This document shows, one piece after another, positions 1 to 64,000 of a stretch of DNA of 64,000 nucleotides. The notes beneath the pieces are model-generated. The model saw nothing but the letters and a program-made list of their open reading frames with translations. It did no database searches and was not told the DNA's origin. Made by a program: the position numbers and the translations under genes. This DNA comes from an uncultured Planctomycetota bacterium (lineage in GTDB: Bacteria > Planctomycetota > Phycisphaerae > Phycisphaerales > UBA5793): positions 18,934-82,933 of the forward strand of contig CAADHA010000166.1 of assembly GCA_900696685.1 (NCBI GenBank), in the 5' to 3' direction. The stretch's first letter is position 1. Every line of letters starts with the position of its first letter.

Positions 1-348
1 CCCAGCGGCTACCACCGCGACCTCCAGGCGACGAAGGAGCCGATGATCCGCGCCCTGTCGCGCGGCCTGAAGGCGCTCGACATCGTCCCCGACCTCGTCG
101 CGTCGATGGAGTTTGACCGCGAGCGCATGCGCGCGGCAATTACGCCGGCGATGTTTGCCACCGACCGGGCGATCGAACTCGCCGCACAGGGCGTGCCGTT
201 CCGCGAGGCCTACAGGAACGTGGCGCGCGAGATCGAGGCGATGAGGGACCTGCCGATCGACGAGAGCATCGCGAATCGGACCTCCCTCGGAGGCGCGGGC
301 AACCTCGGCCTTGAACAGTTGCGCCGGCGACTCGCAGGACTGCGCTGA
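1..348 (+). CDS. argH: Argininosuccinate lyase, C-terminal part (5' end outside window)
   Basis: The reading frame is open from base 1 and ends with TGA at 346-348. The translated tail begins PSGYHRDLQATKEPM, matching the conserved C-terminal segment of argininosuccinate lyase (family pattern LPSGYHRDLQ-TKEP), and continues with the helical C-terminal part. The enzyme splits argininosuccinate into arginine and fumarate in the last step of arginine synthesis, in the cytoplasm. The catalytic serine loop and the start lie upstream of the window, so only about 115 residues are visible. The next gene, on the opposite strand, converges on it. Confidence 0.9.
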   Translation, partial: PSGYHRDLQATKEPMIRALSRGLKALDIVPDLVASMEFDRERMRAAITPAMFATDRAIELAAQGVPFREAYRNVAREIEAMRDLPIDESIANRTSLGGAGNLGLEQLRRRLAGLR

Positions 349-447
349 CGGACGAACGCGAGCCTCTTCGCATGCGGCGCACTCCCCTGCGCAGGGCCTC
401 CGGGCCGCGTCTCAACGGCACGCCCGTGCGTTGATGCCTCGGCGCCG

Positions 448-1569
448 TCAAGCAAACCGCAGCGAATACACGAGCGGAAAGTGATTCCCGAGGCACTTCC
501 AGCGATCGCCGCGATCGTCGGAGTAATACACGTTGCCCGTCGTCGTGCCGAAGGCGAGGCAGTCGCCCGCCTTGTCGAGGCAATGGCGGAAGATGACGTC
601 GTAGCACTGCTCCTGCGGCAGACCTTCGCGCAGGGCGTTCCACCTCCGCCCGCCGTCGGTCGTTCGGCTGATGCTCAGCGCGCCGTTCACCGCTACGCGG
701 CACTCGTCCGACACGGCCGGCGCAACCCATGCGCACTTCGGATCGCGCTCGTCCACCGCGATCGCGAAGCCGAAGTTGGCCGGACCGCCGGTCTCGGTCA
801 CGTTGATCCACGAGCGGCCGTCGTCCTCACTCCTCCAGATGCCGCAATGGTTCTGCTGCCAGAGGTGCTTCGTGTCGCCGGGGCACATGACCACGAGGTG
901 CGGGTCGTGGCCGACCTCGGGATTCGGCTCAGGGAGGAAACTCGACTTGAGCCCGTTGTTGCGAACCGTCCACGACTTCCCGCCGTCGGTCGTCTCAAAC
1001 GTCCCGGCACAACTGATGGCGATGAGCACGCGCTTCGAGTTGTGCGGATCGACGATGACGGAGTGGATGCCGGCATGATCGCGCCCGCCGCCGAACCACT
1101 GCCCGGCCAGGCGCGAAGGGTGATCCCAGAGCGGGCGGTTGAGTTGCCACGTGTCGCCGCCGTCGTCGCTCACGAAGAGCCCGCCCGGCTCGGTGCCGAT
1201 GTACAGGCGGTTCGGCTCATCGTCGCCGCCGGGCGCGATGCACCAGATGTAACGAAGCGTCGCGGGCTTGTCGGGCGCCGTCGGATCGTTGCTCATCATC
1301 GAGTTCCTGATGACCTCGCCCTCCGGGTACTTCGGCGGGGGCACTTCTGCCCACGTCCTGCCGCGGTCGCTCGAGCGCGAGAGTTTGGCGCCCCAGTGCC
1401 CGTGGTCCTGCCCCGCCCACAGGACGCCGGTGCGAGGATCGATCATTGCGTAGGAGATGGGAATCCCCAGGAACGAGACGCCGGAGAGTCTCCAGGCGCG
1501 ACCGATGCGGTCGAAGACGAACAGTCCTTTGCGTGTGCCGAGCAGTAGTGTGTTGCCTCGCGTGGGCAT
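448..1569 (-). CDS. BNR/sialidase-like beta-propeller protein (WD40/YVTN/BNR-like family)
   Basis: 373 residues with several Asp-box-like repeats (SSDRGRTW, SDDGGDTW, TTDGGKSW, SEDDGRSW, TTDGGRRW, SDDRGDRW) spaced 50-70 residues apart, which predicts a six-bladed propeller of the sialidase/VPS10 superfamily. It begins MPTRGNTLLLGTRKGLFVF with no signal peptide, so it is probably cytoplasmic. The Asp boxes are structural; I see no complete sialidase catalytic triad, so an enzymatic name is not justified. It lies 48 bp downstream of a MoaD-like gene on the same strand and is probably co-transcribed with it. I recall this pairing from other bacteria, which would suggest a joint function, but that function is unknown to me. 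Confidence 0.8.
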   Translation of the reverse strand: MPTRGNTLLLGTRKGLFVFDRIGRAWRLSGVSFLGIPISYAMIDPRTGVLWAGQDHGHWGAKLSRSSDRGRTWAEVPPPKYPEGEVIRNSMMSNDPTAPDKPATLRYIWCIAPGGDDEPNRLYIGTEPGGLFVSDDGGDTWQLNRPLWDHPSRLAGQWFGGGRDHAGIHSVIVDPHNSKRVLIAISCAGTFETTDGGKSWTVRNNGLKSSFLPEPNPEVGHDPHLVVMCPGDTKHLWQQNHCGIWRSEDDGRSWINVTETGGPANFGFAIAVDERDPKCAWVAPAVSDECRVAVNGALSISRTTDGGRRWNALREGLPQEQCYDVIFRHCLDKAGDCLAFGTTTGNVYYSDDRGDRWKCLGNHFPLVYSLRFA

Positions 1570-1617
1570 GTGCCTCTCCAGATCGTGCTCAGGTCGTGTC
1601 GTTGGATCGCCCTGTTC

Positions 1618-1899
1618 TTACCCGCCCGAGAGCGCCTGCATGATGTGGACGTTCGCCGCATGGTCGAGCGAGTCGGTCAATCCCTGGCGGTCGTGAATGG
1701 GAGCGCCGTCGACAAAGATGTTCACATGCCGCCGCAGCGCGCCGGCGTCATCGCAGAGATACCCGGCGAGGCCGGGGTAGAGCGCATCGAGATCGCCAAC
1801 GAGCGCCCGGACGTTTGCTGAATCCACGTCCACGAGCGCCGTCTCGCCCAGCGCGGGAAAGAAGCGATGCAGATGCCGGGTGAACGCGACGCGCACCAT
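1618..1899 (-). CDS. MoaD/ThiS-family small sulfur-carrier-like protein
   Basis: 93 residues from the ATG at 1897-1899, which is preceded by GGAG at 7 nt. A longer in-frame ATG at 2022 would add about 40 residues without conserved character. The protein has the ubiquitin-like length and ends in the diagnostic double glycine (QALSGG), the site adenylated and thiocarboxylated in MoaD and ThiS. There is no molybdopterin or thiamine gene nearby, so it probably serves another sulfur-transfer or conjugation role. It is the first gene of a two-gene unit with the BNR protein. The family call is firm from the tail and size; the pathway is unknown. Confidence 0.8.
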   Translation of the reverse strand: MVRVAFTRHLHRFFPALGETALVDVDSANVRALVGDLDALYPGLAGYLCDDAGALRRHVNIFVDGAPIHDRQGLTDSLDHAANVHIMQALSGG

Positions 1900-2209
1900 G
1901 AGGCGACTCCAAAGACAGCGGACTTGCGGGAAAGGATACCCTCCTGCGTCTGTGCCGTCGGGTCGGCCGCCGCTGCTCCCGCTCTGCGCCGGAGGCTCTT
2001 CAATGCCGCATCGCCGGTTCACGCGGGCAAATGCGGCCCAGAGGACGGAATTTTCTGCTCTTGACCCTCTTACCGATTCCGGAATTGGTTAAAATGTCAG
2101 CGTTTGCTCCGTTGAACTTGCCGCTGGCAGGTCACACGAGCAATCGGGCTCGTTGGACCGATCCCTCGGGGATCGTTGCGCCCCGTTCCGGGGAAGAAGG
2201 AGAAAGACC
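1900..2209. other. Divergent intergenic region between MoaD-like gene and secreted-protein gene
   Basis: 310 bases without a convincing gene. It must hold the two divergent promoters. A TAAAAT hexamer at 2090-2095 could be a -10 for the rightward gene, but the only TTGACC upstream (2061) is spaced too far for a standard promoter. I see no repeat or RNA gene. Confidence 0.4.
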
Positions 2210-3229
2210 ATGGAGCGTTTTCATTCCCGGCCTGCGTTGACAGTCGTGTGCACGTTCGCCGTCGCATCGGCGGCGATGGGACAAACCGACACGCTCTACG
2301 TGACCGACGGCGACTCGGCCCGCCTGGCCATTGTTCAGGGAGGCGTCCTGCAGGCGATCCGCACGACTCACATCCGGGGCTATCCGATCGCCGTACGGGG
2401 CACGATCTGGATCGGCGACTACAACGGCGCGCAGCCCAACGCGATCGAGTATGACCTCGCCGGATTCCCTACGGGCGGGTCGGTCCCCTATACGCCGGTG
2501 AACGCGGTCGATGGGGCCGTCAACGGCGACACCAACTACCAGGTGGGACGCGCGTTCAGCACCAATGCCGCCGTCTACAGCGCCAATGCCAACTGGTCGG
2601 GGCAGCAGCCGATGTTCAACGTCGCCGGCACTGACCTCGTCGGCATTACTTTTGATGGGGTCAGCGGCAACCTGTGGGTCTCCGATCGCAACAGCATCTA
2701 CCAGTACGGCCTAGGCGGCAACCTCATCTCCCAGTTCGCCCACTCGAGCGGGCGTGGCTGCATCGCCTGGGAGCCGTCCACCGACACGATCTGGTACGTC
2801 CGCAACGGATCCAACCAGATCGACCAGTACTCGAAGACGGGATCGCTCCTCCAGAGCCTGACGGTCACGGGTCTGGCATCCAACAACTGGGGGGCGGAGT
2901 TCCCCATGGTCGCGGCCGGGGTGCGGCTGTCACGCGAGGGTGCCTGCCCGGGTCGAGTCACCGCGACTGTGCGCGGCGCGACGCCTGACGGCCAGGTCGG
3001 CCTGATCTACGCGCGCAACACCGGCAATTTCACCATCCCGCCCGCCCAGCCCTGCGCCGGAACGCAACTGGGCCTGGGCTCGCAGGCGATCCGCCTCGTC
3101 GCGACCACGCGGGCGGACGGCAACGGCGTTGCGGTCTTCAGCGGTAACGCCCCCGCGCCGTCCTGCGGCGGCCATCTCCAGGCCATTGACGTCCGGACCT
3201 GCTCAACGAGCAACGTCGAGCAACTCTGA
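2210..3229 (+). CDS. Secreted beta-propeller-like protein with four-cysteine C-terminal domain
   Basis: 339 residues from the ATG at 2210, preceded by GAAGGAGAAAG. An upstream in-frame ATG at 2153 is rejected because this start gives a clean Sec signal peptide (ALTVVCTFAVASAAMGQ). Residues about 22-235 contain repeated short units such as LYVTDG, IWIGDYNG, LWVSDRN and IWYVRNG, typical of an NHL/YVTN-like propeller. The last about 100 residues form a separate domain with four cysteines (ACPG, QPCAG, PSCGG, RTCSTSN) and the string ARNTGNFTI. That string and most of this domain recur in the secreted protein at 51103-52218. Predicted periplasmic or extracellular; function unknown. Confidence 0.75.
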   Translation: MERFHSRPALTVVCTFAVASAAMGQTDTLYVTDGDSARLAIVQGGVLQAIRTTHIRGYPIAVRGTIWIGDYNGAQPNAIEYDLAGFPTGGSVPYTPVNAVDGAVNGDTNYQVGRAFSTNAAVYSANANWSGQQPMFNVAGTDLVGITFDGVSGNLWVSDRNSIYQYGLGGNLISQFAHSSGRGCIAWEPSTDTIWYVRNGSNQIDQYSKTGSLLQSLTVTGLASNNWGAEFPMVAAGVRLSREGACPGRVTATVRGATPDGQVGLIYARNTGNFTIPPAQPCAGTQLGLGSQAIRLVATTRADGNGVAVFSGNAPAPSCGGHLQAIDVRTCSTSNVEQL

Positions 3230-3292
3230 ACCGCAGACAGCGGCGGGATCGGCCAGGTTCAACGCGCCGGCCGTCCCAACTCACAAGAAAGC

Positions 3293-3323
3293 AGCCGCAC
3301 CCCGTCTCAGGCGGGGTGCGGCT
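3293..3323. terminator. Bidirectional hairpin terminator
   Basis: A perfect 12-bp stem (3293-3304 with 3312-3323) with a 7-nt loop sits between two converging genes. On the minus strand it is followed by a T-rich run (TGCTTTCTT), and on the plus strand by TTGCG. It probably ends both the secreted-protein transcript and the rpsB-tsf transcript. Confidence 0.7.
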
Positions 3324-3400
3324 TGCGTTGGTCCGTCGAGCCTCGGTCAGGCAATCGGGCAGATGTGGACGGTCGCGGCAGACGGTCTCGAGCCGCATAC

Positions 3401-4213
3401 TCACATCCCGACCTGGAGGCGGGCGAAGCGCAGAATCGTCACCCCCTTGGGCAGCACATCCTTGACCATCTGCTTGCCTTCCGGATCCTTCACGTACTTC
3501 TGGTTGAGAAGCGTGACTTCCTGGAGGAACTTGCGGATCTTGCCCTCGACCATTTTCTCGGCGATTTCCGCCGGCTTGCCGGACTCAATCGCCTCCTGCC
3601 TGGCAAACGCCCGCTGCTTCTCAATGACGGCAGGATCGACGTCCTTCTCCGTCACGCCCAGCGGCGTCGTGGCGAAACTCACGATGTGCATGCAGATGCC
3701 CTTGGCGACTTCGGCATCCACCACGCCGTCGAAAGTAATAACTGCGGCCTTCTGATTGTCGAAGTGCAGGTATGCGCCGACGCACGGGGCTTCAAGTTTC
3801 AGACCGCGCCGGTAGACGGTGTTCTCGCCCGTCGTGATGCGGATGTTGTCCACGATGGAGGTGATCCTGTCGTTGGCCTTCACTTCGCCTGCGGGTCCGG
3901 CGAGGGCGATCGCTGCGATTTCGTTGGCGGCCTTCTCGACCATCTCGTTGCGCGCGGTGAAGTCGGTCTCGACGTTGACCTCGACAATGGCGACGGCCTT
4001 GCGGTCGGGCGAAGCGGCGATGGCGAGTCGGCCCTGGGCCATGGCCCGGCCGGCGCGCTCGTCCATCTTGCCCTTGAGTTTGGCGCGGAGCCACTCGACG
4101 GCCTTCTCCATGTCGCCGCCGTTCTCGGCCAGGGCTTCCTTGCAGTCCATCATCCCGAGGCCGGTGCGCTGGCGCAGGGCCATCACGTCTTTTGCGCTGA
4201 TCGTTGCTGACAT
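3401..4213 (-). CDS. tsf: Translation elongation factor Ts
   Basis: 270 residues, close to the usual length of about 280. The N-terminus carries the EF-Ts signature region LRQRTGLGMMDCKEAL within a UBA-like domain, followed by the core domain with TDFTARNEMV. It exchanges GDP for GTP on EF-Tu. The ATG at 4211-4213 is preceded by GAAGGGA at about 9 nt. It lies 144 bp downstream of rpsB on the same strand, the classical rpsB-tsf order, and ends before a hairpin terminator at 3293-3323. No pyrH or frr follows. Confidence 0.96.
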   Translation of the reverse strand: MSATISAKDVMALRQRTGLGMMDCKEALAENGGDMEKAVEWLRAKLKGKMDERAGRAMAQGRLAIAASPDRKAVAIVEVNVETDFTARNEMVEKAANEIAAIALAGPAGEVKANDRITSIVDNIRITTGENTVYRRGLKLEAPCVGAYLHFDNQKAAVITFDGVVDAEVAKGICMHIVSFATTPLGVTEKDVDPAVIEKQRAFARQEAIESGKPAEIAEKMVEGKIRKFLQEVTLLNQKYVKDPEGKQMVKDVLPKGVTILRFARLQVGM

Positions 4214-4357
4214 GCCATCATCCCTTCTGTTGCCTGTCGGCCGGACGGGCCGCCGATCGATCCGATCAGCGTCGAACCGCCCGGATACTTCTGAGTGTGC
4301 TCAGCGCTCGCGGGAGCGTGCCAACGGAGCGAATGCCGCCGAGTTCTGCCAGGCTGC

Positions 4358-5242
4358 TCAATTCGACCCCTGATTGGGTCCGACGGGAGCGGCGGCTTCG
4401 ACGGCCGGATCGGCGTGGACTTCGGGGCCCGCGGCGACGGGTTCGTCCTTCGTGAACATCGCCCGTCTGCTGCGGCGAGGCGGCGGGGCGGCGGTTCCTT
4501 CGGCCGGAGCACCGCGCGACTCATCGTCGGCCTGCTGCGCGACGACCCGCTGATTCTTGCCTTCCACGACCGCGGCGCACAACTCGCGGACGATCACGTC
4601 GATCGACCGCATCGAGTCGTCGTTGCCGGGAATGGGGATGTCGGCAAGGTCGGGATCGCCGTCGGTGTCGATGAGGCAGATCGTCGGAATGCCCAGTTTC
4701 TTCGCCTCCATGATCGCGTTGAGTTCGCGCTTCACGTCGATGACAACGACGGCGCCGGGCAACTTGGCCATGTTGCGGATGCCTTCGAGGTTCCGCAGGA
4801 TTTTCTTGCGCTCGCGGCGCAACTGGCTCTCCATCTTCTTGGAGTAATTGACGATTTCACCGCTCTCCTCGATGCGTTCGAGTTCTTCGAGGCGCTTGAG
4901 GCGCGAGCGGATGGTGCGGAAGTTGGTGAGTGTGCCGCCCAGCCACCGCTCGATCACCCAGTGCATCTTCACGTCGCCGACGCGCTCGCGGAGGACGTCG
5001 CGTGCCTGGCGCTTCGTGCCGACAAAGCACACGTCCTTCCCGGAGGCGACCGTCTTGGCGATGAACTTCTTGGCCAGCAGAAGACCCTTGACAGTCTCCT
5101 TGATGTCGATGATGTGGATGTTGTTGCGCTTGCCGTAGATGTACGGCTGCATGCGCGGGTTCCAGTTGGAACTGCGCTGTCCGAAGTGGATGCCCGCTTC
5201 GATGAGGTCGCTCACGAGCGACTTGGGAGTGGTCTGGGCCAT
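4358..5242 (-). CDS. rpsB: 30S ribosomal protein S2 with an extended acidic/Ala-rich C-terminus
   Basis: 294 residues from the ATG at 5240-5242, preceded by AAAGGAG. The in-frame ATG at 5308 is not used because S2 begins at or near LIEAGIHFGQRSSNWNP. Family hallmarks are the N-terminal H-F-G-x-R-x3-W-NP region, IYGKRNNIHIIDI, and the C-terminal IPTICLIDTD and IPGNDDS motifs. After about residue 230 there is a tail of about 55-65 residues rich in Ala, Pro, Glu and Arg, not part of the ribosomal fold. A promoter at 5502-5530 and a leader of about 250 nt precede it. Confidence 0.95.
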   Translation of the reverse strand: MAQTTPKSLVSDLIEAGIHFGQRSSNWNPRMQPYIYGKRNNIHIIDIKETVKGLLLAKKFIAKTVASGKDVCFVGTKRQARDVLRERVGDVKMHWVIERWLGGTLTNFRTIRSRLKRLEELERIEESGEIVNYSKKMESQLRRERKKILRNLEGIRNMAKLPGAVVVIDVKRELNAIMEAKKLGIPTICLIDTDGDPDLADIPIPGNDDSMRSIDVIVRELCAAVVEGKNQRVVAQQADDESRGAPAEGTAAPPPRRSRRAMFTKDEPVAAGPEVHADPAVEAAAPVGPNQGSN

Positions 5243-5426
5243 GAATCCGATGCTCCTTTCGAGCACAGCGACACCGGCGGACGACTGGTCAGCGCCTCGG
5301 CCCGCCACGCGCGGGCAACGAAACGAATCCCCCGCGCCAAGGGCGCTTCTGGGTGAACAAATGCGGTCTGATTCTTCAAGAGAATGAAGACCTGCGGACT
5401 GTCAGGATTCCGTCGCCGAACACTCG

Positions 5427-5446
5427 CGGCCCGCTGAAACGGGCCG
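5427..5446 (-). promoter_or_regulatory. Hairpin in the rpsB 5' leader
   Basis: A 7-bp perfect GC stem (CGGCCCG / CGGGCCG) with a 6-nt loop lies in the predicted untranslated leader, about 185 nt before the rpsB start. Autogenous control of rpsB through leader structures is known in other bacteria; a regulatory role here is inference. Confidence 0.35.
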
Positions 5447-5501
5447 GGAGCGCTCCACACCACGACGGAAACCCCCGATCGCTGACCTCGATCAAGAAAA
5501 G

Positions 5502-5530
5502 AGTTTAGTCTCCTCCCTCGAATGATTCAA
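5502..5530 (-). promoter_or_regulatory. Sigma-70-type promoter of rpsB-tsf
   Basis: On the minus strand TTGAAT (5525-5530) and TAAACT (5502-5507) are separated by exactly 17 nt. They lie about 260 bp upstream of the rpsB start, in the right orientation, in a locally AT-richer stretch. Confidence 0.65.
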
Positions 5531-5639
5531 CGGCAGCAGTTTCCCGTGCGCAGAAGGGTGAAGTGAGGCCGCAGGCGGCCTCGCGTGAAGGTGCTGACCC
5601 CCCTGCCCCGTCGGTTCAGCGCCTGGCGCGGCGTGCGGC

Positions 5640-6497
5640 TCAGGCGGGGATCGGCCGCCGGTTGAGGATCGGCATCAGGTCGAAGTACGGACGGATGATC
5701 TCCGATTCCGACTGCTCGAACTGTCCATAAGTGCCGTCAAAGAACACCCGTCCCTCGTGAAGCATGATGATTCGCGGCTGAAGGCGATGCAGCAGATCCT
5801 TATCGTGCGTGATGATCACCGTTGTGCGCGGAATCCCCCGGCCGGTGGGACGCTGGTGTGTGTCGTGGATCAGCCGGTGAATCTGGGCCGCGTGGGTCGG
5901 ATCCAGCCCCGTTGTCGGCTCGTCATAAAACATCAGTATCGGGTCCATTGACATGGCGCGGGCGACGGCCACGCGCTTGGCCATGCCTCCCGACAGTTCG
6001 TCGCGGTCCTTGACGAGCAGCGACTGCATGTCCTTGAACCCGACCGACTCAAGAGCGGCAACGGCAATGGGCTCGATATCGGCGTCGGCCATGCCCTTGA
6101 CCTCGCGGAACCACAGGGCGATATTCTCGAACACCGTACCGGAGAACAGGGCGTTGCGCTGGAAAACCACGGCCCAGTGAGTGCGCAGGCGATCCATCTC
6201 CTCCTCTGTGAGGTTGGCGATGTCCACAAGGCCGTGATCGGCGCGCTCGTGGTCGGCGATGAGCACCCGCCCGCGATCGGGCTGCAACTGTCGAAGAATG
6301 TGCCTGAGAAGAACGGTCTTGCCGCAGCCTGAGCCGCCGACGATCGCCGTCAGGTCTCCGCGGTCGACTTCGAGGGATACGCCGCTGAGAACCGCGTGAT
6401 TGTTGAAGGATTTGTGCAGGTCGTCGATGCGGATCTCCGTCACGTGCGCGTGGGGCATGGCGGAGGGATGATACGGCCGCGGCGCCCGCGCGGTCAT
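5640..6497 (-). CDS. ABC transporter ATP-binding protein, MlaF-like
   Basis: 285 residues. Walker A GGSGCGKT, signature LSGGMAKRVAVARA, Walker B ILMFYDEPTTGLDP and the H-loop ITHD are all present. The combination of LSGGM-KR and DEPTTGLDP resembles the MlaF/Ttg2A lipid-transport ATPases. The start at 6497 forms an ATGA overlap with the stop of the ClC gene, implying translational coupling; an internal ATG 13 codons in is an alternative. No MlaE-type permease or MCE protein gene is adjacent, so its membrane partner must be encoded elsewhere. Cytoplasmic, membrane associated. Confidence 0.85.
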   Translation of the reverse strand: MTARAPRPYHPSAMPHAHVTEIRIDDLHKSFNNHAVLSGVSLEVDRGDLTAIVGGSGCGKTVLLRHILRQLQPDRGRVLIADHERADHGLVDIANLTEEEMDRLRTHWAVVFQRNALFSGTVFENIALWFREVKGMADADIEPIAVAALESVGFKDMQSLLVKDRDELSGGMAKRVAVARAMSMDPILMFYDEPTTGLDPTHAAQIHRLIHDTHQRPTGRGIPRTTVIITHDKDLLHRLQPRIIMLHEGRVFFDGTYGQFEQSESEIIRPYFDLMPILNRRPIPA

Positions 6498-8413
6498 GAA
6501 CTCTCCAGCGCCTGCTGGTAGGTGCGGATGACGTTGGCGCGGGTGATGAGGCCCAGCGGCCGGCGGTCGTCTCGAGGCGACAGCAGACAGATTCCCGCCA
6601 CGTCGTGGTCGGCGAACTTGTCCATGACCGTGTCGAGCGTCTCGTCCGGATCGATCGTCGGCAGGTCGGTGCGGAGGAGTTCCGCCACGAGCAGCAGAGG
6701 GATCGCCTCGCGATCGACGAGCGCGGTCCGCAGGTCTTCGCCGGTGACCATTCCCAGATACCGCCCGTGTTCATCGACGACGACGAAGTCCGGGGCCGTG
6801 CGGGGCATGTGGAGGGCGATGAGTTTGGACAGGGGATCGGAGGCGTAGATCGGTTCGGGCGGCAGAGGCGTGAGGGGCACGTTCCGGGCCAGCACGCGCC
6901 GCATCACGGTCTGGTCGCGTCCGCCGCCGACGAACACGCCCGCGCTGCGCAGCTTCATCGTGTAGATCGAGTCGCGCATCCAGAGGTGCGAGCCGATCGC
7001 CGCGATGATCGAAGCGAGCATGGCGGGCAGCAGCACGTGCGGCTCGCGCGTCAGTTCGTAGAGCAGCAGGATCGCGGTAAAGGGGGCGAAGGTTGTGCCC
7101 GCGATCACCGCCGCCATGCCGACGAGCGCATAGGAAGCGGGAGTCACGCCGACCGGAATGAGGTTGAGACGTTCGAGGATCAGTCCGAAGGCGGCGCCGG
7201 AAGTGGCGCCGATGTACAGCGAGGGAGCGAAGACGCCGCCTGAGCCGCCCGAGCCAAGCGTCATGCATGTACCCGCCGCCTTGAAGAGAGTGAGCAGGAC
7301 CAGGACGGGAATGAGCAGCGGAAATCCCTGTGGCAAAGACGCCGGCGGCGCCGGGTCATGGCCGCGACCCGCTTGCGTCTTCGCCTCAGGTGCAGGAGCG
7401 CCCGCTCCCGCGCCGCCCGTGTCCGACGAGGGTGGTTCATGGGGGGGCGAATAGGTTCCCGGCTCGATGAGCCGCACGATCGTCTCGTAGCCGTTGCCGA
7501 AGAAGGGCGGCACGCGCTGGTCCGCGCCGTAGCCGCGCATCAGGAGAACCCAGACGATTCCCGCCGCCCCGAGCATCAGCGCCCCGAAGACAGGCAGCAG
7601 GATTCGACTCATGCGCACGCGATCAAACTGCTCTTCCGCCCAATGCAGGATGCGCGTGAAGCCGACGCTCACGAGCACGCACACCAGTCCGAGCAGGACG
7701 TAACTGGGCAACTCGACCGGAGTGAACTCGTATCCAGCCAGGCCGACGGCGAAGATGGCGTCGCGCTGGTGCAGGAGCACCTGCGTCATGGCTGTCGAAA
7801 AGACGCTGGCGATGACGATGGGCGCGAGCACCTTGAGGGAGAAGTCGCGCAGCATCACTTCAAGCACAAAAAAGACGCCCGCGATGGGCGCGTCAAAGAC
7901 GGAGGCGATCCCGGCCGCCGCGCCGCATCCAACGAGCGTGCTGAGTTCGACGCGGTTGACCTTCGCCGCCTGTCCGAAGACAGAGCCGGATGTGGCGCCG
8001 ATCTGGACAATGGGCCCCTCGACTCCGCCCGAGCCGCCCGAGCCGACAGTGGCGATTGAGGCGAAGATCTTGACCACGCCGACGCGCCATGGAATCCGCC
8101 CGCCGCGCCGGGCGATGGCGTCGATGACCTGCGGCACACCGTGGCCCCTTGCGTCGTTCGCGAAGAAGTGGACCATGACGCCGGTGATGAGCGCGCCAAG
8201 CATCGGAAGGACCGGCAGGAGGAAGATCGGCCACGCCCCCTGTACCTCTCGCGAGGCGTGTTCGGTCAGGTGCAGCGCCTTGGCGAAGGCCACCGCCCCC
8301 CCTGCCGTGGCCGTGCCGATCAAGGCGCCGTAGATGATGAGCACCCAGTCGCGGCCCAAGCCGAGGTCGAGTGCCCGGACCCGGCTCACCACACTGCTCA
8401 GGACTGGTTTCAT
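6494..8413 (-). CDS. ClC-family chloride channel/transporter with C-terminal CBS pair
   Basis: 639 residues from the ATG at 8411-8413. An in-frame TTG at 8518 would extend it but lies only 16 bp from the tRNA. ClC selectivity-filter motifs are visible: GSGGSGGVEGP (with the gating glutamate, but Val where Arg/Lys is common) and GSGGSGGVFAPSL, plus about ten hydrophobic helices. A Pro/Ala/Gly-rich linker interrupts the membrane domain at 7320-7450. The last about 120 residues form two CBS domains (DFVVVDEHGRYLGMVTGEDL; GICLLSPRDDRRPLGLITRA) that may sense nucleotides. It moves chloride or exchanges Cl-/H+ at the inner membrane. Overlaps the ABC-ATPase gene by 4 bp. Confidence 0.92.
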   Translation of the reverse strand: MKPVLSSVVSRVRALDLGLGRDWVLIIYGALIGTATAGGAVAFAKALHLTEHASREVQGAWPIFLLPVLPMLGALITGVMVHFFANDARGHGVPQVIDAIARRGGRIPWRVGVVKIFASIATVGSGGSGGVEGPIVQIGATSGSVFGQAAKVNRVELSTLVGCGAAAGIASVFDAPIAGVFFVLEVMLRDFSLKVLAPIVIASVFSTAMTQVLLHQRDAIFAVGLAGYEFTPVELPSYVLLGLVCVLVSVGFTRILHWAEEQFDRVRMSRILLPVFGALMLGAAGIVWVLLMRGYGADQRVPPFFGNGYETIVRLIEPGTYSPPHEPPSSDTGGAGAGAPAPEAKTQAGRGHDPAPPASLPQGFPLLIPVLVLLTLFKAAGTCMTLGSGGSGGVFAPSLYIGATSGAAFGLILERLNLIPVGVTPASYALVGMAAVIAGTTFAPFTAILLLYELTREPHVLLPAMLASIIAAIGSHLWMRDSIYTMKLRSAGVFVGGGRDQTVMRRVLARNVPLTPLPPEPIYASDPLSKLIALHMPRTAPDFVVVDEHGRYLGMVTGEDLRTALVDREAIPLLLVAELLRTDLPTIDPDETLDTVMDKFADHDVAGICLLSPRDDRRPLGLITRANVIRTYQQALESS

Positions 8414-8533
8414 CTGGATTGGGACGGCGGCCCGAAACGCAGGGCCTGGAGATGAAGCCGATTCCGGGCGCTCCCCCAGTCCGAATACGCGAGGCGGCTT
8501 ACTCGCCTTGCGATTCAAGCCCCACGTCCGTAA

Positions 8534-8605
8534 AGCGGGTGATGAGATTCGAACTCACGACTTTCACGTTGGCAACGTGACGCTCTACCACTGAGCTACA
8601 CCCGC
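8534..8605 (-). tRNA. tRNA-Gly (GCC)
   Basis: On the minus strand the sequence folds as a tRNA with a 7-bp acceptor stem (GCGGGTG / CACCCGC), D-arm GCTCAGTGGTAGAGC, anticodon loop TTGCCAA (anticodon GCC) and T-arm with GTTCGAATC. The discriminator base is U, as expected for glycine. No CCA is encoded. Confidence 0.95.
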
Positions 8606-8658
8606 GCAGCGAGCGGAGTATACCGCCTCATCGGGTTTTGACAAGCGCCCCTCGAGCG

Positions 8659-9603
8659 TCAGCGGGCGCCAGGCAGGCGCTCCACCTTTCCAAGATCGGT
8701 CAGTGCCGACTGGAGCCGACGCAGCAGCGCCGCCTCCGCCGGCGGATCACCAAACCGCCCAAGCCGCACGGCGGCGAAGACCGGTCCGGAGGCACTCTCC
8801 CGGTCGCCGACGATGACCAGGCGGCCCTCGGCGTCCGCGAGCGATCGAATCTCAAAGAGAGTCGCAAAGCGCCAGCGATCGACGCCGAGAATGGAGTAGC
8901 CGACAATGCCCTTCGTCGCCCCCGCCTGGGCGACGGATCCCTCCAGATCAACCCACCGACCCGAGATCGTGGCTCTCGTCCAATGCACGGGAAGTTGCGA
9001 TTCACCCGCATCTCCCGTCCCATCCCCGGTCCCATCGGTTGTCGGCCGCGAAAGTGCAGCGGCGACAACCTCTGCAAGCCTTACTTCCTCTCGCGGGTTG
9101 CCGTAGCGGCCGACCCGGACCTCGACGGCGGCTGGAATCGTTGTTCCGGACGGAAACCCGATGACCAGGAGGCGACCGATTGCCTCCTCCTGCCGCTTCA
9201 TGTTGCCGACTACGAAGCCCGGAAAGCAATCGGAGACCTCGAGCTCGATATCCTCGCGGCTGAGTGCTGTAACCGTCGTGGACAGAACACCTTGCGCAAC
9301 GATTGTGACGAGTCGGGCCTGGGCAGACTCCGGCGGAGGTGCCTGGTAGAAGTCGCGCTGCACCTGTGAGCATCCCCAAACACACAACGAACCGATGGCC
9401 CCAATAATGGCAGCCGCCTTTCCATGTCCAGGGCCGGAATGCCGATTAGAATCATGGATACCCCTCGCGGGGGAGCGGAGAGAGGGGAAGGCGACCGTCG
9501 CGCCAGGCCGTGCGATGGACGGAGTTGGTCTATTGCTTGAACGCACCCTGAAGATTCCTCCCGGCGTCGATCGAACGACTGTTCTCGGCTCCGCGGACCG
9601 CAA
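8659..9603 (-). CDS. Putative lipoprotein of unknown function (start uncertain)
   Basis: The frame is open to an ATG at 9603, but that start and a GTG at 9546 both overlap the divergent phoH gene. The likely mature protein begins at a lipobox-like cysteine (KAAAIIGAIGSLCVWGC, bases about 9370-9420), which looks like a genuine lipoprotein signal sequence without an obvious AUG in front of it. The mature part has two related halves, each containing a VGRYGNPREE / LGRFGDPPAE motif, suggesting an internal duplication of about 100 residues. Probably outer-envelope located. I do not recognise the family. The gene body is confident; the start may use a rare codon or hide a frameshift. Confidence 0.6.
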   Translation of the reverse strand: MRSAEPRTVVRSTPGGIFRVRSSNRPTPSIARPGATVAFPSLRSPARGIHDSNRHSGPGHGKAAAIIGAIGSLCVWGCSQVQRDFYQAPPPESAQARLVTIVAQGVLSTTVTALSREDIELEVSDCFPGFVVGNMKRQEEAIGRLLVIGFPSGTTIPAAVEVRVGRYGNPREEVRLAEVVAAALSRPTTDGTGDGTGDAGESQLPVHWTRATISGRWVDLEGSVAQAGATKGIVGYSILGVDRWRFATLFEIRSLADAEGRLVIVGDRESASGPVFAAVRLGRFGDPPAEAALLRRLQSALTDLGKVERLPGAR

Positions 9604-10591
9604 CCTGAAGATGATCCGCGAAGCGCTGGGGGTGTCGATCTCGGCGCAGAACGGCCGGATTGTCCTTCGCGGCGAGGAGGGGGCGGTGAATAAAGCCGCC
9701 GCCGTCTTCGAACACCTCGCCCGCCTGGCTCAGAGCCGGCAGACATTATCGCGTGAGCAGGTGCTCGAAGCCATTGTCTCGGCGCCTGAAACGCCGCGCG
9801 TCGATGAGACGCTTGTCGGCGACGACCTGCCGGCCTGGGAGGGGCTGATCAACGTCTACGCCTCCGGCCGGCCGGTGCGGCCCAAGACTCCCAACCAGGA
9901 CCTGTATCTCGAGGCGATTCGCACAAGCGATCTGGTCTTCGGCATCGGACCTGCGGGCACGGGCAAGACCTACCTCGCCGTCGCCGCCGCCGTCCACATG
10001 CTCAAGATCGGCCGCGTCAAGCGCCTCGTGCTGGCGCGCCCGGCTGTTGAGGCAGGCGAGCGGCTGGGCTTCCTCCCGGGCGATCTTCAGCAGAAGGTCA
10101 ATCCCTACCTCCGCCCGCTCTTCGATGCGCTCGGCGACATGCTCGACTACCAGTCTCTTCAGCGCTTCATCGCCAATGACGTCGTCGAGATCATTCCTCT
10201 GGCGTTCATGCGCGGCCGCACGCTCAACGACGCGGCGATCATCCTCGACGAAGCGCAGAACGCGACCATTTCGCAGATGATGATGTTTCTGACGCGCACG
10301 GGGCGCCGCAGCAAGTGCATCGTCAATGGCGACCCGAGCCAGGTGGATCTGGACGATCCGTCGCAGTCGGGACTGATCGACGCAGTTCGGCGCCTGCACC
10401 GCATCAAGGGAGTGGAGACGGCCGCGCTCGGGCCGGAGGATATCGTCCGACACCGCCTCGTGCAGCAGATCGTTGAGGCGTACGGATCACAGGCGGTCGA
10501 AGAGGCGGTACACCCGGCGCGCGCACGTTCGCCGCGCGCTGTGCGGTCCAGCGAGGCCCAGGGTCCGAAGGAAGGACAGGCGGCGCCATGA
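9515..10591 (+). CDS. phoH: PhoH-family ATPase
   Basis: 358 residues from the ATG at 9515. The N-terminal about 100 residues form a KH/PhoH-type RNA-binding-like segment (NLKMIREALGVSISAQNGRI). The P-loop domain has Walker A GPAGTGKTYLAV, then LARPAVEAGERLGFLPG and QKVNPYLRPL, Walker B IILDEAQNA and VNGDPSQ, all typical of PhoH. Such proteins are ATPases linked to RNA and ribosome metabolism. Its stop overlaps the next start by 4 bp (ATGA), so the two genes are coupled. In many bacteria phoH, the 7TM-HD gene and ybeY lie in this order; no ybeY follows here. Confidence 0.93.
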   Translation: MDGVGLLLERTLKIPPGVDRTTVLGSADRNLKMIREALGVSISAQNGRIVLRGEEGAVNKAAAVFEHLARLAQSRQTLSREQVLEAIVSAPETPRVDETLVGDDLPAWEGLINVYASGRPVRPKTPNQDLYLEAIRTSDLVFGIGPAGTGKTYLAVAAAVHMLKIGRVKRLVLARPAVEAGERLGFLPGDLQQKVNPYLRPLFDALGDMLDYQSLQRFIANDVVEIIPLAFMRGRTLNDAAIILDEAQNATISQMMMFLTRTGRRSKCIVNGDPSQVDLDDPSQSGLIDAVRRLHRIKGVETAALGPEDIVRHRLVQQIVEAYGSQAVEEAVHPARARSPRAVRSSEAQGPKEGQAAP

Positions 10592-12939
10592 CGCGCATCC
10601 CCAATGGCCGCTCGGGTCGGCGCAGCGGCCGCACGCCTCCGGGCCTGCGGCGCGAGGAGATTCGCCGCCTGGGTCCGTCGGAGCACCGGCGGCCGGCCCT
10701 GGCGTGGCGCGACCGGCCGGAGATTCTCTTCGCCCTGCTCGTGGCGGCGATCTTCGTGATCGGCGCGTCAAGCCTGATCATCTGGTCGCGGAGTCAATCC
10801 ATGCTGGCCGACGGCCAGATCATGCGCGACACGTTCGCCGCGCGCGTTACCTTCAACGTCTTCGACGAGAGCAGCACTCGCGCGCGCAAGGAAGTCGCCA
10901 TGCGCCAGGCGCCGCGCATCTACGTCGAGATCGAGAATACGACCGCGCCACTTCGCCAGTCGATCATCGGCCTGCCGAAGGCCGTCGCCGGCCGCGGCAC
11001 CCTCACCGAGGTCAATGAGACGCTGGTGAGATCATTCAACCTCACTCCCGATTCCCTCGCCGCCCTGCAGGGGTTCGTGGACGAATCGGGCGAGCCGACC
11101 GCCCAGTGGACGGCGCTGGTGGAGCAGTTCTTCTCGAGGGGCGTGTACCGAAGGCCCATCATCGAGTCCGACCGCTGGCAGCTCGAACCGACGCTCGGTC
11201 CGGTCCCGATCCGTCTGCGCCTCGTGGAAGGGGCCACGCGCACGGTGTCCGTGGGCGACTTCGTCGATGCGGAGGGAGACTGGTCGGAGGGCCTGCAGGG
11301 CGAGTTCGCGGCGATGTTCCCCCGTGCGCTGCAGCCCTGCATCATCCATCGGCTTCGAATGGAGCGCAGGCCGACGTTTCGGTTCGATGAGGCGGCGTCG
11401 GAGCAGGCGGCCCGGCAGGCGGCCGATGCTGTTCCTCCGCAGTTTGTCACGCACAAGCAGGGGGCGGTGCTCTACACGCGCGGCGACCGGCTCACCGCCG
11501 AACAGGTTCAACTCGTCGCCGCTGAGCATGCCGCCTACCGCGCGTTGTTGCGCGACTCGGATCAATGGTTGGCGCGGTGGACGGCCCGCCTGGGCATGCT
11601 CGGCCTGGTGGCGCTCATCGCCGGCGCACTGGCCTCGTATCTCTCGATCTTCCATTCGGGTGTGATTGCCCGGCCGCGGCATCTTCTGAGCATGGCGATT
11701 CTGAGCGTCGGCGCCCTGATGCTGACGGTGCTTGCGGCAAGGGCGATGCCCCAGGCCGTGGTCCTTGCGATCATCGCCCCCACGCTTCTGCTCACGGTCA
11801 TTGTGCACGTCGCCTTCGGCCGAACCATGGCCGTGGGCGTGAGCGCCATTCACTCGCTCCTGGTCTGCTTCGCGCTGGACCTGCGCGTCAGCGCGCTGAT
11901 TCTGCTGGTCGTCGGATCGTGCGTGGCCGTGGCGAGCCTTCAGGACATCCGCGATCGCCACACGCTGATTCGGGCCGGCGTGATGACCGGGGCCGTGGTC
12001 GGCGTCGGCGCGATTCTTCGCTCCATCTGGACGCTGCCCATGATCGACCCGTCCGCTTTCTGGCAGGCCGCGTTCTACGACGGCCTCTTTGCGGCCTCGG
12101 CCGGTGTGCTCGTCGGTGTCTTCTCGCTCGGCGTGCTCTCGACGGTCGAGCGGCTCTTTGACGTAACGACCGGCCTCACCCTCGTCGAACTGCGCGACCC
12201 CAAGCATCCGCTTCTGCGCGAACTTCACCAGCGAGCGCCGGGCACCTGGAACCATTCCTGGCAGGTTGCCACCATCGCCGAGACCGCGGCCGAGGCCATC
12301 GGCGCCAACTCGCTGCTCACCTACGTCGGCGCCCTCTACCACGACATCGGCAAGATGAACAAGCCGCAGTACTTCGTGGAGAACCAGGCCGACGGCCTCA
12401 ACCGCCACGAGAAACTCAGCCCCGCCATGAGCCTGCTGCTGATCGTCGGGCACGTGAAAGACGGCCTCGAAATGGCCCGCGAGTGGGGGCTGCCCAAGCC
12501 GCTTCACCACTTCATCGAGGCCCACCACGGCACCACGCTGGTTGAGTACTTCTACCAGGTCGCGCGTGAGCGCGCCGAGTCGGGACGCACCAACGATGAG
12601 GTTGAGGAGGTTGCCTACCGCTATCCCGGTCCGCGCCCGCGCACCAGGGAGGTCGCGATCATCATGCTCGCCGACGCGGCCGAGTCCGCCTCGCGGGCTC
12701 TCTCCGACTTCTCGCCCACGCGCATCGAGCAACTCGTCCGCAACCTCGGGCAGAAGCGGCTGCTCGATCACCAGTTCGATGAGTGCAACCTCACCCTGCG
12801 AGAACTGACGATCATCGAAGACTCGATCATCAAGTCGCTCTGCGCCATCCGCCACGCGCGCATCGTCTACCCCGCGGAGAAGGAGCGCGAGGCGCCGGAG
12901 CGCGAGCAACCTGCACCGCCCGCGGCGCAGCGGGCTTGA
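10588..12939 (+). CDS. 7TM-HD family protein (PgpH/YqfF-like cyclic-di-nucleotide phosphodiesterase)
   Basis: 783 residues. One transmembrane helix at about residues 47-67 is followed by an extracytoplasmic domain of about 260 residues, then a block of about seven membrane helices (about 330-515), then a cytoplasmic HD domain. HD ligands are visible in WNHSW (about residue 555), LYHDIGKMNKP (about 586), and HHGTT; ADAAES contributes the last aspartate. Relatives degrade c-di-AMP. The N-terminus has an Arg-rich leader of about 40 residues before the first helix. It is translationally coupled to phoH. The substrate is inferred from the family. Confidence 0.9.
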   Translation: MTRIPNGRSGRRSGRTPPGLRREEIRRLGPSEHRRPALAWRDRPEILFALLVAAIFVIGASSLIIWSRSQSMLADGQIMRDTFAARVTFNVFDESSTRARKEVAMRQAPRIYVEIENTTAPLRQSIIGLPKAVAGRGTLTEVNETLVRSFNLTPDSLAALQGFVDESGEPTAQWTALVEQFFSRGVYRRPIIESDRWQLEPTLGPVPIRLRLVEGATRTVSVGDFVDAEGDWSEGLQGEFAAMFPRALQPCIIHRLRMERRPTFRFDEAASEQAARQAADAVPPQFVTHKQGAVLYTRGDRLTAEQVQLVAAEHAAYRALLRDSDQWLARWTARLGMLGLVALIAGALASYLSIFHSGVIARPRHLLSMAILSVGALMLTVLAARAMPQAVVLAIIAPTLLLTVIVHVAFGRTMAVGVSAIHSLLVCFALDLRVSALILLVVGSCVAVASLQDIRDRHTLIRAGVMTGAVVGVGAILRSIWTLPMIDPSAFWQAAFYDGLFAASAGVLVGVFSLGVLSTVERLFDVTTGLTLVELRDPKHPLLRELHQRAPGTWNHSWQVATIAETAAEAIGANSLLTYVGALYHDIGKMNKPQYFVENQADGLNRHEKLSPAMSLLLIVGHVKDGLEMAREWGLPKPLHHFIEAHHGTTLVEYFYQVARERAESGRTNDEVEEVAYRYPGPRPRTREVAIIMLADAAESASRALSDFSPTRIEQLVRNLGQKRLLDHQFDECNLTLRELTIIEDSIIKSLCAIRHARIVYPAEKEREAPEREQPAPPAAQRA

Positions 12940-12993
12940 GGCGAAGACGCAAGCGGATCCGGAACGCCAGGAACCCAGGGCCGAACATGTGAA

Positions 12994-13797
12994 TCAGACG
13001 CGCTGTGTCTGCGCGTGGCGGACGGCGCTGCGGAACATCGCCAGCCCCAGAGGCGTGCTTGAGAGGATCGACGCGTCGAGCCGCGTCCAGCGCGGGTGCT
13101 GCGTCCACCTCGTGAAGCGCTCGGGGTGCGGCATGAGGCCAAAGACCACTCCGGTCGCGTCGCAGATGCCGGCGATGAGATTCATCGAGCCGTTGAGGTT
13201 GTGCCCTGCGGCATAGCGCATCGCCACACGATGCTCGCGCTCCAGCATGGCGAGCGTCTCATTCTCAGCGACGAACCGTCCTTCGCCGTGCGCGATGGGC
13301 AGGACCATCTCGCCTCGCACGCCCTCAAGGTTCTGCGTCCAGATGCAGGGGCACTGCGGCTCAATCTCGACCGCGACCCACTGGTCGATGAAGCGCCCGC
13401 CGGCGTTGTCGAGAAGCGTGACGCACTGGACCGGCGGCCGGTCGGCGGGCCATGCTTCGCCTCGCGCCGGGCCGGGCAGCAGTCCCATCTTGACGAGCGC
13501 CTGAAAGCCGTTGCACGGTGCAAAGATGGGAACGCCTCGCTCGATGGACCGCCTCAGCGCCGGATAGAGCCGTTCGCGCATGAGCAGCGCCTGGATCTTC
13601 CCCGCGGCCACGTCGTCGCCGTAACTGAAACCGCCCGGCAGGCCGAGCAGGTCATAGCCGTCGAGCAACTCCGGCCGCTCCATGAGCACGTTGAGATGAA
13701 TTGACTCCGTCGCCGCGCCGGCGCACTCAAAAGCGTGCGCCAGTTCGCGGTCGCAGTTCGTCCCGGCCGTGCGGATGATGAGTGTGCGAGGTGTCAT
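12994..13797 (-). CDS. purQ: Phosphoribosylformylglycinamidine synthase, glutaminase subunit
   Basis: 267 residues of the class I glutamine amidotransferase fold. It begins TLIIRTAGTNCDREL and contains LPGGFSYGDDVAAGK and the nucleophile elbow APCNGFQALVKMGLLPG (catalytic Cys), with a C-terminal GLMPHPER carrying the catalytic His of the triad. It supplies ammonia to PurL in the fourth step of purine synthesis. The length suits a stand-alone PurQ rather than the fused PurL form, although no purS or purL is adjacent. It lies 85 bp downstream of nuoG on the same strand. Confidence 0.92.
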   Translation of the reverse strand: MTPRTLIIRTAGTNCDRELAHAFECAGAATESIHLNVLMERPELLDGYDLLGLPGGFSYGDDVAAGKIQALLMRERLYPALRRSIERGVPIFAPCNGFQALVKMGLLPGPARGEAWPADRPPVQCVTLLDNAGGRFIDQWVAVEIEPQCPCIWTQNLEGVRGEMVLPIAHGEGRFVAENETLAMLEREHRVAMRYAAGHNLNGSMNLIAGICDATGVVFGLMPHPERFTRWTQHPRWTRLDASILSSTPLGLAMFRSAVRHAQTQRV

Positions 13798-13882
13798 GCG
13801 GTGTGGTGTCGTATCGCCTCGCGCGCCGCTGCGCGAAGCCTCCGGGTCGCGGCGAAACGAATCTTCGATGCCTCGCCCTCAA

Positions 13883-15562
13883 TCATAGTTCAACAAGTTC
13901 CATGTCGGACTCAATGAACGACCCCGCAGCGGGCGCCTGGACGTCGCGGATGAACTCCATCAGCCCGAGCGACGCAGCCATTTCCTCGCGCACCGCCGCC
14001 GCGTTGTAGCGAGGCGCACCGTGGCCGTTTGTCGAGGCTGCGCGGCGAGCGAGGAGGTCGGCGAAGATCTGCCCCTCGCTGCGGCTGCCTTCGACCGGCG
14101 GGATTGCCTGCTCAAACGCCTGGAGAAGTCCGTTCGCATTTTCAAATGTGCCCGATTTCTCCGCCCATGTCGCGCCGGGCAGAAGGACGTTCGCCTTGCC
14201 CGTCAGGTCATTGGGCAGCGTGTCGATGAGGAAGATGCACTTTCGGCTCAGGGCCTTGGCGAGGTCCTTGGTGACCCACTCGCTTGGATAGTTGCCCGTC
14301 AGGAGGACGACTTCGGCGTCCTTGATCGCCTCGAGCCACTTTGCGAACTCGAACGCCTCGGTCCCGTTGAGTCCCTTGAGCACGCGTCGCACTCCGCGCG
14401 CGTTGGGGGCCTTCTCGGCGCGGATCGTAAAGGCGTTGCGGTCCGCCGGCGAAGCGCCGGGCGGAAAGGTCCTGTCCTCGCCGTTCACCGGAACCGGCCC
14501 GACGCCGATGATCGGCCGAGACTGCTCGCCGCACGCCGCGCGGACCCATCTGGCCATGAGGTACGCTTCTTCGCACGAGAGCATGGGGCTGACGAGCGCG
14601 GCGACCTTGGCGCCCGCCTCGCGCGCCGCGGCAAGGCGCTCGTCGATCTCGTCATAGGCCGCGCTGAAGTTCGTCCCCACCTGTTCGCCGTACTGCAACC
14701 GGCGCGGCTCGGTCAGGCGCTGGTCGCTGTGGATGAACTTCCAGCCGTAGCGCACCTCGTCGCTGATCCACCACTTGTTGACGGAGAGATTGCGCCGCGG
14801 CTTGACGCGGTAGATGCGCCCCTGGTTGTGCTCGATGGAGATGTTGTCGCCCGAGGCCGTCAGCCCGTCGATGCTCGGGGTCTTCGTGAGCAGCCAGACG
14901 CGCTGCGTGAAGAGAAAGTCCTTGTCGAGAAGCGCGCCGACGGGGCAGATGTCCGCCACGTTGCCGCTGAGTTCGTTGTCCAGCGCCTTGCCCGGAAAGA
15001 GGTCGATCTGCTCGCTCGAACCGCGTCCCACCACGCACAGCTCCGCAGTCCCCGTCACCTCGCGCGTGAAGCGAACGCATCGGCTGCACATGATGCAGCG
15101 GTCGCTGTAAAGGTAAATGTGCGGCCCGACGTCCTTCTTGGGCTGCTTGATCTTGGCTTCCTCGAAGCGCGACTCGCCCCGGCCGTACTCGTACGAGTAG
15201 TCCTGGAGATAGCACTCGCCCGCCTGGTCGCAGATCGGGCAGTCCAGCGGGTGGTTGATCAGGAGATACTCCATCACCGCCTTCTGGTTGGCGATCGCCT
15301 TGGGGCTGTCAGTGCGGACGACCTGCCCGTCGCCGCAGGGGGTCTGGCAGGTGGGCAGGAGGCGCGGGATGGGTTCAAGTTCGCCGCTGCGGGGGTTTGG
15401 CGCCCACACTTCAGCGAGGCAGATGCGGCAGGACGCCACCACGCTCAGTCCCTCATGCCAGCAGTAGTGGGGAATCTCGAGGCCGTTGGCGAGCGCCACC
15501 TCGAGGATCGAGGGTGCGCCGGTGAACTCGCAGGGCTTGCCGTTGATCGTGATACGCGCCAT
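13883..15562 (-). CDS. nuoG: NADH-quinone oxidoreductase subunit G
   Basis: 559 residues. The N-terminal [2Fe-2S] domain has HYCWHEGLSVVASCRICL followed by LPTCQTP; then the His-Cys3 [4Fe-4S] motif (HPLDCPICDQAGEC) and a further cluster (CIMCSRCVRFTREV, DICPVGAL). The C-terminal molybdopterin-oxidoreductase-like domain carries LPGATWAEKSGTFEN. It is shorter than the 900-residue enterobacterial form and closer to the minimal form. It forms part of the peripheral arm of complex I. The partner nuoF lies 3 kb away with three unrelated genes between. No nuoE is visible. Confidence 0.93.
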   Translation of the reverse strand: MARITINGKPCEFTGAPSILEVALANGLEIPHYCWHEGLSVVASCRICLAEVWAPNPRSGELEPIPRLLPTCQTPCGDGQVVRTDSPKAIANQKAVMEYLLINHPLDCPICDQAGECYLQDYSYEYGRGESRFEEAKIKQPKKDVGPHIYLYSDRCIMCSRCVRFTREVTGTAELCVVGRGSSEQIDLFPGKALDNELSGNVADICPVGALLDKDFLFTQRVWLLTKTPSIDGLTASGDNISIEHNQGRIYRVKPRRNLSVNKWWISDEVRYGWKFIHSDQRLTEPRRLQYGEQVGTNFSAAYDEIDERLAAAREAGAKVAALVSPMLSCEEAYLMARWVRAACGEQSRPIIGVGPVPVNGEDRTFPPGASPADRNAFTIRAEKAPNARGVRRVLKGLNGTEAFEFAKWLEAIKDAEVVLLTGNYPSEWVTKDLAKALSRKCIFLIDTLPNDLTGKANVLLPGATWAEKSGTFENANGLLQAFEQAIPPVEGSRSEGQIFADLLARRAASTNGHGAPRYNAAAVREEMAASLGLMEFIRDVQAPAAGSFIESDMELVEL

Positions 15563-15724
15563 GGGTTGGAATCGTAGTCGCGATCATTCGCAGCCGCGCC
15601 AGGCTCCGGCATGAACCATCGGCGACACCACGCCAGACTCTGACCCCGGATGGACCCCGGCATGCAGACGGCGTCGCATGCGTCAGGTTCGGGCCTGCAC
15701 GCTTGTCCGCGCGTTCACTCGCCT

Positions 15725-16198
15725 TCACGACGGCGTCGCGTTGCGCTGAATGCGGATGGATTCGACGGGAATGAGCGGGCCGTGGTTGATGCCCGGGCAG
15801 GTCGTGCCCGCCCGCTGCCAGTCGCGCGGATGCCTCAGGTTCTCCGGCCAGAAGGGCCAGGTGCGGCACTGCATCGGCCGCGCGGCATACACGCGGCACA
15901 GAGCGCGGCCGGGCTGCGAATCCCGATCGAGGAAAACGCAGTCAAAGCCGTGCTTCGTGCGGACCTCCGTGAGCGAGCGACGGCCGTGCAGGATGCGAGT
16001 GAAATCGCGCTCGATTCCTTCCGCGGAGCTCCCCAGCAGAGCGGCGATGGCGCGAAGATCATCATTGCTCACCCAGACGAAGCCGGTCGGCCCGGTGCAG
16101 CAATGGCCGCATTGCGTGCATTCGAAGCGCAGGCCGTCCGAGTACCACTCGTCGGGCGTCGGCGGGTCTTCGCGGCCGGGGCCGGGGTCAATGGTCAT
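15725..16198 (-). CDS. YkgJ-family cysteine-cluster protein
   Basis: 157 residues with the family pattern FECTQCGHCCTGPTGFVW near the N-terminus, followed by CVFLD, CRVYAARPMQCRTWPFW and a final TTCPGI. These cysteines are the set thought to bind zinc or an iron-sulfur cluster. The start overlaps the nrdR stop by 4 bp (ATGA), so it is translated from the same mRNA. The biochemical role of the family is not established. Cytoplasmic. Confidence 0.85.
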   Translation of the reverse strand: MTIDPGPGREDPPTPDEWYSDGLRFECTQCGHCCTGPTGFVWVSNDDLRAIAALLGSSAEGIERDFTRILHGRRSLTEVRTKHGFDCVFLDRDSQPGRALCRVYAARPMQCRTWPFWPENLRHPRDWQRAGTTCPGINHGPLIPVESIRIQRNATPS

Positions 16199-16704
16199 GA
16201 GCCTGTGGGGAAGAGGTTGGCCTGGCCCGGCACGTCGGCCCGGGCCTGCTCGCGTACATCCTGGGCGGCGTCGATGAGTTGATCGAGGCCGTGAAACTCC
16301 TTGTAGACACTCACGAAGCGGACGTAGGCCACCTGGTTGAGTTTGCGCAATCGCTGGGCGACTCGCTCGCCGATGACCAGTGAGGGGACTTCTCGCTCAA
16401 ACTCGCGATGGAGTTCCTCGTCGATCTCCTCGACGACGCGCATCTTGGCTTCGGTGGCAATGGGGAGTTTGCCACAGGCGGCCTCGATGCCGGCCAGGAT
16501 CTTCTGGGGGTCGAAGGCCTGGCGCGTGCCGTCTCGCTTGACAACCACGAGGCGGCCGGCGGCCTCGACTCTCTCATAGGTGGTAAAGCGCTTGCCGCAG
16601 CGGTTGCAGATGCGGCGGCGGCGGATCGCCTTGCCGCCTTCGCTGGCGCGGCTGTCGATCACCCGGTCGTCATTGGCGGCACAGGCGGGACAAATCACTT
16701 TCAC
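16195..16704 (-). CDS. nrdR: Transcriptional repressor NrdR
   Basis: 169 residues. A zinc ribbon (CPAC ... CNRCGKRFTTYERV) is followed by the ATP-cone domain (VVVKRDGTRQAFDPQKIL) and the conserved helical end (VAYVRFVSVYKEF). NrdR senses ATP/dATP and represses ribonucleotide reductase genes. The about 20-residue C-terminal tail after QLIDAAQ is slightly long. No nrd genes are in this window. An inverted repeat just upstream (16741-16759) may be a self-operator. Confidence 0.95.
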   Translation of the reverse strand: MKVICPACAANDDRVIDSRASEGGKAIRRRRICNRCGKRFTTYERVEAAGRLVVVKRDGTRQAFDPQKILAGIEAACGKLPIATEAKMRVVEEIDEELHREFEREVPSLVIGERVAQRLRKLNQVAYVRFVSVYKEFHGLDQLIDAAQDVREQARADVPGQANLFPTGS

Positions 16705-16740
16705 GCCTCCGAGGGCACATCTGGTGGAGAGTCACCTTGA

Positions 16741-16759
16741 GACCACGTATGTTGTGGTC
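16741..16759. promoter_or_regulatory. Inverted repeat upstream of nrdR
   Basis: GACCAC and GTGGTC flank a 7-nt AT-richer centre, 37 bp before the nrdR ATG. The layout loosely resembles a single NrdR box (C..AT..G core), which could allow autoregulation, but NrdR sites normally occur in pairs and only one is seen. Confidence 0.3.
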
Positions 16760-16809
16760 CTCGCGCGCTGGAGTCAACCACGCCGCCTGTCGCCTCCGCA
16801 GGTAAGACT

Positions 16810-18525
16810 TCAATCGGGGATGATGGGAACGGGCACATCCGACTTGTGGCTGACGATGAGTGTGTAGTTCAGGGTCGTTTCGCGGCCGGTGGCGGGCAGA
16901 TCGAGGTCCCAGCGCAACAGGCCAGTGCCGCGCTGGCGCAGGCGGTATTCCTCGTCGCGGCTGACGGTGGGTGAGATCGCCGTCGTAGACACGAAGATGC
17001 GATCGTCGCGCGTGATGGGCGAACGATCCCACACTTCGACGGAAACGCCCTGCCCGGTGGCGTTGCCCACGCGGATGCGGTATTCGACGATGGTCTCGCG
17101 CCCGTCGCCGAGCAGGCCGGTGGAGCGCGTGCGGTGGCTGATTCTGGTGCGCTGAGCGGTGACGCGGTGATCAGTGCCGAAGAAAACATCCACCTTCGAG
17201 CCGGGCGCGACATAGGGGATGCTCGTCTCTCCGACGTACTCGCTGCCGAGAAAGACAGCAACGTCGCCGGGCAGCCAGTGGACTCGGCTGGAGTTCTCCA
17301 TCGTTCCGCGCAGGAAGGCGCTGTTGGAAAGGACCGGCACACAGATGTAGCGGAACTGGGGCTTGAGTATGAATGTGCTGAGGCGAAGGCGCGGGGCCTC
17401 GCCGCCGCCCGAGGGGATCGATGCCGGCTGCGGCAGGCGGTAGAGAGCGAAGGGCGGCGAGCCGAGGGAACCCGCCGAAGTCACACGGCCGCCCTGTCCG
17501 ACCAGGCGCGCCAGGCTCGCTCGACCGGAGGAAAGCGCCCCCTCATCGCCCTCCTGACGCACTGCAAGTGATGAATTCTCCGTCCCCGCGCCGCCGATCA
17601 TCCCCGGACTCAGCGCCGGCGGCGCCGTCGGATCGATCACCGGGTGCGTCGAATAGCCGAACGCCACCTGATCCCAGTTCTCGCCCGTCCGCTGGCTGAC
17701 GGCGAGTTCAAACTCGAGGACGGCCTGAGTGAGTGCGGGATCGGTGCGCACATTGTAGGAAATGCGGCTGCTCACGCCGGATGCAAGATAGGTCAGCCTT
17801 ATGGGCATGGAGGGATCAGAAATCTGGTCAATCGTCAATCCGATGAGCGCGGACCGCATCAGCGGCGGACCGGCGGACTGGTACTCGACCTTCTGCTCCA
17901 CGAGTCGATCGACCTTGGCCTGGAGGGCTCGCCTCTCGGCCGAAACAGTGCGGCGGCGCTCAAGCAGTGCGGCGTGCTGCTCCGCAAGATACTTTGAAAC
18001 GCGGGTGATCTCGTCGAGGTCGATTCGCCCCGAGCCGACCTGTTCGCCCGAGCGCTGGGCGGTTCGCTCGGCGATGGCGTCGAGCAGCCCCTCCTCCTTG
18101 GCAATGACGAGCAGTTTTTCATCGAGGACAGCGAGTTGCCCGGCGGCTTCGGCGTGCGCGGCTTCGATCGCGGCGAGGCCGGCCTGATAGGACGCGACGT
18201 CCTCGCGCACTTCGTAAGTCAGGCGCGTCACGACGCCCCGCCCGCCTGCGTCGGCGCGGATCGAGGCAGGCTCGATCGACTCGGGGAGATTGATGAATCG
18301 CACGTCGTGAGTTCCCGCGTCCAGTTCGACGGTCGCAACGCGCGTGACAACTGCCCAGGTGTCGTGGACTGTGACGGTCTCAATGCGTCCGGCGGTTTCG
18401 AGGGGCGCACCCTGCCGGTTGTACGCGGCGGCGCCATGAGTCGCGGTCGCAACTCCGCAGCAGAACAGACCGGCCGCGCACAATGCGGGAGCGATCCGAT
18501 GAACCTGAGTGGTTGCCGTCCTCAT
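16810..18525 (-). CDS. MuiA-like exported protein (DUF4140/DUF4139 type)
   Basis: 571 residues with an N-terminal signal-peptide-like helix ending near ATATHGA. The N-terminal domain (VTVHDTWAVVTRVATVELDAG) fits DUF4140, a coiled coil spans about residues 95-210 (VLDEKLLVIAKEEGLLDAIA, then ALLERRRTVSAERRALQAKV), and the C-terminal half is an all-beta DUF4139-like domain with VEYRIRVGNATG and a final LNYTLIVSHK. The architecture matches the mucoidy-inhibitor-A family of exported proteins, whose activity is unknown. Start supported by GGAGGA upstream. It sits between nuoF and nrdR on the same strand. Confidence 0.75.
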   Translation of the reverse strand: MRTATTQVHRIAPALCAAGLFCCGVATATHGAAAYNRQGAPLETAGRIETVTVHDTWAVVTRVATVELDAGTHDVRFINLPESIEPASIRADAGGRGVVTRLTYEVREDVASYQAGLAAIEAAHAEAAGQLAVLDEKLLVIAKEEGLLDAIAERTAQRSGEQVGSGRIDLDEITRVSKYLAEQHAALLERRRTVSAERRALQAKVDRLVEQKVEYQSAGPPLMRSALIGLTIDQISDPSMPIRLTYLASGVSSRISYNVRTDPALTQAVLEFELAVSQRTGENWDQVAFGYSTHPVIDPTAPPALSPGMIGGAGTENSSLAVRQEGDEGALSSGRASLARLVGQGGRVTSAGSLGSPPFALYRLPQPASIPSGGGEAPRLRLSTFILKPQFRYICVPVLSNSAFLRGTMENSSRVHWLPGDVAVFLGSEYVGETSIPYVAPGSKVDVFFGTDHRVTAQRTRISHRTRSTGLLGDGRETIVEYRIRVGNATGQGVSVEVWDRSPITRDDRIFVSTTAISPTVSRDEEYRLRQRGTGLLRWDLDLPATGRETTLNYTLIVSHKSDVPVPIIPD

Positions 18526-18574
18526 GGCGAGATCCTCCGTGACTGCTCTCTTCGAGGCAGGTCCGCTCCGGCGA

Positions 18575-19918
18575 TCAGGCGACGCCCACCGTTACGGGCA
18601 CGAACGAGGGGCTGCACCTCGCCTCGAACTCGCTGCGGAACTTGTTGACGATGGTGCGCACGGCCCAGTTGTTGCCGTCCGCAAGGCCGCAGATCGTCGT
18701 GCCCGGCATGGCGCCCATCGATCCCGCGAGCTCAAGGAGCAGGTCGATGTCCTTCAACTTTGCCTCGCCCCTCTCCATGCGGCACAGGAGTTTGTACATC
18801 CAGCCTGAGCCTTCGCGGCACGGAGTGCATTGTCCGCACGACTCGTTCTTGAAGAACCGGGCGATGTTTCGGGCGACCATGACCATGTCGGTGTCTTCGT
18901 CGAAGATGGTGGGGCAGGCAGTGCCCAGGCCGAGAACTTCGTACTTGCGCCCGATATCGAAGTCCATCTCGGCGTCGAACTGATCGGTGCCGAGCACGCC
19001 CATGCTGACGCCGCCGGCGATGGCGGCCTTGTACCTCTTTCCGCCGCGCATCCCGCCGCAATACTCCTCGACGAGTCGCCGCAACGGGATGCCGAGGTCG
19101 CACTCGTAGACGCCCGGGCGCTGCACGTGTCCGGAGACGCCCATGAGTTTCGTGCCGAAACTCGGCGGCCCGCCGATCTTCGACGCACACCCGAGCGACT
19201 TGAACCACTCGACCCCGTGCTCGATGATGAAGGGGACGCAGCAGAGCGTTTCGACGTTGTTAATAATGGTCGGCTTGCCGAAGAGGCCCTTGACGGCGGG
19301 AAACGGCGGCTTGATGCGCGGCCAGCCGCGCTTGCCCTCGAGCGACTCGAGCAGCCCTGTTTCTTCACCGCAGATGTACGCCCCGGCGCCGCGGTGCAGG
19401 TAGCAATCGACCTTGAAGTCGCAGGCGCCGTTGAGGATGCCCCGGCCGCCGAAGATGCCTTGGCCGTACGCCTCTGCGATGGCTCTCTCGAGAATGCGCG
19501 CCTGGTGGTGGTACTCGCCGCGGATGTAGATGTACGCCGTCTGGATGCGGCACGCGAAGCAGGAAATCGCGATTCCCTCGAGAAGCATGTGCGGGTCGTA
19601 GTCGAGAATCAGCCGGTCCTTGAAGGTGCCCGGCTCAGACTCATCGGCGTTGACGGCGAGGTAACGCTGTCCCTCGTAGTTCTTCGGGAGAAAAGTCCAC
19701 TTGAGGCCGCAGGGGAACCCTGCTCCGCCCCTGCCCCGCAGGCTGGAGTCCTTCACCATGTCCACAACGGCGGCCGGCTCGAGGGCGATTGATCGGCGCA
19801 GCGCTTCATAGCCGCCGGACTTCACATAATCGTCGTACCAGACGGTTCGGCGATCACGCGGATTGCCGTAGGGAAAGGTGGGGATTCGCCTGGTCAGTAC
19901 CGGGCCGGTCATCGGCAT
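18575..19918 (-). CDS. nuoF: NADH-quinone oxidoreductase subunit F
   Basis: 447 residues. The NADH/FMN site is marked by SLRGRGGAGFPCGLKW, NADESEPGTFKDR and GAGAYICGEETGLLESLEG; the C-terminal [4Fe-4S] motif is ESCGQCTPCREGSGW. It carries the NADH-oxidising site of complex I. It is the first gene of the minus-strand run; the divergent upstream region holds a REPIN-like repeat. No nuoE precedes it, which is unusual because nuoEFG are normally contiguous. Confidence 0.94.
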   Translation of the reverse strand: MPMTGPVLTRRIPTFPYGNPRDRRTVWYDDYVKSGGYEALRRSIALEPAAVVDMVKDSSLRGRGGAGFPCGLKWTFLPKNYEGQRYLAVNADESEPGTFKDRLILDYDPHMLLEGIAISCFACRIQTAYIYIRGEYHHQARILERAIAEAYGQGIFGGRGILNGACDFKVDCYLHRGAGAYICGEETGLLESLEGKRGWPRIKPPFPAVKGLFGKPTIINNVETLCCVPFIIEHGVEWFKSLGCASKIGGPPSFGTKLMGVSGHVQRPGVYECDLGIPLRRLVEEYCGGMRGGKRYKAAIAGGVSMGVLGTDQFDAEMDFDIGRKYEVLGLGTACPTIFDEDTDMVMVARNIARFFKNESCGQCTPCREGSGWMYKLLCRMERGEAKLKDIDLLLELAGSMGAMPGTTICGLADGNNWAVRTIVNKFRSEFEARCSPSFVPVTVGVA

Positions 19919-20242
19919 GGTAGATCGTTCTCCGGAGAGTCAGGTCGAATGATAGAACCGGCGCCACGTCCCGGTGCGCAATCTGTCATCCTGGCGTCGA
20001 GTCCGGATTCTCGGCACTTCCGCGTTCTCTGCAAGAGTTCGGCGTGTGGTCAGGTAGGTTGGGCCGTCACCTCGCCTTTCGCCCCCGCTCTGCGCGCGCG
20101 TGCGCCCGCCGGTGAAGCGTCGCATGGGCGCCGCCATCGCGCCCGAAAACAAACGGGACAGGTACATTTATTTCTGCCACAAAATGCCCCGTAACTGCTT
20201 GGAAATCAAGGACATAAAATGTACCTGTCCCGTTTATTTCGG
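19919..20242. other. Intergenic region carrying a REPIN-like repeat
   Basis: 324 bases with no gene. It lies between the nuoF start and the 3' end of the PD-(D/E)XK-like gene, and holds the inverted repeat at 20147-20239. The left part (19919-20146) presumably carries the nuoF promoter; I see no clear hexamers. Confidence 0.5.
20147..20239. repeat. 93-bp inverted-repeat element (REPIN / non-autonomous IS200-like candidate)
   Basis: A 19-bp perfect inverted repeat (20151-20169 and 20217-20235; arm AAACGGGACAGGTACATTT) extends to 23 bp per arm with one mismatch. The 47-bp centre is itself partly self-complementary (TGCTTGGAAATCAAG contains CTTG / CAAG). The composition is clearly AT-richer than the flanks. 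The arm motif GGGACAGGTACATTT resembles the GGGACAGGTAC-type sequence I associate with REP elements moved by RAYT (Y1) transposases in other genomes. No transposase gene lies in the window. It ends only 3 bp from the stop codon of the next gene. Confidence 0.65.
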
Positions 20243-20890
20243 TCACCAGCCGCGGACGCGGAAGAGAGCGACAGTGCAGAACGCGTTACCCAGGCGATCG
20301 ACGATCGGGACATGGCGTACGTAGGGATGTGCAACTTCGAGTCCGCGGTCGCGGCAGCGTTGCTGCCAGACCTCGAGGTCATGCGTTGCCGTGGCCTGCT
20401 CGGCCGTAAAGAGCACGAGGAGAACGGCCGCGTGGGCAATGAGCGAATCCTGCGCGAGTTTGGCGATGTCCTGGCGCACGGGCTGCTGGAGGTCGGAGGC
20501 ATAGGCGCGGTTCGGGCCTTCCTCCGTGAACTGGGCAACGACCTTGACTTCAAGCCACAGAGCGTCGGCGGGCGCCACGGCGCCGGGCAAAGCGAAGAGC
20601 GTCGCCGCCGCTTCTTCCTGTTCGAGTGATCGCCCGTGCGGCGTGAGCACGAGATCGCAGCGCTGCCCTTCCGATCGGCGGAGCCGGCTGCGCTGGCCGA
20701 GGTAGCGCTGCTCCCGCTCGACGCCATAGCCCGCGCATGCCAGAATGTCGGCGAGGAGTGATTGCAGTTGCACTTCCGCCAGGCTGTCGAGGCCGCGCAC
20801 CGACTGCGCCAGACGATCCTCCTCGCTCACCCGTGCCAGGCCGAGCGCAAGGGCGTCGGCGACATCCGCCAGCGACCAGTCGATGGCCAC
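20243..20890 (-). CDS. Hypothetical protein with PD-(D/E)XK-nuclease-like motif
   Basis: 215 residues from a GTG at 20888-20890 with GGGAGGG 6 nt upstream. A longer ATG start at 20962 would overlap the divergent deacetylase start and is rejected. A conserved-looking array of Glu (AEVQLQ, about residue 39), Asp (RCDLVL, about 79) and E-x-K (LWLEVKVV, about 114-116) fits the restriction-endonuclease-like core, with a hydrophobic helix LQSLLADILACAGYGVEREQ before it. The C-terminal part (AAVLLVLFTAEQA) suits the rest of such a fold. No methyltransferase or specificity gene is near, so a restriction role is not supported. The family is unknown to me; the fold assignment is inference. Confidence 0.6.
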   Translation of the reverse strand: MAIDWSLADVADALALGLARVSEEDRLAQSVRGLDSLAEVQLQSLLADILACAGYGVEREQRYLGQRSRLRRSEGQRCDLVLTPHGRSLEQEEAAATLFALPGAVAPADALWLEVKVVAQFTEEGPNRAYASDLQQPVRQDIAKLAQDSLIAHAAVLLVLFTAEQATATHDLEVWQQRCRDRGLEVAHPYVRHVPIVDRLGNAFCTVALFRVRGW

Positions 20891-20960
20891 GACTTGCCCT
20901 CCCTTCGAGGCAACGATACGTCGGTCCGAAAGCGGCCGCGAATGGCGCCGGGAGTTCACC

Positions 20961-21926
20961 ATGCACGTGTTCTACGAAGACATCGCGATGCAGCACGACA
21001 CCGGCCCGGAGCATCCCGAGCGGCCGGAGCGCCTCGCGGCCGTGCGAGAGGCGGTGGCGTCGCTCAACCTGACAATGCGCACGCTGGCGGGCACGGCGTG
21101 GTCGGATGCGGGCGAGACGATCGCCTTCGCAGGGCGCCTGCATGATCATGGCTACATCTCGCGATTCCGCCGCGCGTGTGAAGAAGGCCGGCGCTACATT
21201 GACACGGTGGATTGCGCGATCTGCGCGGCGTCCTTTGACGCGGCCGCGGCTTCGGCGGGGTGCGCGCTCGCGGCGGCGGACTCGATCATGGCGGGCTCGG
21301 ACACGGCCGCGTTCTCCGCCATGAGGCCGCCGGGCCATCATGCCGAGGCGGATCGCGCCATGGGCTTCTGCTTCTTCAACAACGCGGCTCTCGCGGCCGA
21401 GCGGCTCATCAGGACGCACGGCCTGGCGCGCATCGCCGTCGTTGATTTCGACGTGCACCACGGCAACGGCACCCAGCACCTCTTCGAGAGCCGCGGCGAC
21501 GTCCTCTACATCTCCACACACCAGCATCCGGCAACCCTCTATCCCGGCACGGGCTACGAGTGGGAGCGCGGCACGCGCGGGACGCCCGGCGAGGGCTGCA
21601 CCCTCAACATCCCCCTCGCGCCGGGCAGCGGGCACGCGGAGGCGATCGAGGCGTACGAGCGACTCGCACGGCCGGCGCTGGACCGCTACAGGCCTGAGGC
21701 GCTGGTGATTTCGGCCGGCTTCGACGCCGATGCACGCGACCCGCTGGCTTCGCTGCGCTGGACGCCGGCGACGTACGAGGCGATCGGCACGCTGCTTGCG
21801 AACGCGGCCGCAGAACTGGCCCGCGGTCGTATCGTAACCGTGCTTGAAGGCGGATACGATACCGGCGCTCTGAAGGAAGGACTGGATCGCCATCTCTCCG
21901 CGATCATGTCGCGGATCAACTGTTGA
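20961..21926 (+). CDS. Histone-deacetylase-family (acetylpolyamine/acetoin-utilisation-type) deacetylase
   Basis: 321 residues starting MHVFYEDIAMQHDTGPEHPE, the typical HDAC-superfamily opening; GGGAG lies about 6 nt before the ATG. Catalytic and zinc motifs are present: RPPGHHAE (two His), VVDFDVHHGNGTQH and SAGFDADARDPL (zinc Asp), and LEGGYD near the end. It probably removes acetyl groups from polyamines or small amides in the cytoplasm; the true substrate cannot be told from sequence. The upstream gene is divergent. Confidence 0.9.
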   Translation: MHVFYEDIAMQHDTGPEHPERPERLAAVREAVASLNLTMRTLAGTAWSDAGETIAFAGRLHDHGYISRFRRACEEGRRYIDTVDCAICAASFDAAAASAGCALAAADSIMAGSDTAAFSAMRPPGHHAEADRAMGFCFFNNAALAAERLIRTHGLARIAVVDFDVHHGNGTQHLFESRGDVLYISTHQHPATLYPGTGYEWERGTRGTPGEGCTLNIPLAPGSGHAEAIEAYERLARPALDRYRPEALVISAGFDADARDPLASLRWTPATYEAIGTLLANAAAELARGRIVTVLEGGYDTGALKEGLDRHLSAIMSRINC

Positions 21927-21935
21927 CGCACCTCA

Positions 21936-22898
21936 TTGAACTACCTCATTGATCCAACACTGAAGCGCCTCGTGATAGACGGCTTTGCCTTTCCGCTCGG
22001 GTGGAAGCCCAGCGACGGGCAGAGGCCCTTCGAGGGCTACACCATCTCGCGACTCGACTTCGACGGGCAACTTCCCGACACGCATCAGTTCCAGATCGCG
22101 GTGTCGCACGAGCGACTCAGGCCTCTGCTGAACCGGCTCTTTGCGCTGCTGCCTGAGGACGTCTACCCGATCGTCGAGATCATCTCGACGGATGCCTACC
22201 GGCCGGTGGACACGCTGATGAGTCCGGAGCCGACCTCGCGCGCCGACTTTCTCTCCACGTGGGCCGAGGTCGAGCCTCTCCTGCTGGACGACTGCGCCCT
22301 GGCCGCAGGCGCCATGAGCGAAGAGCCCTACCTCGAGGTGTTCGTCGAGGCCAACAAGTTCGTGATCGTCAACATCGCACGGGAGCAGAGCAGCGTGCTG
22401 GAGGCTGAACTTGAGTCGGCGGGACTGCACGAGGTGCCCAGCCACTGGATCAACGACGGGGACTGCACAGACGAGTTCACCAGCGTCCTCCTTGAGAAGG
22501 ACGGGCTGATGACTCTCGACGACGTGATCGTCTACCTCCAGCGACTCTGGCGCCTCGAACTGAACGTCGATCCGGAAGGCAATCCGGATGAAGCGGGGCG
22601 CGACCTGGGCGTCACGCTCTGGCGCATCGTCGTCCTTGCCGTGCGCCGCGATCAGCAGCCGCCCGCGGACCGCGCCCGCATCGAAGTCTGGCTCTCGGCC
22701 GGCTCGCTCGGACAGGTCGAGGAACTCGTCGCGGACGTCTTCGATGAGATCAAGGACTGGGACATCGACACGATGGTCAGCCAGGACCGCGTCGCGTTCG
22801 ATGACCGTCCGCGCGAACTCAACGACCTGAAGCAGGGCTCGGGAGAGACGGGCGTCTGGGCTGTTTCGATCCAGCCTCTCGAGTCCGGCACTCACTGA
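21936..22898 (+). CDS. Conserved hypothetical protein
   Basis: 320 residues from a TTG start 9 bp after the deacetylase stop, so probably co-transcribed. The composition is balanced and acidic (runs such as EEPYLEVFVEANKFVIVNIA and DLGVTLWRIVVLAV), with predicted alternating helix and strand and no signal peptide or membrane segment. It repeatedly addresses short segments (FAFPLGWKPSDGQRPFEGY). I do not recognise the family. An equally long reading frame on the other strand is its shadow, judged by composition. The 3' end overlaps the convergent mqnC stop by 7 bp. Confidence 0.7.
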   Translation: MNYLIDPTLKRLVIDGFAFPLGWKPSDGQRPFEGYTISRLDFDGQLPDTHQFQIAVSHERLRPLLNRLFALLPEDVYPIVEIISTDAYRPVDTLMSPEPTSRADFLSTWAEVEPLLLDDCALAAGAMSEEPYLEVFVEANKFVIVNIAREQSSVLEAELESAGLHEVPSHWINDGDCTDEFTSVLLEKDGLMTLDDVIVYLQRLWRLELNVDPEGNPDEAGRDLGVTLWRIVVLAVRRDQQPPADRARIEVWLSAGSLGQVEELVADVFDEIKDWDIDTMVSQDRVAFDDRPRELNDLKQGSGETGVWAVSIQPLESGTH

Positions 22899-24289
22899 AC
22901 CGCGAGGCGATCCTGGGCGGCCGAGAGCGTGACCTCGACGGGCGCCCGGCCGGGCGAGGCGCGCTGCACGGCGAGTTTCCGCGCGCGCTGCCGCGACCAG
23001 TCGTTGACCCTGAGGTCGGGCGAATCCGGCCCATCGTGAACGCGCAGGAGGTTGTAGACGTTATCGCGCTGTGCCGGCAGAAAGCCGGCGTTGCGGATCA
23101 GGCGGCAGATCAGCGCCTCGGTGAGGCAATAGGTCGTGCCCGCGGCCGAGACGACGTTCTCCTCCATCATCACGCTGCCCATGTCGCTGGCGCCGAAGTG
23201 CAGCGCCACCTGCCCGATGTGCGGGCCCATCGTCACCCAACTCGCACCGATCGAGTAGACGTTGTCCAGATACAGGCGGCTGATCGCCTGCGCGCGCAGG
23301 TAGTCCGTCGCGCCGGCCATGCGGACGACTTTGCCGAACCGGTCGCTCTCGCCAAAGGCCGCGACGACGTCGCCTGGAAAGGGTTCGTCGCCGGCGCCGT
23401 CCCACTCGGGCAGGCGGCCCAGGGGCGTATTCTCGCGCTGGAAGGGCCAGGAGATGAAGGCCTTGAATCGCCCGCCGCCGTCGCGCGCGAAGTCGTTGAT
23501 CGAGCGATCCTGCCATTGCCGAACCAGGTCCATGTGCTGGATGCGGTCGGCGACGCCCTCGATGTGGCCGAACATCATGGTCGCGGAAGTGTCCATGCCC
23601 AGGCGGTGCGCGACGCGCATGACGGTCAGCCACTCCTCTGCCGTGGCCTTGCCCAGGCCGATGCGGCGGCGGACCGGCAGGGCGAAGATTTCCCCCCCCC
23701 CACCGGGCAGCGAATCAAGCCCCGCCATCATCAGGCGCTCGAAGACGAAGGTCAGTTTTGCTTCGAGATCATCGCCGGGCGGATCGAAGAAACGCACAAA
23801 CTCGATGAACTCCGGCGGGCTGAAGGCGTGGATGTGAACATGCGGGAAAGCCGCCTTGATCCCCGAGAGCAGATCCTCGTAGTAGGAGAGCGGCAGGTGC
23901 GGGTTCATCCCTCCCTGCATGAGGATCTGTGTGCCGCCGATCGCGACGAGTTCCGCGATCTTCCCGTTGATCTCTTCGAGGCTGAGCGTGTAGGCGTCAT
24001 CCTCGTCCCCGTCGCGGCGGAAGGCGCAGAACGTGCAGCGGGCGGTGCAGACGTTCGTGTAATTGATGTTGCGGTCAATGACGTACGTGCGGACCTGGTC
24101 GCCGTGCAGCGAGCGGCACCGCTCATCGGCCCATCGGCCGAGCGTGAACAGCGGCACGGTGTGGTACATCCGCAGCGCCGTCTCGGCGTCAAGGCGGACC
24201 TCCCCGGTCACGAGCGCTTCCAGCCACGCGGGGTCGAAGCCGCAGCAGTCGCCCGTCAGGTCGTGTCCGATTGAGCATTGGTCAAACAT
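22892..24289 (-). CDS. mqnC: Cyclic dehypoxanthinyl futalosine synthase
   Basis: 465 residues from the ATG at 24287-24289; an ATG at 24358 would add 23 residues and neither start has a good ribosome-binding site. The radical-SAM motif CTARCTFCAF follows YVIDRNINYTNV. Other MqnC hallmarks are QILMQGGMNPHLPLSYYED, HIHAFSPPE, LDSLPGGGGEIF and ATMMFGHIE. The enzyme cyclises dehypoxanthine futalosine in the futalosine route to menaquinone. A C10 homopolymer lies inside the gene (23692-23701). No other mqn genes are in the window. Confidence 0.92.
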   Translation of the reverse strand: MFDQCSIGHDLTGDCCGFDPAWLEALVTGEVRLDAETALRMYHTVPLFTLGRWADERCRSLHGDQVRTYVIDRNINYTNVCTARCTFCAFRRDGDEDDAYTLSLEEINGKIAELVAIGGTQILMQGGMNPHLPLSYYEDLLSGIKAAFPHVHIHAFSPPEFIEFVRFFDPPGDDLEAKLTFVFERLMMAGLDSLPGGGGEIFALPVRRRIGLGKATAEEWLTVMRVAHRLGMDTSATMMFGHIEGVADRIQHMDLVRQWQDRSINDFARDGGGRFKAFISWPFQRENTPLGRLPEWDGAGDEPFPGDVVAAFGESDRFGKVVRMAGATDYLRAQAISRLYLDNVYSIGASWVTMGPHIGQVALHFGASDMGSVMMEENVVSAAGTTYCLTEALICRLIRNAGFLPAQRDNVYNLLRVHDGPDSPDLRVNDWSRQRARKLAVQRASPGRAPVEVTLSAAQDRLAVQ

Positions 24290-24553
24290 GGTCCTGATTC
24301 CGAAGCGCACGGCCGGGCGGGGGTCAGCAACGCGGCCGATTACCCCGTGCATGAGCATATGCCCCGCTGCAACGCCGATTGGCCGCCACGTCCGAAAACG
24401 CGGTCTGTCCCCGACCCTGTCCCCGTTCCGCGCGGATTATGCGTCCTGCGACCTCATGGTGAGCGCGATTCAGCCGGCGCAGGTTCAAAGTGACGCCCCA
24501 ATGACCGATAGGCGCTGCAGATCTGGCTGCTTCGCGGCTGCGGGAAAGACCTC

Positions 24554-25489
24554 ATGGAAGGCCAGCCCTACATCCCCGTTCCACACGTCTCACCCGCGTT
24601 GCGGCACATCCGCCTGAGCGTTACGGTCTGCGCATGGGTTCTCGGGCTGGCGCTCTTCCTTCAGGTCCTTACCTGGGCGTTGGTGAACTACACCGACATC
24701 CGAACCGTGCGCATTGAGCCGGTCCAGAAGGAGTATCAGCCCACCGTCGTCCGCAAGGCGCCGCCGCGCCAGCGTCCGGGGGTGCGCTCGCTCACCGGAG
24801 TCGAGCCGAAGATGCCCGAAGAGCATGCGCCCGCGCCGGCCCAGGCCGCCGCCGAGACGCCCGCAGCGGATGTGAACCGTGGCGCAAGCCGCTTCGACAT
24901 CTGGCTTCGCGCGCAGCACCAGTTGGCTCTCGCGGCGGGCGTAGCGGGTTGCCTGGCCCTCGTGGCGCAACTGGCGGTCGGCACCGTCGTCGCCGCCGGC
25001 GCGAGTATCTACGGCCTGAGGCGCGTAGTCTCGGCCCAGGCGTGGTCACTGGTGCTGCTGGGGCTGTGCCTTCCATGGAACCACCTTGCCGCCGAGTTTC
25101 CTTTCGGCGGCGTGTTCACAACCTACGACGCAATGACGGCCGCGAGCGACGCCCATGCGCAGGGTCTGCCGGGTGCGATGCCTGGGATGCTCTTCTACGG
25201 CCGCTTCTTCCTTCTGCCGGCCGCCGCGGTTGCCGCGACAGCCCTCATCGGCCTGCGCTTCGCTTGCGGCGTCGAGACCGGCATCGTCGCCAGCGGACCG
25301 ACCCCCGAGGAACTCGCCATCGAGGCGGAGGCGAGTAATCGCAAGGCCGGCAGTCTGCTCGGCGCAGGCCGCATCGGCGGCGCACTTGAGGCGACGCTCA
25401 AGACGGCCTCGATCAAGCCCGATTCCTTTGTCGCAGCCGCTCCGCGCGCGATGGCCGGCGAGGACCCCCACTCACGTCGTCCGATCTGA
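24554..25489 (+). CDS. Hypothetical membrane protein
   Basis: 311 residues. One transmembrane helix near the N-terminus (LSVTVCAWVLGLALFLQVL), a Pro/Ala/Arg-rich linker of about 70 residues, then three to four helices (ALAAGVAGCLALVAQLAVG; AWSLVLLGLCLPW; FLLPAAAVAATALIGL), and a soluble tail. No catalytic motif is visible. Start ATG at 24554; the gene is followed after 8 bp by the converging QueC-like gene. Function unknown. Confidence 0.7.
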   Translation: MEGQPYIPVPHVSPALRHIRLSVTVCAWVLGLALFLQVLTWALVNYTDIRTVRIEPVQKEYQPTVVRKAPPRQRPGVRSLTGVEPKMPEEHAPAPAQAAAETPAADVNRGASRFDIWLRAQHQLALAAGVAGCLALVAQLAVGTVVAAGASIYGLRRVVSAQAWSLVLLGLCLPWNHLAAEFPFGGVFTTYDAMTAASDAHAQGLPGAMPGMLFYGRFFLLPAAAVAATALIGLRFACGVETGIVASGPTPEELAIEAEASNRKAGSLLGAGRIGGALEATLKTASIKPDSFVAAAPRAMAGEDPHSRRPI

Positions 25490-25497
25490 GGTCAGGG

Positions 25498-26097
25498 TCA
25501 GGCTGCGGCAAGTAACTGGTGCGCCGCTCGCCAGCGATGGCAGGACTCGCAGTCGCCGCATGGCGATGCCTCTTCCGCCTGGCACCACCAGCACAGCGCG
25601 ATCGGCGCGCCGCTGGCCCGGATCAGGTCCGCCACCTGCTCATCGGTGCAGTCGAGCAGTGGTGTACGAATCTCCGGCAGCATGCCGCGCCAGATCGGGT
25701 CCATCCGCGCCAGTTGCCCCACGCATCCGACGACTTCGTGCACGGCCGCGATTCGGTCAAGATCGCGCCCGGCCTGGCAGGGCCAGATGACGCGACCGCA
25801 GCGCCACTCGGCGGCGGCGCTCAGCGCATCGAGCAGCAGGCGACCCATTGTCAGGGCGCTTTCCGCGGAGTGGAACAGCAACGAGGAGTCGCCATTGTCC
25901 GCGGAGCCAGGACCGACGACACGGTCCGTGCCGAAGTGTGCTGCCTGCCGCCGCGTTGCCGCCAGCGGCCGTGGCCGCGCTGCCTGCGCGAGCGCCGGCA
26001 CCCAGAGAATAGTCTGATCCGGCCGCTCCTGAAGCGTGAGAGCGGCGAGCGAGGCGGGCGAGCCGTCGGCAATGAGGAGGCGTCGCGGTGGAAGCAT
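25498..26097 (-). CDS. QueC-like protein with degenerate PP-loop
   Basis: 199 residues from the ATG at 26095-26097 (longer in-frame ATGs exist at 26136 and 26193). The C-terminus has the four-cysteine zinc pattern of 7-cyano-7-deazaguanine synthase (CWWCQAEEASPCGDCESC), and the middle has RTPLLDCTDEQVADLI, like the QueC segment before the zinc site. The N-terminus reads RRLLIADGSPASLAAL, which aligns with the ATP PP-loop strand but lacks the SGGxDS consensus. It may be a QueC paralogue with a changed activity, or a non-ATP-binding relative; a role in queuosine synthesis is not proven. Confidence 0.6.
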   Translation of the reverse strand: MLPPRRLLIADGSPASLAALTLQERPDQTILWVPALAQAARPRPLAATRRQAAHFGTDRVVGPGSADNGDSSLLFHSAESALTMGRLLLDALSAAAEWRCGRVIWPCQAGRDLDRIAAVHEVVGCVGQLARMDPIWRGMLPEIRTPLLDCTDEQVADLIRASGAPIALCWWCQAEEASPCGDCESCHRWRAAHQLLAAA

Positions 26098-26221
26098 GGC
26101 GTGTGCTATCGGCACGCTCCGGCGGATTGCTTTCATTTCAGGCGTTCGCCAGTGTGGAAGTCGATGCCCCGCCGCGCAAGGATCGACCTTCATTCACCGC
26201 CTCATTCTCGAGAGAAGTTCG

Positions 26222-27211
26222 ATGAAGCATGCAAACGAACGCCGGACCGCCGTCGAAGCGGTCCTCAGCGCCTGCCGCCTCTGCCGGACAGTCCAGTCCG
26301 CGCTGATCTCCGCCGAGTCGATCGCCAAGAAGGACAAGTCGCCGGTGACCGTGGCGGACTTCGGCGCCCAGGCCGTCGTCGCAAGCCGGCTGCGGCAGGC
26401 TTTTCCGAACGACCCGCTTGTGGGCGAAGAAGATGCCGGGGCGCTGCGCGGCCGCGAGAACGCTGAACTCCGCGGCAAAGTCGTCGCCAGTGTGCAGAGA
26501 ATCGCGCCCGCCATGAGTGAAGCGGCCATTCTCGACGCCATCGATCGCGGCAACTACGAAGGCGGCGCGACCGGCCGCCACTGGACGCTCGATCCCATCG
26601 ACGGCACCAAGGGCTTCCTCCGCAACGAGCAGTATGCCGTCGCCCTCGCGCTCATCGAGAACGGCAAGGTGGTGCTCGGCGTACTCGGCTGCCCGAGCCT
26701 GCCTCACGACGCCTCCAGGCCCGACGGCCCGGCGGGATGTGTCTTCATCGCCGTCGAAGGCCAGGGCGCGACGATGCGCACACTCGACGATCCGAAGGAG
26801 CGGCCCATCCGCGTCACCTCCATCACTGATCCGAGCCGGGCGAGTTTCTGCGAGTCCGTCGAATCGGCTCACTCGGCCCAGGACGACTCGGCCAAAGTCG
26901 CCGAAATGCTGGGCATCACCGTGCCCCCCTACCGCATCGACAGCCAGTGCAAGTACGCGGCCGTGGCGCGCGGCGACGCCTCCATCTACCTCCGCCTCCC
27001 GACGAAGAAGGGCTACGAAGAGAAGATCTGGGATCACGCGGCTGGGTCAATCGTCATTCGTGAAGCGGGCGGCCGCGCGACGGATGTGCGCGGCCACGAC
27101 CTCGATTTCTCCCTCGGCCGAACACTGCGCAACAACCTCGGCGTGGTCGTGACCAACGGCATCCTGCACGATCGCGTTGTGGCGGCTGTGCGCAAGGTGC
27201 TCGGCGTCTAG
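26222..27211 (+). CDS. 3'(2'),5'-bisphosphate nucleotidase, Hal2/CysQ-like
   Basis: 329 residues from the ATG at 26222 (GAGAG upstream). Lithium-sensitive phosphatase motifs are complete: VGEEDAG, DPIDGTKGF (metal-binding DPxDGT) and WDHAAG. KKDKSPVTVADFGAQAVV at the N-terminus is typical of the Hal2 branch. It probably dephosphorylates 3'-phosphoadenosine 5'-phosphate, recycling a by-product of sulfate activation. Followed after 27-87 bp by rtcB on the same strand. Cytoplasmic. Confidence 0.88.
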   Translation: MKHANERRTAVEAVLSACRLCRTVQSALISAESIAKKDKSPVTVADFGAQAVVASRLRQAFPNDPLVGEEDAGALRGRENAELRGKVVASVQRIAPAMSEAAILDAIDRGNYEGGATGRHWTLDPIDGTKGFLRNEQYAVALALIENGKVVLGVLGCPSLPHDASRPDGPAGCVFIAVEGQGATMRTLDDPKERPIRVTSITDPSRASFCESVESAHSAQDDSAKVAEMLGITVPPYRIDSQCKYAAVARGDASIYLRLPTKKGYEEKIWDHAAGSIVIREAGGRATDVRGHDLDFSLGRTLRNNLGVVVTNGILHDRVVAAVRKVLGV

Positions 27212-27298
27212 CAGGTCGCCCAGGTCTCGGGTGGCGCGGTGAACAGGCCGCAGCATCGGACGGCGATGTTGCAGCGCGCCGTCGATTGGAGCAGGCCC

Positions 27299-28486
27299 AT
27301 GCCGTTCCAGAGCGAACAGTGCGGCGGAGTTGAGTGGAAGTCATGGGGACTCGACCTCGATTCTGCTTCCATCGATCAGATGCGCAACGCGTGCCGTTTG
27401 CCGGTGTCGGTGGCGGCGGCGCTGATGCCCGATGCGCACGTGGGCTACGGCCTGCCCATCGGCGGGGTGCTGGCGACGGACAACGCCGTCATCCCTTATG
27501 CCGTGGGCGTGGACATCGCCTGCCGGATGAAACTCACCGTGCTCGATCTTCCGGTCGAGGCGCTGCGCGGGCAGATCGACCGCCTTGCCAACGCGCTCAA
27601 GTCCGAAACCGCTTTCGGCATGGGCGCCAAGTGGGACCGCCGCCGCGAGCATGCCGTCATGGAAGAGGACTGGTCCGTCAGCCCTGTGACGCAGCGGGGC
27701 CGCGACAAGGCGTGGTCCCAACTGGGTACGAGCGGCTCGGGCAATCACTTCGTCGAGTTCGGCACACTCACGCTCGATGCGCCTGAGATGGGCCTTGACG
27801 CGGGGGTGTACGTTGCGCTGCTCAGCCACAGCGGCAGCCGGGGCACGGGCTACGCCGTGGCGAGCCACTACTCGAAGATGGCGATGGAACTGCATCCGGA
27901 GTTGCCCAGGGAACTGCGGCACCTCGCCTGGCTCGACCTCGATACCGATGCGGGCCGCGAATACTGGGCGGCAATGAAACTCATGGGCAAGTACGCCTCG
28001 GCCAATCACGCGATCATCCACGATTCGATCGTGCGGCATCTCGGCGCGCGCGTGCTCGCCGGCGTTGAGAATCATCACAACTTCGCGTGGAAGGAAGTGC
28101 ACGGCGGCGCCGAGGTGATCGTGCACCGCAAGGGCGCGACGCCGGCCGGCGCGGGCGTGCTCGGAGTGATCCCCGGCTCCATGGCAGCGCCGGGATTCGT
28201 CGTGCGCGGCAAGGGGTCGACCGATTCGCTCTGCTCGGCCGCCCACGGCGCGGGGCGGACGATGTCGCGCACCGCCGCCAGGAACTCCTTCCGCTGGAGC
28301 CACGTGAAGAAACTGCTTGAGGAGCGCGGCGTCACGCTGCTCAGCGCCGGCCTCGACGAAGTGCCCATGGCCTACAAGGACATTCACAAAGTGATGGCGC
28401 AGCAGGACGACCTCGTGCAGATCATCGCCCGTTTCGATCCCGCCGTCGTGCGCATGGCGCCGGAGGGCGAGCGGGCGGAAGACTGA
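27299..28486 (+). CDS. rtcB: RtcB-type RNA-splicing ligase
   Basis: 395 residues from the ATG at 27299, with GGAG 7 nt upstream; a GTG at 27239 would add 20 residues. RtcB motifs are PDAHVGYGLPIGGVLAT, VGVDIACRM (metal Cys and Asp), GTSGSGNHFVEFG, ENHHNFAW and HRKGATPAG, with the guanylylated His in the AAHGAGR segment. The enzyme joins 2',3'-cyclic phosphate or 3'-phosphate RNA ends to 5'-OH using GTP. There is no archease gene or RtcR regulator nearby. Confidence 0.9.
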   Translation: MPFQSEQCGGVEWKSWGLDLDSASIDQMRNACRLPVSVAAALMPDAHVGYGLPIGGVLATDNAVIPYAVGVDIACRMKLTVLDLPVEALRGQIDRLANALKSETAFGMGAKWDRRREHAVMEEDWSVSPVTQRGRDKAWSQLGTSGSGNHFVEFGTLTLDAPEMGLDAGVYVALLSHSGSRGTGYAVASHYSKMAMELHPELPRELRHLAWLDLDTDAGREYWAAMKLMGKYASANHAIIHDSIVRHLGARVLAGVENHHNFAWKEVHGGAEVIVHRKGATPAGAGVLGVIPGSMAAPGFVVRGKGSTDSLCSAAHGAGRTMSRTAARNSFRWSHVKKLLEERGVTLLSAGLDEVPMAYKDIHKVMAQQDDLVQIIARFDPAVVRMAPEGERAED

Positions 28487-28510
28487 ACGAGATCCTCGCG
28501 AGAGCGCTTC

Positions 28511-29134
28511 CTAGTCGATCTTGACGCCCTCGACGCGCCTGAGCACCCCTGACTCCTCGATCGTGAAGAGGTCCGTGATGCGTTCGCGCGTGAAAGCGGC
28601 TTCGATTTCTTCCTTTGTTCCGCTCAGGTGGACGGTGGTGGGTCCGCCGGCGAAGAAGCCGCCGGCCGCATCGTCGCCGCCCTCGCCACTGATCTCCCCC
28701 TTGAATTCGCCGGCCTTGACGGCGTCGATGAAGCGCTTGATCGCAGGCGAGAGCAGGATGATCTCATTCTTCTCGGTGAGAACAAGGCGGGCGATGGAGT
28801 ACTCGGGCGAAGCCGCACCCGCCCCTTCGTCACTCTCATCGGTGCGCACATGGATGATCAGCGCACCGTTGTGCGAGCGGATGAACACGGTGCTCTCCTC
28901 GAGGACAAATCGCTCCTGCGCGGTGTCCCACTTGGTCGAGGCAAGGCGGAACTCGCCGCGGCCCACGTGGCGCGAGTACGCGATGGATTCGTCGCCGAGC
29001 CACGCGCCGGTCAGACGCCCGGCCGTCTCGTTGTCCACGGGTTCACCGAGAAGATGAGGCGTCGTGACCGAGGAGCAGGCGCCGAGACAGATCAGCGCGG
29101 CCGCAATGAGCACTTGTGTGAAGCGAAGAAGCAT
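28511..29134 (-). CDS. Putative lipoprotein
   Basis: 207 residues from the ATG at 29132-29134, preceded by GGAGGG. The signal MLLRFTQVLIAAALICLGAC ends in a lipobox cysteine. The mature part has strands such as GALIIHVRTDE and YSIARLVLTEKNEIILLSP and a Gly/Asp-rich loop (EGGDDAAGGFFAGG). No family recognised; probably a small periplasmic envelope protein. It converges with rtcB. Confidence 0.7.
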   Translation of the reverse strand: MLLRFTQVLIAAALICLGACSSVTTPHLLGEPVDNETAGRLTGAWLGDESIAYSRHVGRGEFRLASTKWDTAQERFVLEESTVFIRSHNGALIIHVRTDESDEGAGAASPEYSIARLVLTEKNEIILLSPAIKRFIDAVKAGEFKGEISGEGGDDAAGGFFAGGPTTVHLSGTKEEIEAAFTRERITDLFTIEESGVLRRVEGVKID

Positions 29135-29264
29135 TGGCGATACCCTCCGGCAGAGAATCAAACGGGGTCGATCAGCGAGCGAATGGATAATGTGTCCCCG
29201 TCCGGCGCTGGTCAAGTCGCGGTCCGCCCTCGTCCGGAGCGCTGCGGGCGGCAATACCCCCGGC

Positions 29265-30269
29265 ATGGCGGCGTGGACTTCCGGATGGACAACGATGATC
29301 CTGTCGTGCGCATGGCTCACTTCATGCGCCGCGAGCATTGAAGGGCCGACGACCGCGTCGGCGCGGCGATCGCCCTTCGTCCTCGTGCTCGGCATCGCGC
29401 AGGATGCGGGTTACCCGCAGACGGCGTGCCGCAGGGCGTGCTGCGCAGCCGTCGCGGCCGATCCAGCACGACGGCGCCTGGTCGCCGGCATCGCAATAGT
29501 CGATCCGCAGTCGAGTGAGCGCTGGATCATCGACTGCACCCCCGACTTCGGCGAGCAGCTTCTCCTGCTCGATGCTGTGGCGCCGCCTGCCATGGATCGG
29601 GACGGGTTCGCCTCGCAGCCGCTGCTCGAGGGCATCTTTCTGACGCACGCGCACATCGGCCACTACACCGGTCTGATGGAACTCGGGCGCGAGGCGACGG
29701 GGGCCACGCGCGTGCCTGTGTACGCCATGCCGCGCATGCGTTCCTTTCTCGAACGTAACGGGCCGTGGCGGCAGTTGGTCGAGTTGGGCAATGTCGAGTT
29801 GCGCCCTCTCGCCGCCGAGACTCCGGTCGCTCTGAACGAGCGCATCCGGGTCACGCCCTTGGTCGTGCCGCACCGCGACGAGTATTCCGAGACGGTCGGA
29901 TTCCGCATCAACGGGCCGGGGCGGTCAATCCTCTATCTCCCAGACATCGACAAGTGGGAGCGCTGGGAACGGTCGATCGAAGAGGAAGTGAAGCGCGTTG
30001 ACGTCGCACTACTCGACGGGACGTTCTTCAGCGGCGATGAACTCGGCGGCCGAGACATGGCGGAGGTCCCCCACCCCTCGGTGCGCGAGAGCATGGAGCG
30101 CCTGTCAACCCTGCCGCCGGCCGAGCGCGCCAAGGTGCGCTTCATTCACCTCAATCACACGAATCCCCTTCTCGACGTGGACGGCGAGGCGATGCGGGAA
30201 GTGCGCGGCAGGGGGTTCGGCGTCGCGGCGCAGGGCGAGGTCATGGGTCTGGGCCGTCTGCTTGAATGA
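29265..30269 (+). CDS. PqqB-like metallo-beta-lactamase-fold protein, exported
   Basis: 334 residues from the ATG at 29265, giving a lipoprotein-like signal (MILSCAWLTSCAAS). The body opens with VLVLGIAQDAGYPQ and has the MBL metal site in the form THAHIGHYTGL, then PHRDEYSETVGF, LYLPDIDKW and LDGTFF, with HLNHTNPLLD near the end. This is the PqqB-like branch in which the usual HxHxDH is THAHIGH. No other pqq genes are present, so PQQ synthesis is not implied. Probably periplasmic. Confidence 0.8.
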   Translation: MAAWTSGWTTMILSCAWLTSCAASIEGPTTASARRSPFVLVLGIAQDAGYPQTACRRACCAAVAADPARRRLVAGIAIVDPQSSERWIIDCTPDFGEQLLLLDAVAPPAMDRDGFASQPLLEGIFLTHAHIGHYTGLMELGREATGATRVPVYAMPRMRSFLERNGPWRQLVELGNVELRPLAAETPVALNERIRVTPLVVPHRDEYSETVGFRINGPGRSILYLPDIDKWERWERSIEEEVKRVDVALLDGTFFSGDELGGRDMAEVPHPSVRESMERLSTLPPAERAKVRFIHLNHTNPLLDVDGEAMREVRGRGFGVAAQGEVMGLGRLLE

Positions 30270-30408
30270 GCGGCTCTCCCGTCGAACTTCTCGTTCAGGC
30301 AAGCCGCATCGGGGGCTGAAAGCGCGGATCCGGGCGGCGGCGGGACAGTGAGAGCGCCTCCGGAAGAGCGCCTGCCGCCAGACGCCCTTCCCCCTGGCCC
30401 GGATGAGA

Positions 30409-31659
30409 TCACCGCCTGGCTCTTGTCAACATCAGCATCGACACCGTTCCGACGCCGGTGAACGTGGCTGCCACGACGAAGGCGATGCCGCTGTGCCCCG
30501 CCTGAAGTAGCAGTCCAACGTACAGGCTCGACACCATGTCGCCTACAGCATTGCCGCAGGCCAGGATGCCGAAGCCGAGACTGCGAAGGTGACGCGGCAG
30601 CAGTTCCGCCGCGACGGCCTTCTCGAGCGTCTCCTCGATCGAGATGTAGATGCCTGAGAGCACGATGGCGACCGCCACGAGTGCAAACGATCCGCTGCCG
30701 ACCGCCAGGAGGAGATTGACGACGACGCCCAGCGCGTAGCCGGCCGCGAGGACACCCCGCTTGGAACGGCGATCGCCGACGTGCCCCGCCGGGTAGGCCG
30801 CCAGCGCCGCGACAAAGTTGTGAGCCGCGTACAGCAGCACGGCCAGAGACAACACGCCGTCGGCTGCAATATCCGCTCCAAGACTGCGCGCCGCGATCCA
30901 GATCAGGAACGTGCGGGAGAAGTCACCCATTCCGAAAAGCATGACCACGATCAGAAACAGCCAGAACGCGCGAGGCAACTTCGGAAGGCGCGGCAATCGC
31001 CCTGTCGACATGACCTCGCCCACCGGATCAGCGATCTCCACCGGCTCGTGATCATCCACCCGCTCGCGCGCGATGAAGAACAGCGTACCGGCCGCAAGCA
31101 CCCCCGGCACAAGCGTCCACAGGATCAGTTCCCGGAATCCCAGACCGAGTGCGATCGCACCAGCCGCGATCAGCGGCCCGACGACCGCGCCCAGCATGTC
31201 GCCGGCCCGCTCAAGCCCGTACGCCCGCCCGAAGTGCGTCGGCTCCACGGCATCAGCCAGCAGATAATCGCGCAAGGGAGATCGGAAGCCGCGCCCGATC
31301 CACGCCGTCGTGCGCAGCGAAACGATTGCGCCCAGGCTCGCGACCAGCGCGATCGCCGCCGTCGCCAGCGTCGTCACCAGGTATCCAAGCGACGCCCAGG
31401 GCTTCTTGCGCTGTACGTGGTGGCCCAGGTATCCCCCGCCGAGTTTCGAAATGCTCACGAAGAAGTCCGCCACGCCCTCGATCAATCCCAGCCCCGCAGG
31501 CCCAAGCCCGACCGAGGCCAGATAGAACGGCAGGACCGCAGTGGCCATCTCGTGACTGACATCGGAGAAGAACGTGGCCAGTACGATGCCCAGCACCGAG
31601 CGCGTGATCCATCGCCGCGGTGAGACACCCCTGCCGCATTCAGGCGAGCCAGTCTTCAA
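30409..31659 (-). CDS. MFS transporter
   Basis: 416 residues with about 12 hydrophobic helices. An MFS-like loop appears as GGGYLGHHVQRKKPW after helix 2, and the central loop carries the acidic stretch ERVDDHEPVEIADP. The second half repeats the pattern with AYPAGHVGDRRSKRG. Substrate unknown. The N-terminus (RSVLGIVLATFFSDVSHEMA) resembles the metal/drug-efflux branch that I recall annotated simply as MFS. Inner membrane. Confidence 0.85.
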   Translation of the reverse strand: MKTGSPECGRGVSPRRWITRSVLGIVLATFFSDVSHEMATAVLPFYLASVGLGPAGLGLIEGVADFFVSISKLGGGYLGHHVQRKKPWASLGYLVTTLATAAIALVASLGAIVSLRTTAWIGRGFRSPLRDYLLADAVEPTHFGRAYGLERAGDMLGAVVGPLIAAGAIALGLGFRELILWTLVPGVLAAGTLFFIARERVDDHEPVEIADPVGEVMSTGRLPRLPKLPRAFWLFLIVVMLFGMGDFSRTFLIWIAARSLGADIAADGVLSLAVLLYAAHNFVAALAAYPAGHVGDRRSKRGVLAAGYALGVVVNLLLAVGSGSFALVAVAIVLSGIYISIEETLEKAVAAELLPRHLRSLGFGILACGNAVGDMVSSLYVGLLLQAGHSGIAFVVAATFTGVGTVSMLMLTRARR

Positions 31660-32460
31660 GGCCGGTACTCCGCGCCAGCGCCCTTCGCGGACGCGATGAT
31701 AAATCCGTTGCCTGCCGCATACTCAGTCGCCGGGGTCACATTCCGATGGGCCGGGAACCACATCGTGCTGCCCACCGGCAGGCCCATCATGCAGCCCTGC
31801 GCAAGATTGAAGGCGATCAGCGCGGCGAACATGGCGGTCATCATCGCCCGTCGATCGCCGGCCTGGTCACGGAGGAACTGAAGCAGTATAACGAGGTTCC
31901 GACAAAGGCACCACGCCGAAGATGGTGCGAGGGAACACATGAAGCACCTGCTCGAGTGAATGGATGAGGAACAGGCCGATGATGACGTCGATCGACCCAT
32001 AGATGATGACGGGGCCGACGGTGCGGCCGCTGCAGGCATGGAAGATCGCATTTGAACTGTTTCGATACGTTCAGTCGAGCAGGTCAACTCCATGGGCGTG
32101 GTCAGCGACACAGATCAATGTCCGCTTCCACGACTTTCTTTCGACCTCCAGAGCGGTCCGGCAGAGCACGCCTGTGGCGATCTGTAAGAAGACGGAAGAC
32201 GATGAAGACGCCGGCCGAGTCGAGGCTGGCGGCGGGGATCATGTCGATGATGAGCGGCCAATCGGCGCCGAAGTCGCCGCAGGATTCGATTCGATCAAAG
32301 CGGATGGCGCCGCGCATGGCAAGCATGGTATTCGCGATCGCAATTCGCCTCAAATGCCAGCGTCGATACGTCAAGGGCTGCAAGAATCGGCGAGCGATGG
32401 CGGGGCGATCCCACTCCTGCTGGATGTTCCCCCGATCGGTTCCCCTCTCGCTCAAACCGA
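31660..32460 (-). pseudogene. Decayed membrane-protein gene (remnant)
   Basis: About 970 bases (31660-32625) between the MFS gene and tRNA-Pro lack a coherent gene, but three minus-strand frames carry membrane-protein-like fragments in sequence: WPLIIDMIPAASLDSAGVFI (near 32200), SGRTVGPVIIYGSIDVIIG followed by LFLIHSLEQVLHVF (near 32000), and MMTAMFAALIAFNLAQG (near 31840). Each fragment ends in a stop or a frame change. This is what a frameshifted transmembrane gene would look like. The family is not recognisable. Base composition is slightly less GC-rich than the neighbours. 32461-32625 shows nothing. Confidence 0.35.
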
Positions 32461-32625
32461 AGAATCGATACAGTCCAGTTCCTGCCGCCAGTCAGGACGA
32501 CTCGGTGCGCACCTCGATTGCCGCAGGCGCCTCTGCAACCTGCCCCTTCGGTCACGAAACCCCAACGCTCTCAAGGAGAAAGCCCCTCGACGTGCTCTCG
32601 GAAGCACTTGATCTCTCAAGAGAAA

Positions 32626-32699
32626 TCGGGGTGACAGGATTTGAACCTGCGGCCTTTGCGTCCCGAACGCAACGCTCTACCAAGCTGAGCTACACCCCG
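32626..32699 (-). tRNA. tRNA-Pro (CGG)
   Basis: Minus-strand cloverleaf with acceptor CGGGGTG / CACCCCG, D-arm GCTCAGCTTGGTAGAGC, anticodon loop TTCGGGA (anticodon CGG) and T-arm GGTTCAAATCC. The C1-G72 pair and discriminator A are characteristic of bacterial tRNA-Pro. No CCA encoded. Confidence 0.95.
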
Positions 32700-32876
32700 G
32701 AGTCACGCGGCCGGGCGTCCGGCGCGACATGAAGGCAAGGATAGGGATGCCGCGTGTCGGCGTCGAGCGGCACGGCGGTCGCGATTTCGGGGGGTTCGCG
32801 TGAGGAAAGACGCGCAGCCGGATTCCGATCAGGCGCCGCAGCCCCCAGTCCCGGGCCTCACGCCCTAGTATGTGCC

Positions 32877-33572
32877 ATGTCCGATCTCTTCCGCCAGCCG
32901 CCGCGCCGGCCGCTCGTCGCTCCGTCGATCCTCTCCGCCGACTTCGGGCGGATGGCCGCGGAGTGCAAGGCAGTCCTGGACGCCGGGGCGGACCTGCTTC
33001 ATCTCGACGTGATGGATGGGCACTTCGTTCCCAATCTGACGATGGGGCCGGACATGTGCGCGGCTGTTCGGAGGCACTTGCCCGAGGCGTTCATCGACGT
33101 CCACCTGATGGTGACGGATCCTGGACTCTTCATAGAGCCGTTCGTCCGTGCCGGGGCGAACCACCTGACTTTTCACGTCGAGTCGCTGGAGGGCGCGGCG
33201 GCGCGCGAACTGGCCCTGCGCATCCGCAACGACGGGGCGACGGCGGGCATCGCCATCAACCCCCCTACAGACGTGCAGCGCGTGCTGCCGCTCATCGAGC
33301 ACTTCGATCTTGTGCTGGTGATGAGCGTGAACCCCGGCTACTCGGGCCAGTCGTTCATCGCGTCGGTGCTTGAGAAGGTGCGGGCGATCGCGCCGCGCCT
33401 GCGGCCGGATCAGCGGCTGGAAATGGACGGCGGCATCGGGCCGCGCGAAGCGGGCGCGTGTCTCGCGGCTGGCTGCGACGTGATCGCGGCGGCGTCGAGC
33501 ATCTTCAGGAGCGGCGACTACGCGGACGCGATTACGGCGCTGCGGCGAGCGACGCCGGTGCGGGTCCCGTGA
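32877..33572 (+). CDS. rpe: Ribulose-phosphate 3-epimerase
   Basis: 231 residues from the ATG at 32877. TIM-barrel epimerase motifs are VAPSILSADFGRM, LHLDVMDGHFVPNLTMGP, DVHLMV, VMSVNPGYSGQSFI and MDGGIG. These contain the metal-binding His and Asp residues. It interconverts ribulose 5-phosphate and xylulose 5-phosphate in the pentose phosphate pathway. It converges with the HNH gene 4 bp downstream. An upstream in-frame ATG at 32754 is rejected because rpe begins close to the first strand. Confidence 0.95.
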   Translation: MSDLFRQPPRRPLVAPSILSADFGRMAAECKAVLDAGADLLHLDVMDGHFVPNLTMGPDMCAAVRRHLPEAFIDVHLMVTDPGLFIEPFVRAGANHLTFHVESLEGAAARELALRIRNDGATAGIAINPPTDVQRVLPLIEHFDLVLVMSVNPGYSGQSFIASVLEKVRAIAPRLRPDQRLEMDGGIGPREAGACLAAGCDVIAAASSIFRSGDYADAITALRRATPVRVP

Positions 33573-33576
33573 ACGC

Positions 33577-34206
33577 TCAGCGCAGTTCAACGGACCAGTA
33601 GGCGTTGTCGAGGAAGGTCTGCCAGCAGGCGTAGCGGTCGTCGCCGAGGCGCAGCGTGATCAGCGGATTGCGCTTGGGTCGCACGGGCCGGCGCACCAGC
33701 GTGAGATGAGCCTGGTCGGGGGTACGTCCGCCCTTGCGCGCGTTGCAGCCGGTGCAGGCGCAGACGAGGTTGTCCCACGTGTCCCCGCCGTTCTGGCTCT
33801 TGGGGATGACATGGTCAATGCTCAATTCACTGGTGGCGAAGGTCCCGCCGCAATACTGGCACTGGTTGCGGTCGCGGGCGAAGATGTTCTTGCGGTTCAA
33901 CTTGACCATCTGCTGGGGCAGGCGGTCGTATCCGAACAGGCGGATGATGCGGGGCACGGCGATGTCGAGGCGCACGGTGCGGACCCAGTCGTGCCGGTCT
34001 CGCTCGAACTGCTGCTGGAGGGCCGCGAGGTCGGTCCAGGTCTGGAAGTCGTAGTTGCAGTACTTGCCGTCCTCGACGCTGATGACTTCGGCGAGGTTCT
34101 TGACGAGCAGCCGGAAGGCGCGGCGCGCGGAGATGACCCGCACCGCCATGTAGAGGCGGTTGAGGACGAGGACTTTGCTGTCCAGTGCGATCGAATGCGC
34201 GTGCAC
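33577..34206 (-). CDS. HNH endonuclease family protein
   Basis: 209 residues from a GTG at 34204-34206 with AAGGAGGG 6 nt upstream. The C-terminal half has the HNH core: QCQYCGGTFATSELSIDHVI, then the asparagine and final His region (GGDTWDNLVCACTGCN) with four zinc cysteines (CQYC, CTGC). The N-terminal half (DSKVLVLNRLYMAVRVISAR) is the conserved domain of the stand-alone bacterial HNH family, widespread and not linked to mobile elements here. Biological target unknown. Confidence 0.85.
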   Translation of the reverse strand: MHAHSIALDSKVLVLNRLYMAVRVISARRAFRLLVKNLAEVISVEDGKYCNYDFQTWTDLAALQQQFERDRHDWVRTVRLDIAVPRIIRLFGYDRLPQQMVKLNRKNIFARDRNQCQYCGGTFATSELSIDHVIPKSQNGGDTWDNLVCACTGCNARKGGRTPDQAHLTLVRRPVRPKRNPLITLRLGDDRYACWQTFLDNAYWSVELR

Positions 34207-34324
34207 TCCCGGCCCTCCTTAGGCCAATCGCCCGGCATCGGGTGCATGAGTATACCACGCTCGGACGTGGGTCACGCGGCGAAGCGTCGCCTCATCGGCG
34301 GGCCGCCGGAAACGACCGCGCCCC

Positions 34325-34903
34325 TCAGCGATCACGCGGCCGAGAGCGAATGGGCCGAGGCTGCTCCAGATCCGCCTTGTTCTCGGCCCGTCGGCGGCGG
34401 AAGAAGGTCTTGAGCAGTTCGCCTGCCTCGTCGGCCAGAACGCCGCTGATGATCTCGACGCTGTGGTTGAGGCGGCGGTCCGAACAGAGGTTGTAAAGCG
34501 TGTGGACCGCCCCCGCCTTGGGGTCCGAGGTGCCATAGATCAGCCGCCCCACCCGCGCCTGAACAATCGCTCCCGCGCACATGGGGCAGGGTTCCAGCGT
34601 GACGGCAAGGGTGCAGTCGCTCAGCCGCCAGGTTTTCATGGCGGCCGCGGCGCGCCGGATGACCATGATCTCCGCGTGGCCGGTCGGGTCATGCACCGCC
34701 TCGCGGAGATTATGCGTTTCGGCGATGATCTCGTCTCCGCGGTAGAGCACCGCTCCGACGGGAACCTCATCCGCATCGGCGGACTTGCGGGCCAGATCAA
34801 GCGCCCGGCGCATCATGCGGAGATCGCGCTCGGTCGCGCGGCCGCGGGCGGGAGTGGCACGAGGTGTTGAACGAAGGATGGTCAACCGTTTCACCCACCG
34901 CAT
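34325..34903 (-). CDS. tadA: tRNA-specific adenosine deaminase
   Basis: 192 residues from the ATG at 34901-34903; the frame continues to ATGs at 34984 and 35041 but the extra residues are not family-like. Zinc and catalytic motifs are HAEIMVI (His, catalytic Glu) and PCPMCAGAIV, with DEVPVGAVL at the start of the fold. TadA converts A34 to inosine in tRNA-Arg(ACG). There is a basic C-terminal tail (FFRRRRAENKAD) and an N-terminal extension of about 30 residues. Confidence 0.9.
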   Translation of the reverse strand: MRWVKRLTILRSTPRATPARGRATERDLRMMRRALDLARKSADADEVPVGAVLYRGDEIIAETHNLREAVHDPTGHAEIMVIRRAAAAMKTWRLSDCTLAVTLEPCPMCAGAIVQARVGRLIYGTSDPKAGAVHTLYNLCSDRRLNHSVEIISGVLADEAGELLKTFFRRRRAENKADLEQPRPIRSRPRDR

Positions 34904-35092
34904 GAAGGCATGGAGCGCGCCGGCGGGAAAGGCGTTTCCCTGCAATGAGCCGGTCTGCGCTTCGTCTTCGTGCGAGGGGATCATCGGAGGAAGATGAGAG
35001 GTCCTTTGCGGGATATACGACGTGAGAGGGCCATTTTGCACGCAAGAGAGTGCCCGTGAGTCTACTCAGGAGCGATAACGCGCGGCCGATGG

Positions 35093-36049
35093 TCAGGCGG
35101 CGCTCGCCCGCGCGCCGGGCATGAGGCGCAGGAGGACGATCCCCAACTCGTAGAGCAGGAAGAGCGGGATGAGCAGGGCGATCTGCGAGACGACATCCGG
35201 CGGCGTAAGGATCGCGGCGGCGACGGCACAGCCGAGCAGGGCGTGGCGACGGTAGTGCCGCAGCGTCCCCACGTCCACGATCCCGATCCAACCCATGAGA
35301 AGCAGGATGAGGGGCAACTGAAAGGCGAGAGCGAACGCGAGCGTCATTCCCATCATCATGCCGAGATAGGCCTTGATCTCGTACTGCTGGGCGAAGCCGG
35401 AATCCACCTGCGCGTCCAGGCCGTAGAAGCGCCCGTCCTCGCCGCGCGTGCGCAGTTGCAGCGCCCGCGTGTTGAAGTAGAACTGTCCGGGCTTGAGTTC
35501 GGGCGGATCGTACTCGTAACGAGGGATCGTTACGAGGCCGTCGAGCACGTCCGCCGGAGTGGCCACGCCCTCCGGCGCCGTCAGCGATGAAGCCGGCTGC
35601 ATTCCCTGCGCAAAGCCGATGAGCATCCGCAGCGTGAGCGGGAAGACGATGTAGTAGTTGAACGTGACGCCGGCCACGAGGAGCACGACGCTTCCCGGAA
35701 GCAGGAGATAGGCGAACTTCTTTTCGCGGGCGTAAAGCCCCGGCTCGATGAACTTCCAGAGTTGCCAGAGGATGATGGGGGCGGCGACGAGGACGGCCAC
35801 CAGCAGGGCGATCTTGAAATACGACACCAGCGGCTCGGTGGGGCTGAGCAACTGGATGCGACCGGTCAGTCCGGCGCTGATCATCGCGCTGCGGATCGGC
35901 CGGAGCAGCCACGCGAAAATCTCCTTGCCGAAGTACAGAGCGGGTGCGGCGAAAATCAGCGGGGCGACGAGGCAGACGATGAGGCGCCGCCGAAGTTCCT
36001 CGAGGTGCTCGCCCAATGGCATGCGGAAGTCTTCCGGGCGCGGGTTCAT
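35093..36049 (-). CDS. tatC: Sec-independent protein translocase TatC with large periplasmic insertion
   Basis: 318 residues against about 250 normally. The N-terminal cytoplasmic signature MPLGEHLEELRRRL, the SPTEPLVSYFKI segment and later the TPPDVVSQIALLIPLFLLYE end are typical TatC. The extra length lies mostly in residues about 155-223, in the second periplasmic loop, rich in charged and polar residues (PRYEYDPPELKPG, LRTRGEDGRFYG). TatC recognises twin-arginine signal peptides and forms the translocase core. No tatA is adjacent. A twin-arginine lipoprotein candidate lies at 40695-41411. Confidence 0.92.
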   Translation of the reverse strand: MNPRPEDFRMPLGEHLEELRRRLIVCLVAPLIFAAPALYFGKEIFAWLLRPIRSAMISAGLTGRIQLLSPTEPLVSYFKIALLVAVLVAAPIILWQLWKFIEPGLYAREKKFAYLLLPGSVVLLVAGVTFNYYIVFPLTLRMLIGFAQGMQPASSLTAPEGVATPADVLDGLVTIPRYEYDPPELKPGQFYFNTRALQLRTRGEDGRFYGLDAQVDSGFAQQYEIKAYLGMMMGMTLAFALAFQLPLILLLMGWIGIVDVGTLRHYRRHALLGCAVAAAILTPPDVVSQIALLIPLFLLYELGIVLLRLMPGARASAA

Positions 36050-36263
36050 GGGAGCGAATGATACCCCCTGCGCGATTCATGCCGGGCGCCCCGTCGCCAC
36101 GCGCCGGAGCCCGGAGGCGCTCGCACAGCCGGGTCCGGTCTCTCGGAAGACACAGGCGATACGATCCATCGAACCGCTCCGGGCAACGTCCCGAAAGACG
36201 GGCCGGCCGGCGCGACGAGATCTTTTCTGCCCGGACCCCTTACGGCGCGCATCCGGAGGAACA

Positions 36264-36923
36264 ATGCCCGACCAGGGAATGCCAGCACCGGATCACCTCG
36301 TGGTCCTGGCCATGCAGGGCGACCACCGGGCGCAAAGCGATCTCTGGCGGGCTCATCGCCCGTGGCTCGCGGCCGTGCTTCTCTCTCACAAGCCGCGGGA
36401 ACTCGACATTGAGGACCTCATGCAGGACGTGGCTGTCAAGTTCGTGTCCAAGTTGCACACTCTGCGCGACGCAGAGTCCTTTCGCCCATGGCTGAGGCGC
36501 ATCGCCATCAACATCGCGCGCGAGGCGGCCCGCTCGTTGCGGACCCGCGGCAACCAATCCATCGAGGAGGACGTTTACGTTCAAGATCGCTTCCTCGAGC
36601 CCGAGGCCGACGGGCGCCTGCACGATGAGGCTGCGGGCCTTCTGCACCACGCCGCCACGCTTCCCATCGAGTTCCGCGAACCCCTGCTGCTCCGGTGCGT
36701 CCGAGGGCTTTCCTCGGCGCAGATCGCTCAACTTCTCGATCTGCCCCGCACGACAGTGGAGACGCGCCTCAGCCGCGCGCGCCGCATGCTTCGCATCGAG
36801 TGGCAGCAAAGACAAGGCGAAGCCGCCGCCGACAACGACCCTGACTCAATCTCACGCACTTCCGAGCCTGCCGAACAGATCGGCCAGGCCCCTTCCGCAC
36901 ATGGGAGAACGCACCATGAATGA
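36264..36923 (+). CDS. ECF-type RNA polymerase sigma factor
   Basis: 219 residues from the ATG at 36264 with GGAGGA 5 nt upstream; a far-upstream ATG at 35748 is rejected. Region 2 is DIEDLMQDVAVKFVSKLHTL with RPWLRRIAINIAREAAR; region 4 is LPIEFREPLLLRCVRGLSSA then IAQLLDLPRTTVETRLSRAR. It heads a four-gene operon. The next gene starts 8 bp before its stop and encodes a membrane protein that fits an anti-sigma factor. The promoters it recognises cannot be told from the window. Confidence 0.9.
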   Translation: MPDQGMPAPDHLVVLAMQGDHRAQSDLWRAHRPWLAAVLLSHKPRELDIEDLMQDVAVKFVSKLHTLRDAESFRPWLRRIAINIAREAARSLRTRGNQSIEEDVYVQDRFLEPEADGRLHDEAAGLLHHAATLPIEFREPLLLRCVRGLSSAQIAQLLDLPRTTVETRLSRARRMLRIEWQQRQGEAAADNDPDSISRTSEPAEQIGQAPSAHGRTHHE

Positions 36924-37509
36924 ACAGTCCCCATTCACTCAATCCGAACCACGGCCCGACCGGCTCGACGAACTGATCGACGCCATCGTGGACAGCGGCG
37001 ACGACCGGCAGGCGTGGGAAGAGTTCCGCGCCCTGGCCGGACTGAGCGCCGAACCGTGGCGCCGACTCGCACAGGAACAGCGGATGCTTGGTCTTCTCCG
37101 CTCGGGTTATGAACAGGCCGTCGCGCCGGCTCTGGAAGTCGAGCTGCCGGCAGTCGCAGCGGGGTCGGGCGGCCGCGCCGTCTCGTGGAGGCCGATGCTG
37201 GGATGGGCGGCGGCGGCGATGCTCGCCCTGGGCTGGGCCGGATCGATCCTCGTGCCCCACGCCCCGGAGAGGGCGCCCACGCGCGAGTCGCTGCTGGCGC
37301 AGTACCTCGCCCAGCCTCATGTCGTGGGCGAACTGCCCCTCGAAGTGCGCGGCGTTTCCAGCGAGTCGGGCCGCGAAGTCATCACCTTCGTGCGCCCGAT
37401 CGTTGAGCGCCGGCCCGTTTCACTCTACCACCTCCAACTCGATGAGAATTCCAATCCGGTGCTGCGCGAAGCCGCGCCGGAGCCTCTGACCCTGGCGAGC
37501 GGGTATTGA
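36916..37509 (+). CDS. Putative anti-sigma factor (single-pass membrane protein)
   Basis: 197 residues overlapping the sigma gene by 8 bp. The N-terminal about 85 residues are soluble, acidic and helical (DELIDAIVDSGDDRQAWEEF), followed by one transmembrane helix (GWAAAAMLALGWAGSILVPH, about residues 94-115) and an extracytoplasmic part (about 80 residues). This is the anti-sigma topology. There is no HxxxCxxC zinc motif, so it is not a ZAS-type anti-sigma. The role is inferred from position and topology. Confidence 0.65.
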   Translation: MNEQSPFTQSEPRPDRLDELIDAIVDSGDDRQAWEEFRALAGLSAEPWRRLAQEQRMLGLLRSGYEQAVAPALEVELPAVAAGSGGRAVSWRPMLGWAAAAMLALGWAGSILVPHAPERAPTRESLLAQYLAQPHVVGELPLEVRGVSSESGREVITFVRPIVERRPVSLYHLQLDENSNPVLREAAPEPLTLASGY

Positions 37510-37544
37510 TTCCCGGCATCGCCGGCACTCGTGGGAAGGCGATC

Positions 37545-38501
37545 ATGCGAAACATGGAAAGACGACACAAGATTTTGAACGATTCAACCTGTCTGCGGCG
37601 CATCGGCGCTGTGCTCCTTGCCCTGTCGCTCGCGGCCGGCGCCGGGGAGGCACAGACCCAGTCGCGGCGCTCACCGGAGACCAGGCGCCAGCCGCCCGCC
37701 CTCGCGCCCGATCCCCTGGATGCGACGGCGACCGTCGCCGTGCGCCTCGGCGAAGACGGTGTGTACGAAATGAAGATCGGCGACGCCTCCTTCCGCCACG
37801 CGAAGTGGCTCGAGATTGAGAAGAGGGCGATCGAACTCCTGCCCGGCCGGACGATCACGTTCGTGAACGCCGAGGGCAAAGTGCTGTATGTCTCGCCTCG
37901 TGCCATGATCGGGATTCTGCTCGAGCCGGCGGCCGGCGCGCTGGCGGCCCAGCTCAACGTCGTGCCGGGCGAGGCGCTGGTCATCACCGAGGTGCAGCCC
38001 AACCGCCCGGGCGCCAAGGCGGGCCTGGCGGTCCATGACGTGATCATCGAGTGCAACGGGCGGCGCCCGATGACAAATACGACGTTTGCAAAGATCATCG
38101 GGTCCGCGTCGCCGGGCGACACCATGAACGTTGTCCTGGTGCGTAAGGGGCGCGAAACCGAGGTTGAAGTCCGCCTTGCGCGCTACGACCCCGTGGCGAT
38201 GGCGGCCGTCCGTCAGCCCGTCGGTTCGGCCACGGCTGCGATCAGCCCCGAGGAGATGCTCGCCCTTCTCCGACAGACGACGGACAACCTCGTTGCCGTC
38301 CCCCAGGGGCAGAATAACCAGACCCCGATGGTCTCTATCGGAGACACCCGGCCCCGCCTGTCTGACCCCAACGCCGAGGGCATTCGCGCCGAACTCGACG
38401 GAATCCGCCGGCAACTGCGTCGTATTGAGGAGGCGTTGGAAAGCCTCCTGCTCATCGAGCAGCAGCGCCAGGCCGCCTCGGCCCGTTCCGTCGGCGGCTG
38501 A
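37545..38501 (+). CDS. Exported PDZ-domain protein
   Basis: 318 residues from the ATG at 37545 with GGAAGG upstream; a TTG at 37506 overlapping the previous stop is less likely. A signal peptide (LALSLAAGAGEAQ) is followed by a domain of about 100 residues and a PDZ domain at about residues 118-220 (ALVITEVQPNRPGAKAGLAV then HDVIIECNGRRP). A charged helix closes the protein (IRRQLRRIEEALESLLLIEQ). No serine protease domain is present. It probably binds unfolded or C-terminal peptides in the periplasm and lies in the sigma-factor operon. Confidence 0.8.
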   Translation: MRNMERRHKILNDSTCLRRIGAVLLALSLAAGAGEAQTQSRRSPETRRQPPALAPDPLDATATVAVRLGEDGVYEMKIGDASFRHAKWLEIEKRAIELLPGRTITFVNAEGKVLYVSPRAMIGILLEPAAGALAAQLNVVPGEALVITEVQPNRPGAKAGLAVHDVIIECNGRRPMTNTTFAKIIGSASPGDTMNVVLVRKGRETEVEVRLARYDPVAMAAVRQPVGSATAAISPEEMLALLRQTTDNLVAVPQGQNNQTPMVSIGDTRPRLSDPNAEGIRAELDGIRRQLRRIEEALESLLLIEQQRQAASARSVGG

Positions 38502-38545
38502 ACGCTTTCGATTCCCGGACATTCCGTGCGAAAGGATGGATCACC

Positions 38546-39832
38546 ATGCAGCATCGAAACTTTGTAACCGGCCTGACGGCCGGCGCCCTCGCTTCGCTCG
38601 TCGCCCTCGCGGCATGCTCAACGAGCGCCCAGACGCAGTCTCCGGAATCCGCCAAGGACGACGCCCGGGCGGACGCCAAAGCCACAATCGTGCGTTCCTC
38701 CGGCTCAGGCGCCGTCGTAACCCGACCTACGAAGGACAACCAGAACATCGTCGTCACCTACCGCACTCAGGATCCCAGGTCGAGTGAGGCCAGCAAGACT
38801 CGCTCGACCGTCATCGTGGAGGGGCAGCCCACGAATGAAACGCACGAGCGCGTAGTCACCTTGCTATCCGCCCGGAACCCCGACTTCGGCACAACCCAGG
38901 ATCGGGCCGCCGGCAAGGCCCAGGACATCCGCATCGAGCGTCGCATCGTGGACGGCAAGGAAGAAGTCAAACTCTGGATCAACGGCAAGGAGGTCAAGGT
39001 CGACTCGATGGAGGACGTACACAAGGCGATCCGCGAGTCAGACCTCGACGTGGACGTGCAGGTCTTCACTGAATTGCAGACTGTGCCCCACGTGTTTGAG
39101 TTCAATGACGTCGAGAACATGATCGTCACCGAGCCATTTGAGATGAGCGTGCCTCACTTCGCACTCGGCGACCTGCTCTCGGGCAAGGCCCCCAAGGCCA
39201 TGCTGGGTGTGCACCTCGAGCCCATCAGCGACGACCTCCGCGAGTATCTCGGCCTGGCTGAGGGTGCGGGCGCCCGCGTCGCGATCGTCGTCGAGGACAC
39301 CCCGGCGGCCAAGGCCGGCCTCCAGAAGGGCGACATCATTCTGGCCGTCAAGACGCCCGGCGAAGAGCACGACGGCCTGACTGTCGAGAAACTCCGCGAA
39401 GTCATCGCACAATGCGAACCGGGCGCCGAAGTCACCTTCACTCTCCTGCGCAAGGGCGAGAAGAAGACGGTGGCCGCGACTCTTGCCCAGTGGGACGGTT
39501 CGCGCTTTGGCGCGATCGACGGCCAGCGGTTGCTGTTCAAGGACCTGGAACCGTCGCTGCGCCTGGGCGACCTGCCCAATCTGAAGAACGAGTTCTTCCA
39601 CGACGGCCGCCTTCTTGAGGTCAGGCCTCAACTCCAGGAACTCCAGCCGCGCCTCTTGGAGCTGCAGCGCCGGACCGGGGACAGGATCCGCAAGGCAATG
39701 CCCGAAGCCGAAGAGATGTTCCGCCGGATGGAACAGCAGATGGAGGAGATGCAGCGGATGCTGGAAAACCTCCGCAAGCAGCAGGATGAACTCCGCAAGC
39801 AGGTCCAGCAGCCGGCCACTTCCGACGCCTGA
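38546..39832 (+). CDS. PDZ-domain lipoprotein with C-terminal coiled coil
   Basis: 428 residues. Lipoprotein signal LASLVALAAC; residues about 45-220 unknown beta-rich part (RIVDGKEEVKLWINGKEVKV); PDZ domain at about 220-315 (MLGVHLEPISDDLREYLGL, then VEDTPAAKAGLQKGDIILAV); long Gln/Glu/Met-rich coiled coil from about residue 350 to the end (MEQQMEEMQRMLENLRKQQ). The related PDZ gene upstream and the shared operon suggest a duplicated sensor or chaperone pair. It is followed by a strong terminator at 39870-39910. Confidence 0.8.
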   Translation: MQHRNFVTGLTAGALASLVALAACSTSAQTQSPESAKDDARADAKATIVRSSGSGAVVTRPTKDNQNIVVTYRTQDPRSSEASKTRSTVIVEGQPTNETHERVVTLLSARNPDFGTTQDRAAGKAQDIRIERRIVDGKEEVKLWINGKEVKVDSMEDVHKAIRESDLDVDVQVFTELQTVPHVFEFNDVENMIVTEPFEMSVPHFALGDLLSGKAPKAMLGVHLEPISDDLREYLGLAEGAGARVAIVVEDTPAAKAGLQKGDIILAVKTPGEEHDGLTVEKLREVIAQCEPGAEVTFTLLRKGEKKTVAATLAQWDGSRFGAIDGQRLLFKDLEPSLRLGDLPNLKNEFFHDGRLLEVRPQLQELQPRLLELQRRTGDRIRKAMPEAEEMFRRMEQQMEEMQRMLENLRKQQDELRKQVQQPATSDA

Positions 39833-39869
39833 TGAATGAGTTCGCGCCAGTCTCCTTCCTTCGCCTGCA

Positions 39870-39910
39870 TCGCCCGCGAGCCATCCCCTCTCGCGGGCGA
39901 CGCGGTTTTT
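39870..39910 (+). terminator. Rho-independent terminator of the sigma/PDZ operon
   Basis: An 11-bp perfect stem (39870-39880 with 39890-39900; CGCCCGCGAG / CTCGCGGGCG core), 9-nt loop, followed by ACGCGGTTTTT. It sits 38 bp after the PDZ lipoprotein stop and marks the end of that operon, which also argues that the next gene starts after it. Confidence 0.85.
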
Positions 39911-39960
39911 GCATGGCGAGGGAGACCGGGCCGTCGAAGACACACGCGTACAATCCGTCG

Positions 39961-40671
39961 ATGCCGGAGATGATCCAGATCAACTTCAACAAACGCTTCC
40001 CGCTCTTTCCCCTTGCGGGCATCTGCCTTCTGCCTCATGCGACCATACCGCTGCACATCTTTGAGCCTCGGTACATCCGCATGGTCGCCGATTCGTTGGA
40101 CGGTTCGAGCCAGATCGCCATGGCCACCTTCGAGGGCAAACGCTGGCAGCAGGAGTATCACGGCAACCCGCCGGTGCGGCCCATTGTCTGCCTTGGACAG
40201 ATCGAGCGCTACGAGCGGCTGCCCATGGACCGGTACAACATCATGCTTCAGGGCATCTGCCGCGCGCGGATTGTCGAGGAACTCATGCCCGATTCGGACC
40301 GCCCTTACAGAATCGCCCGGCTCGCGCCCACCGACTCCAGCCCCGAATCCCACGAGGAAGAACTCACCGGCTGGCGCCACCGTGTCCGCGAACTGCTCGA
40401 AAGCGATCCGCTCTCGCGCATGCGGCTCGGCGGCGACGTGCTCAAATGGTTCGACCGTGAAGACATTCCCTCGCACGTGCTCATCGAGATTGTCGGGCAC
40501 CTGCTGATGACGACGACCGAGGACGCCGAGCGGCGCTACCGCCTCCTCGCCGAGCCGGACGCCATCGAACGGGCCGACTACACCGAAGAACAGCTGCGCG
40601 GCCTGGAACGCCTCGTCTCGCGCGTGCAGGCGCAGACGGGTGACTGGCCGAAAGGATGCAGTTGGAACTGA
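39961..40671 (+). CDS. Stand-alone LON N-terminal (substrate-binding) domain protein
   Basis: 236 residues from the ATG at 39961. Upstream in-frame ATGs at 39832 and 39914 are rejected because the terminator hairpin lies between. The LON-domain signature is FPLFPLAGICLLPHATIPLH followed by IFEPRYIRMV, and it ends with a helical part (TEEQLRGLERLVSRVQAQ). No AAA+ or protease domain follows. Such proteins occur widely in bacteria; their role is unclear. Converges with the amidase gene. Confidence 0.85.
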   Translation: MPEMIQINFNKRFPLFPLAGICLLPHATIPLHIFEPRYIRMVADSLDGSSQIAMATFEGKRWQQEYHGNPPVRPIVCLGQIERYERLPMDRYNIMLQGICRARIVEELMPDSDRPYRIARLAPTDSSPESHEEELTGWRHRVRELLESDPLSRMRLGGDVLKWFDREDIPSHVLIEIVGHLLMTTTEDAERRYRLLAEPDAIERADYTEEQLRGLERLVSRVQAQTGDWPKGCSWN

Positions 40672-40694
40672 TTCCGGCGAAACCCGGACGTATC

Positions 40695-41411
40695 TCAGGA
40701 GAACGAGCCGCCGCCGCGCAACTGGTTGATCCGCGACTGGAGCGAAGCGCCCGGGCACAGCGTCGCGGCAAGTTCGCGGTGCGTCTGGATGCGCGAAAGC
40801 GGAATGCGGTAGGCCATCTGGATCCGGCGGACAAAGTCGCGCAGCGACTCCACCTGCGCCGGCGTGGGATGCTGGCGCTCGAAGTTGCCCAGGCACACAA
40901 TGCCGATGTTCCCGGGATTGCGGTCCTTCACGTGCGCGCCCTGGAACTGGAGGTAGCGCCCCTCCCACACGCGCCCGGCCGGGTCGATCAGAAAGTGATA
41001 CCCGACATCCCCCCACCCTTGCGCCTGGTGCGCACGGCGGATGGCGTCAATGCGGGCCGCCGCGTCGTTCTGGCTCGTCGAAGCGAACGGCGTCATCCCG
41101 TCATGATGAAGCGTCATGCGATGGATGCCCGTGAGCGGGTCCATCCGCGAAGGAACGGGAGCGCCCGTGGCCCAGGCGCTTCGCGGAATCGCCCCGCCGA
41201 ATGCCTGCGTCGGGCTTGAAGCAATCGGCGACCGTACCGGCGACTCGACTGCTCCCGAGAGATCAACCGGGCGCGGCGACGCGCTGCCCGCAGGCCGGCC
41301 TTCCGCCCACGGGACCCCCGGAAGGCGCGTGCGGCTACTCGTCGTTGCGCAGCCCGCCAGCAGGCCCAGTCCGGCCAGGAGGAAAGTACGGCGTGTCTTC
41401 TCAACGCTCAT
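40695..41411 (-). CDS. N-acetylmuramoyl-L-alanine amidase (PGRP type), Tat-like lipoprotein
   Basis: 238 residues. The N-terminus MSVEKTRRTFLLAGLGLLAG combines a twin-arginine motif (TRRTFLL) with a lipobox (LLAGC), so it is probably exported folded and lipid-anchored. The amidase domain starts at about residue 75 (IPRSAWATGAPVP) with zinc ligands in TLHHDGMT (His), the late THREL (His) and TLCPG (Cys), plus VGYHFLIDPAGRVWEGR. It would cleave the lactyl-L-alanine bond of peptidoglycan stem peptides, consistent with planctomycetes making peptidoglycan. RBS not strong. Confidence 0.88.
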   Translation of the reverse strand: MSVEKTRRTFLLAGLGLLAGCATTSSRTRLPGVPWAEGRPAGSASPRPVDLSGAVESPVRSPIASSPTQAFGGAIPRSAWATGAPVPSRMDPLTGIHRMTLHHDGMTPFASTSQNDAAARIDAIRRAHQAQGWGDVGYHFLIDPAGRVWEGRYLQFQGAHVKDRNPGNIGIVCLGNFERQHPTPAQVESLRDFVRRIQMAYRIPLSRIQTHRELAATLCPGASLQSRINQLRGGGSFS

Positions 41412-41527
41412 CGTGGATTACCTATCGGCATGCCTTTTCCGTTTCATGCACTCGATTCGCGGGAAACACGCCAACCTTCTTTCGCACGGACCCGGCCCGT
41501 GGTTTCTAGGACGCTCGCGATGCCCCC

Positions 41528-41794
41528 TTACGCCAACTGAACCGCGAACTTCTCGACCTGAACCACCTGGTCCGTGGGGACCATGCTGATCACGTCCCAC
41601 GGGCAGACCTGCGCACAGAGCGTGCAGCCGATGCACCGCGGCAGGTCGATGTGGCACAGTTGCATCACGCTCTGAAACTGCGGCCCCGGCAGCGTGTCGA
41701 TGCAGTCCACCGGGCAGACCGACACACACGCCTCGCAGCCCGTGCAGAGGTCTTCATCGAGGATCGCCAGCGTCTTGGGGAGCTTCTTCGCCAT
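41528..41794 (-). CDS. Ferredoxin-like protein with two [4Fe-4S] clusters
   Basis: 88 residues from the ATG at 41792-41794. Two cysteine sets are visible: CTGCEACVSVCPVDCI and CIGCTLCAQVCPWDVI, separated by about 30 residues, longer than in clostridial ferredoxins. A small cytoplasmic electron carrier; partner unknown. It lies between the amidase and glnN, both on the minus strand, without obvious coupling. Confidence 0.88.
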   Translation of the reverse strand: MAKKLPKTLAILDEDLCTGCEACVSVCPVDCIDTLPGPQFQSVMQLCHIDLPRCIGCTLCAQVCPWDVISMVPTDQVVQVEKFAVQLA

Positions 41795-41919
41795 GTCCAC
41801 AAATATAGCAGGAATCGGCGCTTCGAGCCGGGAATGGGGCATCATCACCGACGGTCAGCCGCACCCGGGCGTGCCGCCCGGAGCTCGAGCGCGCAAGCAC
41901 CCGCCTCAAGCACCATGCG

Positions 41920-44112
<2,193 letters not shown>

Positions 44113-44476
44113 CGCGCTCCTGCTCCTTCGTGGTGGGACTGAAGTGGCGGGGACCATCGGGCGGCGAGGGGGAGAGAAATGCTCGCCATGAAAGCAGCAA
44201 GGATCGCGGCCCGAACCAAAAAGGCAAGAGAAAACGCGCAGGGCAGCGTCACTTTCAGCGCCATGGGCACCGCAACGGACGACCGGCCCGTGGCGACAGC
44301 CGTGACCGATTGCCGCCGCAATGACGGCTGCCCCGGCGCAAGCCGTTCAGACACCTGATGATGCGCTCAAGGCTTTCTGCCGACTCGTCGGACGCCCCTC
44401 GCCGCTCGCTCTCGCCGCGAAGCCGTGGAGCGCTTGCATTCGCGCGCGCGGACGATATTCTTGTGCGAACCCCTTC
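44113..44476. other. Intergenic region between glnN start and tRNA-Ser
   Basis: 364 bases without a convincing gene. It should hold the glnN promoter on the minus strand and the tRNA-Ser promoter near 44440-44470 on the plus strand (TTCTTGTGC lies just before the tRNA). I see no repeat or riboswitch-like fold. Confidence 0.4.
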
Positions 44477-44563
44477 GGAGAGGTGCCTGAGCGGCTGAAA
44501 GGGCCGGTCTCGAAAACCGGTGTAGGCTTCGGCCTACCGTGGGTTCGAATCCCACCCTCTCCG
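44477..44563 (+). tRNA. tRNA-Ser (CGA)
   Basis: 87-nt class II tRNA with acceptor GGAGAGG / CCTCTCC, D-arm GCCTGAGCGGCTGAAAGG, anticodon loop CTCGAAA (anticodon CGA), a long variable arm (TGTAGGCTTCGGCCTACC), T-arm GGTTCGAATCC and discriminator G. All are serine features. No CCA encoded. Confidence 0.96.
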
Positions 44564-44594
44564 CTTGCCCCGCTTCGAATCAAGGCATGGCCCG

Positions 44595-45089
44595 TCACTC
44601 GTCGGAGTATGGCGCATCGAGGCCTTTTCCCTCGATGTAGACGGCGGTAGCCTGGATTTCGAACATCTCTACAGGCTCGGTGATGGCGTCGATCTCGGCG
44701 CGCGACTTGCCCGCCTCCTCGGCGAGGTGCTTGGCCCAGGCCACGTCGAGGAGCGTCATCTCGCCCCGGCCGGCCACGACCACCCGCCGTCCCGCCGCGT
44801 TGCGCGGCACGAAGAAGGCGTAATCCTTGAAACGCACGCGGGCGGTCTTCCCTCCATCGCGGATGTTCATCCAGCAGCCCTTGACGGTGCAGACTTCCTC
44901 GATCACCCCCGACACGACGATGGGTTCATTCGAGGTGAAGTCCACGTTCGCAAGTCCGACGGCAGACTCGTCCGAGCCGACACTCTCCAGTCCGTAGTGA
45001 CTCCACGAGGCGAAGTCGGATCGTCCGGAACTGCACCCCGCAATAGCGCCTGCGAGAACGATGAGCATCACTCCCAGCGACTTCATCAT
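44595..45089 (-). CDS. DUF4920-type lipoprotein
   Basis: 164 residues from the first of two adjacent ATGs (45087-45089), with AAGGAG 8-9 nt upstream. The signal KSLGVMLIVLAGAIAGC ends in a lipobox. The mature part has the VCTVKGCWMNI motif (Cys-x4-Cys-Trp-Met) of DUF4920 proteins and ARVRFKDYAFFVPRN. A metal-related role has been suggested for such cysteine pairs, but nothing is shown here. Confidence 0.75.
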   Translation of the reverse strand: MMKSLGVMLIVLAGAIAGCSSGRSDFASWSHYGLESVGSDESAVGLANVDFTSNEPIVVSGVIEEVCTVKGCWMNIRDGGKTARVRFKDYAFFVPRNAAGRRVVVAGRGEMTLLDVAWAKHLAEEAGKSRAEIDAITEPVEMFEIQATAVYIEGKGLDAPYSDE

Positions 45090-45183
45090 CACCCACACTC
45101 CTTCGAGCAATGCGTGCACCGACGGTCGATTCGTCGTCCGCCGAATGCGCGACAGTACTCCAACAGGATATGCAGGTCGGGAA

Positions 45184-45867
45184 TCAGAACCGAGCGCGGC
45201 GTCCGCGCGGCCGGCGCGATCCGACGGCGAAGACGGCGAGTGCCGCCAGACACGACGGCGCCGGGATAATCCCCCCGCCGATGCGCGACCACGTCAGGTC
45301 ATCGAGCACGCCGTAACGCGCACGGTATCGGAAGGCGTAGATATCGTCGGTCTCATGTTCGAAGCCGATGAATCGCCCTTCATTGACTCCGTTGGGCGTG
45401 CGGATGTCGACGGTGTAGGCATCAATGATGCGGCCAGCGCGATCGAGTGCTTCGATCGTGGGCAGAGGCCCCTGGCCCTGAAGAGGAGCGTAGTTGACGA
45501 ACGCGCCGATGCGGCCAACCGGTTCTTCAAACGTGAAGAGCATCGCGCTGTTACTGGCATTGAGGCCGGCGAAGCCCTGACGCCCTTCATCCCAGAATCC
45601 GTTGGTTCGCAATCCGAAGGGCATGTCTCCCACCCACCCCTCGTCGCTCGCCGTCCAGGTGATGCCGAATTCCAGGTTGATCGGGCCGTTGGTCGGGATT
45701 CGCTGGCCGATGAACTGGTGGAAGTCGACAACCTGTTCAGACTCCAGTCGAAGAGCCGGGGTGGGCTGTGCCTGGGCTGAAGCGACCGCCAACACGCTGA
45801 GCAAGCCTGCTACGAGAGTGAACAGGTCTCCGGGCCAGGGTGAAACTCGATTCGAAATCGCCGGCAT
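45184..45867 (-). CDS. Secreted protein with PAP/PEP-CTERM-like sorting tail
   Basis: 227 residues from the ATG at 45865-45867. Signal peptide LLSVLAVASAQAQ; mature part is beta-rich (FGITWTASDEGWVGDMPFG). The C-terminus is IIPAPSCLAALAVFAVGS then an Arg-rich end, i.e. a PAP motif, a hydrophobic helix and a basic tail, as in exosortase substrates. The middle (NSAMLFTFEEPVGRIGAFVN) resembles domains common in PEP-CTERM proteins. No exosortase gene is in the window. Probably anchored in or released through the outer envelope. Confidence 0.75.
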   Translation of the reverse strand: MPAISNRVSPWPGDLFTLVAGLLSVLAVASAQAQPTPALRLESEQVVDFHQFIGQRIPTNGPINLEFGITWTASDEGWVGDMPFGLRTNGFWDEGRQGFAGLNASNSAMLFTFEEPVGRIGAFVNYAPLQGQGPLPTIEALDRAGRIIDAYTVDIRTPNGVNEGRFIGFEHETDDIYAFRYRARYGVLDDLTWSRIGGGIIPAPSCLAALAVFAVGSRRPRGRRARF

Positions 45868-46230
45868 TTTCGTCTCCCGCAAACGGAGTGTGCAATGACC
45901 CCAGGCCCGGCCCGAGCAAATCCCGGACCGCACCACTCGCGTATCGGCACGATCCTGCCGATCGCTTCATCCGTGCCCTGATGTCGGAGTTGACGAAGCA
46001 ACTCCCCTCTCACCGACCGCCGCCGTGGCCGAAGATGTGGCCAGGAGGTGGGCAGCCGGCGGCAATGATACCCGATTTCCGGCGCGTCCGCAGGAGAATC
46101 CTGCCCGCTTCGGGCAAAAACCAGCGGGTTCCCGCCCACTGTCCTGCCCCAATCAGGCGGATAACATTTCCATCCGGCCTGTCAGGGCCAAAAACCTGTC
46201 TCAACCCCCTTTCGTCAAGGAGTCATAAAC
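45868..46230. other. Divergent intergenic region
   Basis: 363 bases between two divergent exported-protein genes. It probably carries both promoters; ATAACATTT near 46157-46167 could be part of a -10 for the rightward gene. No gene, RNA or repeat seen. Confidence 0.4.
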
Positions 46231-46563
46231 ATGAAGCACAAGAGTATCGTCCGTGGCGCACTCTGCTTGAGCGTTGCCGCGGCTGCGCTCGCAGGCTGCG
46301 GAAAGTCAGGCAGCAGTTCGTCGGACACGAACGCGGCGCGGCCGATCAACGCGAACTGCCCGGTCATGGCCAAGAACCCGGTCTCGGCAAAGGGCGGAAG
46401 CGTGCAGTACAACGGCTTCACAATCGGCTTCTGCTGCCCGGAGTGCGTTGAGACGTGGAACGGTTGGACGGACGAAAAGAAGTCGGAGTTCGTCAAGGCG
46501 AACACGGCCGCGTTCAACAAGTACGGCCCGCCGCCCGGCGGGGAGGGAAGCGTCGATCACTGA
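46231..46563 (+). CDS. Small lipoprotein with YHS-like metal-binding motif
   Basis: 110 residues. Signal KSIVRGALCLSVAAAALAGC ends in a lipobox; a Ser/Asn-rich linker follows. The core NCPVMAKNPV ... YNGFTIGFCCPECVETW has the pattern of small YHS-like domains, with CPVM and CCPEC as possible metal or heme ligands, and ends with a helix and a Pro/Gly-rich tail. Probably periplasmic metal binding; partner unknown. Confidence 0.75.
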   Translation: MKHKSIVRGALCLSVAAAALAGCGKSGSSSSDTNAARPINANCPVMAKNPVSAKGGSVQYNGFTIGFCCPECVETWNGWTDEKKSEFVKANTAAFNKYGPPPGGEGSVDH

Positions 46564-46670
46564 AACCCGCAATCCCCGGCCGCGTCCACTCGGGCGTCCG
46601 CTGCAAGGTCGATACAGGCTCGCCGGCCGAGAACCGGCGCGCCTGGTTTTCACGACTCATTCCGTGCGAG

Positions 46671-47495
46671 TCAGGATGCGGTTGAATCCGCCCGGCACGT
46701 GACGTGCCGCAGCGCGCGCCGGGCGATCGCGCTGATGATCGCCAGTACGACGAGCATCCCGACCAGACCGACAACGACGAGCCACCAGCCACGCTCGCTC
46801 GCGAATGTCTGGATGTCGCGGGCGCCCGTAGCCTGCATCGAGGCGGCGAGGTAGGCGGCCAGGCAGGTGCGCGGCGCCATGCCGACCGCCGTTCCCGCCA
46901 CAAAGGGCAGAATCCGCACCCCCACGCTCGCCATCGCCAGATTCGTCAATGCAAAGGGTGAGTTGGTCGGCAGGCGGATCAGCGCAACGATCCCCAGCGT
47001 TTTCCACATCCCGCGCCCGATGAGCGCCTGGCGGACGGCCAGTGCTTGCGGATTGGATTCAACGATCCGCTCGATGCGATCGCGCGATACGGTGCGTGCA
47101 ACCGTGTAGCCGATGATCGAGGCGAGCGTGAACGCGAGCATGGCGGCACCGAAGCCGAGCCACAACCCGAAGACCCAGCTGCCGAGGATGGTCTGCGCAT
47201 AGGTGGGCAACAGGCCGAAGCCCGCCGAGAGTGCGAAGAGGGCGATGTAGATTGTCAGTCCCGCGTCTCTGTGCGCCAGCAGCCACTCGGAGACGGGGCC
47301 GAGTGAAGCGATGAGCGTAAAGCCGAATATCGCGGGCGCCGTCGCCCACAGGATTCCCAGCCAGCGCGCCGGCCCCAGTCGCGTCCACAGACTCGGCTCG
47401 CCGGCGGGCGCAACCGCACTCGGCACGGAATGCCCGGCCGCCGATGCCGGCAATCCCGGCGACTCTGCGATCTGCTGCGCCTGGCTCGGATTCAT
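46671..47495 (-). CDS. TVP38/TMEM64 (VTT-domain) membrane protein
   Basis: 274 residues with five to six hydrophobic helices. The VTT-domain pattern is visible in QTILGSWVFGLWLGFGAAML then ASIIGYTVARTVSRDRIERI, and in LIRLPTNSPFALTNLAMASV followed by GTAVGMAPRTCLAAYL, which fit the re-entrant loop and G-containing helices. The first about 35 residues are polar and disordered. The family includes DedA-like and SNARE-associated Golgi proteins implicated in lipid handling; the specific role is unknown. Confidence 0.85.
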   Translation of the reverse strand: MNPSQAQQIAESPGLPASAAGHSVPSAVAPAGEPSLWTRLGPARWLGILWATAPAIFGFTLIASLGPVSEWLLAHRDAGLTIYIALFALSAGFGLLPTYAQTILGSWVFGLWLGFGAAMLAFTLASIIGYTVARTVSRDRIERIVESNPQALAVRQALIGRGMWKTLGIVALIRLPTNSPFALTNLAMASVGVRILPFVAGTAVGMAPRTCLAAYLAASMQATGARDIQTFASERGWWLVVVGLVGMLVVLAIISAIARRALRHVTCRADSTAS

Positions 47496-47544
47496 GGCCT
47501 GAGAACGATACGCGGGAGGATGGGCGGGCGCGCTCGGTTGCTGC

Positions 47545-48426
47545 TTACTCCTGCGAACCTCGCCTGGCGCCCTCGGGCGTGACGACGTCCCATGCCAGCC
47601 CGAAGAGTGCCATGAGGCGGATCGTCAGGTACGTCAGATCAAACTCCCACCACCTCATGCCGTGCGCCGCGGAGCGCTGGAGGGCGTGGTGGTTGTTGTG
47701 CCACCCCTCGCCGAAGCCGAGGATCGACACCCACCACGTGTTGCGCGAGTTGTCAGTCGTCGAGAAGTTGCGATAGCCCCATGTGTGCGCGGCGGAGTTG
47801 ACGAACCATGTCGAGTGGTAGACGAAGACGGTGCGGATGCACACGCCCCAGACCACCCACCCGAGGCCGTGCTGCCAGGACCACCCGCCACCCCAGTTCC
47901 ACGCGCCGGCCGCGAAAAGCAGGCCCGCGAGGATGAACTGAGGCACGAAGTAATACCGGTCGAGAAAGGCCATGACCCTGTCGCGCTGAAGGTCGCGAGC
48001 GGCCGAGCGTGCCTGATTGCCGTTGGGATCCTTCACCATGCACCAGAGGATGTGCGCCCAGGTGAAGCCGTGCCTGGGCGAATGGGGATCCTCCTCCTCG
48101 TCGGAGTGATGGTGGTGGAGGCGGTGGATTCCGACCCAGTGAATGGGGCTGCCCTGCCAATTGAGATTCCCAAGGACTGTGAGGAAGTACTTGATCGGCG
48201 CGAGCGTCTTGAAACTGCGATGGGTCAGGAGGCGGTGGTAGCAGAGGCAGACGCCCAGCCCGCCGCAGATCCACCAGAGGAGCAGGGCAACGACCACCAT
48301 GCTCCAGGAGAAGGGCAGAAAAAACGCCGCCACGCATCCGAGGTGCAGAGCGGCGATCGCTGAGAAGACAGGCCAGTCAAGGTGGCGCCACGAGAAGCGC
48401 CGCCCATCCACCACTAGATCAGTCAT
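47545..48426 (-). CDS. Acyl-CoA/fatty acid desaturase
   Basis: 293 residues with the three histidine boxes of membrane delta-9-type desaturases: HRLLTHRSF (HxxxxH), HRLHHHHSDEEEDPHSP (HxxHH) and EGWHNNHHALQRSA (HxxHH). Four or more hydrophobic helices surround them (AALHLGCVAAFFLPFSWSMV). The enzyme introduces a double bond into acyl chains at a di-iron site and so changes membrane fluidity. Start at 48426, which immediately precedes the divergent M28 gene region. No ferredoxin-type partner is adjacent, though a ferredoxin lies at 41528. Confidence 0.93.
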   Translation of the reverse strand: MTDLVVDGRRFSWRHLDWPVFSAIAALHLGCVAAFFLPFSWSMVVVALLLWWICGGLGVCLCYHRLLTHRSFKTLAPIKYFLTVLGNLNWQGSPIHWVGIHRLHHHHSDEEEDPHSPRHGFTWAHILWCMVKDPNGNQARSAARDLQRDRVMAFLDRYYFVPQFILAGLLFAAGAWNWGGGWSWQHGLGWVVWGVCIRTVFVYHSTWFVNSAAHTWGYRNFSTTDNSRNTWWVSILGFGEGWHNNHHALQRSAAHGMRWWEFDLTYLTIRLMALFGLAWDVVTPEGARRGSQE

Positions 48427-48699
48427 GAATCACTCGCAAGCCGTGCTGCCGGTACACAGCACATGGTTGGACCACCGGGGCGAGCAGTCAGGCCTCTTCC
48501 TGTTGCACTGATCGCATTCGATGATAGTCGGCCTCCGTCGATCCCGCTCTTGAACCTTGGCGAAGTGCTTCGCCGAAACGACCTCGCCGAGACCCCCACC
48601 GTCGAAGCAAGCGGAGCCGGAGCACCTCTCGCTGATCAGCCCGGACCCTCGGTGGCGCGGCCGACGCCGCAGTCTGCACCGGAGGCTACACTGACCATC

Positions 48700-50118
48700 A
48701 TGCCTGAGAAGAGCACATGGGCGCGGTGTGCCGCGACGGTCCTTCTCGCAGCCGGTCTTCTGCACCAGGCCGGCTGCGCCGCGACAGCCCCGGATCTTGC
48801 CGGCGTGAACGAACGGAGCCTCGCGATGCAGGAAGTGGACCGCATGTTGGCCGACTTATCTGCTGATGGGGTCCGCGGCGTCGTGGATGCGCTCGTGTCC
48901 TTCGGCACGCGGCACACGCTCAGCGACGCCGAGTCGGAATCGCGCGGCATCGGGGCCGCCCGGCGCTGGATCGCGCGCGAGTTCGAGGCCGTCGCTCTAT
49001 TGAGCGGGCGCACCGATGCCGACGCGATGAAGGTGTATTTTGATTCGCACACGTTCGGCCCCGACAGGCGGCGTGTTCCGGTCGAGACCGAGATCGTCAA
49101 CGTGGTGGCGGAGTTGCCGGGTTCGATGCCGCAGGCCCGCGGCCGGCGCTACTACGTCATCGGCCACTACGACTCGCGCGCGGGCGATCCGCTGGACGCG
49201 GCGAGCGACGCCCCGGGGGCAAACGATGATGCCTCCGGCGTCGCGGTGGTCATGGAACTGGCCCGCGTCATGTCGCGCCGGCGCTACGACTCCACCATCG
49301 TCTTCATGGCTACGGCCGGAGAGGAGCAGGGACTCATCGGCGCACGCCTCCACGCCACCAGCGCCCGCGAGAATGGCGCAGACATCCGGGCCGTGATCAG
49401 CAACGACATCGTGGGCGATCCGAAGAGCCCTTCGGGCCGCGTCCTCGACCGGCACATCCGCGTCTTCTCCGAGGCCCTGCCGCGCGTGCTTTCCGCTGAA
49501 GACCTGGCGCGCGTGCGACAACTGGGACTGGAGAACGACTCGCCATCTCGCCAGATCGCGCGCTACGTCGCCCAGACGGCGCGGCAGCATCGACTTCGCG
49601 TCCAGCCCATGCTTATCAACCGCACCGACCGGTTCCTGCGCGGCGGCGATCACACGTCGTTCAACGAGGCGGGCTATCCCGCCGTGCGATTCACCGTCGT
49701 CGAGGAGAACTACGACCGGCAGCACCAGGATGTGCGAATCGTGGAAGGCGTGCAGTTCGGCGACCTTGCGGAGTTCGTCGATGCCGCGTACCTTGCCGAC
49801 GTAGCGCGCGTCAACGGGGCCGCGCTCGCTCACCTCGCCAACGCTCCGTCTTCGCCCGGCAACGCCCGTATCATCACGGCCGATCTCGGCAACGAAACGG
49901 TCCTGCGCTGGGACGCGGCTCCCGAGCCGGACCTGGCCGGCTACGAAGTCGTCTGGCGCGCCACGATCGATCACGAGTGGACCGAGTCGCGCGACGTGGG
50001 CATGAACACGCAGGCGACTCTGGAGATCAACAAGGACAATCACTTCTTCGGCGTACGCGCATACGACCGTGACGGCTTCCGCAGCCCGGTGTCATTCTGC
50101 GGCGCCGCCGCGAGGTGA
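48700..50118 (+). CDS. M28-family metallopeptidase, lipoprotein
   Basis: 472 residues from the ATG at 48700 (GGAGG about 15 nt upstream); an ATG at 48463 would add 79 residues without signal character. Signal and lipobox: [15 protein letters not shown]28 zinc residues are visible in [12 protein letters not shown] (His), PGANDDASG (bridging Asp), TAGEEQGL (Glu), SNDIVGD (Asp) and [14 protein letters not shown] (His). The C-terminus is a beta-rich fibronectin-like piece ([20 protein letters not shown]). Probably an outer-surface aminopeptidase. Confidence 0.9.
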
Positions 50119-50167
50119 ATCGTCCCGCATCGCTTATCGGACACGTCAATCGGGTGGACCACACATC

Positions 50168-50665
50168 ATGGCCAAAGCGATCGTCGGCGTCATCATGGGC
50201 AGCAAGTCGGACTGGGAGACAATGGAGCATTGCGCCCGCACGCTCGATTCCCTGGGCGTGCCGTTCGAGACCCGGGTGATCTCGGCGCATCGGGCGCCGG
50301 ACGTGCTCTTCGAGTATGCGTCAACGGCGCGTTCGCGCGGGCTGGAGGTGATCATCGCCGCCGCCGGCGGCGCGGCTCACCTGGCGGGAGTAACGGCTGC
50401 CAAGACCTCGCTGCCCGTTCTCGGCGTTCCGATGCAGACCAGCGCGCTCAGCGGGCTTGATTCGCTGCTGTCGATCGTGCAGATGCCGGCCGGAATCCCG
50501 GTGGGAACGCTGGCCATCGGCAAGGCCGGCGCAATCAACGCCGCCCTCCTCGCCTCCGCGATCCTCGCCGCTTCACATCCCGAGATCCTCGCCCGCCTCG
50601 AAGAGTACCGGGATCGGCAAACCAGCGCCGTCGAATCCGAGCCTGACCCGCGCGCCCGAGCCTGA
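50168..50665 (+). CDS. purE: N5-carboxyaminoimidazole ribonucleotide mutase
   Basis: 165 residues from the ATG at 50168. The class I PurE signature is [15 protein letters not shown], followed by VISAHRAPD and [40 protein letters not shown] and [11 protein letters not shown]. It moves the carboxyl group on N5-CAIR in purine synthesis. purK is not adjacent, so the pathway genes are dispersed. A 22-residue tail rich in acidic and Pro residues follows the family end. Confidence 0.96.
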
Positions 50666-51102
50666 CGCTGGGTCCGGTGTAAGGCGAGGGTGCGACAATC
50701 TCGTTCTGACACGGCGTGAAATCCTGCGATTCGCCTGCAATCGACAAGTGGCGAACTCCAGCCTTGCGACCCATGTCCGTCAGCCCCCTCGCCCCCTTGT
50801 GCGAATAAGTTCCCAATCGGCGCTTTTTCTCTTGACAACGGCAGGATTCCCTGTTCCAATAGAGGAGTGGAGAGATCGTTGGGGTTTGCGTGGGGAGAGT
50901 GTCAGCGAGTCCGCGCATCGTCTGAGGGGCGCTGCCGGCTTCTACGTCGGACAATTCCCATTCTCACGCCCTGACGACTTTGACCTGGCGGTTTGTCTGT
51001 CGGACCGCTTGACCGCACATGGTGTACGGCAGGGGGTCCGTTCACAAGCGATCGGCGCGCGACTTGAAATGCCGCGCCGGCGCGTCAAAGGAGGTTTCGG
51101 AA
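50666..51102 (+). other. Intergenic and leader region before the secreted lectin-like gene
   Basis: 437 bases with no convincing gene. It holds a promoter candidate at 50832-50860. The transcript would have a leader of about 240 nt before the ATG at 51103, preceded by AAAGGAGG at 9 nt. Confidence 0.5.
50832..50860 (+). promoter_or_regulatory. Promoter candidate
   Basis: A consensus TTGACA (50832-50837) and a weaker TCCAAT (50855-50860) are separated by 17 nt, upstream of the gene at 51103. The -10 is poor, so confidence is modest. Confidence 0.5.
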
Positions 51103-52218
51103 ATGTCGCGACGCATCACCATTCTCTTTGCGGCGTGCGCCGGTGCCGGGTTGGCGCTGAGCGGCGCTGCGCTCGGGCAGTATTCAACGGGCTTTGAGAC
51201 GGCCAATGGGATCAACGCCTCTCCCGGTGGGACCGTTCTTACCGGCCAGGACGCGTACTACATTCCGCCGGGCACAGTCAGCGTCGACTTCCTGGCGTAC
51301 ACCTACGCCGGAAACACACTCGGCGTATCGCAGAACCCGCGAGGGGCGAGCCAGTTCGTGACTGTCGAAGGCCCTGGCGGCGGGACCTTCGGCCGCGCCC
51401 AGCGCGACATCACCTGGCCGACCGGTGTCGTCACTGTCAAATACGACGCCACCTGCCTTTACACGGGTCAGCCGCCGGCCAGCAACAACCTGGGAAGTTT
51501 CTCCGCTCAGCCCTATCCGGGCAGCGCGAGTTACATCCACCTCTTCTCCTGGGTCGATCCGAACACCGCGGCCAACTGGCGGGCGTTCTATCTGGCGTAC
51601 GACGCCAACGGCATCGCTCACCCCCAGCCGGGCATGAGTCCCGGACCCGCCTGGGAGACTCTCATCCTCAACAACTGGTACGGCTTTGAGACCGACGTCG
51701 ACTTCGCCGTCAACCGCATCACGCGCGTGAAGATCACCGATCTCGCCACCAACCAGTCCGCCGAGTTCAACCCGACCGACTGGTACCTTGAAGGCGGGCA
51801 GGCAGGCGGGCGTCCGCATCCGACCGGCTTCCGCATGTTCTCCGGCGGAGGCACGATCGGCAACGTCGCCGCGTTCGACAACATGGACATTGCCGCAGGC
51901 GGACCTCCTCCGTACACCTGCGCAATCTCCGGCACCTGCCCCGGCACGGTCCGCCTCTCCTGGAGCGGCGCTCGCCCCAGCATTCAGCAGGGCATCCTCT
52001 TCGCCCGCAACACGGGCAACTTCACCATCCAGTCCGGTCCCTGCCAGGGCACGCAACTCGGCCTCGGCACCAACCAGCTGCAACTCTACAACATGATCGG
52101 CACCGGCAACGGCGCCGGCTCGGTCAACGCCCAGGCCGGTCAGGGCGCTTGCCGCGGCTTCGTGCAGTTGATCCAGGTCCCCGGCTGCCAGACCAGCAAC
52201 GTCGCTCAGGTTCCGTAA
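51103..52218 (+). CDS. Secreted concanavalin/LamG-like protein with four-cysteine C-terminal domain
   Basis: 371 residues from the ATG at 51103 (strong AAAGGAGG). Signal peptide ILFAACAGAGLALSGAALGQ. Residues about 25-265 form a beta-sandwich-like domain beginning YSTGFETANG, with INLL-type strands and an AAFDNMDIA end, typical of planctomycete LamG-like proteins. The last about 95 residues are a distinct domain with cysteines in GTCPG, GPCQG, GACRG and PGCQTSN and the string FARNTGNFTI, nearly the same as in the protein at 2210-3229. It is followed by a strong terminator. Probably extracellular; ligand unknown. Confidence 0.8.
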   Translation: MSRRITILFAACAGAGLALSGAALGQYSTGFETANGINASPGGTVLTGQDAYYIPPGTVSVDFLAYTYAGNTLGVSQNPRGASQFVTVEGPGGGTFGRAQRDITWPTGVVTVKYDATCLYTGQPPASNNLGSFSAQPYPGSASYIHLFSWVDPNTAANWRAFYLAYDANGIAHPQPGMSPGPAWETLILNNWYGFETDVDFAVNRITRVKITDLATNQSAEFNPTDWYLEGGQAGGRPHPTGFRMFSGGGTIGNVAAFDNMDIAAGGPPPYTCAISGTCPGTVRLSWSGARPSIQQGILFARNTGNFTIQSGPCQGTQLGLGTNQLQLYNMIGTGNGAGSVNAQAGQGACRGFVQLIQVPGCQTSNVAQVP

Positions 52219-52246
52219 TCTGACCGATTCTCTGTCTTGAATCTCA

Positions 52247-52285
52247 ACGGGAGCGCGGCCCAGCCGCGCTCCCGTCTTTCGTTCT
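52247..52285 (+). terminator. Rho-independent-type terminator
   Basis: A 12-bp perfect GC-rich stem (52247-52258 with 52264-52275) and 5-nt loop, followed by GTCTTTCGTTCTCC. It lies 29 bp after the secreted-protein stop and ends its transcript; it also separates that gene from csrA. Confidence 0.75.
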
Positions 52286-52519
52286 CCTTGGCCTGGGCCA
52301 AGGCCGGGTCGGCGGCCCTGGGGGTGTCGCTGCGTTGCAACGGTCTGCCCTTCGACCACCAGAGAGGCATCGAAGAAATTCGCACTCAATCTCGTGATTT
52401 CACTTGGCGGATGCCGGAATGAAGGTATGCTTTGGCTAAAGGTGTTGCAGGTCCGCAGGCTGGTGGGAACATGCCGACGGACCTTGCCGCGGTGCCGCAG
52501 GGGCAGGAGGTCCCGAACC

Positions 52520-52741
52520 ATGCTCGTCATTACTCGACGTGAAGGCGAGGAGGTCGTCATCGGCGACCCCCGCAATCCTCAGGGAGTCGTGCGAATTGCA
52601 GGAATCAAGGGGGACCGGGTGCGGATTGCATTCGAGTTTCCGCGCGATGTCCAGGTTCACCGCCGCGAGGTGGCCCAGGAGATCATCGCCAATGGAACCT
52701 CGGCTGTCGTTGCCAAGATAGGCCGCGCCGCGGCCACCTGA
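52520..52741 (+). CDS. csrA: Carbon storage regulator CsrA
   Basis: 73 residues from the ATG at 52520 with AGGAGG 8 nt upstream. It begins MLVITRREGEEVVIGD as CsrA does and has the RNA-binding end VRIAFEFPRDVQVHRREV. CsrA binds GGA-containing hairpins over ribosome-binding sites and can repress flagellin and storage genes. In other bacteria csrA sits with fliW; no fliW is visible here. The loop GDPRNPQGVV is slightly longer than usual. Confidence 0.95.
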   Translation: MLVITRREGEEVVIGDPRNPQGVVRIAGIKGDRVRIAFEFPRDVQVHRREVAQEIIANGTSAVVAKIGRAAAT

Positions 52742-52956
52742 GCATCGCGTCGAGTAGCCCCGGAACATGCACAACGACGGGCCTTCTCGGCGGTCGGCAC
52801 GGCCTCGGCCGTGGTTTTTTGCCCTGCTCCGGCCCGGCCGCCGGCCAATCTGCGGAATTGCCAAACAAAAACAGAAAATCCACTGGACTTTCTGCCGGAA
52901 CCCGTCATCATTGTATACCGTACGGATACCTATCAGACGCTGACGGGAGGTCTCCG

Positions 52957-53505
52957 GTGATTACGCTCTCCAGAATCGAACGCACCGCCCTGTCCCAAGG
53001 CTGGCACCGCCTTCTTGATGAAGTGCTCGGGAATGGCCGGCCGGTTGATCTGCCGATTCGTCTGCGGCTTTCGGGTGATGAGTCGGTCCACCTTGTTTCG
53101 GCCGCACTCGCCCTGCAGCGCGTGTGTGAACTTTCGTATGCTGTCTCCCCCCTGGCACGCGCCCTGGCTGACGACCTGCTCCACGCCCAGGGAGATGACG
53201 GGTCGTTCGGAACGATCGCGTCGACGGCGGTGGCGGTGCGCGCGCTGCTCGACCTTCGTGCGATGCCCGGCTCTGAGGAAGTGGCGATGCAAGTCGACTT
53301 CGCCATCGAGCAGGCCCTGCGCTTCCTCGCTGAGAGCCAGGATGACGAGGGCCTGCTGGCGTCGAGCGAGATCGACTCGGCCGTCGCCCTGTGGCAACTG
53401 GGCGGGCGCGCGGAGTTTGCGGCGGCCATTCGACTCGATGATCTGCGCGATTCGATGAGCGGATCGCGCTGGCAATGCCTGGCGCAGCGCGCGGAGGCGC
53501 GGTGA
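52957..53505 (+). CDS. Hypothetical alpha/alpha-toroid-like protein
   Basis: 182 residues from a GTG at 52957 with GGGAGG 7 nt upstream. Residues about 70-140 show the repeat ADDLLHAQGDDGSFGTIAST then AVAVRALLDL, and FLAESQDDEGLLASSEIDSA, with the DDGSF and tA-aV-aLL features of terpenoid-cyclase/prenyltransferase-like toroids. Only two repeats are present, so it is too short to be a complete cyclase. It is the next gene after csrA on the same strand, 215 bp away. Function unknown. Confidence 0.65.
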   Translation: MITLSRIERTALSQGWHRLLDEVLGNGRPVDLPIRLRLSGDESVHLVSAALALQRVCELSYAVSPLARALADDLLHAQGDDGSFGTIASTAVAVRALLDLRAMPGSEEVAMQVDFAIEQALRFLAESQDDEGLLASSEIDSAVALWQLGGRAEFAAAIRLDDLRDSMSGSRWQCLAQRAEAR

Positions 53506-53603
53506 GGAATACGAGGTTGTGGTCTGGGCGATTGCCGCTGGCGGAAGCCTGCAGTCGGCTTGTGGTATGCCGATAACTCAACTCCACGGAAGGACGGACA
53601 GAA

Positions 53604-54080
53604 ATGCGACGGATCGAAGAGCATCAACCGATGTCTGTGTGGCTGCGAACCGGCGGAACCGGATTCCGCATGGGCGCATGGCGCGCGGAGGGGATGATGA
53701 ACAGGTACAACAGCGCAGAAGAAGATCGCCGAAGGCCCGGCCGTCGAGTCGACTCTGATCGCTTCGCGGCACGGTGCGGCGATGGAGAATGCGACGCAGC
53801 GCCGCGCCGCAAATCCGCCGATGATTCCGGTGCACCGGACAGCATCTCGCATGAATCCGGCGCGGCAAACGCCGGCGGATTCACATCCGACGGCGGTGAG
53901 CATTCGGCTCGAAATGGGCCGGGGTCCATTCGCCACGACCAACTTGTTTTCGTGACATCGTTCGGCGTTCCGATCGGGCCCTCTGTGCAGGAGGCGTTGA
54001 GCGTCCCCGACGGCCTCGACGACACCCTGCCGCCCGGCGACCTGCCGGGGCAGTTGCTCCTCGATCTCGGGCTGGCATGA
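53604..54080 (+). CDS. Hypothetical protein
   Basis: 158 residues; start ATG at 53604 with GGAAGGACGG nearby. The N-terminal 100 residues are polar and rich in Arg, Asp, Ser and Gly without recognisable motif; the C-terminal about 45 residues (DQLVFVTSFGVPIGPSVQEA ... GDLPGQLLLDLGLA) look ordered. Codon use is compatible with coding but not decisive. It is listed because it is followed by another plus-strand small gene and fills an otherwise empty stretch. Could be a rapidly diverging or non-coding region. Confidence 0.4.
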   Translation: MRRIEEHQPMSVWLRTGGTGFRMGAWRAEGMMNRYNSAEEDRRRPGRRVDSDRFAARCGDGECDAAPRRKSADDSGAPDSISHESGAANAGGFTSDGGEHSARNGPGSIRHDQLVFVTSFGVPIGPSVQEALSVPDGLDDTLPPGDLPGQLLLDLGLA

Positions 54081-54283
54081 CGGGCGCTGCACCGGCAGTC
54101 CGGTGTGCACCATGGCGGACGTCGTCGAATTCAGGCGGCGCAACCACGCCTGCACTCGGGCATTTCTTGCGCTTCGGCTGCGGCACCGATTCTGCCGAAT
54201 TGAATCCTGCCGATGGGGCACTTGACTCGGGCATGCACCACGTCCATCCTTGAGGAGCATCGGGCAGGCATGGAAGCGGCCGA

Positions 54284-54667
54284 ATGAGAATTGAATCACA
54301 TCAGAACGGGTATCGCATCGTGCCGTCAAAGGGCGCTGTATCCGCTGTCGTGCGCGCGTCCGACCAGGTGGCGCATGCGTCGCCGCCGTCCGAAGGCCGC
54401 GGATCGCTGCGCTCGTTCCATGACGTGGACCGCGCGGAACTCACTTCGCTGCCGCAGGCCGATGCGGCGCTTGACGCCTCGGCGACGGATGCTTCGCTTG
54501 ATCGCATCCGCGACCGTCTTGTCGCGGGCCGGGTCGATCGACCGATCGATCTGGCGAGGCCCGGCGGATCCAATCGCGTCCTCAACCGTGCCTACTTCCT
54601 GAGCGAGCAGTCGGCGGCGGAGCGCAACTCATCGGCTGTAGGCCTGCACGTGGATGTGCGCGGATGA
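54284..54667 (+). CDS. Small hypothetical protein, possibly FlgM-like
   Basis: 127 residues. The centre has an amphipathic helix LDRIRDRLVAGRVDRPIDLA and the end reads AYFLSEQSAAERNSSAVGLH. The pattern DRLVAG-V--PIDL followed by a short N-A-A-rich segment resembles small planctomycete proteins I associate with a FlgM-type anti-sigma-28 role, and csrA lies 1.5 kb upstream. This is weak similarity from memory only. Start ATG at 54284. Confidence 0.45.
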   Translation: MRIESHQNGYRIVPSKGAVSAVVRASDQVAHASPPSEGRGSLRSFHDVDRAELTSLPQADAALDASATDASLDRIRDRLVAGRVDRPIDLARPGGSNRVLNRAYFLSEQSAAERNSSAVGLHVDVRG

Positions 54668-54758
54668 TCGGCGCACACTCGGACAGCGGTCCGAACCATC
54701 CCACGGCCCGATTTCGCGGCGGCTTGACCTCGATGTCCGGTCGACCGATTGATACAGA

Positions 54759-55586
54759 GTGATGAGCCACGCCGACCCAGACCGCCGCGACGCCGCAATG
54801 TCGCAAACGATGCAGTTTGTGTGGATCGATGCGGGCGACGCGCGTCTCGCTGCGTCGATCGATCTGCCGCAGACTCGGCCGCCCTGGCCCGTCGTGGTGC
54901 TTGTGCACGGCCTGAGCGGCGACCGCATCGGGCGCAGTTACCAGTTCGTGGAGTTCGGCCGGCGCCTGGCAGCAAAGGGCGCCGCGTGCGTGAGATTCGA
55001 TCACGCCGGTTGCGGAGAATCCACCGGCGACCAGGCATTGCTGAGCATGCGGACCGTCGAGCGCGACTGTCTTGCAGTGGCGTCGCACCTCGAGCGTGAC
55101 GACCGCATGAGCATGAGCCGCCTGGGCGTCGTGGGATCGAGCCTCGGGGCGCTCGGGGCGGTGATGACGGCGTCACGGCTGGGGGCGCGCGGCCTGGCGC
55201 TCTGGGCGCCGGTGTGCGATCTGCCCGGCATGACGGCGGCCCTCGCCAGCCGCATTCCCCTTCAGCAGACGCTTGAGGCGGTCGGCTATGCGCCTTTCAA
55301 GGGGATGCGCCTCGGGCCGGCGTACTTCGATCATCTCAAGCATCTCGATCCGGCGACACACCTGCACCATCTTCGAGGGCCGGTATTCATCGCGCACGCA
55401 CGCGAGGACCAGTCCGTGCCGATCGGACAGTCGCATCGCTATGTGGCCCTGTGCCGTGAACACGGCGTTCCCTGTGAACTGCTGGAGTTCGAGGGAGGCA
55501 CACACGACTTTCACGAGGATCCGGCGCGAACGCAACTGCTGCGCGAGACGATTGCGCGCATGACGCGCTGGCTGGGTGTGGCGTAG
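54759..55586 (+). CDS. Alpha/beta hydrolase, esterase/peptidase-like
   Basis: 275 residues starting at GTG 54759 (ATG 54762 is nearly equivalent). Core motifs are VVVLVHGLSGDRIG (oxyanion region), FDHAGCGESTGD, the nucleophile elbow VVGSSLGALGAV (Ser), AREDQSVPIG (Asp) and GGTHDFHEDP (His). It belongs to the serine hydrolases resembling YqiA/prolyl-oligopeptidase-type esterases. Cytoplasmic; substrate unknown. It converges with the amidohydrolase gene 32 bp downstream. Confidence 0.85.
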   Translation: MMSHADPDRRDAAMSQTMQFVWIDAGDARLAASIDLPQTRPPWPVVVLVHGLSGDRIGRSYQFVEFGRRLAAKGAACVRFDHAGCGESTGDQALLSMRTVERDCLAVASHLERDDRMSMSRLGVVGSSLGALGAVMTASRLGARGLALWAPVCDLPGMTAALASRIPLQQTLEAVGYAPFKGMRLGPAYFDHLKHLDPATHLHHLRGPVFIAHAREDQSVPIGQSHRYVALCREHGVPCELLEFEGGTHDFHEDPARTQLLRETIARMTRWLGVA

Positions 55587-55618
55587 GCATTGCGCCGCTC
55601 CTCAGTCTGCCGCCGTTC

Positions 55619-56314
55619 TCAGAAAGTCGAGGCGGCGGCGCGACAGGAGTCGGTCAGGGCGTCAACGAGTTGCAGCCATTCCGCCCGCGGGCGCAGGACA
55701 AACCGCTGATTGACTTCGAGCTCGATTCCGAGGTACGTGGCCGCGGCGCGGCTGTGCCGCAGCATCGTCGTCAGGCCGTCGGACGTCCCGCGGTAGGGCT
55801 GGTTGCTGTGAATGGCCAGGTCCGGACGGCGTTCGCGCAGCGCTGCGCGCCAGCGCTCGCAGAAGCGCCGCTCGAGTTCACGTGCCGGATCGTAGAGCAG
55901 GCCCACGTCGGTGCGGCGCACGCGGCCGTTGAAGACCGGCGTGAAGGTGTGCATGCCGAGGTGGATGAGCGGCCGGCCGCGTCCGCGGCTCTCGGTGATC
56001 GCGTCCATTACAGCCGCAAGGTGAGGCTCGTAATAACCCAACTCGACTTCCAGCCGCTGCTCCTTGGGCAGCGATCGAGTAATGATGGAGTACCGCGTGC
56101 GGCTGCGCGGCGTGCGGTTGAGATCGATGAGCAGGCGCGTCACATCCGAGGCGATGAGCGGGGCGGCGAGGGCGAGGGCGAAGGCGCGGCCCATGTCGAG
56201 CGAGCCGGGATCCCAGCCACGATGCGATTCGAGCAATCTGCGGTGCCGCGCGAACAGCGCGGCGTACTCTGCCGGCACACGGTTGCCGCCGTGTTCGCAG
56301 GTCACAAGAAACAC
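55619..56314 (-). CDS. N-formylglutamate amidohydrolase-family enzyme
   Basis: 231 residues from a GTG at 56312-56314, 13 bp after the preceding gene stop. A longer frame to 56605 overlaps that gene and is not family-like. The family hallmarks are VTCEHGGNRVPAEYAAL (metal Glu/His), RTRYSIITRSLP, the His of IHLGMHTFTPVF, and DVGLLYDP. It hydrolyses a formyl- or acyl-amide bond on a glutamate-like residue. It is the last gene of a four-gene operon with two amide ligases and a cysteine peptidase. Confidence 0.85.
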   Translation of the reverse strand: MFLVTCEHGGNRVPAEYAALFARHRRLLESHRGWDPGSLDMGRAFALALAAPLIASDVTRLLIDLNRTPRSRTRYSIITRSLPKEQRLEVELGYYEPHLAAVMDAITESRGRGRPLIHLGMHTFTPVFNGRVRRTDVGLLYDPARELERRFCERWRAALRERRPDLAIHSNQPYRGTSDGLTTMLRHSRAAATYLGIELEVNQRFVLRPRAEWLQLVDALTDSCRAAASTF

Positions 56315-56327
56315 GGGTCGATGCCTT

Positions 56328-57581
56328 CTAGGCGCCAGAGAACATCTCTCCTTGCTCCAGGCACTCACAGAGCCGGCGGTACACGCGCACCAGATTCGCC
56401 CGATCAGGGTCTGACCCGAGCGCGCGGGCCAGACGAGCCGCCAGCGTGCCGCGGTCGAGTATCGTGCGCAGAGCCGAACTGAGGTCCGGCGAAAGACGAT
56501 CCGAATTGAGAAGGAGCGATTCCGCGAGATGGCGCCAGAGGTCGCCGGCGGTGCAGCGCGGCGTCCCTCCCAGGCCGAACATCTCCAGGTAGGAAGGGTC
56601 TGCAATCAGCGTGTTCTCGGCCTCCTTCACCGTGCGAACGAAGAGGTCGGCGAGCGGGGCGATCGGCCAGGTCATCTGGGTCCGGGTGTCGCACCATCTC
56701 TGCTCGCACAGCGCTCTCACGACGGCGACGACGGCGCGGATGACTGCCAGATCGGCGGCGACGGTCTCCTGCACGTCGAGCACGCGGATTTCGATCGCGT
56801 CGCGGTCGAAGCGAGCGATGGCGCCGCGCGCATTAAGCCATTCGTGCTGGAGAACTCCCTCGGGATCGTGCGGGGCGATGTCGGCGTAGAGGCGCTTGAG
56901 AATCTCGTGCTCGTAGGCGGCGCGAGTGAAGACCGCTTCAGGGATGACCTCGCCGCTGATGCTCGGGATGCGCTGCGCGTTGCGGCGGTAGGCTTCGAGG
57001 CGATTGTCGAGCACGCCGGTTACGCGGCCCTCGACAACGGGCGAACTGGCCGCCAGCGCGGGCAGGATCGGCAGCACGAGACGGATGGCCGCGTGCAGCC
57101 GGCCGAACTCCTCATCACCGAAGAACGGCAGATTGAGATGCGTACTCTGGAGGTTGGCCCACCCGTGTCCCCGGCACGAGAAGATGCGGTCAAAGGCCTC
57201 GTAGGTCGGGCTGTACTCGTGAGGCCAGAGGCGCATCTCGGCGTGCGGGTCCATCCACGGGTGCATGGCGCCGGGCATGAGTCGGCCGCCCATTGGTTCG
57301 AGGATCGCGTTGATGGCGCGGACCTGCCCGGTGAACGGCTCGACGAGGGGGTCGATGGCGCGGGCCGGGTCGGTGGTTTTGAGTTCCACGACGTGCAGCG
57401 CCAGTTCGTTGGACCAGGTGATCTCGCCCGCCTCGTAATCGGAGACGTACGAGCCGGCGGCGGCGCGGATCACTTCGTCGCACGCGGGCATGACGTCGAG
57501 CGTGCCAGCGCGGACGATCATGTACTCGAGTTCGACGCCGAAGGCCTCGAAGAGATGAAGGGCTTGCCGCGGAGTACTCAC
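56328..57581 (-). CDS. GCS2-family carboxylate-amine ligase
   Basis: 417 residues. It opens LFEAFGVELEYMIVRAGTLD, the ATP/metal site of the GCS2 fold, with VELKTTDPARAIDPLVEPFT and later GWANLQSTHLNLPF and DAIEIRVLDVQETVAADLAV. GCS2 enzymes join an amino acid carboxylate to an amine with ATP. It overlaps the ATP-grasp gene by 4 bp. It is not a gshA by context: no glutathione synthetase of the GshB type is present. Glu and Cys are the usual substrates but not certain here. Confidence 0.85.
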   Translation of the reverse strand: MSTPRQALHLFEAFGVELEYMIVRAGTLDVMPACDEVIRAAAGSYVSDYEAGEITWSNELALHVVELKTTDPARAIDPLVEPFTGQVRAINAILEPMGGRLMPGAMHPWMDPHAEMRLWPHEYSPTYEAFDRIFSCRGHGWANLQSTHLNLPFFGDEEFGRLHAAIRLVLPILPALAASSPVVEGRVTGVLDNRLEAYRRNAQRIPSISGEVIPEAVFTRAAYEHEILKRLYADIAPHDPEGVLQHEWLNARGAIARFDRDAIEIRVLDVQETVAADLAVIRAVVAVVRALCEQRWCDTRTQMTWPIAPLADLFVRTVKEAENTLIADPSYLEMFGLGGTPRCTAGDLWRHLAESLLLNSDRLSPDLSSALRTILDRGTLAARLARALGSDPDRANLVRVYRRLCECLEQGEMFSGA

Positions 57582-59050
57582 AGCCTGGCCTTTCCCTCGG
57601 TGCGGGCGCGGACGCGGGCGAGGAAGCCGTTCATGATCCGGAGGTAGAGGTCGTCCTTGAGGACCTGGTCCTCGTAGCCGGCGTCGATGTTGGGGTTGTC
57701 GTTGACTTCGATGACGATTCCCTTTCGCCCGACTTCCTTGAGATCGACGCCGTAGAGACCCTGGCCCATGAGGCGGGCGGCGCCGACGGCAGCGCGGATC
57801 ACCGGCCGCGGCACACTCTCGACCGGGCAGGTGTCCACGCGGCCGTAGAATGAGGAAGAGCCGTCGCGTCCGTACTTGACGATCTGCCAGTGCTTGCGCG
57901 CCATGTGATAGCGGCAGGCCCAGAGGGGCTGTCCGGCGAACACGCCGATGCGCCAGTCAAACTGCGTGGGAAGGAACTCCTGCGCCACGAGCAGGTCTGA
58001 TTTCTCGAGCAGTTCCTCGACGCGCCGACCCAGATCCTCCTCGGCCTCCACCTTCACGACGCCGTGGGAGAAGGAACTGTCAGGCTGCTTGAGGATGCAC
58101 GGCAGGCCGAGGCATGGCACGATCTGGTCCACGTTGCCGCGATGAACGATGAGCGTGCGCGGCGAGGGAATGCGGTGCCGCTGGAGCGCTTCCGCGAGAA
58201 AGACCTTGTTCGTGCAGCGGACGATGGATTCCGGATCGTCGATGACGACAAGCCCCTCGGCAGCGGCGCGGCGCGAGAAGCGGAACGTGTGATGGTTCAC
58301 AGCCGTCGTCTCGCGAATGAAGAGGGCGTCGAACTCGCCGATTCGCCCGTAATCATCCTTGGTGATGAGCGAGGCGTCAAAGCCCACCTGCTCCGCGGCG
58401 CGAATGAACTTGCGCAGCGCCTTCGGGTTGGAGGGCGAGTCGGCGGCCTTGGGATCGTGGAGGATGGCGAGGTCGTATTGGGCGGCCTTGGGACGCGACA
58501 CGCTGCGTGCGTGGCCCGCGAAATGGCGCGTCGCCACGTCGATGAGATAGGGCCAGTGCGAATCGGGCACGTCGCTGGCCGGAATCGGCTTGATGTGCAC
58601 CAGGCGCCAGCGGTCGTCGCGAACGAAATGGGCACGCAGCATCGGCGCGGGAAAGAGGTTAAATAACTGAAGCGCCAGCCGGGTGTATCGCTGCGCCATG
58701 TTGTGGCCGAAGTAGACGCTCAGGATGAAGTGGTCCGACTGGATCGGCCCGAGGCAGTGCTGCACGAGATCATCAAGGTCGTCGGTGACGGAGCGGACGA
58801 TCGTGAGCGAGCGCATGTCCTGGATGGTGGTGACGCTCGGCAGCGGCCGGTGCCCGCGTGCGGCCGCGAGCAGTGAAACGTAATAGCCGGTGGACTGGTA
58901 GCGGTAGGAGCGGCTGAGATTGAAGACGCGCGTGTGACGCCGGCCGCTGTAGTCGGCGTCAGTGAGATAGGCCCGGCTCGAGACCACCTCGACGCCGGGC
59001 AGGTTGGAAGGCCAGTCGTCCGGGTCACTGACCACGATGAGAGCGGACAT
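57578..59050 (-). CDS. RimK-like ATP-grasp ligase with N-terminal RLAN-type domain
   Basis: 490 residues. The first about 190 residues (SALIVVSDPDDWPSNLPGV, NLSRSYRYQSTGYYVSLLAA) match the RimK-like N-terminal domain found only in this ATP-grasp group. From about residue 200 comes a linker and then the ATP-grasp core: CILKQPDSSFSHGVVKVE (ATP lysine loop), WRIGVFAGQPLWACRYH, and GVDLKEVGRKGIVIEVNDNP (metal-binding Glu and Asn). It would activate a carboxylate and attach an amino acid. Overlaps both neighbours by 26 and 4 bp. Confidence 0.9.
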   Translation of the reverse strand: MSALIVVSDPDDWPSNLPGVEVVSSRAYLTDADYSGRRHTRVFNLSRSYRYQSTGYYVSLLAAARGHRPLPSVTTIQDMRSLTIVRSVTDDLDDLVQHCLGPIQSDHFILSVYFGHNMAQRYTRLALQLFNLFPAPMLRAHFVRDDRWRLVHIKPIPASDVPDSHWPYLIDVATRHFAGHARSVSRPKAAQYDLAILHDPKAADSPSNPKALRKFIRAAEQVGFDASLITKDDYGRIGEFDALFIRETTAVNHHTFRFSRRAAAEGLVVIDDPESIVRCTNKVFLAEALQRHRIPSPRTLIVHRGNVDQIVPCLGLPCILKQPDSSFSHGVVKVEAEEDLGRRVEELLEKSDLLVAQEFLPTQFDWRIGVFAGQPLWACRYHMARKHWQIVKYGRDGSSSFYGRVDTCPVESVPRPVIRAAVGAARLMGQGLYGVDLKEVGRKGIVIEVNDNPNIDAGYEDQVLKDDLYLRIMNGFLARVRARTEGKARL

Positions 59051-59783
59051 GGGTCGCCTCTGCGCTTTCTTCGGATGGCACCGGTTCGAGGATCAGCAGG
59101 TTGGCGTCATAGGTCAGCGTGCCGAGCATGATCGCGCAGATCAGCCGGTCGATGTCCACGTGGTAGCGCTGATCAGGTGAATGGGGGTTGGAGGCCAGCG
59201 GGTCAGCCACGAGGACCTGTCTCTTCTTGGGGTCATACCCGCAGAGCACAACGAAATGCCCCGTGGGGTCGCCGCGCAGATCATCGGCCACGGCGCGATC
59301 GTTCAGATAGACCTCGCGCGAAGCGTTGTACAGGTACGTCGCGCTCAGACCCGTGAGAATCGGACGGCCCCGCTTGAGGTACTTGCGGAACAGCGCCGAG
59401 TCGATTTCGGTGAAGCGCACCTGCCCGCCGTGCGCCAGATAATCCAGGTACAGACGCGTCGCGTGATGCAGGCGCGGAGAAGGCTTGAATTCCATCTGAA
59501 GGGTGAGACGCTCGGCAAGATCGGGCGCCCCGGCGCCGAACCACGTCGGATCGAAGAGTTGGAGGTTCCATGTGTGGATGCGCGCCCGGTACCCGCGCCG
59601 GATCGCATGGTTGGCAAGCATGACCGCAAGAGTCCCGCCATCGGAGAGGCGTCCCGTCTGCTCGATCACGTCCGACAGCGCGATCCGGTCCCCGTAGTAC
59701 CCATAGACCGCGTGCAAGCACGTCGGGCCGCAGGTCGTGTCGTCCGGTTGAGCCTTGATATCAAACTGGAGATGGGTCTTCAT
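59025..59783 (-). CDS. C39-like cysteine peptidase
   Basis: 252 residues from the ATG at 59781-59783; an ATG at 59894 is less likely. It begins MKTHLQFDIKAQPDDTTCGP and continues TCLHAVYGYYG: the papain-like C39 active site with catalytic Cys in DDTTCGPT, catalytic His in GDPTGHFVVLCGYD and Asp in VLVADPLA. Such peptidases act after a double-glycine-type leader or similar; here no transporter domain follows, so it is a stand-alone enzyme. First gene of the four-gene operon; it overlaps the ATP-grasp gene by 26 bp. Confidence 0.8.
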   Translation of the reverse strand: MKTHLQFDIKAQPDDTTCGPTCLHAVYGYYGDRIALSDVIEQTGRLSDGGTLAVMLANHAIRRGYRARIHTWNLQLFDPTWFGAGAPDLAERLTLQMEFKPSPRLHHATRLYLDYLAHGGQVRFTEIDSALFRKYLKRGRPILTGLSATYLYNASREVYLNDRAVADDLRGDPTGHFVVLCGYDPKKRQVLVADPLASNPHSPDQRYHVDIDRLICAIMLGTLTYDANLLILEPVPSEESAEATHVRSHRGQ

Positions 59784-59904
59784 GGGCGAGAGGCATCGAG
59801 ACATCGAGTATGTAAAGCATCGAGGGATCGCGTGAGGTCGTGTCCGGCGCGGCTCCGGACCGCGTGCGTCATCGCTTTCGGAGGACGTCCGCACGCCGCC
59901 GGAT

Positions 59905-60972
59905 TCACGCGGGCAAAAACCCCTTTACCACTTCGATCAGAATGAGGATGATGATAATCCACTCGAGCAGTTCCAGTCGGAGGGTTGCCTGGCGGTCGGT
60001 CATCTTGTCGTAGATGCGGTCAATGGTCTCAAGTTTGCGGTTGATGTTGGCGCCCCACTGCGGCAGGTGAAAGCGCTGCGAGACGGCGCGGTAGACGCGG
60101 GAGAGGTACTGGTCGCCGACGAGTTTCATGGAGTGGGTGGCGGCCTCGAAAAGGACGGCGGAATCGGCGTGGAGAACGGCCAGCCGCCGCAACTCTCCTC
60201 CCGCGACCCCTGGAAAAGTCTGCCGCACACCCTTGAATCGCGCCATCAGTTCGTACGAAGAGTCGAGAATCCGCTCCAGTTCATCGTCCAGGGACCGCAT
60301 CTGCACAAGTTGGACGTTGGCGTACTCGAGAATGGAGCGCACGTCGTGGGCGTCCGGGCCGACGAGCATCGCGGCATGCCAGTCGATTACCGCCGCATCG
60401 GTTTCACCGTAGGCGATCGTCTGCGCCAGAGCGTCGGCAACCTCCTGGCTCGATAGCACAGCGTGCTCGGCCCGAAGGATTCTGGCAAGGATGCCGCGCC
60501 GCCGGGAAAGGAACTGCTCCACGTTCTCGTCCGGAAGCCGGGTGATTTCGAAGAGAACGTAATCCTCGACGGGCGATGCGATGCGCGGCTTGGCAATGGC
60601 GCCGCCCAATGGTTCAACAAGCCGCTCGAGGTGCTGCCTCGCCTGCCGCGCCAGTTCGCCGCGGTCGTAGAGCGCCTCGCTGAGGCCGACGAGTTCCTCC
60701 AGCGAATTGTCCAGCGCAAAGGAGAAGCGAACGGACGCGGCGCCGAAAGAGTACAGGACAATGTCGACAGTCGAGGCGGAGAGGCAGCCGGCAATTTCGA
60801 TCGCCGGCGTCGGCTCCGTAATGCTCAGGGGCACCTCCTGCTGCTGGATCGACTGCGGCGCCCGCTTTTTCTTGAGAATCTCGGCGCGCCGGCTGATCGC
60901 GGCGATCGCCCGCTCCGCCTCGTCAAGGTTGATCGAGAAGGCGATGTCGAAGGCGTAGACCGCGTGGCACAC
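59905..60972 (-). CDS. DUF155 (RMD1/YagE-like) membrane protein
   Basis: 355 residues from a GTG at 60970-60972; an ATG at 61095 would add 41 residues of poor character. Its opening VCHAVYAFDIAFSINLDEAE and the block LVGPDAHDVRSILEYANVQL then VQMRSLDDELERILDSSYEL are typical of DUF155. The protein ends in a hydrophobic helix (LELLEWIIIILILIEVVKGF), so it is membrane-anchored by its C-terminus. Relatives in yeast (RMD1) and mitochondria have unclear roles. It lies 157 bp downstream of rho. Confidence 0.8.
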   Translation of the reverse strand: MCHAVYAFDIAFSINLDEAERAIAAISRRAEILKKKRAPQSIQQQEVPLSITEPTPAIEIAGCLSASTVDIVLYSFGAASVRFSFALDNSLEELVGLSEALYDRGELARQARQHLERLVEPLGGAIAKPRIASPVEDYVLFEITRLPDENVEQFLSRRRGILARILRAEHAVLSSQEVADALAQTIAYGETDAAVIDWHAAMLVGPDAHDVRSILEYANVQLVQMRSLDDELERILDSSYELMARFKGVRQTFPGVAGGELRRLAVLHADSAVLFEAATHSMKLVGDQYLSRVYRAVSQRFHLPQWGANINRKLETIDRIYDKMTDRQATLRLELLEWIIIILILIEVVKGFLPA

Positions 60973-61129
60973 GCCATGAACGAGATCGTGCCCGCCCGCG
61001 CCTTCAATTGACCCGGAACGATTGGCTGGTCCATCCACCACGACTCGGCGCTCACTCTTCCCGATCGATGCGGCGGGGTGCGGGGATCCGGTCATGCAGC
61101 GCCGCCCCCCCCCCTTCCCGCCGCACGGC

Positions 61130-62695
61130 CTAACTCAGGTTCATCGTCATGAGGAACTCCGCGTTGGAACTGGTCTTCTCGAGGCGCGACTTGAGCAGTT
61201 CCATCGCTTCCACCACATTCATGTCGCTGAGCACTTTGCGCAATCGATAGACCAGCTCGAGCTCCTTCGGGTCCAGCAGCAGTTCCTCCCGGCGCGTGCC
61301 CGAGGCGCTGATGTCAATCGCCGGGTAGATGCGCTTGGCGACAAGGCGGCGGTCGAGGTGCAGTTCGCTGTTGCCCGTGCCCTTGAACTCCTCGAAGATG
61401 ATGTCGTCGGCGCGGCTGCCCGTGTCGATGAGAGCAGTGGCGATGATGGTGAGCGACCCGCCGTTCTCGATGTTGCGCGCGGCCCCGAAGAACTTCTTTG
61501 GCTTCTGAAGCGCGCCGGTGTCGATGCCGCCCGTGCCGATCTTGCCCGAGTGCGGCATCTCGTTGTTGTACGCGCGGGCCAGGCGCGTGATCGAGTCGAG
61601 CAGGATCACGCAGTCATCTCCAAACTCGACATAGCGCTTCGCCTTGTCAATGACCATCTCGGCGACCTGCACGTGCCGCGCCGTCTGCTCATCGAACGTC
61701 GCCGCGACGACCTCGACCTCCGGAGGGGTGCTGCGACGGAAGTCCGTCACTTCCTCCGGCCGCTCGTCGATGAGCAGCACGATGATCTTCGTCCCCGGGC
61801 AGTTCTTGATGATCGCGTTGGCCATCTTCTGGAGCAGCACCGTCTTGCCCGTGCGAGGCGGGGCGACGATCAGCGCCCGCTGGCCCTTGCCCAGCGGCGT
61901 CACCAGGTCGACGACGCGCATGTTGATCTCTTTCGACGTGGTTTCGAGCACCAGCCTCTTGTCCGGGTGCAGCGGAGTGAGGTCCTCGAACGTCGGAAGG
62001 TGGTGGAGCACTTCGGGAGACCGGCCGTTGACGCGGTCGACCCGCAGCAGGGCGAAGTACCGCTCCGACTCCTTGGGTGGGCGCACGGTCCCCTCGACGA
62101 TGCAGCCCTGCCTCAGGCCGAATCGCCTGATCTGGCTCGGGCTGACGTAGATGTCGTCGGGGCAGGGCAGGTAGGAGTAGGCGGGCGAGCGGAGGAAGCC
62201 GAAGCCGTCGGGGAGAATCTCGAGCACGCCTTCTCCGACCATGAGGCCCTGGTTGACCATTCGCGCCTTGAGGAGGCGGAATATCAGTTCCTGCTTCTTC
62301 AGGCCCGCAGTCTCGGTGATGCCTTCCTTCGCGGCGACCTTGAGGAGGTCTTCGAGATCCATGCTCTGGAGTTCGGAGATGTGGAGCACGTCGCCGCCTT
62401 CGCCCCCGCCTGACCCGTCCACGGGTGGAAGCGTGGCGAGCGCCTGGGCTTCGGCTTCAAGATCCTCGTCCCTGGGCAGTGCGGCCGGGTTCACGGGAGG
62501 CTGCACGCTTGACTGCATGCCTCCGCCCCCTCCTCCGTTGCCCTTCTTGCGCCGGCGGCGGTTGGCCTTCTTCTGACCGTTCTTCCGCTTCATCGCGGTC
62601 TGCTGGTTGATGTCCACTGGTGAACTCCACGAATGGGAGGTGCGGCTCTCGCCGGCCTGCGCTGGGGTGGGAGGACTTGTCGATTCGGCTGTCAT
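61130..62695 (-). CDS. rho: Transcription termination factor Rho with extended N-terminus
   Basis: 521 residues from the ATG at 62693-62695 (an ATG at 62761 is possible). Family motifs: N-terminal [23 protein letters not shown]-binding [20 protein letters not shown], Walker A APPRTGKT, Walker [19 protein letters not shown], and [28 protein letters not shown] at the C-terminal part. Between about residue 30 and 90 it has a Lys/Arg-rich and Gly-rich insert ([20 protein letters not shown]) before the usual start. It ends about 520 bp upstream of the C39 gene across the DUF155 gene. Confidence 0.95.
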
Positions 62696-62860
62696 GGGAA
62701 TACCGTGTCTTGCGTGATCAAAGGGTGGGCGTGCGGGGCACACGAGAGATGCACATCGCACTCTGATCGGGATGGGCCGGCTGTCGAAGCCTCGCGGGCA
62801 GGCACAGACAATCCGAGAAAGCGAGCGGGGAGGTGATGCCTTGGCCGTGAAGGCCGATTC

Positions 62861-63550
62861 TCACGAGCCGCAGTCCGGACCTCGGCGGGAACCGGCCTGA
62901 GCGAACCTCGTCAGAATCTCATCGAGAATCAACCGGACGCGCCGCTCGAGGGCGGCGAGATCACCGTCGTTGATGACAGAATGATCGGCCCTTTCCCGTT
63001 TGATTTCAAGTGGCCACTGGTTTTTTTCTCGGCGGGCCAGTTCGCCCGCGTCCCAGCCCCGGCTCTGCCTGACCCGCTCAAGGCGCAGCGACTCGGGGGC
63101 CTCGACGAAAATCACCGCGTCGCAGCGGCGGTCCAGTCCCGCCTCAAACAGAAGCGGTGCGTCGATCACAAAGGCCGCGACCGACCCCTCGGCGGCCGCG
63201 TCCGCCCATTCCTTCTTACGCTTGGCATCGACGAGCGGATGCACCAATTCCTCGAGCCGCCTCCTCTGCGACGGATCACCGAACACGATTCGTGCCACGG
63301 CGGCGCGATCGACCTGACCCTTTTCATCGAGGACGGACGGCCCCCACCACTGCTCCAACTGCCGCCCAATCTCCGGCTTCGCCAGCACTTGCCGCACATC
63401 ATCGTCGGAATGGCTCACCACGCAGCCCATTCGCCCAAGCATCCGCGCGACCTCGCTCTTGCCTGAGCCGATCCCGCCCGCAAGGCCTATGACCGGCGCG
63501 CCGTACGCGCGATCCGATCCGGCTGCCGAGAGGCCCGATGGAGTCGTCAT
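62861..63550 (-). CDS. coaE: Dephospho-CoA kinase
   Basis: 229 residues. P-loop IGLAGGIGSGKSEVARML, then VSHSDDDVRQVL, VHPLVDAKRKKEW, FVIDAPLLFEAGLDRRCDAV and RVRQSRGWDAGELARREKNQ, in the order typical of CoaE. It phosphorylates dephospho-CoA to CoA as the last step of coenzyme A synthesis. Start ATG at 63548-63550; a C-terminal tail of about 15 residues (RFAQAGSRRGPDCGS) exceeds the family end. Confidence 0.94.
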   Translation of the reverse strand: MTTPSGLSAAGSDRAYGAPVIGLAGGIGSGKSEVARMLGRMGCVVSHSDDDVRQVLAKPEIGRQLEQWWGPSVLDEKGQVDRAAVARIVFGDPSQRRRLEELVHPLVDAKRKKEWADAAAEGSVAAFVIDAPLLFEAGLDRRCDAVIFVEAPESLRLERVRQSRGWDAGELARREKNQWPLEIKRERADHSVINDGDLAALERRVRLILDEILTRFAQAGSRRGPDCGS

Positions 63551-63665
63551 GGCGCAACTATAAGCGGCGACGATCGCTCAACCCGCGCGGAGCGGATGCG
63601 TCCAGGATGCGCGTTCGGCGAACCATCTCGATCAGCCGACCGTCCTGGTCCGCAGTGCCTCGCCC

Positions 63666-64000
63666 TCACTCAAACGTCCAAATCACCGTGTGGCTGATCG
63701 CGCACTCGATCGGCGCGACGGCCTGGAGGCGCACCGTGCGGCCGCGTGCGGCCTGGGGTACGTTTACCGTGATCGTCGCCACACCGTTCGCGTCGGCGCG
63801 GACGGCGGGGAGCGCCTGCGGGTCGCGGATGAGCAGCGTGCCGCCTGGACATCCGCCGTGAATCTTCTGCGCCCCCTCGCGCGTGCCGTAGGCGAGGAGG
63901 ATGCGCTGATTCGGCTCGAGGCCCGTGATGGTGATCGTATTCTGCACTCCCGCGCGCCCCGGCACGGGATCGGACATCTCGAACAAATACGGCGTAACGA
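63666..64000 (-). CDS. C-terminal end of a secreted protein, partial (5' end outside window)
   Basis: The frame is open from base 64000 to the stop at 63666-63668 (about 110 residues visible). The visible part is a beta-rich domain: TITITGLEPNQRILLAYGTR, HGGCPGGTLLI, RADANGVATITVNVP, RLQAVAPIECAISH. It resembles, more weakly, the C-terminal domain of the secreted proteins at 2210 and 51103 (CPG, Ala/Gly-rich centre, terminal C-x2-S). The rest of the protein is outside the window, so no name is given. Confidence 0.6.
   Translation of the reverse strand, partial: VTPYLFEMSDPVPGRAGVQNTITITGLEPNQRILLAYGTREGAQKIHGGCPGGTLLIRDPQALPAVRADANGVATITVNVPQAARGRTVRLQAVAPIECAISHTVIWTFE

Follow-up and report, generated by a model that had tools for sequence, protein, structure and literature searches.

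Gene content of the locus

The window, by which we mean the whole 64,000-nucleotide stretch of DNA that was analysed, contains four minus-strand genes in the order C39 peptidase, ATP-grasp ligase, GCS2 ligase and FGase-family hydrolase (Table 1). All four are present as the first-pass annotation had them, and its spacing was also borne out: the C39 and ATP-grasp genes overlap by 26 bp, the ATP-grasp and GCS2 genes overlap by 4 bp, and the GCS2 stop lies 13 bp from the FGase start if the latter is the GTG at 56314. This GTG has AGAAGG just upstream; translation could also begin at an in-frame GTG at 56368. In the window proteins, the matches to PF13529, PF14401, PF08443, PF04107 and PF05013 each exceed the family's own Pfam gathering cut-off. 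No export signal was evident by eye in any of the four proteins, including the C39 protein, and the chemistry is therefore likely to be cytosolic. A riboswitch or other RNA was also considered; none was found in window positions 54000-62800, and in eight loci the only hit was a tRNA-Sec (L052), away from the operon.

Table 1. Operon genes and the RLAN domain, in window coordinates.
Feature	Position	Strand	Description
C39-like papain-fold cysteine peptidase	59025..59783	-	252 aa; PF13529
RLAN + RimK-like ATP-grasp ligase	57578..59050	-	490 aa; PF14401 + PF08443
RLAN domain, residues 1-180	58511..59050	-	predicted degenerate ATP-grasp fold
GCS2-family carboxylate-amine ligase	56328..57581	-	417 aa, GTG start; PF04107
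FGase-family amidohydrolase (N-formylglutamate amidohydrolase family)	55619..56314	-	likely GTG start; PF05013

Conservation of the four-gene block

The 80 loci fetched for comparison are those that match the window's own ATP-grasp protein best, so the sample leans toward the window's type. The ATP-grasp gene is accompanied by GCS2 in 70 of the 80, by C39 in 70 and by FGase in 45. When the 26 loci without full flanks were left out, all four genes were found in 34 of the remaining 54, GCS2 in 50 and C39 in 45; FGase was absent from 20 and C39 from 9, and the amidohydrolase (34/54) is the least constant member of the block. Two loci (L033 and L034) have C39 and ATP-grasp genes with no GCS2 match within 5.9 and 8.0 kb downstream, respectively. 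With starts chosen by rule (2 of 70 C39 and 13 of 45 FGase matches were given none), ATP-grasp and GCS2 overlap in 49/70 loci, C39 and ATP-grasp in 32/68 and GCS2 and FGase in 30/32. Chance would fall far short of explaining this gene arrangement.

The ATP-grasp and GCS2 pair recurs in records labelled with 15 phyla. Among 61 relatives, the window's own genome included, GCS2 was found in 17 of the 22 that have an ATP-grasp match over the full length and in none of the other 39; in 294 genomes of the phylum, ATP-grasp occurs in 66, GCS2 in 57 and both in 55 (kinship ignored). On these counts the four families do co-occur as a block, which is what the first-pass annotation's proposal of a joint system supposed. 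No paper describing the block was found among the literature matches listed. Of 72,556 plasmid records, only 11 contain a match to the ATP-grasp protein at E 1e-40, each below 60% identity. Phage cargo and a defence system were both rejected, as phage sequences gave no match at E 1e-5 and PADLOC gave none at E 0.001.

The ATP-grasp protein and its RLAN domain

The ATP-grasp protein matches RLAN (PF14401) with 156.1 bits against a gathering score of 25 and RimK (PF08443) with 27.9 bits against 21; it falls below the NCBIfam RimK family cut-off (55.7 of 143.4 bits). We aligned the window proteins with those relatives that had an assigned start (46/70 GCS2, 48/80 ATP-grasp, 43/68 C39 and 29/32 FGase sequences). 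Lysine, aspartate, glutamate and asparagine residues in the C-terminal ATP-grasp half are invariant in this alignment, as would be expected of a working ATP-grasp site. Y51, Q52, Y57, R65 and H67 are also among the protein's invariant residues. A TGA inside three matches from one genus raised the possibility of a selenocysteine, which was discarded when the TGA proved to be the terminal stop (L013, L014 and L015).

A long N-terminal domain had been noted in this protein beforehand. That domain is RLAN, and we can go a step further in that its structure model (pLDDT 92.6) has the predicted fold of a shrunken, degenerate ATP-grasp enzyme. The superposition that Foldseek itself gives is loose (rmsd 8.9). 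An internal duplication provable from sequence was rejected, as aligning RLAN with the C-terminal half in hhalign yielded a probability of only 1.1, and it is thus the predicted structure that carries the proposed relation. The Pfam domain RLAN is listed as a fold that is uncharacterised, and we know of no earlier report of a degenerate ATP-grasp fold for it; if our reading holds, the model gives structural meaning to PF14401.

The GCS2 ligase, the FGase-like hydrolase and glutathione

The GCS2 protein scores 93.5 bits against PF04107, and its structure model is closest to YbdK and to plant glutamate-cysteine ligase. It lies far under every curated glutamate-cysteine ligase cut-off, the best being 49.3 of 176.4 bits for the YbdK-family model, so that glutamate as the donor is something we infer from the fold. 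This low score and its setting in a conserved operon also distinguish it from the YbdK carboxylate-amine ligase. The FGase protein scores 79.8 bits against PF05013 and matches 2odf by profile (E 3.8e-40); it has no NCBIfam match at E 0.001 and is not matched by the HutG N-formylglutamate deformylase model TIGR02017, for which the relative in L041 scores 21.3 of 278.75 bits.

Glutathione synthesis (GshA/GshB, GshF) likewise pairs a glutamine-synthetase-fold ligase with an ATP-grasp ligase, sometimes in one polypeptide, and the operon might simply encode diverged enzymes of ordinary glutathione or gamma-glutamylcysteine biosynthesis. We consider this very improbable, in agreement with the first-pass annotation, whose proposal supposed the ligases not to be ordinary glutathione enzymes. 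Both ligases are below the curated cut-offs, and, unlike the glutathione systems, the operon has an extra RLAN domain and two hydrolases. Furthermore, no match to the GshB-type domain PF02955 was found in the window's own genome or in G000-G004, and among the 61 relatives strong matches (E < 1e-50) occur in three only, none of which has the operon. Of the 17 relatives that have the operon, 8 give weak PF02955 matches; several coincide with weak RimK-type matches and so are probably other ATP-grasp enzymes. Nor does glutathione synthesis fit the alternation of GCS2 with an acyltransferase that we describe below.

Fusions and exchange of the GCS2 partner

In four genomes (L131-L134) RLAN, ATP-grasp and GCS2 are fused as one polypeptide. 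ATP-grasp comes first in these fusions, the reverse of GshF, in which it does not. Eight GCS2-less loci carry a GNAT acyltransferase instead, adjacent to the ATP-grasp gene or, in three cases, fused to it; since our GNAT profile was built from the same eight loci that it finds, their assignment rests on Pfam. Further GNAT cases are a weak one in L040 and an inserted gene in L035. The 110-locus survey of GCS2 and GNAT counts two places twice (L031 = L111 and L036 = L113, both GCS2-type), and a quick tree implies at least three changes of partner. We know of no earlier report of GCS2 fused to such an ATP-grasp protein, or of GNAT standing in for GCS2 at such loci. The alternation leads to a chemical prediction, namely that the same amino group would receive a gamma-glutamyl cap in one type of locus and an acyl cap in the other.

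The fusions could also be read in another way. The two ligases might make a longer amino-acid polymer, a reserve or osmolyte, which the C39 and FGase-like enzymes would break down again, as cyanophycinase does with the product of cyanophycin synthetase. We are aware of no polymer of this kind in these hosts, and the GCS2/GNAT alternation is easier to reconcile with a cap at the N-terminus than with a repeating unit; we regard a polymer as distinctly improbable. In its favor, the fused chains of L131-L134 are organised much as the domains of CphA1 (PMC9262961), a protein with an ATP-grasp domain, another ligase domain and an N domain responsible for binding and cutting the polymer, and RimK makes poly-alpha-glutamate peptides (PMC12239564).

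The C39 peptidase and the genomic surroundings

The C39 protein scores about 45.5-46.1 bits against PF13529, and Q12, C18, H176 and D194 are invariant in an alignment of 44 sequences. A Cys-His-Asp triad is thus present and, by homology, is probably catalytic. Most PDB entries related to it in sequence are C39 domains from bacteriocin transporters, which brings to mind maturation of a ribosomal peptide encoded elsewhere, with C39 cutting off a leader of the double-glycine type and the ATP-grasp enzyme making macrocycles; ATP-grasp ligases do act in several peptide natural-product pathways (PMC8939145). We give this scenario very little credence. The window protein is a stand-alone domain with no fused ABC transporter, and, as had been stated at the outset, neither a precursor nor a transporter turned up nearby: the 94 flanks, each comprising 900 bp upstream and 800 bp downstream, hold 955 ORFs of 20-100 aa, of which no candidate precursor peptide or tag gene was common to more than four other loci, the best-shared being from five close relatives or antisense to other genes, and no transporter was recognised by eye among the 30 recurrent neighbour clusters listed.

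A neighbour of a different kind is an EgtC-like gene; EgtC takes off a gamma-glutamyl group. It adjoins the operon in G001-G004 and in four loci of gammaproteobacteria; the genome that the window comes from has it on another contig. Eight of the nine strong carriers among the 61 relatives have the operon, and among the 294 genomes 11 of the 26 carriers have GCS2 and 15 do not (Fisher p 0.0042, kinship ignored). None of these homologues reaches the curated cut-off, and the link to the operon is modest.

A proposed pathway for an N-capped peptide

We tentatively favor, at somewhat under an even chance, the possibility that the four enzymes form a pathway that builds and recycles a small N-capped peptide by glutathione-like chemistry. 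In this model: (i) an amino group would be capped, with a gamma-glutamyl group by GCS2 or with an acyl group in the GNAT-type relatives; (ii) the RLAN ATP-grasp enzyme would activate the carboxylate that is still free on the capped intermediate, then attach a further amino acid, the degenerate RLAN half perhaps holding or orienting the substrate rather than binding ATP; and (iii) the papain-like C39 and FGase-like hydrolases would cleave the product's amide bonds in the course of trimming, transfer or turnover, probably all in the cytosol. We count in its favor the conserved block, the fusions, the loci with GNAT for GCS2, the GCS2 model, the EgtC-like enrichment and the lack of a shared precursor ORF, and against it the sub-threshold GCS2 scores, the loci without FGase or C39, L033 and L034, the modest EgtC link and the hhalign and rmsd values for RLAN. 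The earlier proposal of a pathway that makes and cuts amide bonds is supported in part and stands as the best reading of a conserved block; its substrates we infer.

RimK adds residues to the C-terminus of ribosomal protein S6, and the operon might instead modify a cellular protein, with C39 exposing or removing a terminus, the RimK-like enzyme adding C-terminal residues and the others editing the tag. We think this unlikely. PafA and Dop, to which a ligase of pupylation-like tagging would be nearest, were not the closest relatives of the ligase. The Rim and Rlo loci of Pseudomonas also pair an ATP-grasp ligase with a peptidase; that peptidase is aspartic and retropepsin-like where the window's is papain-like, and no GCS2 gene is named for them in the accessible text of PMC12239564.

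Precedent for an N-capped peptide comes from the NAGGN osmolyte pathway. Its enzyme Ngg is a GNAT plus ATP-grasp protein. Ngg N-acetylates one glutamine and forms a peptide bond with a second (PMC8070244), much as amino capping and peptide-bond formation are combined in our model. The operon differs from NAGGN in having no asparagine-synthase-type gene and in that its ATP-grasp protein has no TIGR03103 match at E 0.001; the fused GNAT-RLAN proteins of L136 and L128 are likewise unmatched at this threshold, and the GNAT of L135 scores 29.7 of 569 bits.

Iyer et al. reportedly catalogued RLAN RimK-like ATP-grasp systems with a GNAT partner in 2009, so the first-pass annotation's remark that comparable amidoligase neighbourhoods had been catalogued was probably sound for RLAN systems. 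These systems (PMC10318531, PMC4431377) resemble the window in combining RLAN and ATP-grasp with a peptidase of the papain type and another partner that forms amide bonds, but have GNAT and DUF3335 where the window has GCS2, an FGase-like hydrolase and a C39_2 peptidase. We found DUF3335 in the GNAT-type loci L135 and L139.

A bolder version, which we consider rather doubtful, is that these loci make a widespread class of N-capped peptide outside glutathione, mycothiol, bacillithiol and NAGGN, in which a dead, shrunken RLAN ATP-grasp would grip the substrate and GCS2 and GNAT caps, swapped by lineage, would be two dialects of one metabolite. If so, about a fifth of the sampled genomes of the phylum (57/294 with GCS2) would use the gamma-glutamyl dialect, and a metabolite common among environmental bacteria of many phyla would have escaped notice. 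All four genes are present in Marivirga sericea (L082), Rufibacter glacialis (L085) and Thiobacillus thioparus (L052), and three of the four in Blastopirellula marina (L037); as named strains carry them, the genes could be assayed at once.

Conservation of the four-gene block

The four minus-strand genes and family assignments of the first-pass annotation were all borne out by ORFs and Pfam, in the same order (see table), as was the spacing. The first two junctions overlap by 26 and 4 bp, and the third is a gap of 13 bp when GTG 56314, with AGAAGG a short way upstream, is taken as the start of the N-formylglutamate amidohydrolase-family (FGase) gene. The window is part of contig C166 of a 4.3 Mb assembly of 215 contigs, and within this genome the queries for GCS2, FGase and C39 each have one match.

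The arrangement is conserved. At least 589 loci encoding a relative of the ATP-grasp protein came from a scan of genome contigs, the best 80 of which were retained; a protein search gave at least 8000 homologues. Profiles built from these same best 80 loci detected GCS2 and C39 in 70 each and FGase in 45 of the 80; an overlap between the ATP-grasp gene and GCS2 is seen in 49 of 70 loci. Where the flanks extended 2.5 kb or more upstream and 4 kb or more downstream (n=54), GCS2 was present in 50 loci, C39 in 45, FGase in 34 and all four genes in 34; the neighbourhood does recur in other genomes. Apart from the block and its antisense shadows, no neighbour cluster listed occurs in more than 8 of the 80 loci. 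ATP-grasp and GCS2 occur together in records labelled with 15 different phyla; MAG labels can be wrong. The closest named relatives, among the best 80 of at least 589 loci, are MAGs labelled Planctomycetota or Vicinamibacteraceae, the latter label probably being wrong. The titles of the L072 (Klebsiella pneumoniae) and L031 (Vicinamibacteraceae) records look wrong, because these records group with uncultured gammaproteobacteria and with planctomycete-like genomes.

Co-occurrence gave the same picture. Among 61 relatives (own genome included), 22 have a full-length ATP-grasp match and 17 of these have GCS2, which occurs nowhere else in the set; FGase (14 genomes) is confined to those 17, and C39 (17 genomes) accompanies GCS2 in 16 and is otherwise found in one genome (G055) without full-length ATP-grasp or GCS2. 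Across 294 genomes of the phylum, ATP-grasp occurs in 66, GCS2 in 57, C39 in 51 and FGase in 49, with all four in 37. The co-occurrence test proposed in the first-pass annotation found ATP-grasp and GCS2 together in 55 genomes (Fisher p 7.6e-46, uncorrected for kinship), ATP-grasp without GCS2 in 11 and the reverse in 2. FGase without GCS2 was seen in 5 genomes, where its matches score weakly (E 4.6e-13 to 2.2e-20) and may belong to another subfamily.

The gene before the block, for a 396-aa protein, also neighbours C39 in several relatives at order level, where its orientation varies. It is likewise adjacent to the C39 gene of locus L141, in a genome with neither a full-length ATP-grasp match nor a GCS2 match.

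Coordinates of the block, its neighbours and genes in fetched loci (L numbers)
Feature	Sequence	Position	Strand	Remark
C39-like peptidase	window	59025-59783	-	first of four consecutive genes
RLAN + RimK-like ATP-grasp ligase	window	57578-59050	-	second
GCS2-family ligase	window	56328-57581	-	third
FGase-family amidohydrolase	window	55619-56314	-	fourth
Alpha/beta hydrolase	window	54759-55586	+	next gene after block (Pfam)
396-aa protein	window	59905-61095	-	gene before block; no Pfam or NCBIfam match
CsrA-type regulator-like ORF	window	~52520-52741	+	read by eye; ends at 52741
EgtC-like, class II glutamine amidotransferase type	L031	11442-12296		beside operon
Same type	L032	11438-12292		beside operon
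Same type	L041	6302-7270		beside operon
Same type	L042	1289-2131		beside operon
Same type	L049	6232-7083		beside operon
Same type	L072	6301-7149		beside operon
GNAT-nitrilase	L035	6302-7861		GNAT-carbon-nitrogen-hydrolase fusion
Family ATP-grasp	L142	3902-5491		Pseudomonas aeruginosa plasmid record

Fusions and exchange of the GCS2 partner

In four loci (L131-L134, the first two from one genus) RLAN, the N-terminal domain of the ATP-grasp protein, is joined to ATP-grasp and GCS2 on a single polypeptide of 990 to 1028 aa, and in a fifth case (genome G284) the ATP-grasp and GCS2 matches fall within one 1001-aa frame. Eight other loci have a GNAT acyltransferase and no GCS2, C39 or FGase match within 2.5 kb. 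The GNAT gene lies downstream of and overlaps the ATP-grasp gene in L102 and L105, is fused at the N-terminus in L128, L129 and L136, and lies upstream in L137 (alone) and in L135 and L139 (as GNAT-DUF3335). DUF3335 is, according to Pfam, a family of C39-like peptidases, and therefore at least two GNAT-type loci also have a papain-like peptidase.

Over 110 loci, a count that includes two places twice, the partner within 2.5 kb was GCS2 only in 90, GNAT only in 8, both in 1 and neither in 11. The single locus with both (L040) has a weak GNAT match 2 kb away; among the partnerless loci, the sequence ends nearby in L051 and L089 but continues far downstream in L033 and L034, still with no GCS2. 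A tree quickly built from 96 ATP-grasp proteins, which carries long-branch warnings, requires four changes of partner, or at least three counting well-supported branches only, with 11 rows that have no known partner left out of the count.

Some loci depart from these arrangements. L033, L034 and L107 have C39 and ATP-grasp with no GCS2 match although downstream sequence is present, FGase lying 248 bp past the ATP-grasp gene in L107. The GNAT-nitrilase gene of L035 is an exception, standing between C39 and ATP-grasp in a GCS2-type block. Within 2.5 kb of the RLAN ATP-grasp genes of L125 and L127 (genomes G028 and G056) and L126 (G010), none of GCS2, C39, FGase and GNAT is matched; judging by eye, the genes of L125 and L127 are preceded by one for a repeat-rich protein of ~1440 aa. 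The 11 annotated features surrounding the L142 gene include no GCS2, C39 or GNAT.

A predicted capped-peptide pathway

GCS2-fold and GNAT enzymes alike acylate amino groups. Their alternation beside one ATP-grasp scaffold therefore suggests a single pathway slot, amino-group capping, which would be filled by GCS2 in the window's type and by GNAT in the other, with the ATP-grasp enzyme predicted to act at the carboxyl side. Amino capping is likewise paired with peptide-bond formation by Ngg, synthetase of the NAGGN osmolyte pathway and a GNAT plus ATP-grasp protein. Because of the capping-slot reading and this parallel, we predict a small capped peptide as product, which would be gamma-glutamyl in the window's type, and the two hydrolases may trim, transfer or recycle it. 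In the NAGGN pathway a single protein, Ngg, serves for both glutamine acetylation and peptide bond formation (PMC8070244).

Curated cut-offs ruled out the ATP-grasp protein as RimK, LysX or the NAGGN synthetase, and the FGase-family protein as the histidine-degradation deformylase HutG. The first-pass annotation had raised the possibility that these are ordinary glutathione enzymes. Standard glutathione synthesis is unlikely from missed curated cut-offs and a GshB-domain search, and the case is strongest for the window's own genus, where GshB-domain matches are entirely absent. Counting weak ones too, 26 of the 61 relatives have GshB-domain matches over the cut-off, and 8 of these 26 belong to the 17 genomes with the operon. 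Such weak matches probably represent other ATP-grasp enzymes.

RLAN ATP-grasp systems are already known, reportedly having been described by Iyer et al. in 2009; the literature matches listed contained nothing on the GCS2/FGase block, the GCS2/GNAT alternation or RLAN as an ATP-grasp fold. Two papers citing Iyer et al. mention a DUF3335 fusion to GNAT (PMC10318531) and operons with linked peptide ligases (PMC4431377).

An EgtC-like gene may point to a gamma-glutamyl product as well, because EgtC removes a gamma-glutamyl group; none of the matches reaches the curated EgtC cut-off, and the link is therefore a hint only. Eight of nine strong carriers among the 61 relatives have the operon (five of the eight being one genus), and among the 294 genomes GCS2 is present in 11 of 26 carriers (p 0.0042); at genus level the comparison is 11/21 versus 44/210 (p 0.00075). 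The gene adjoins the operon in four genomes (G001-G004), and in the window's own genome it lies on contig C92, outside the window.
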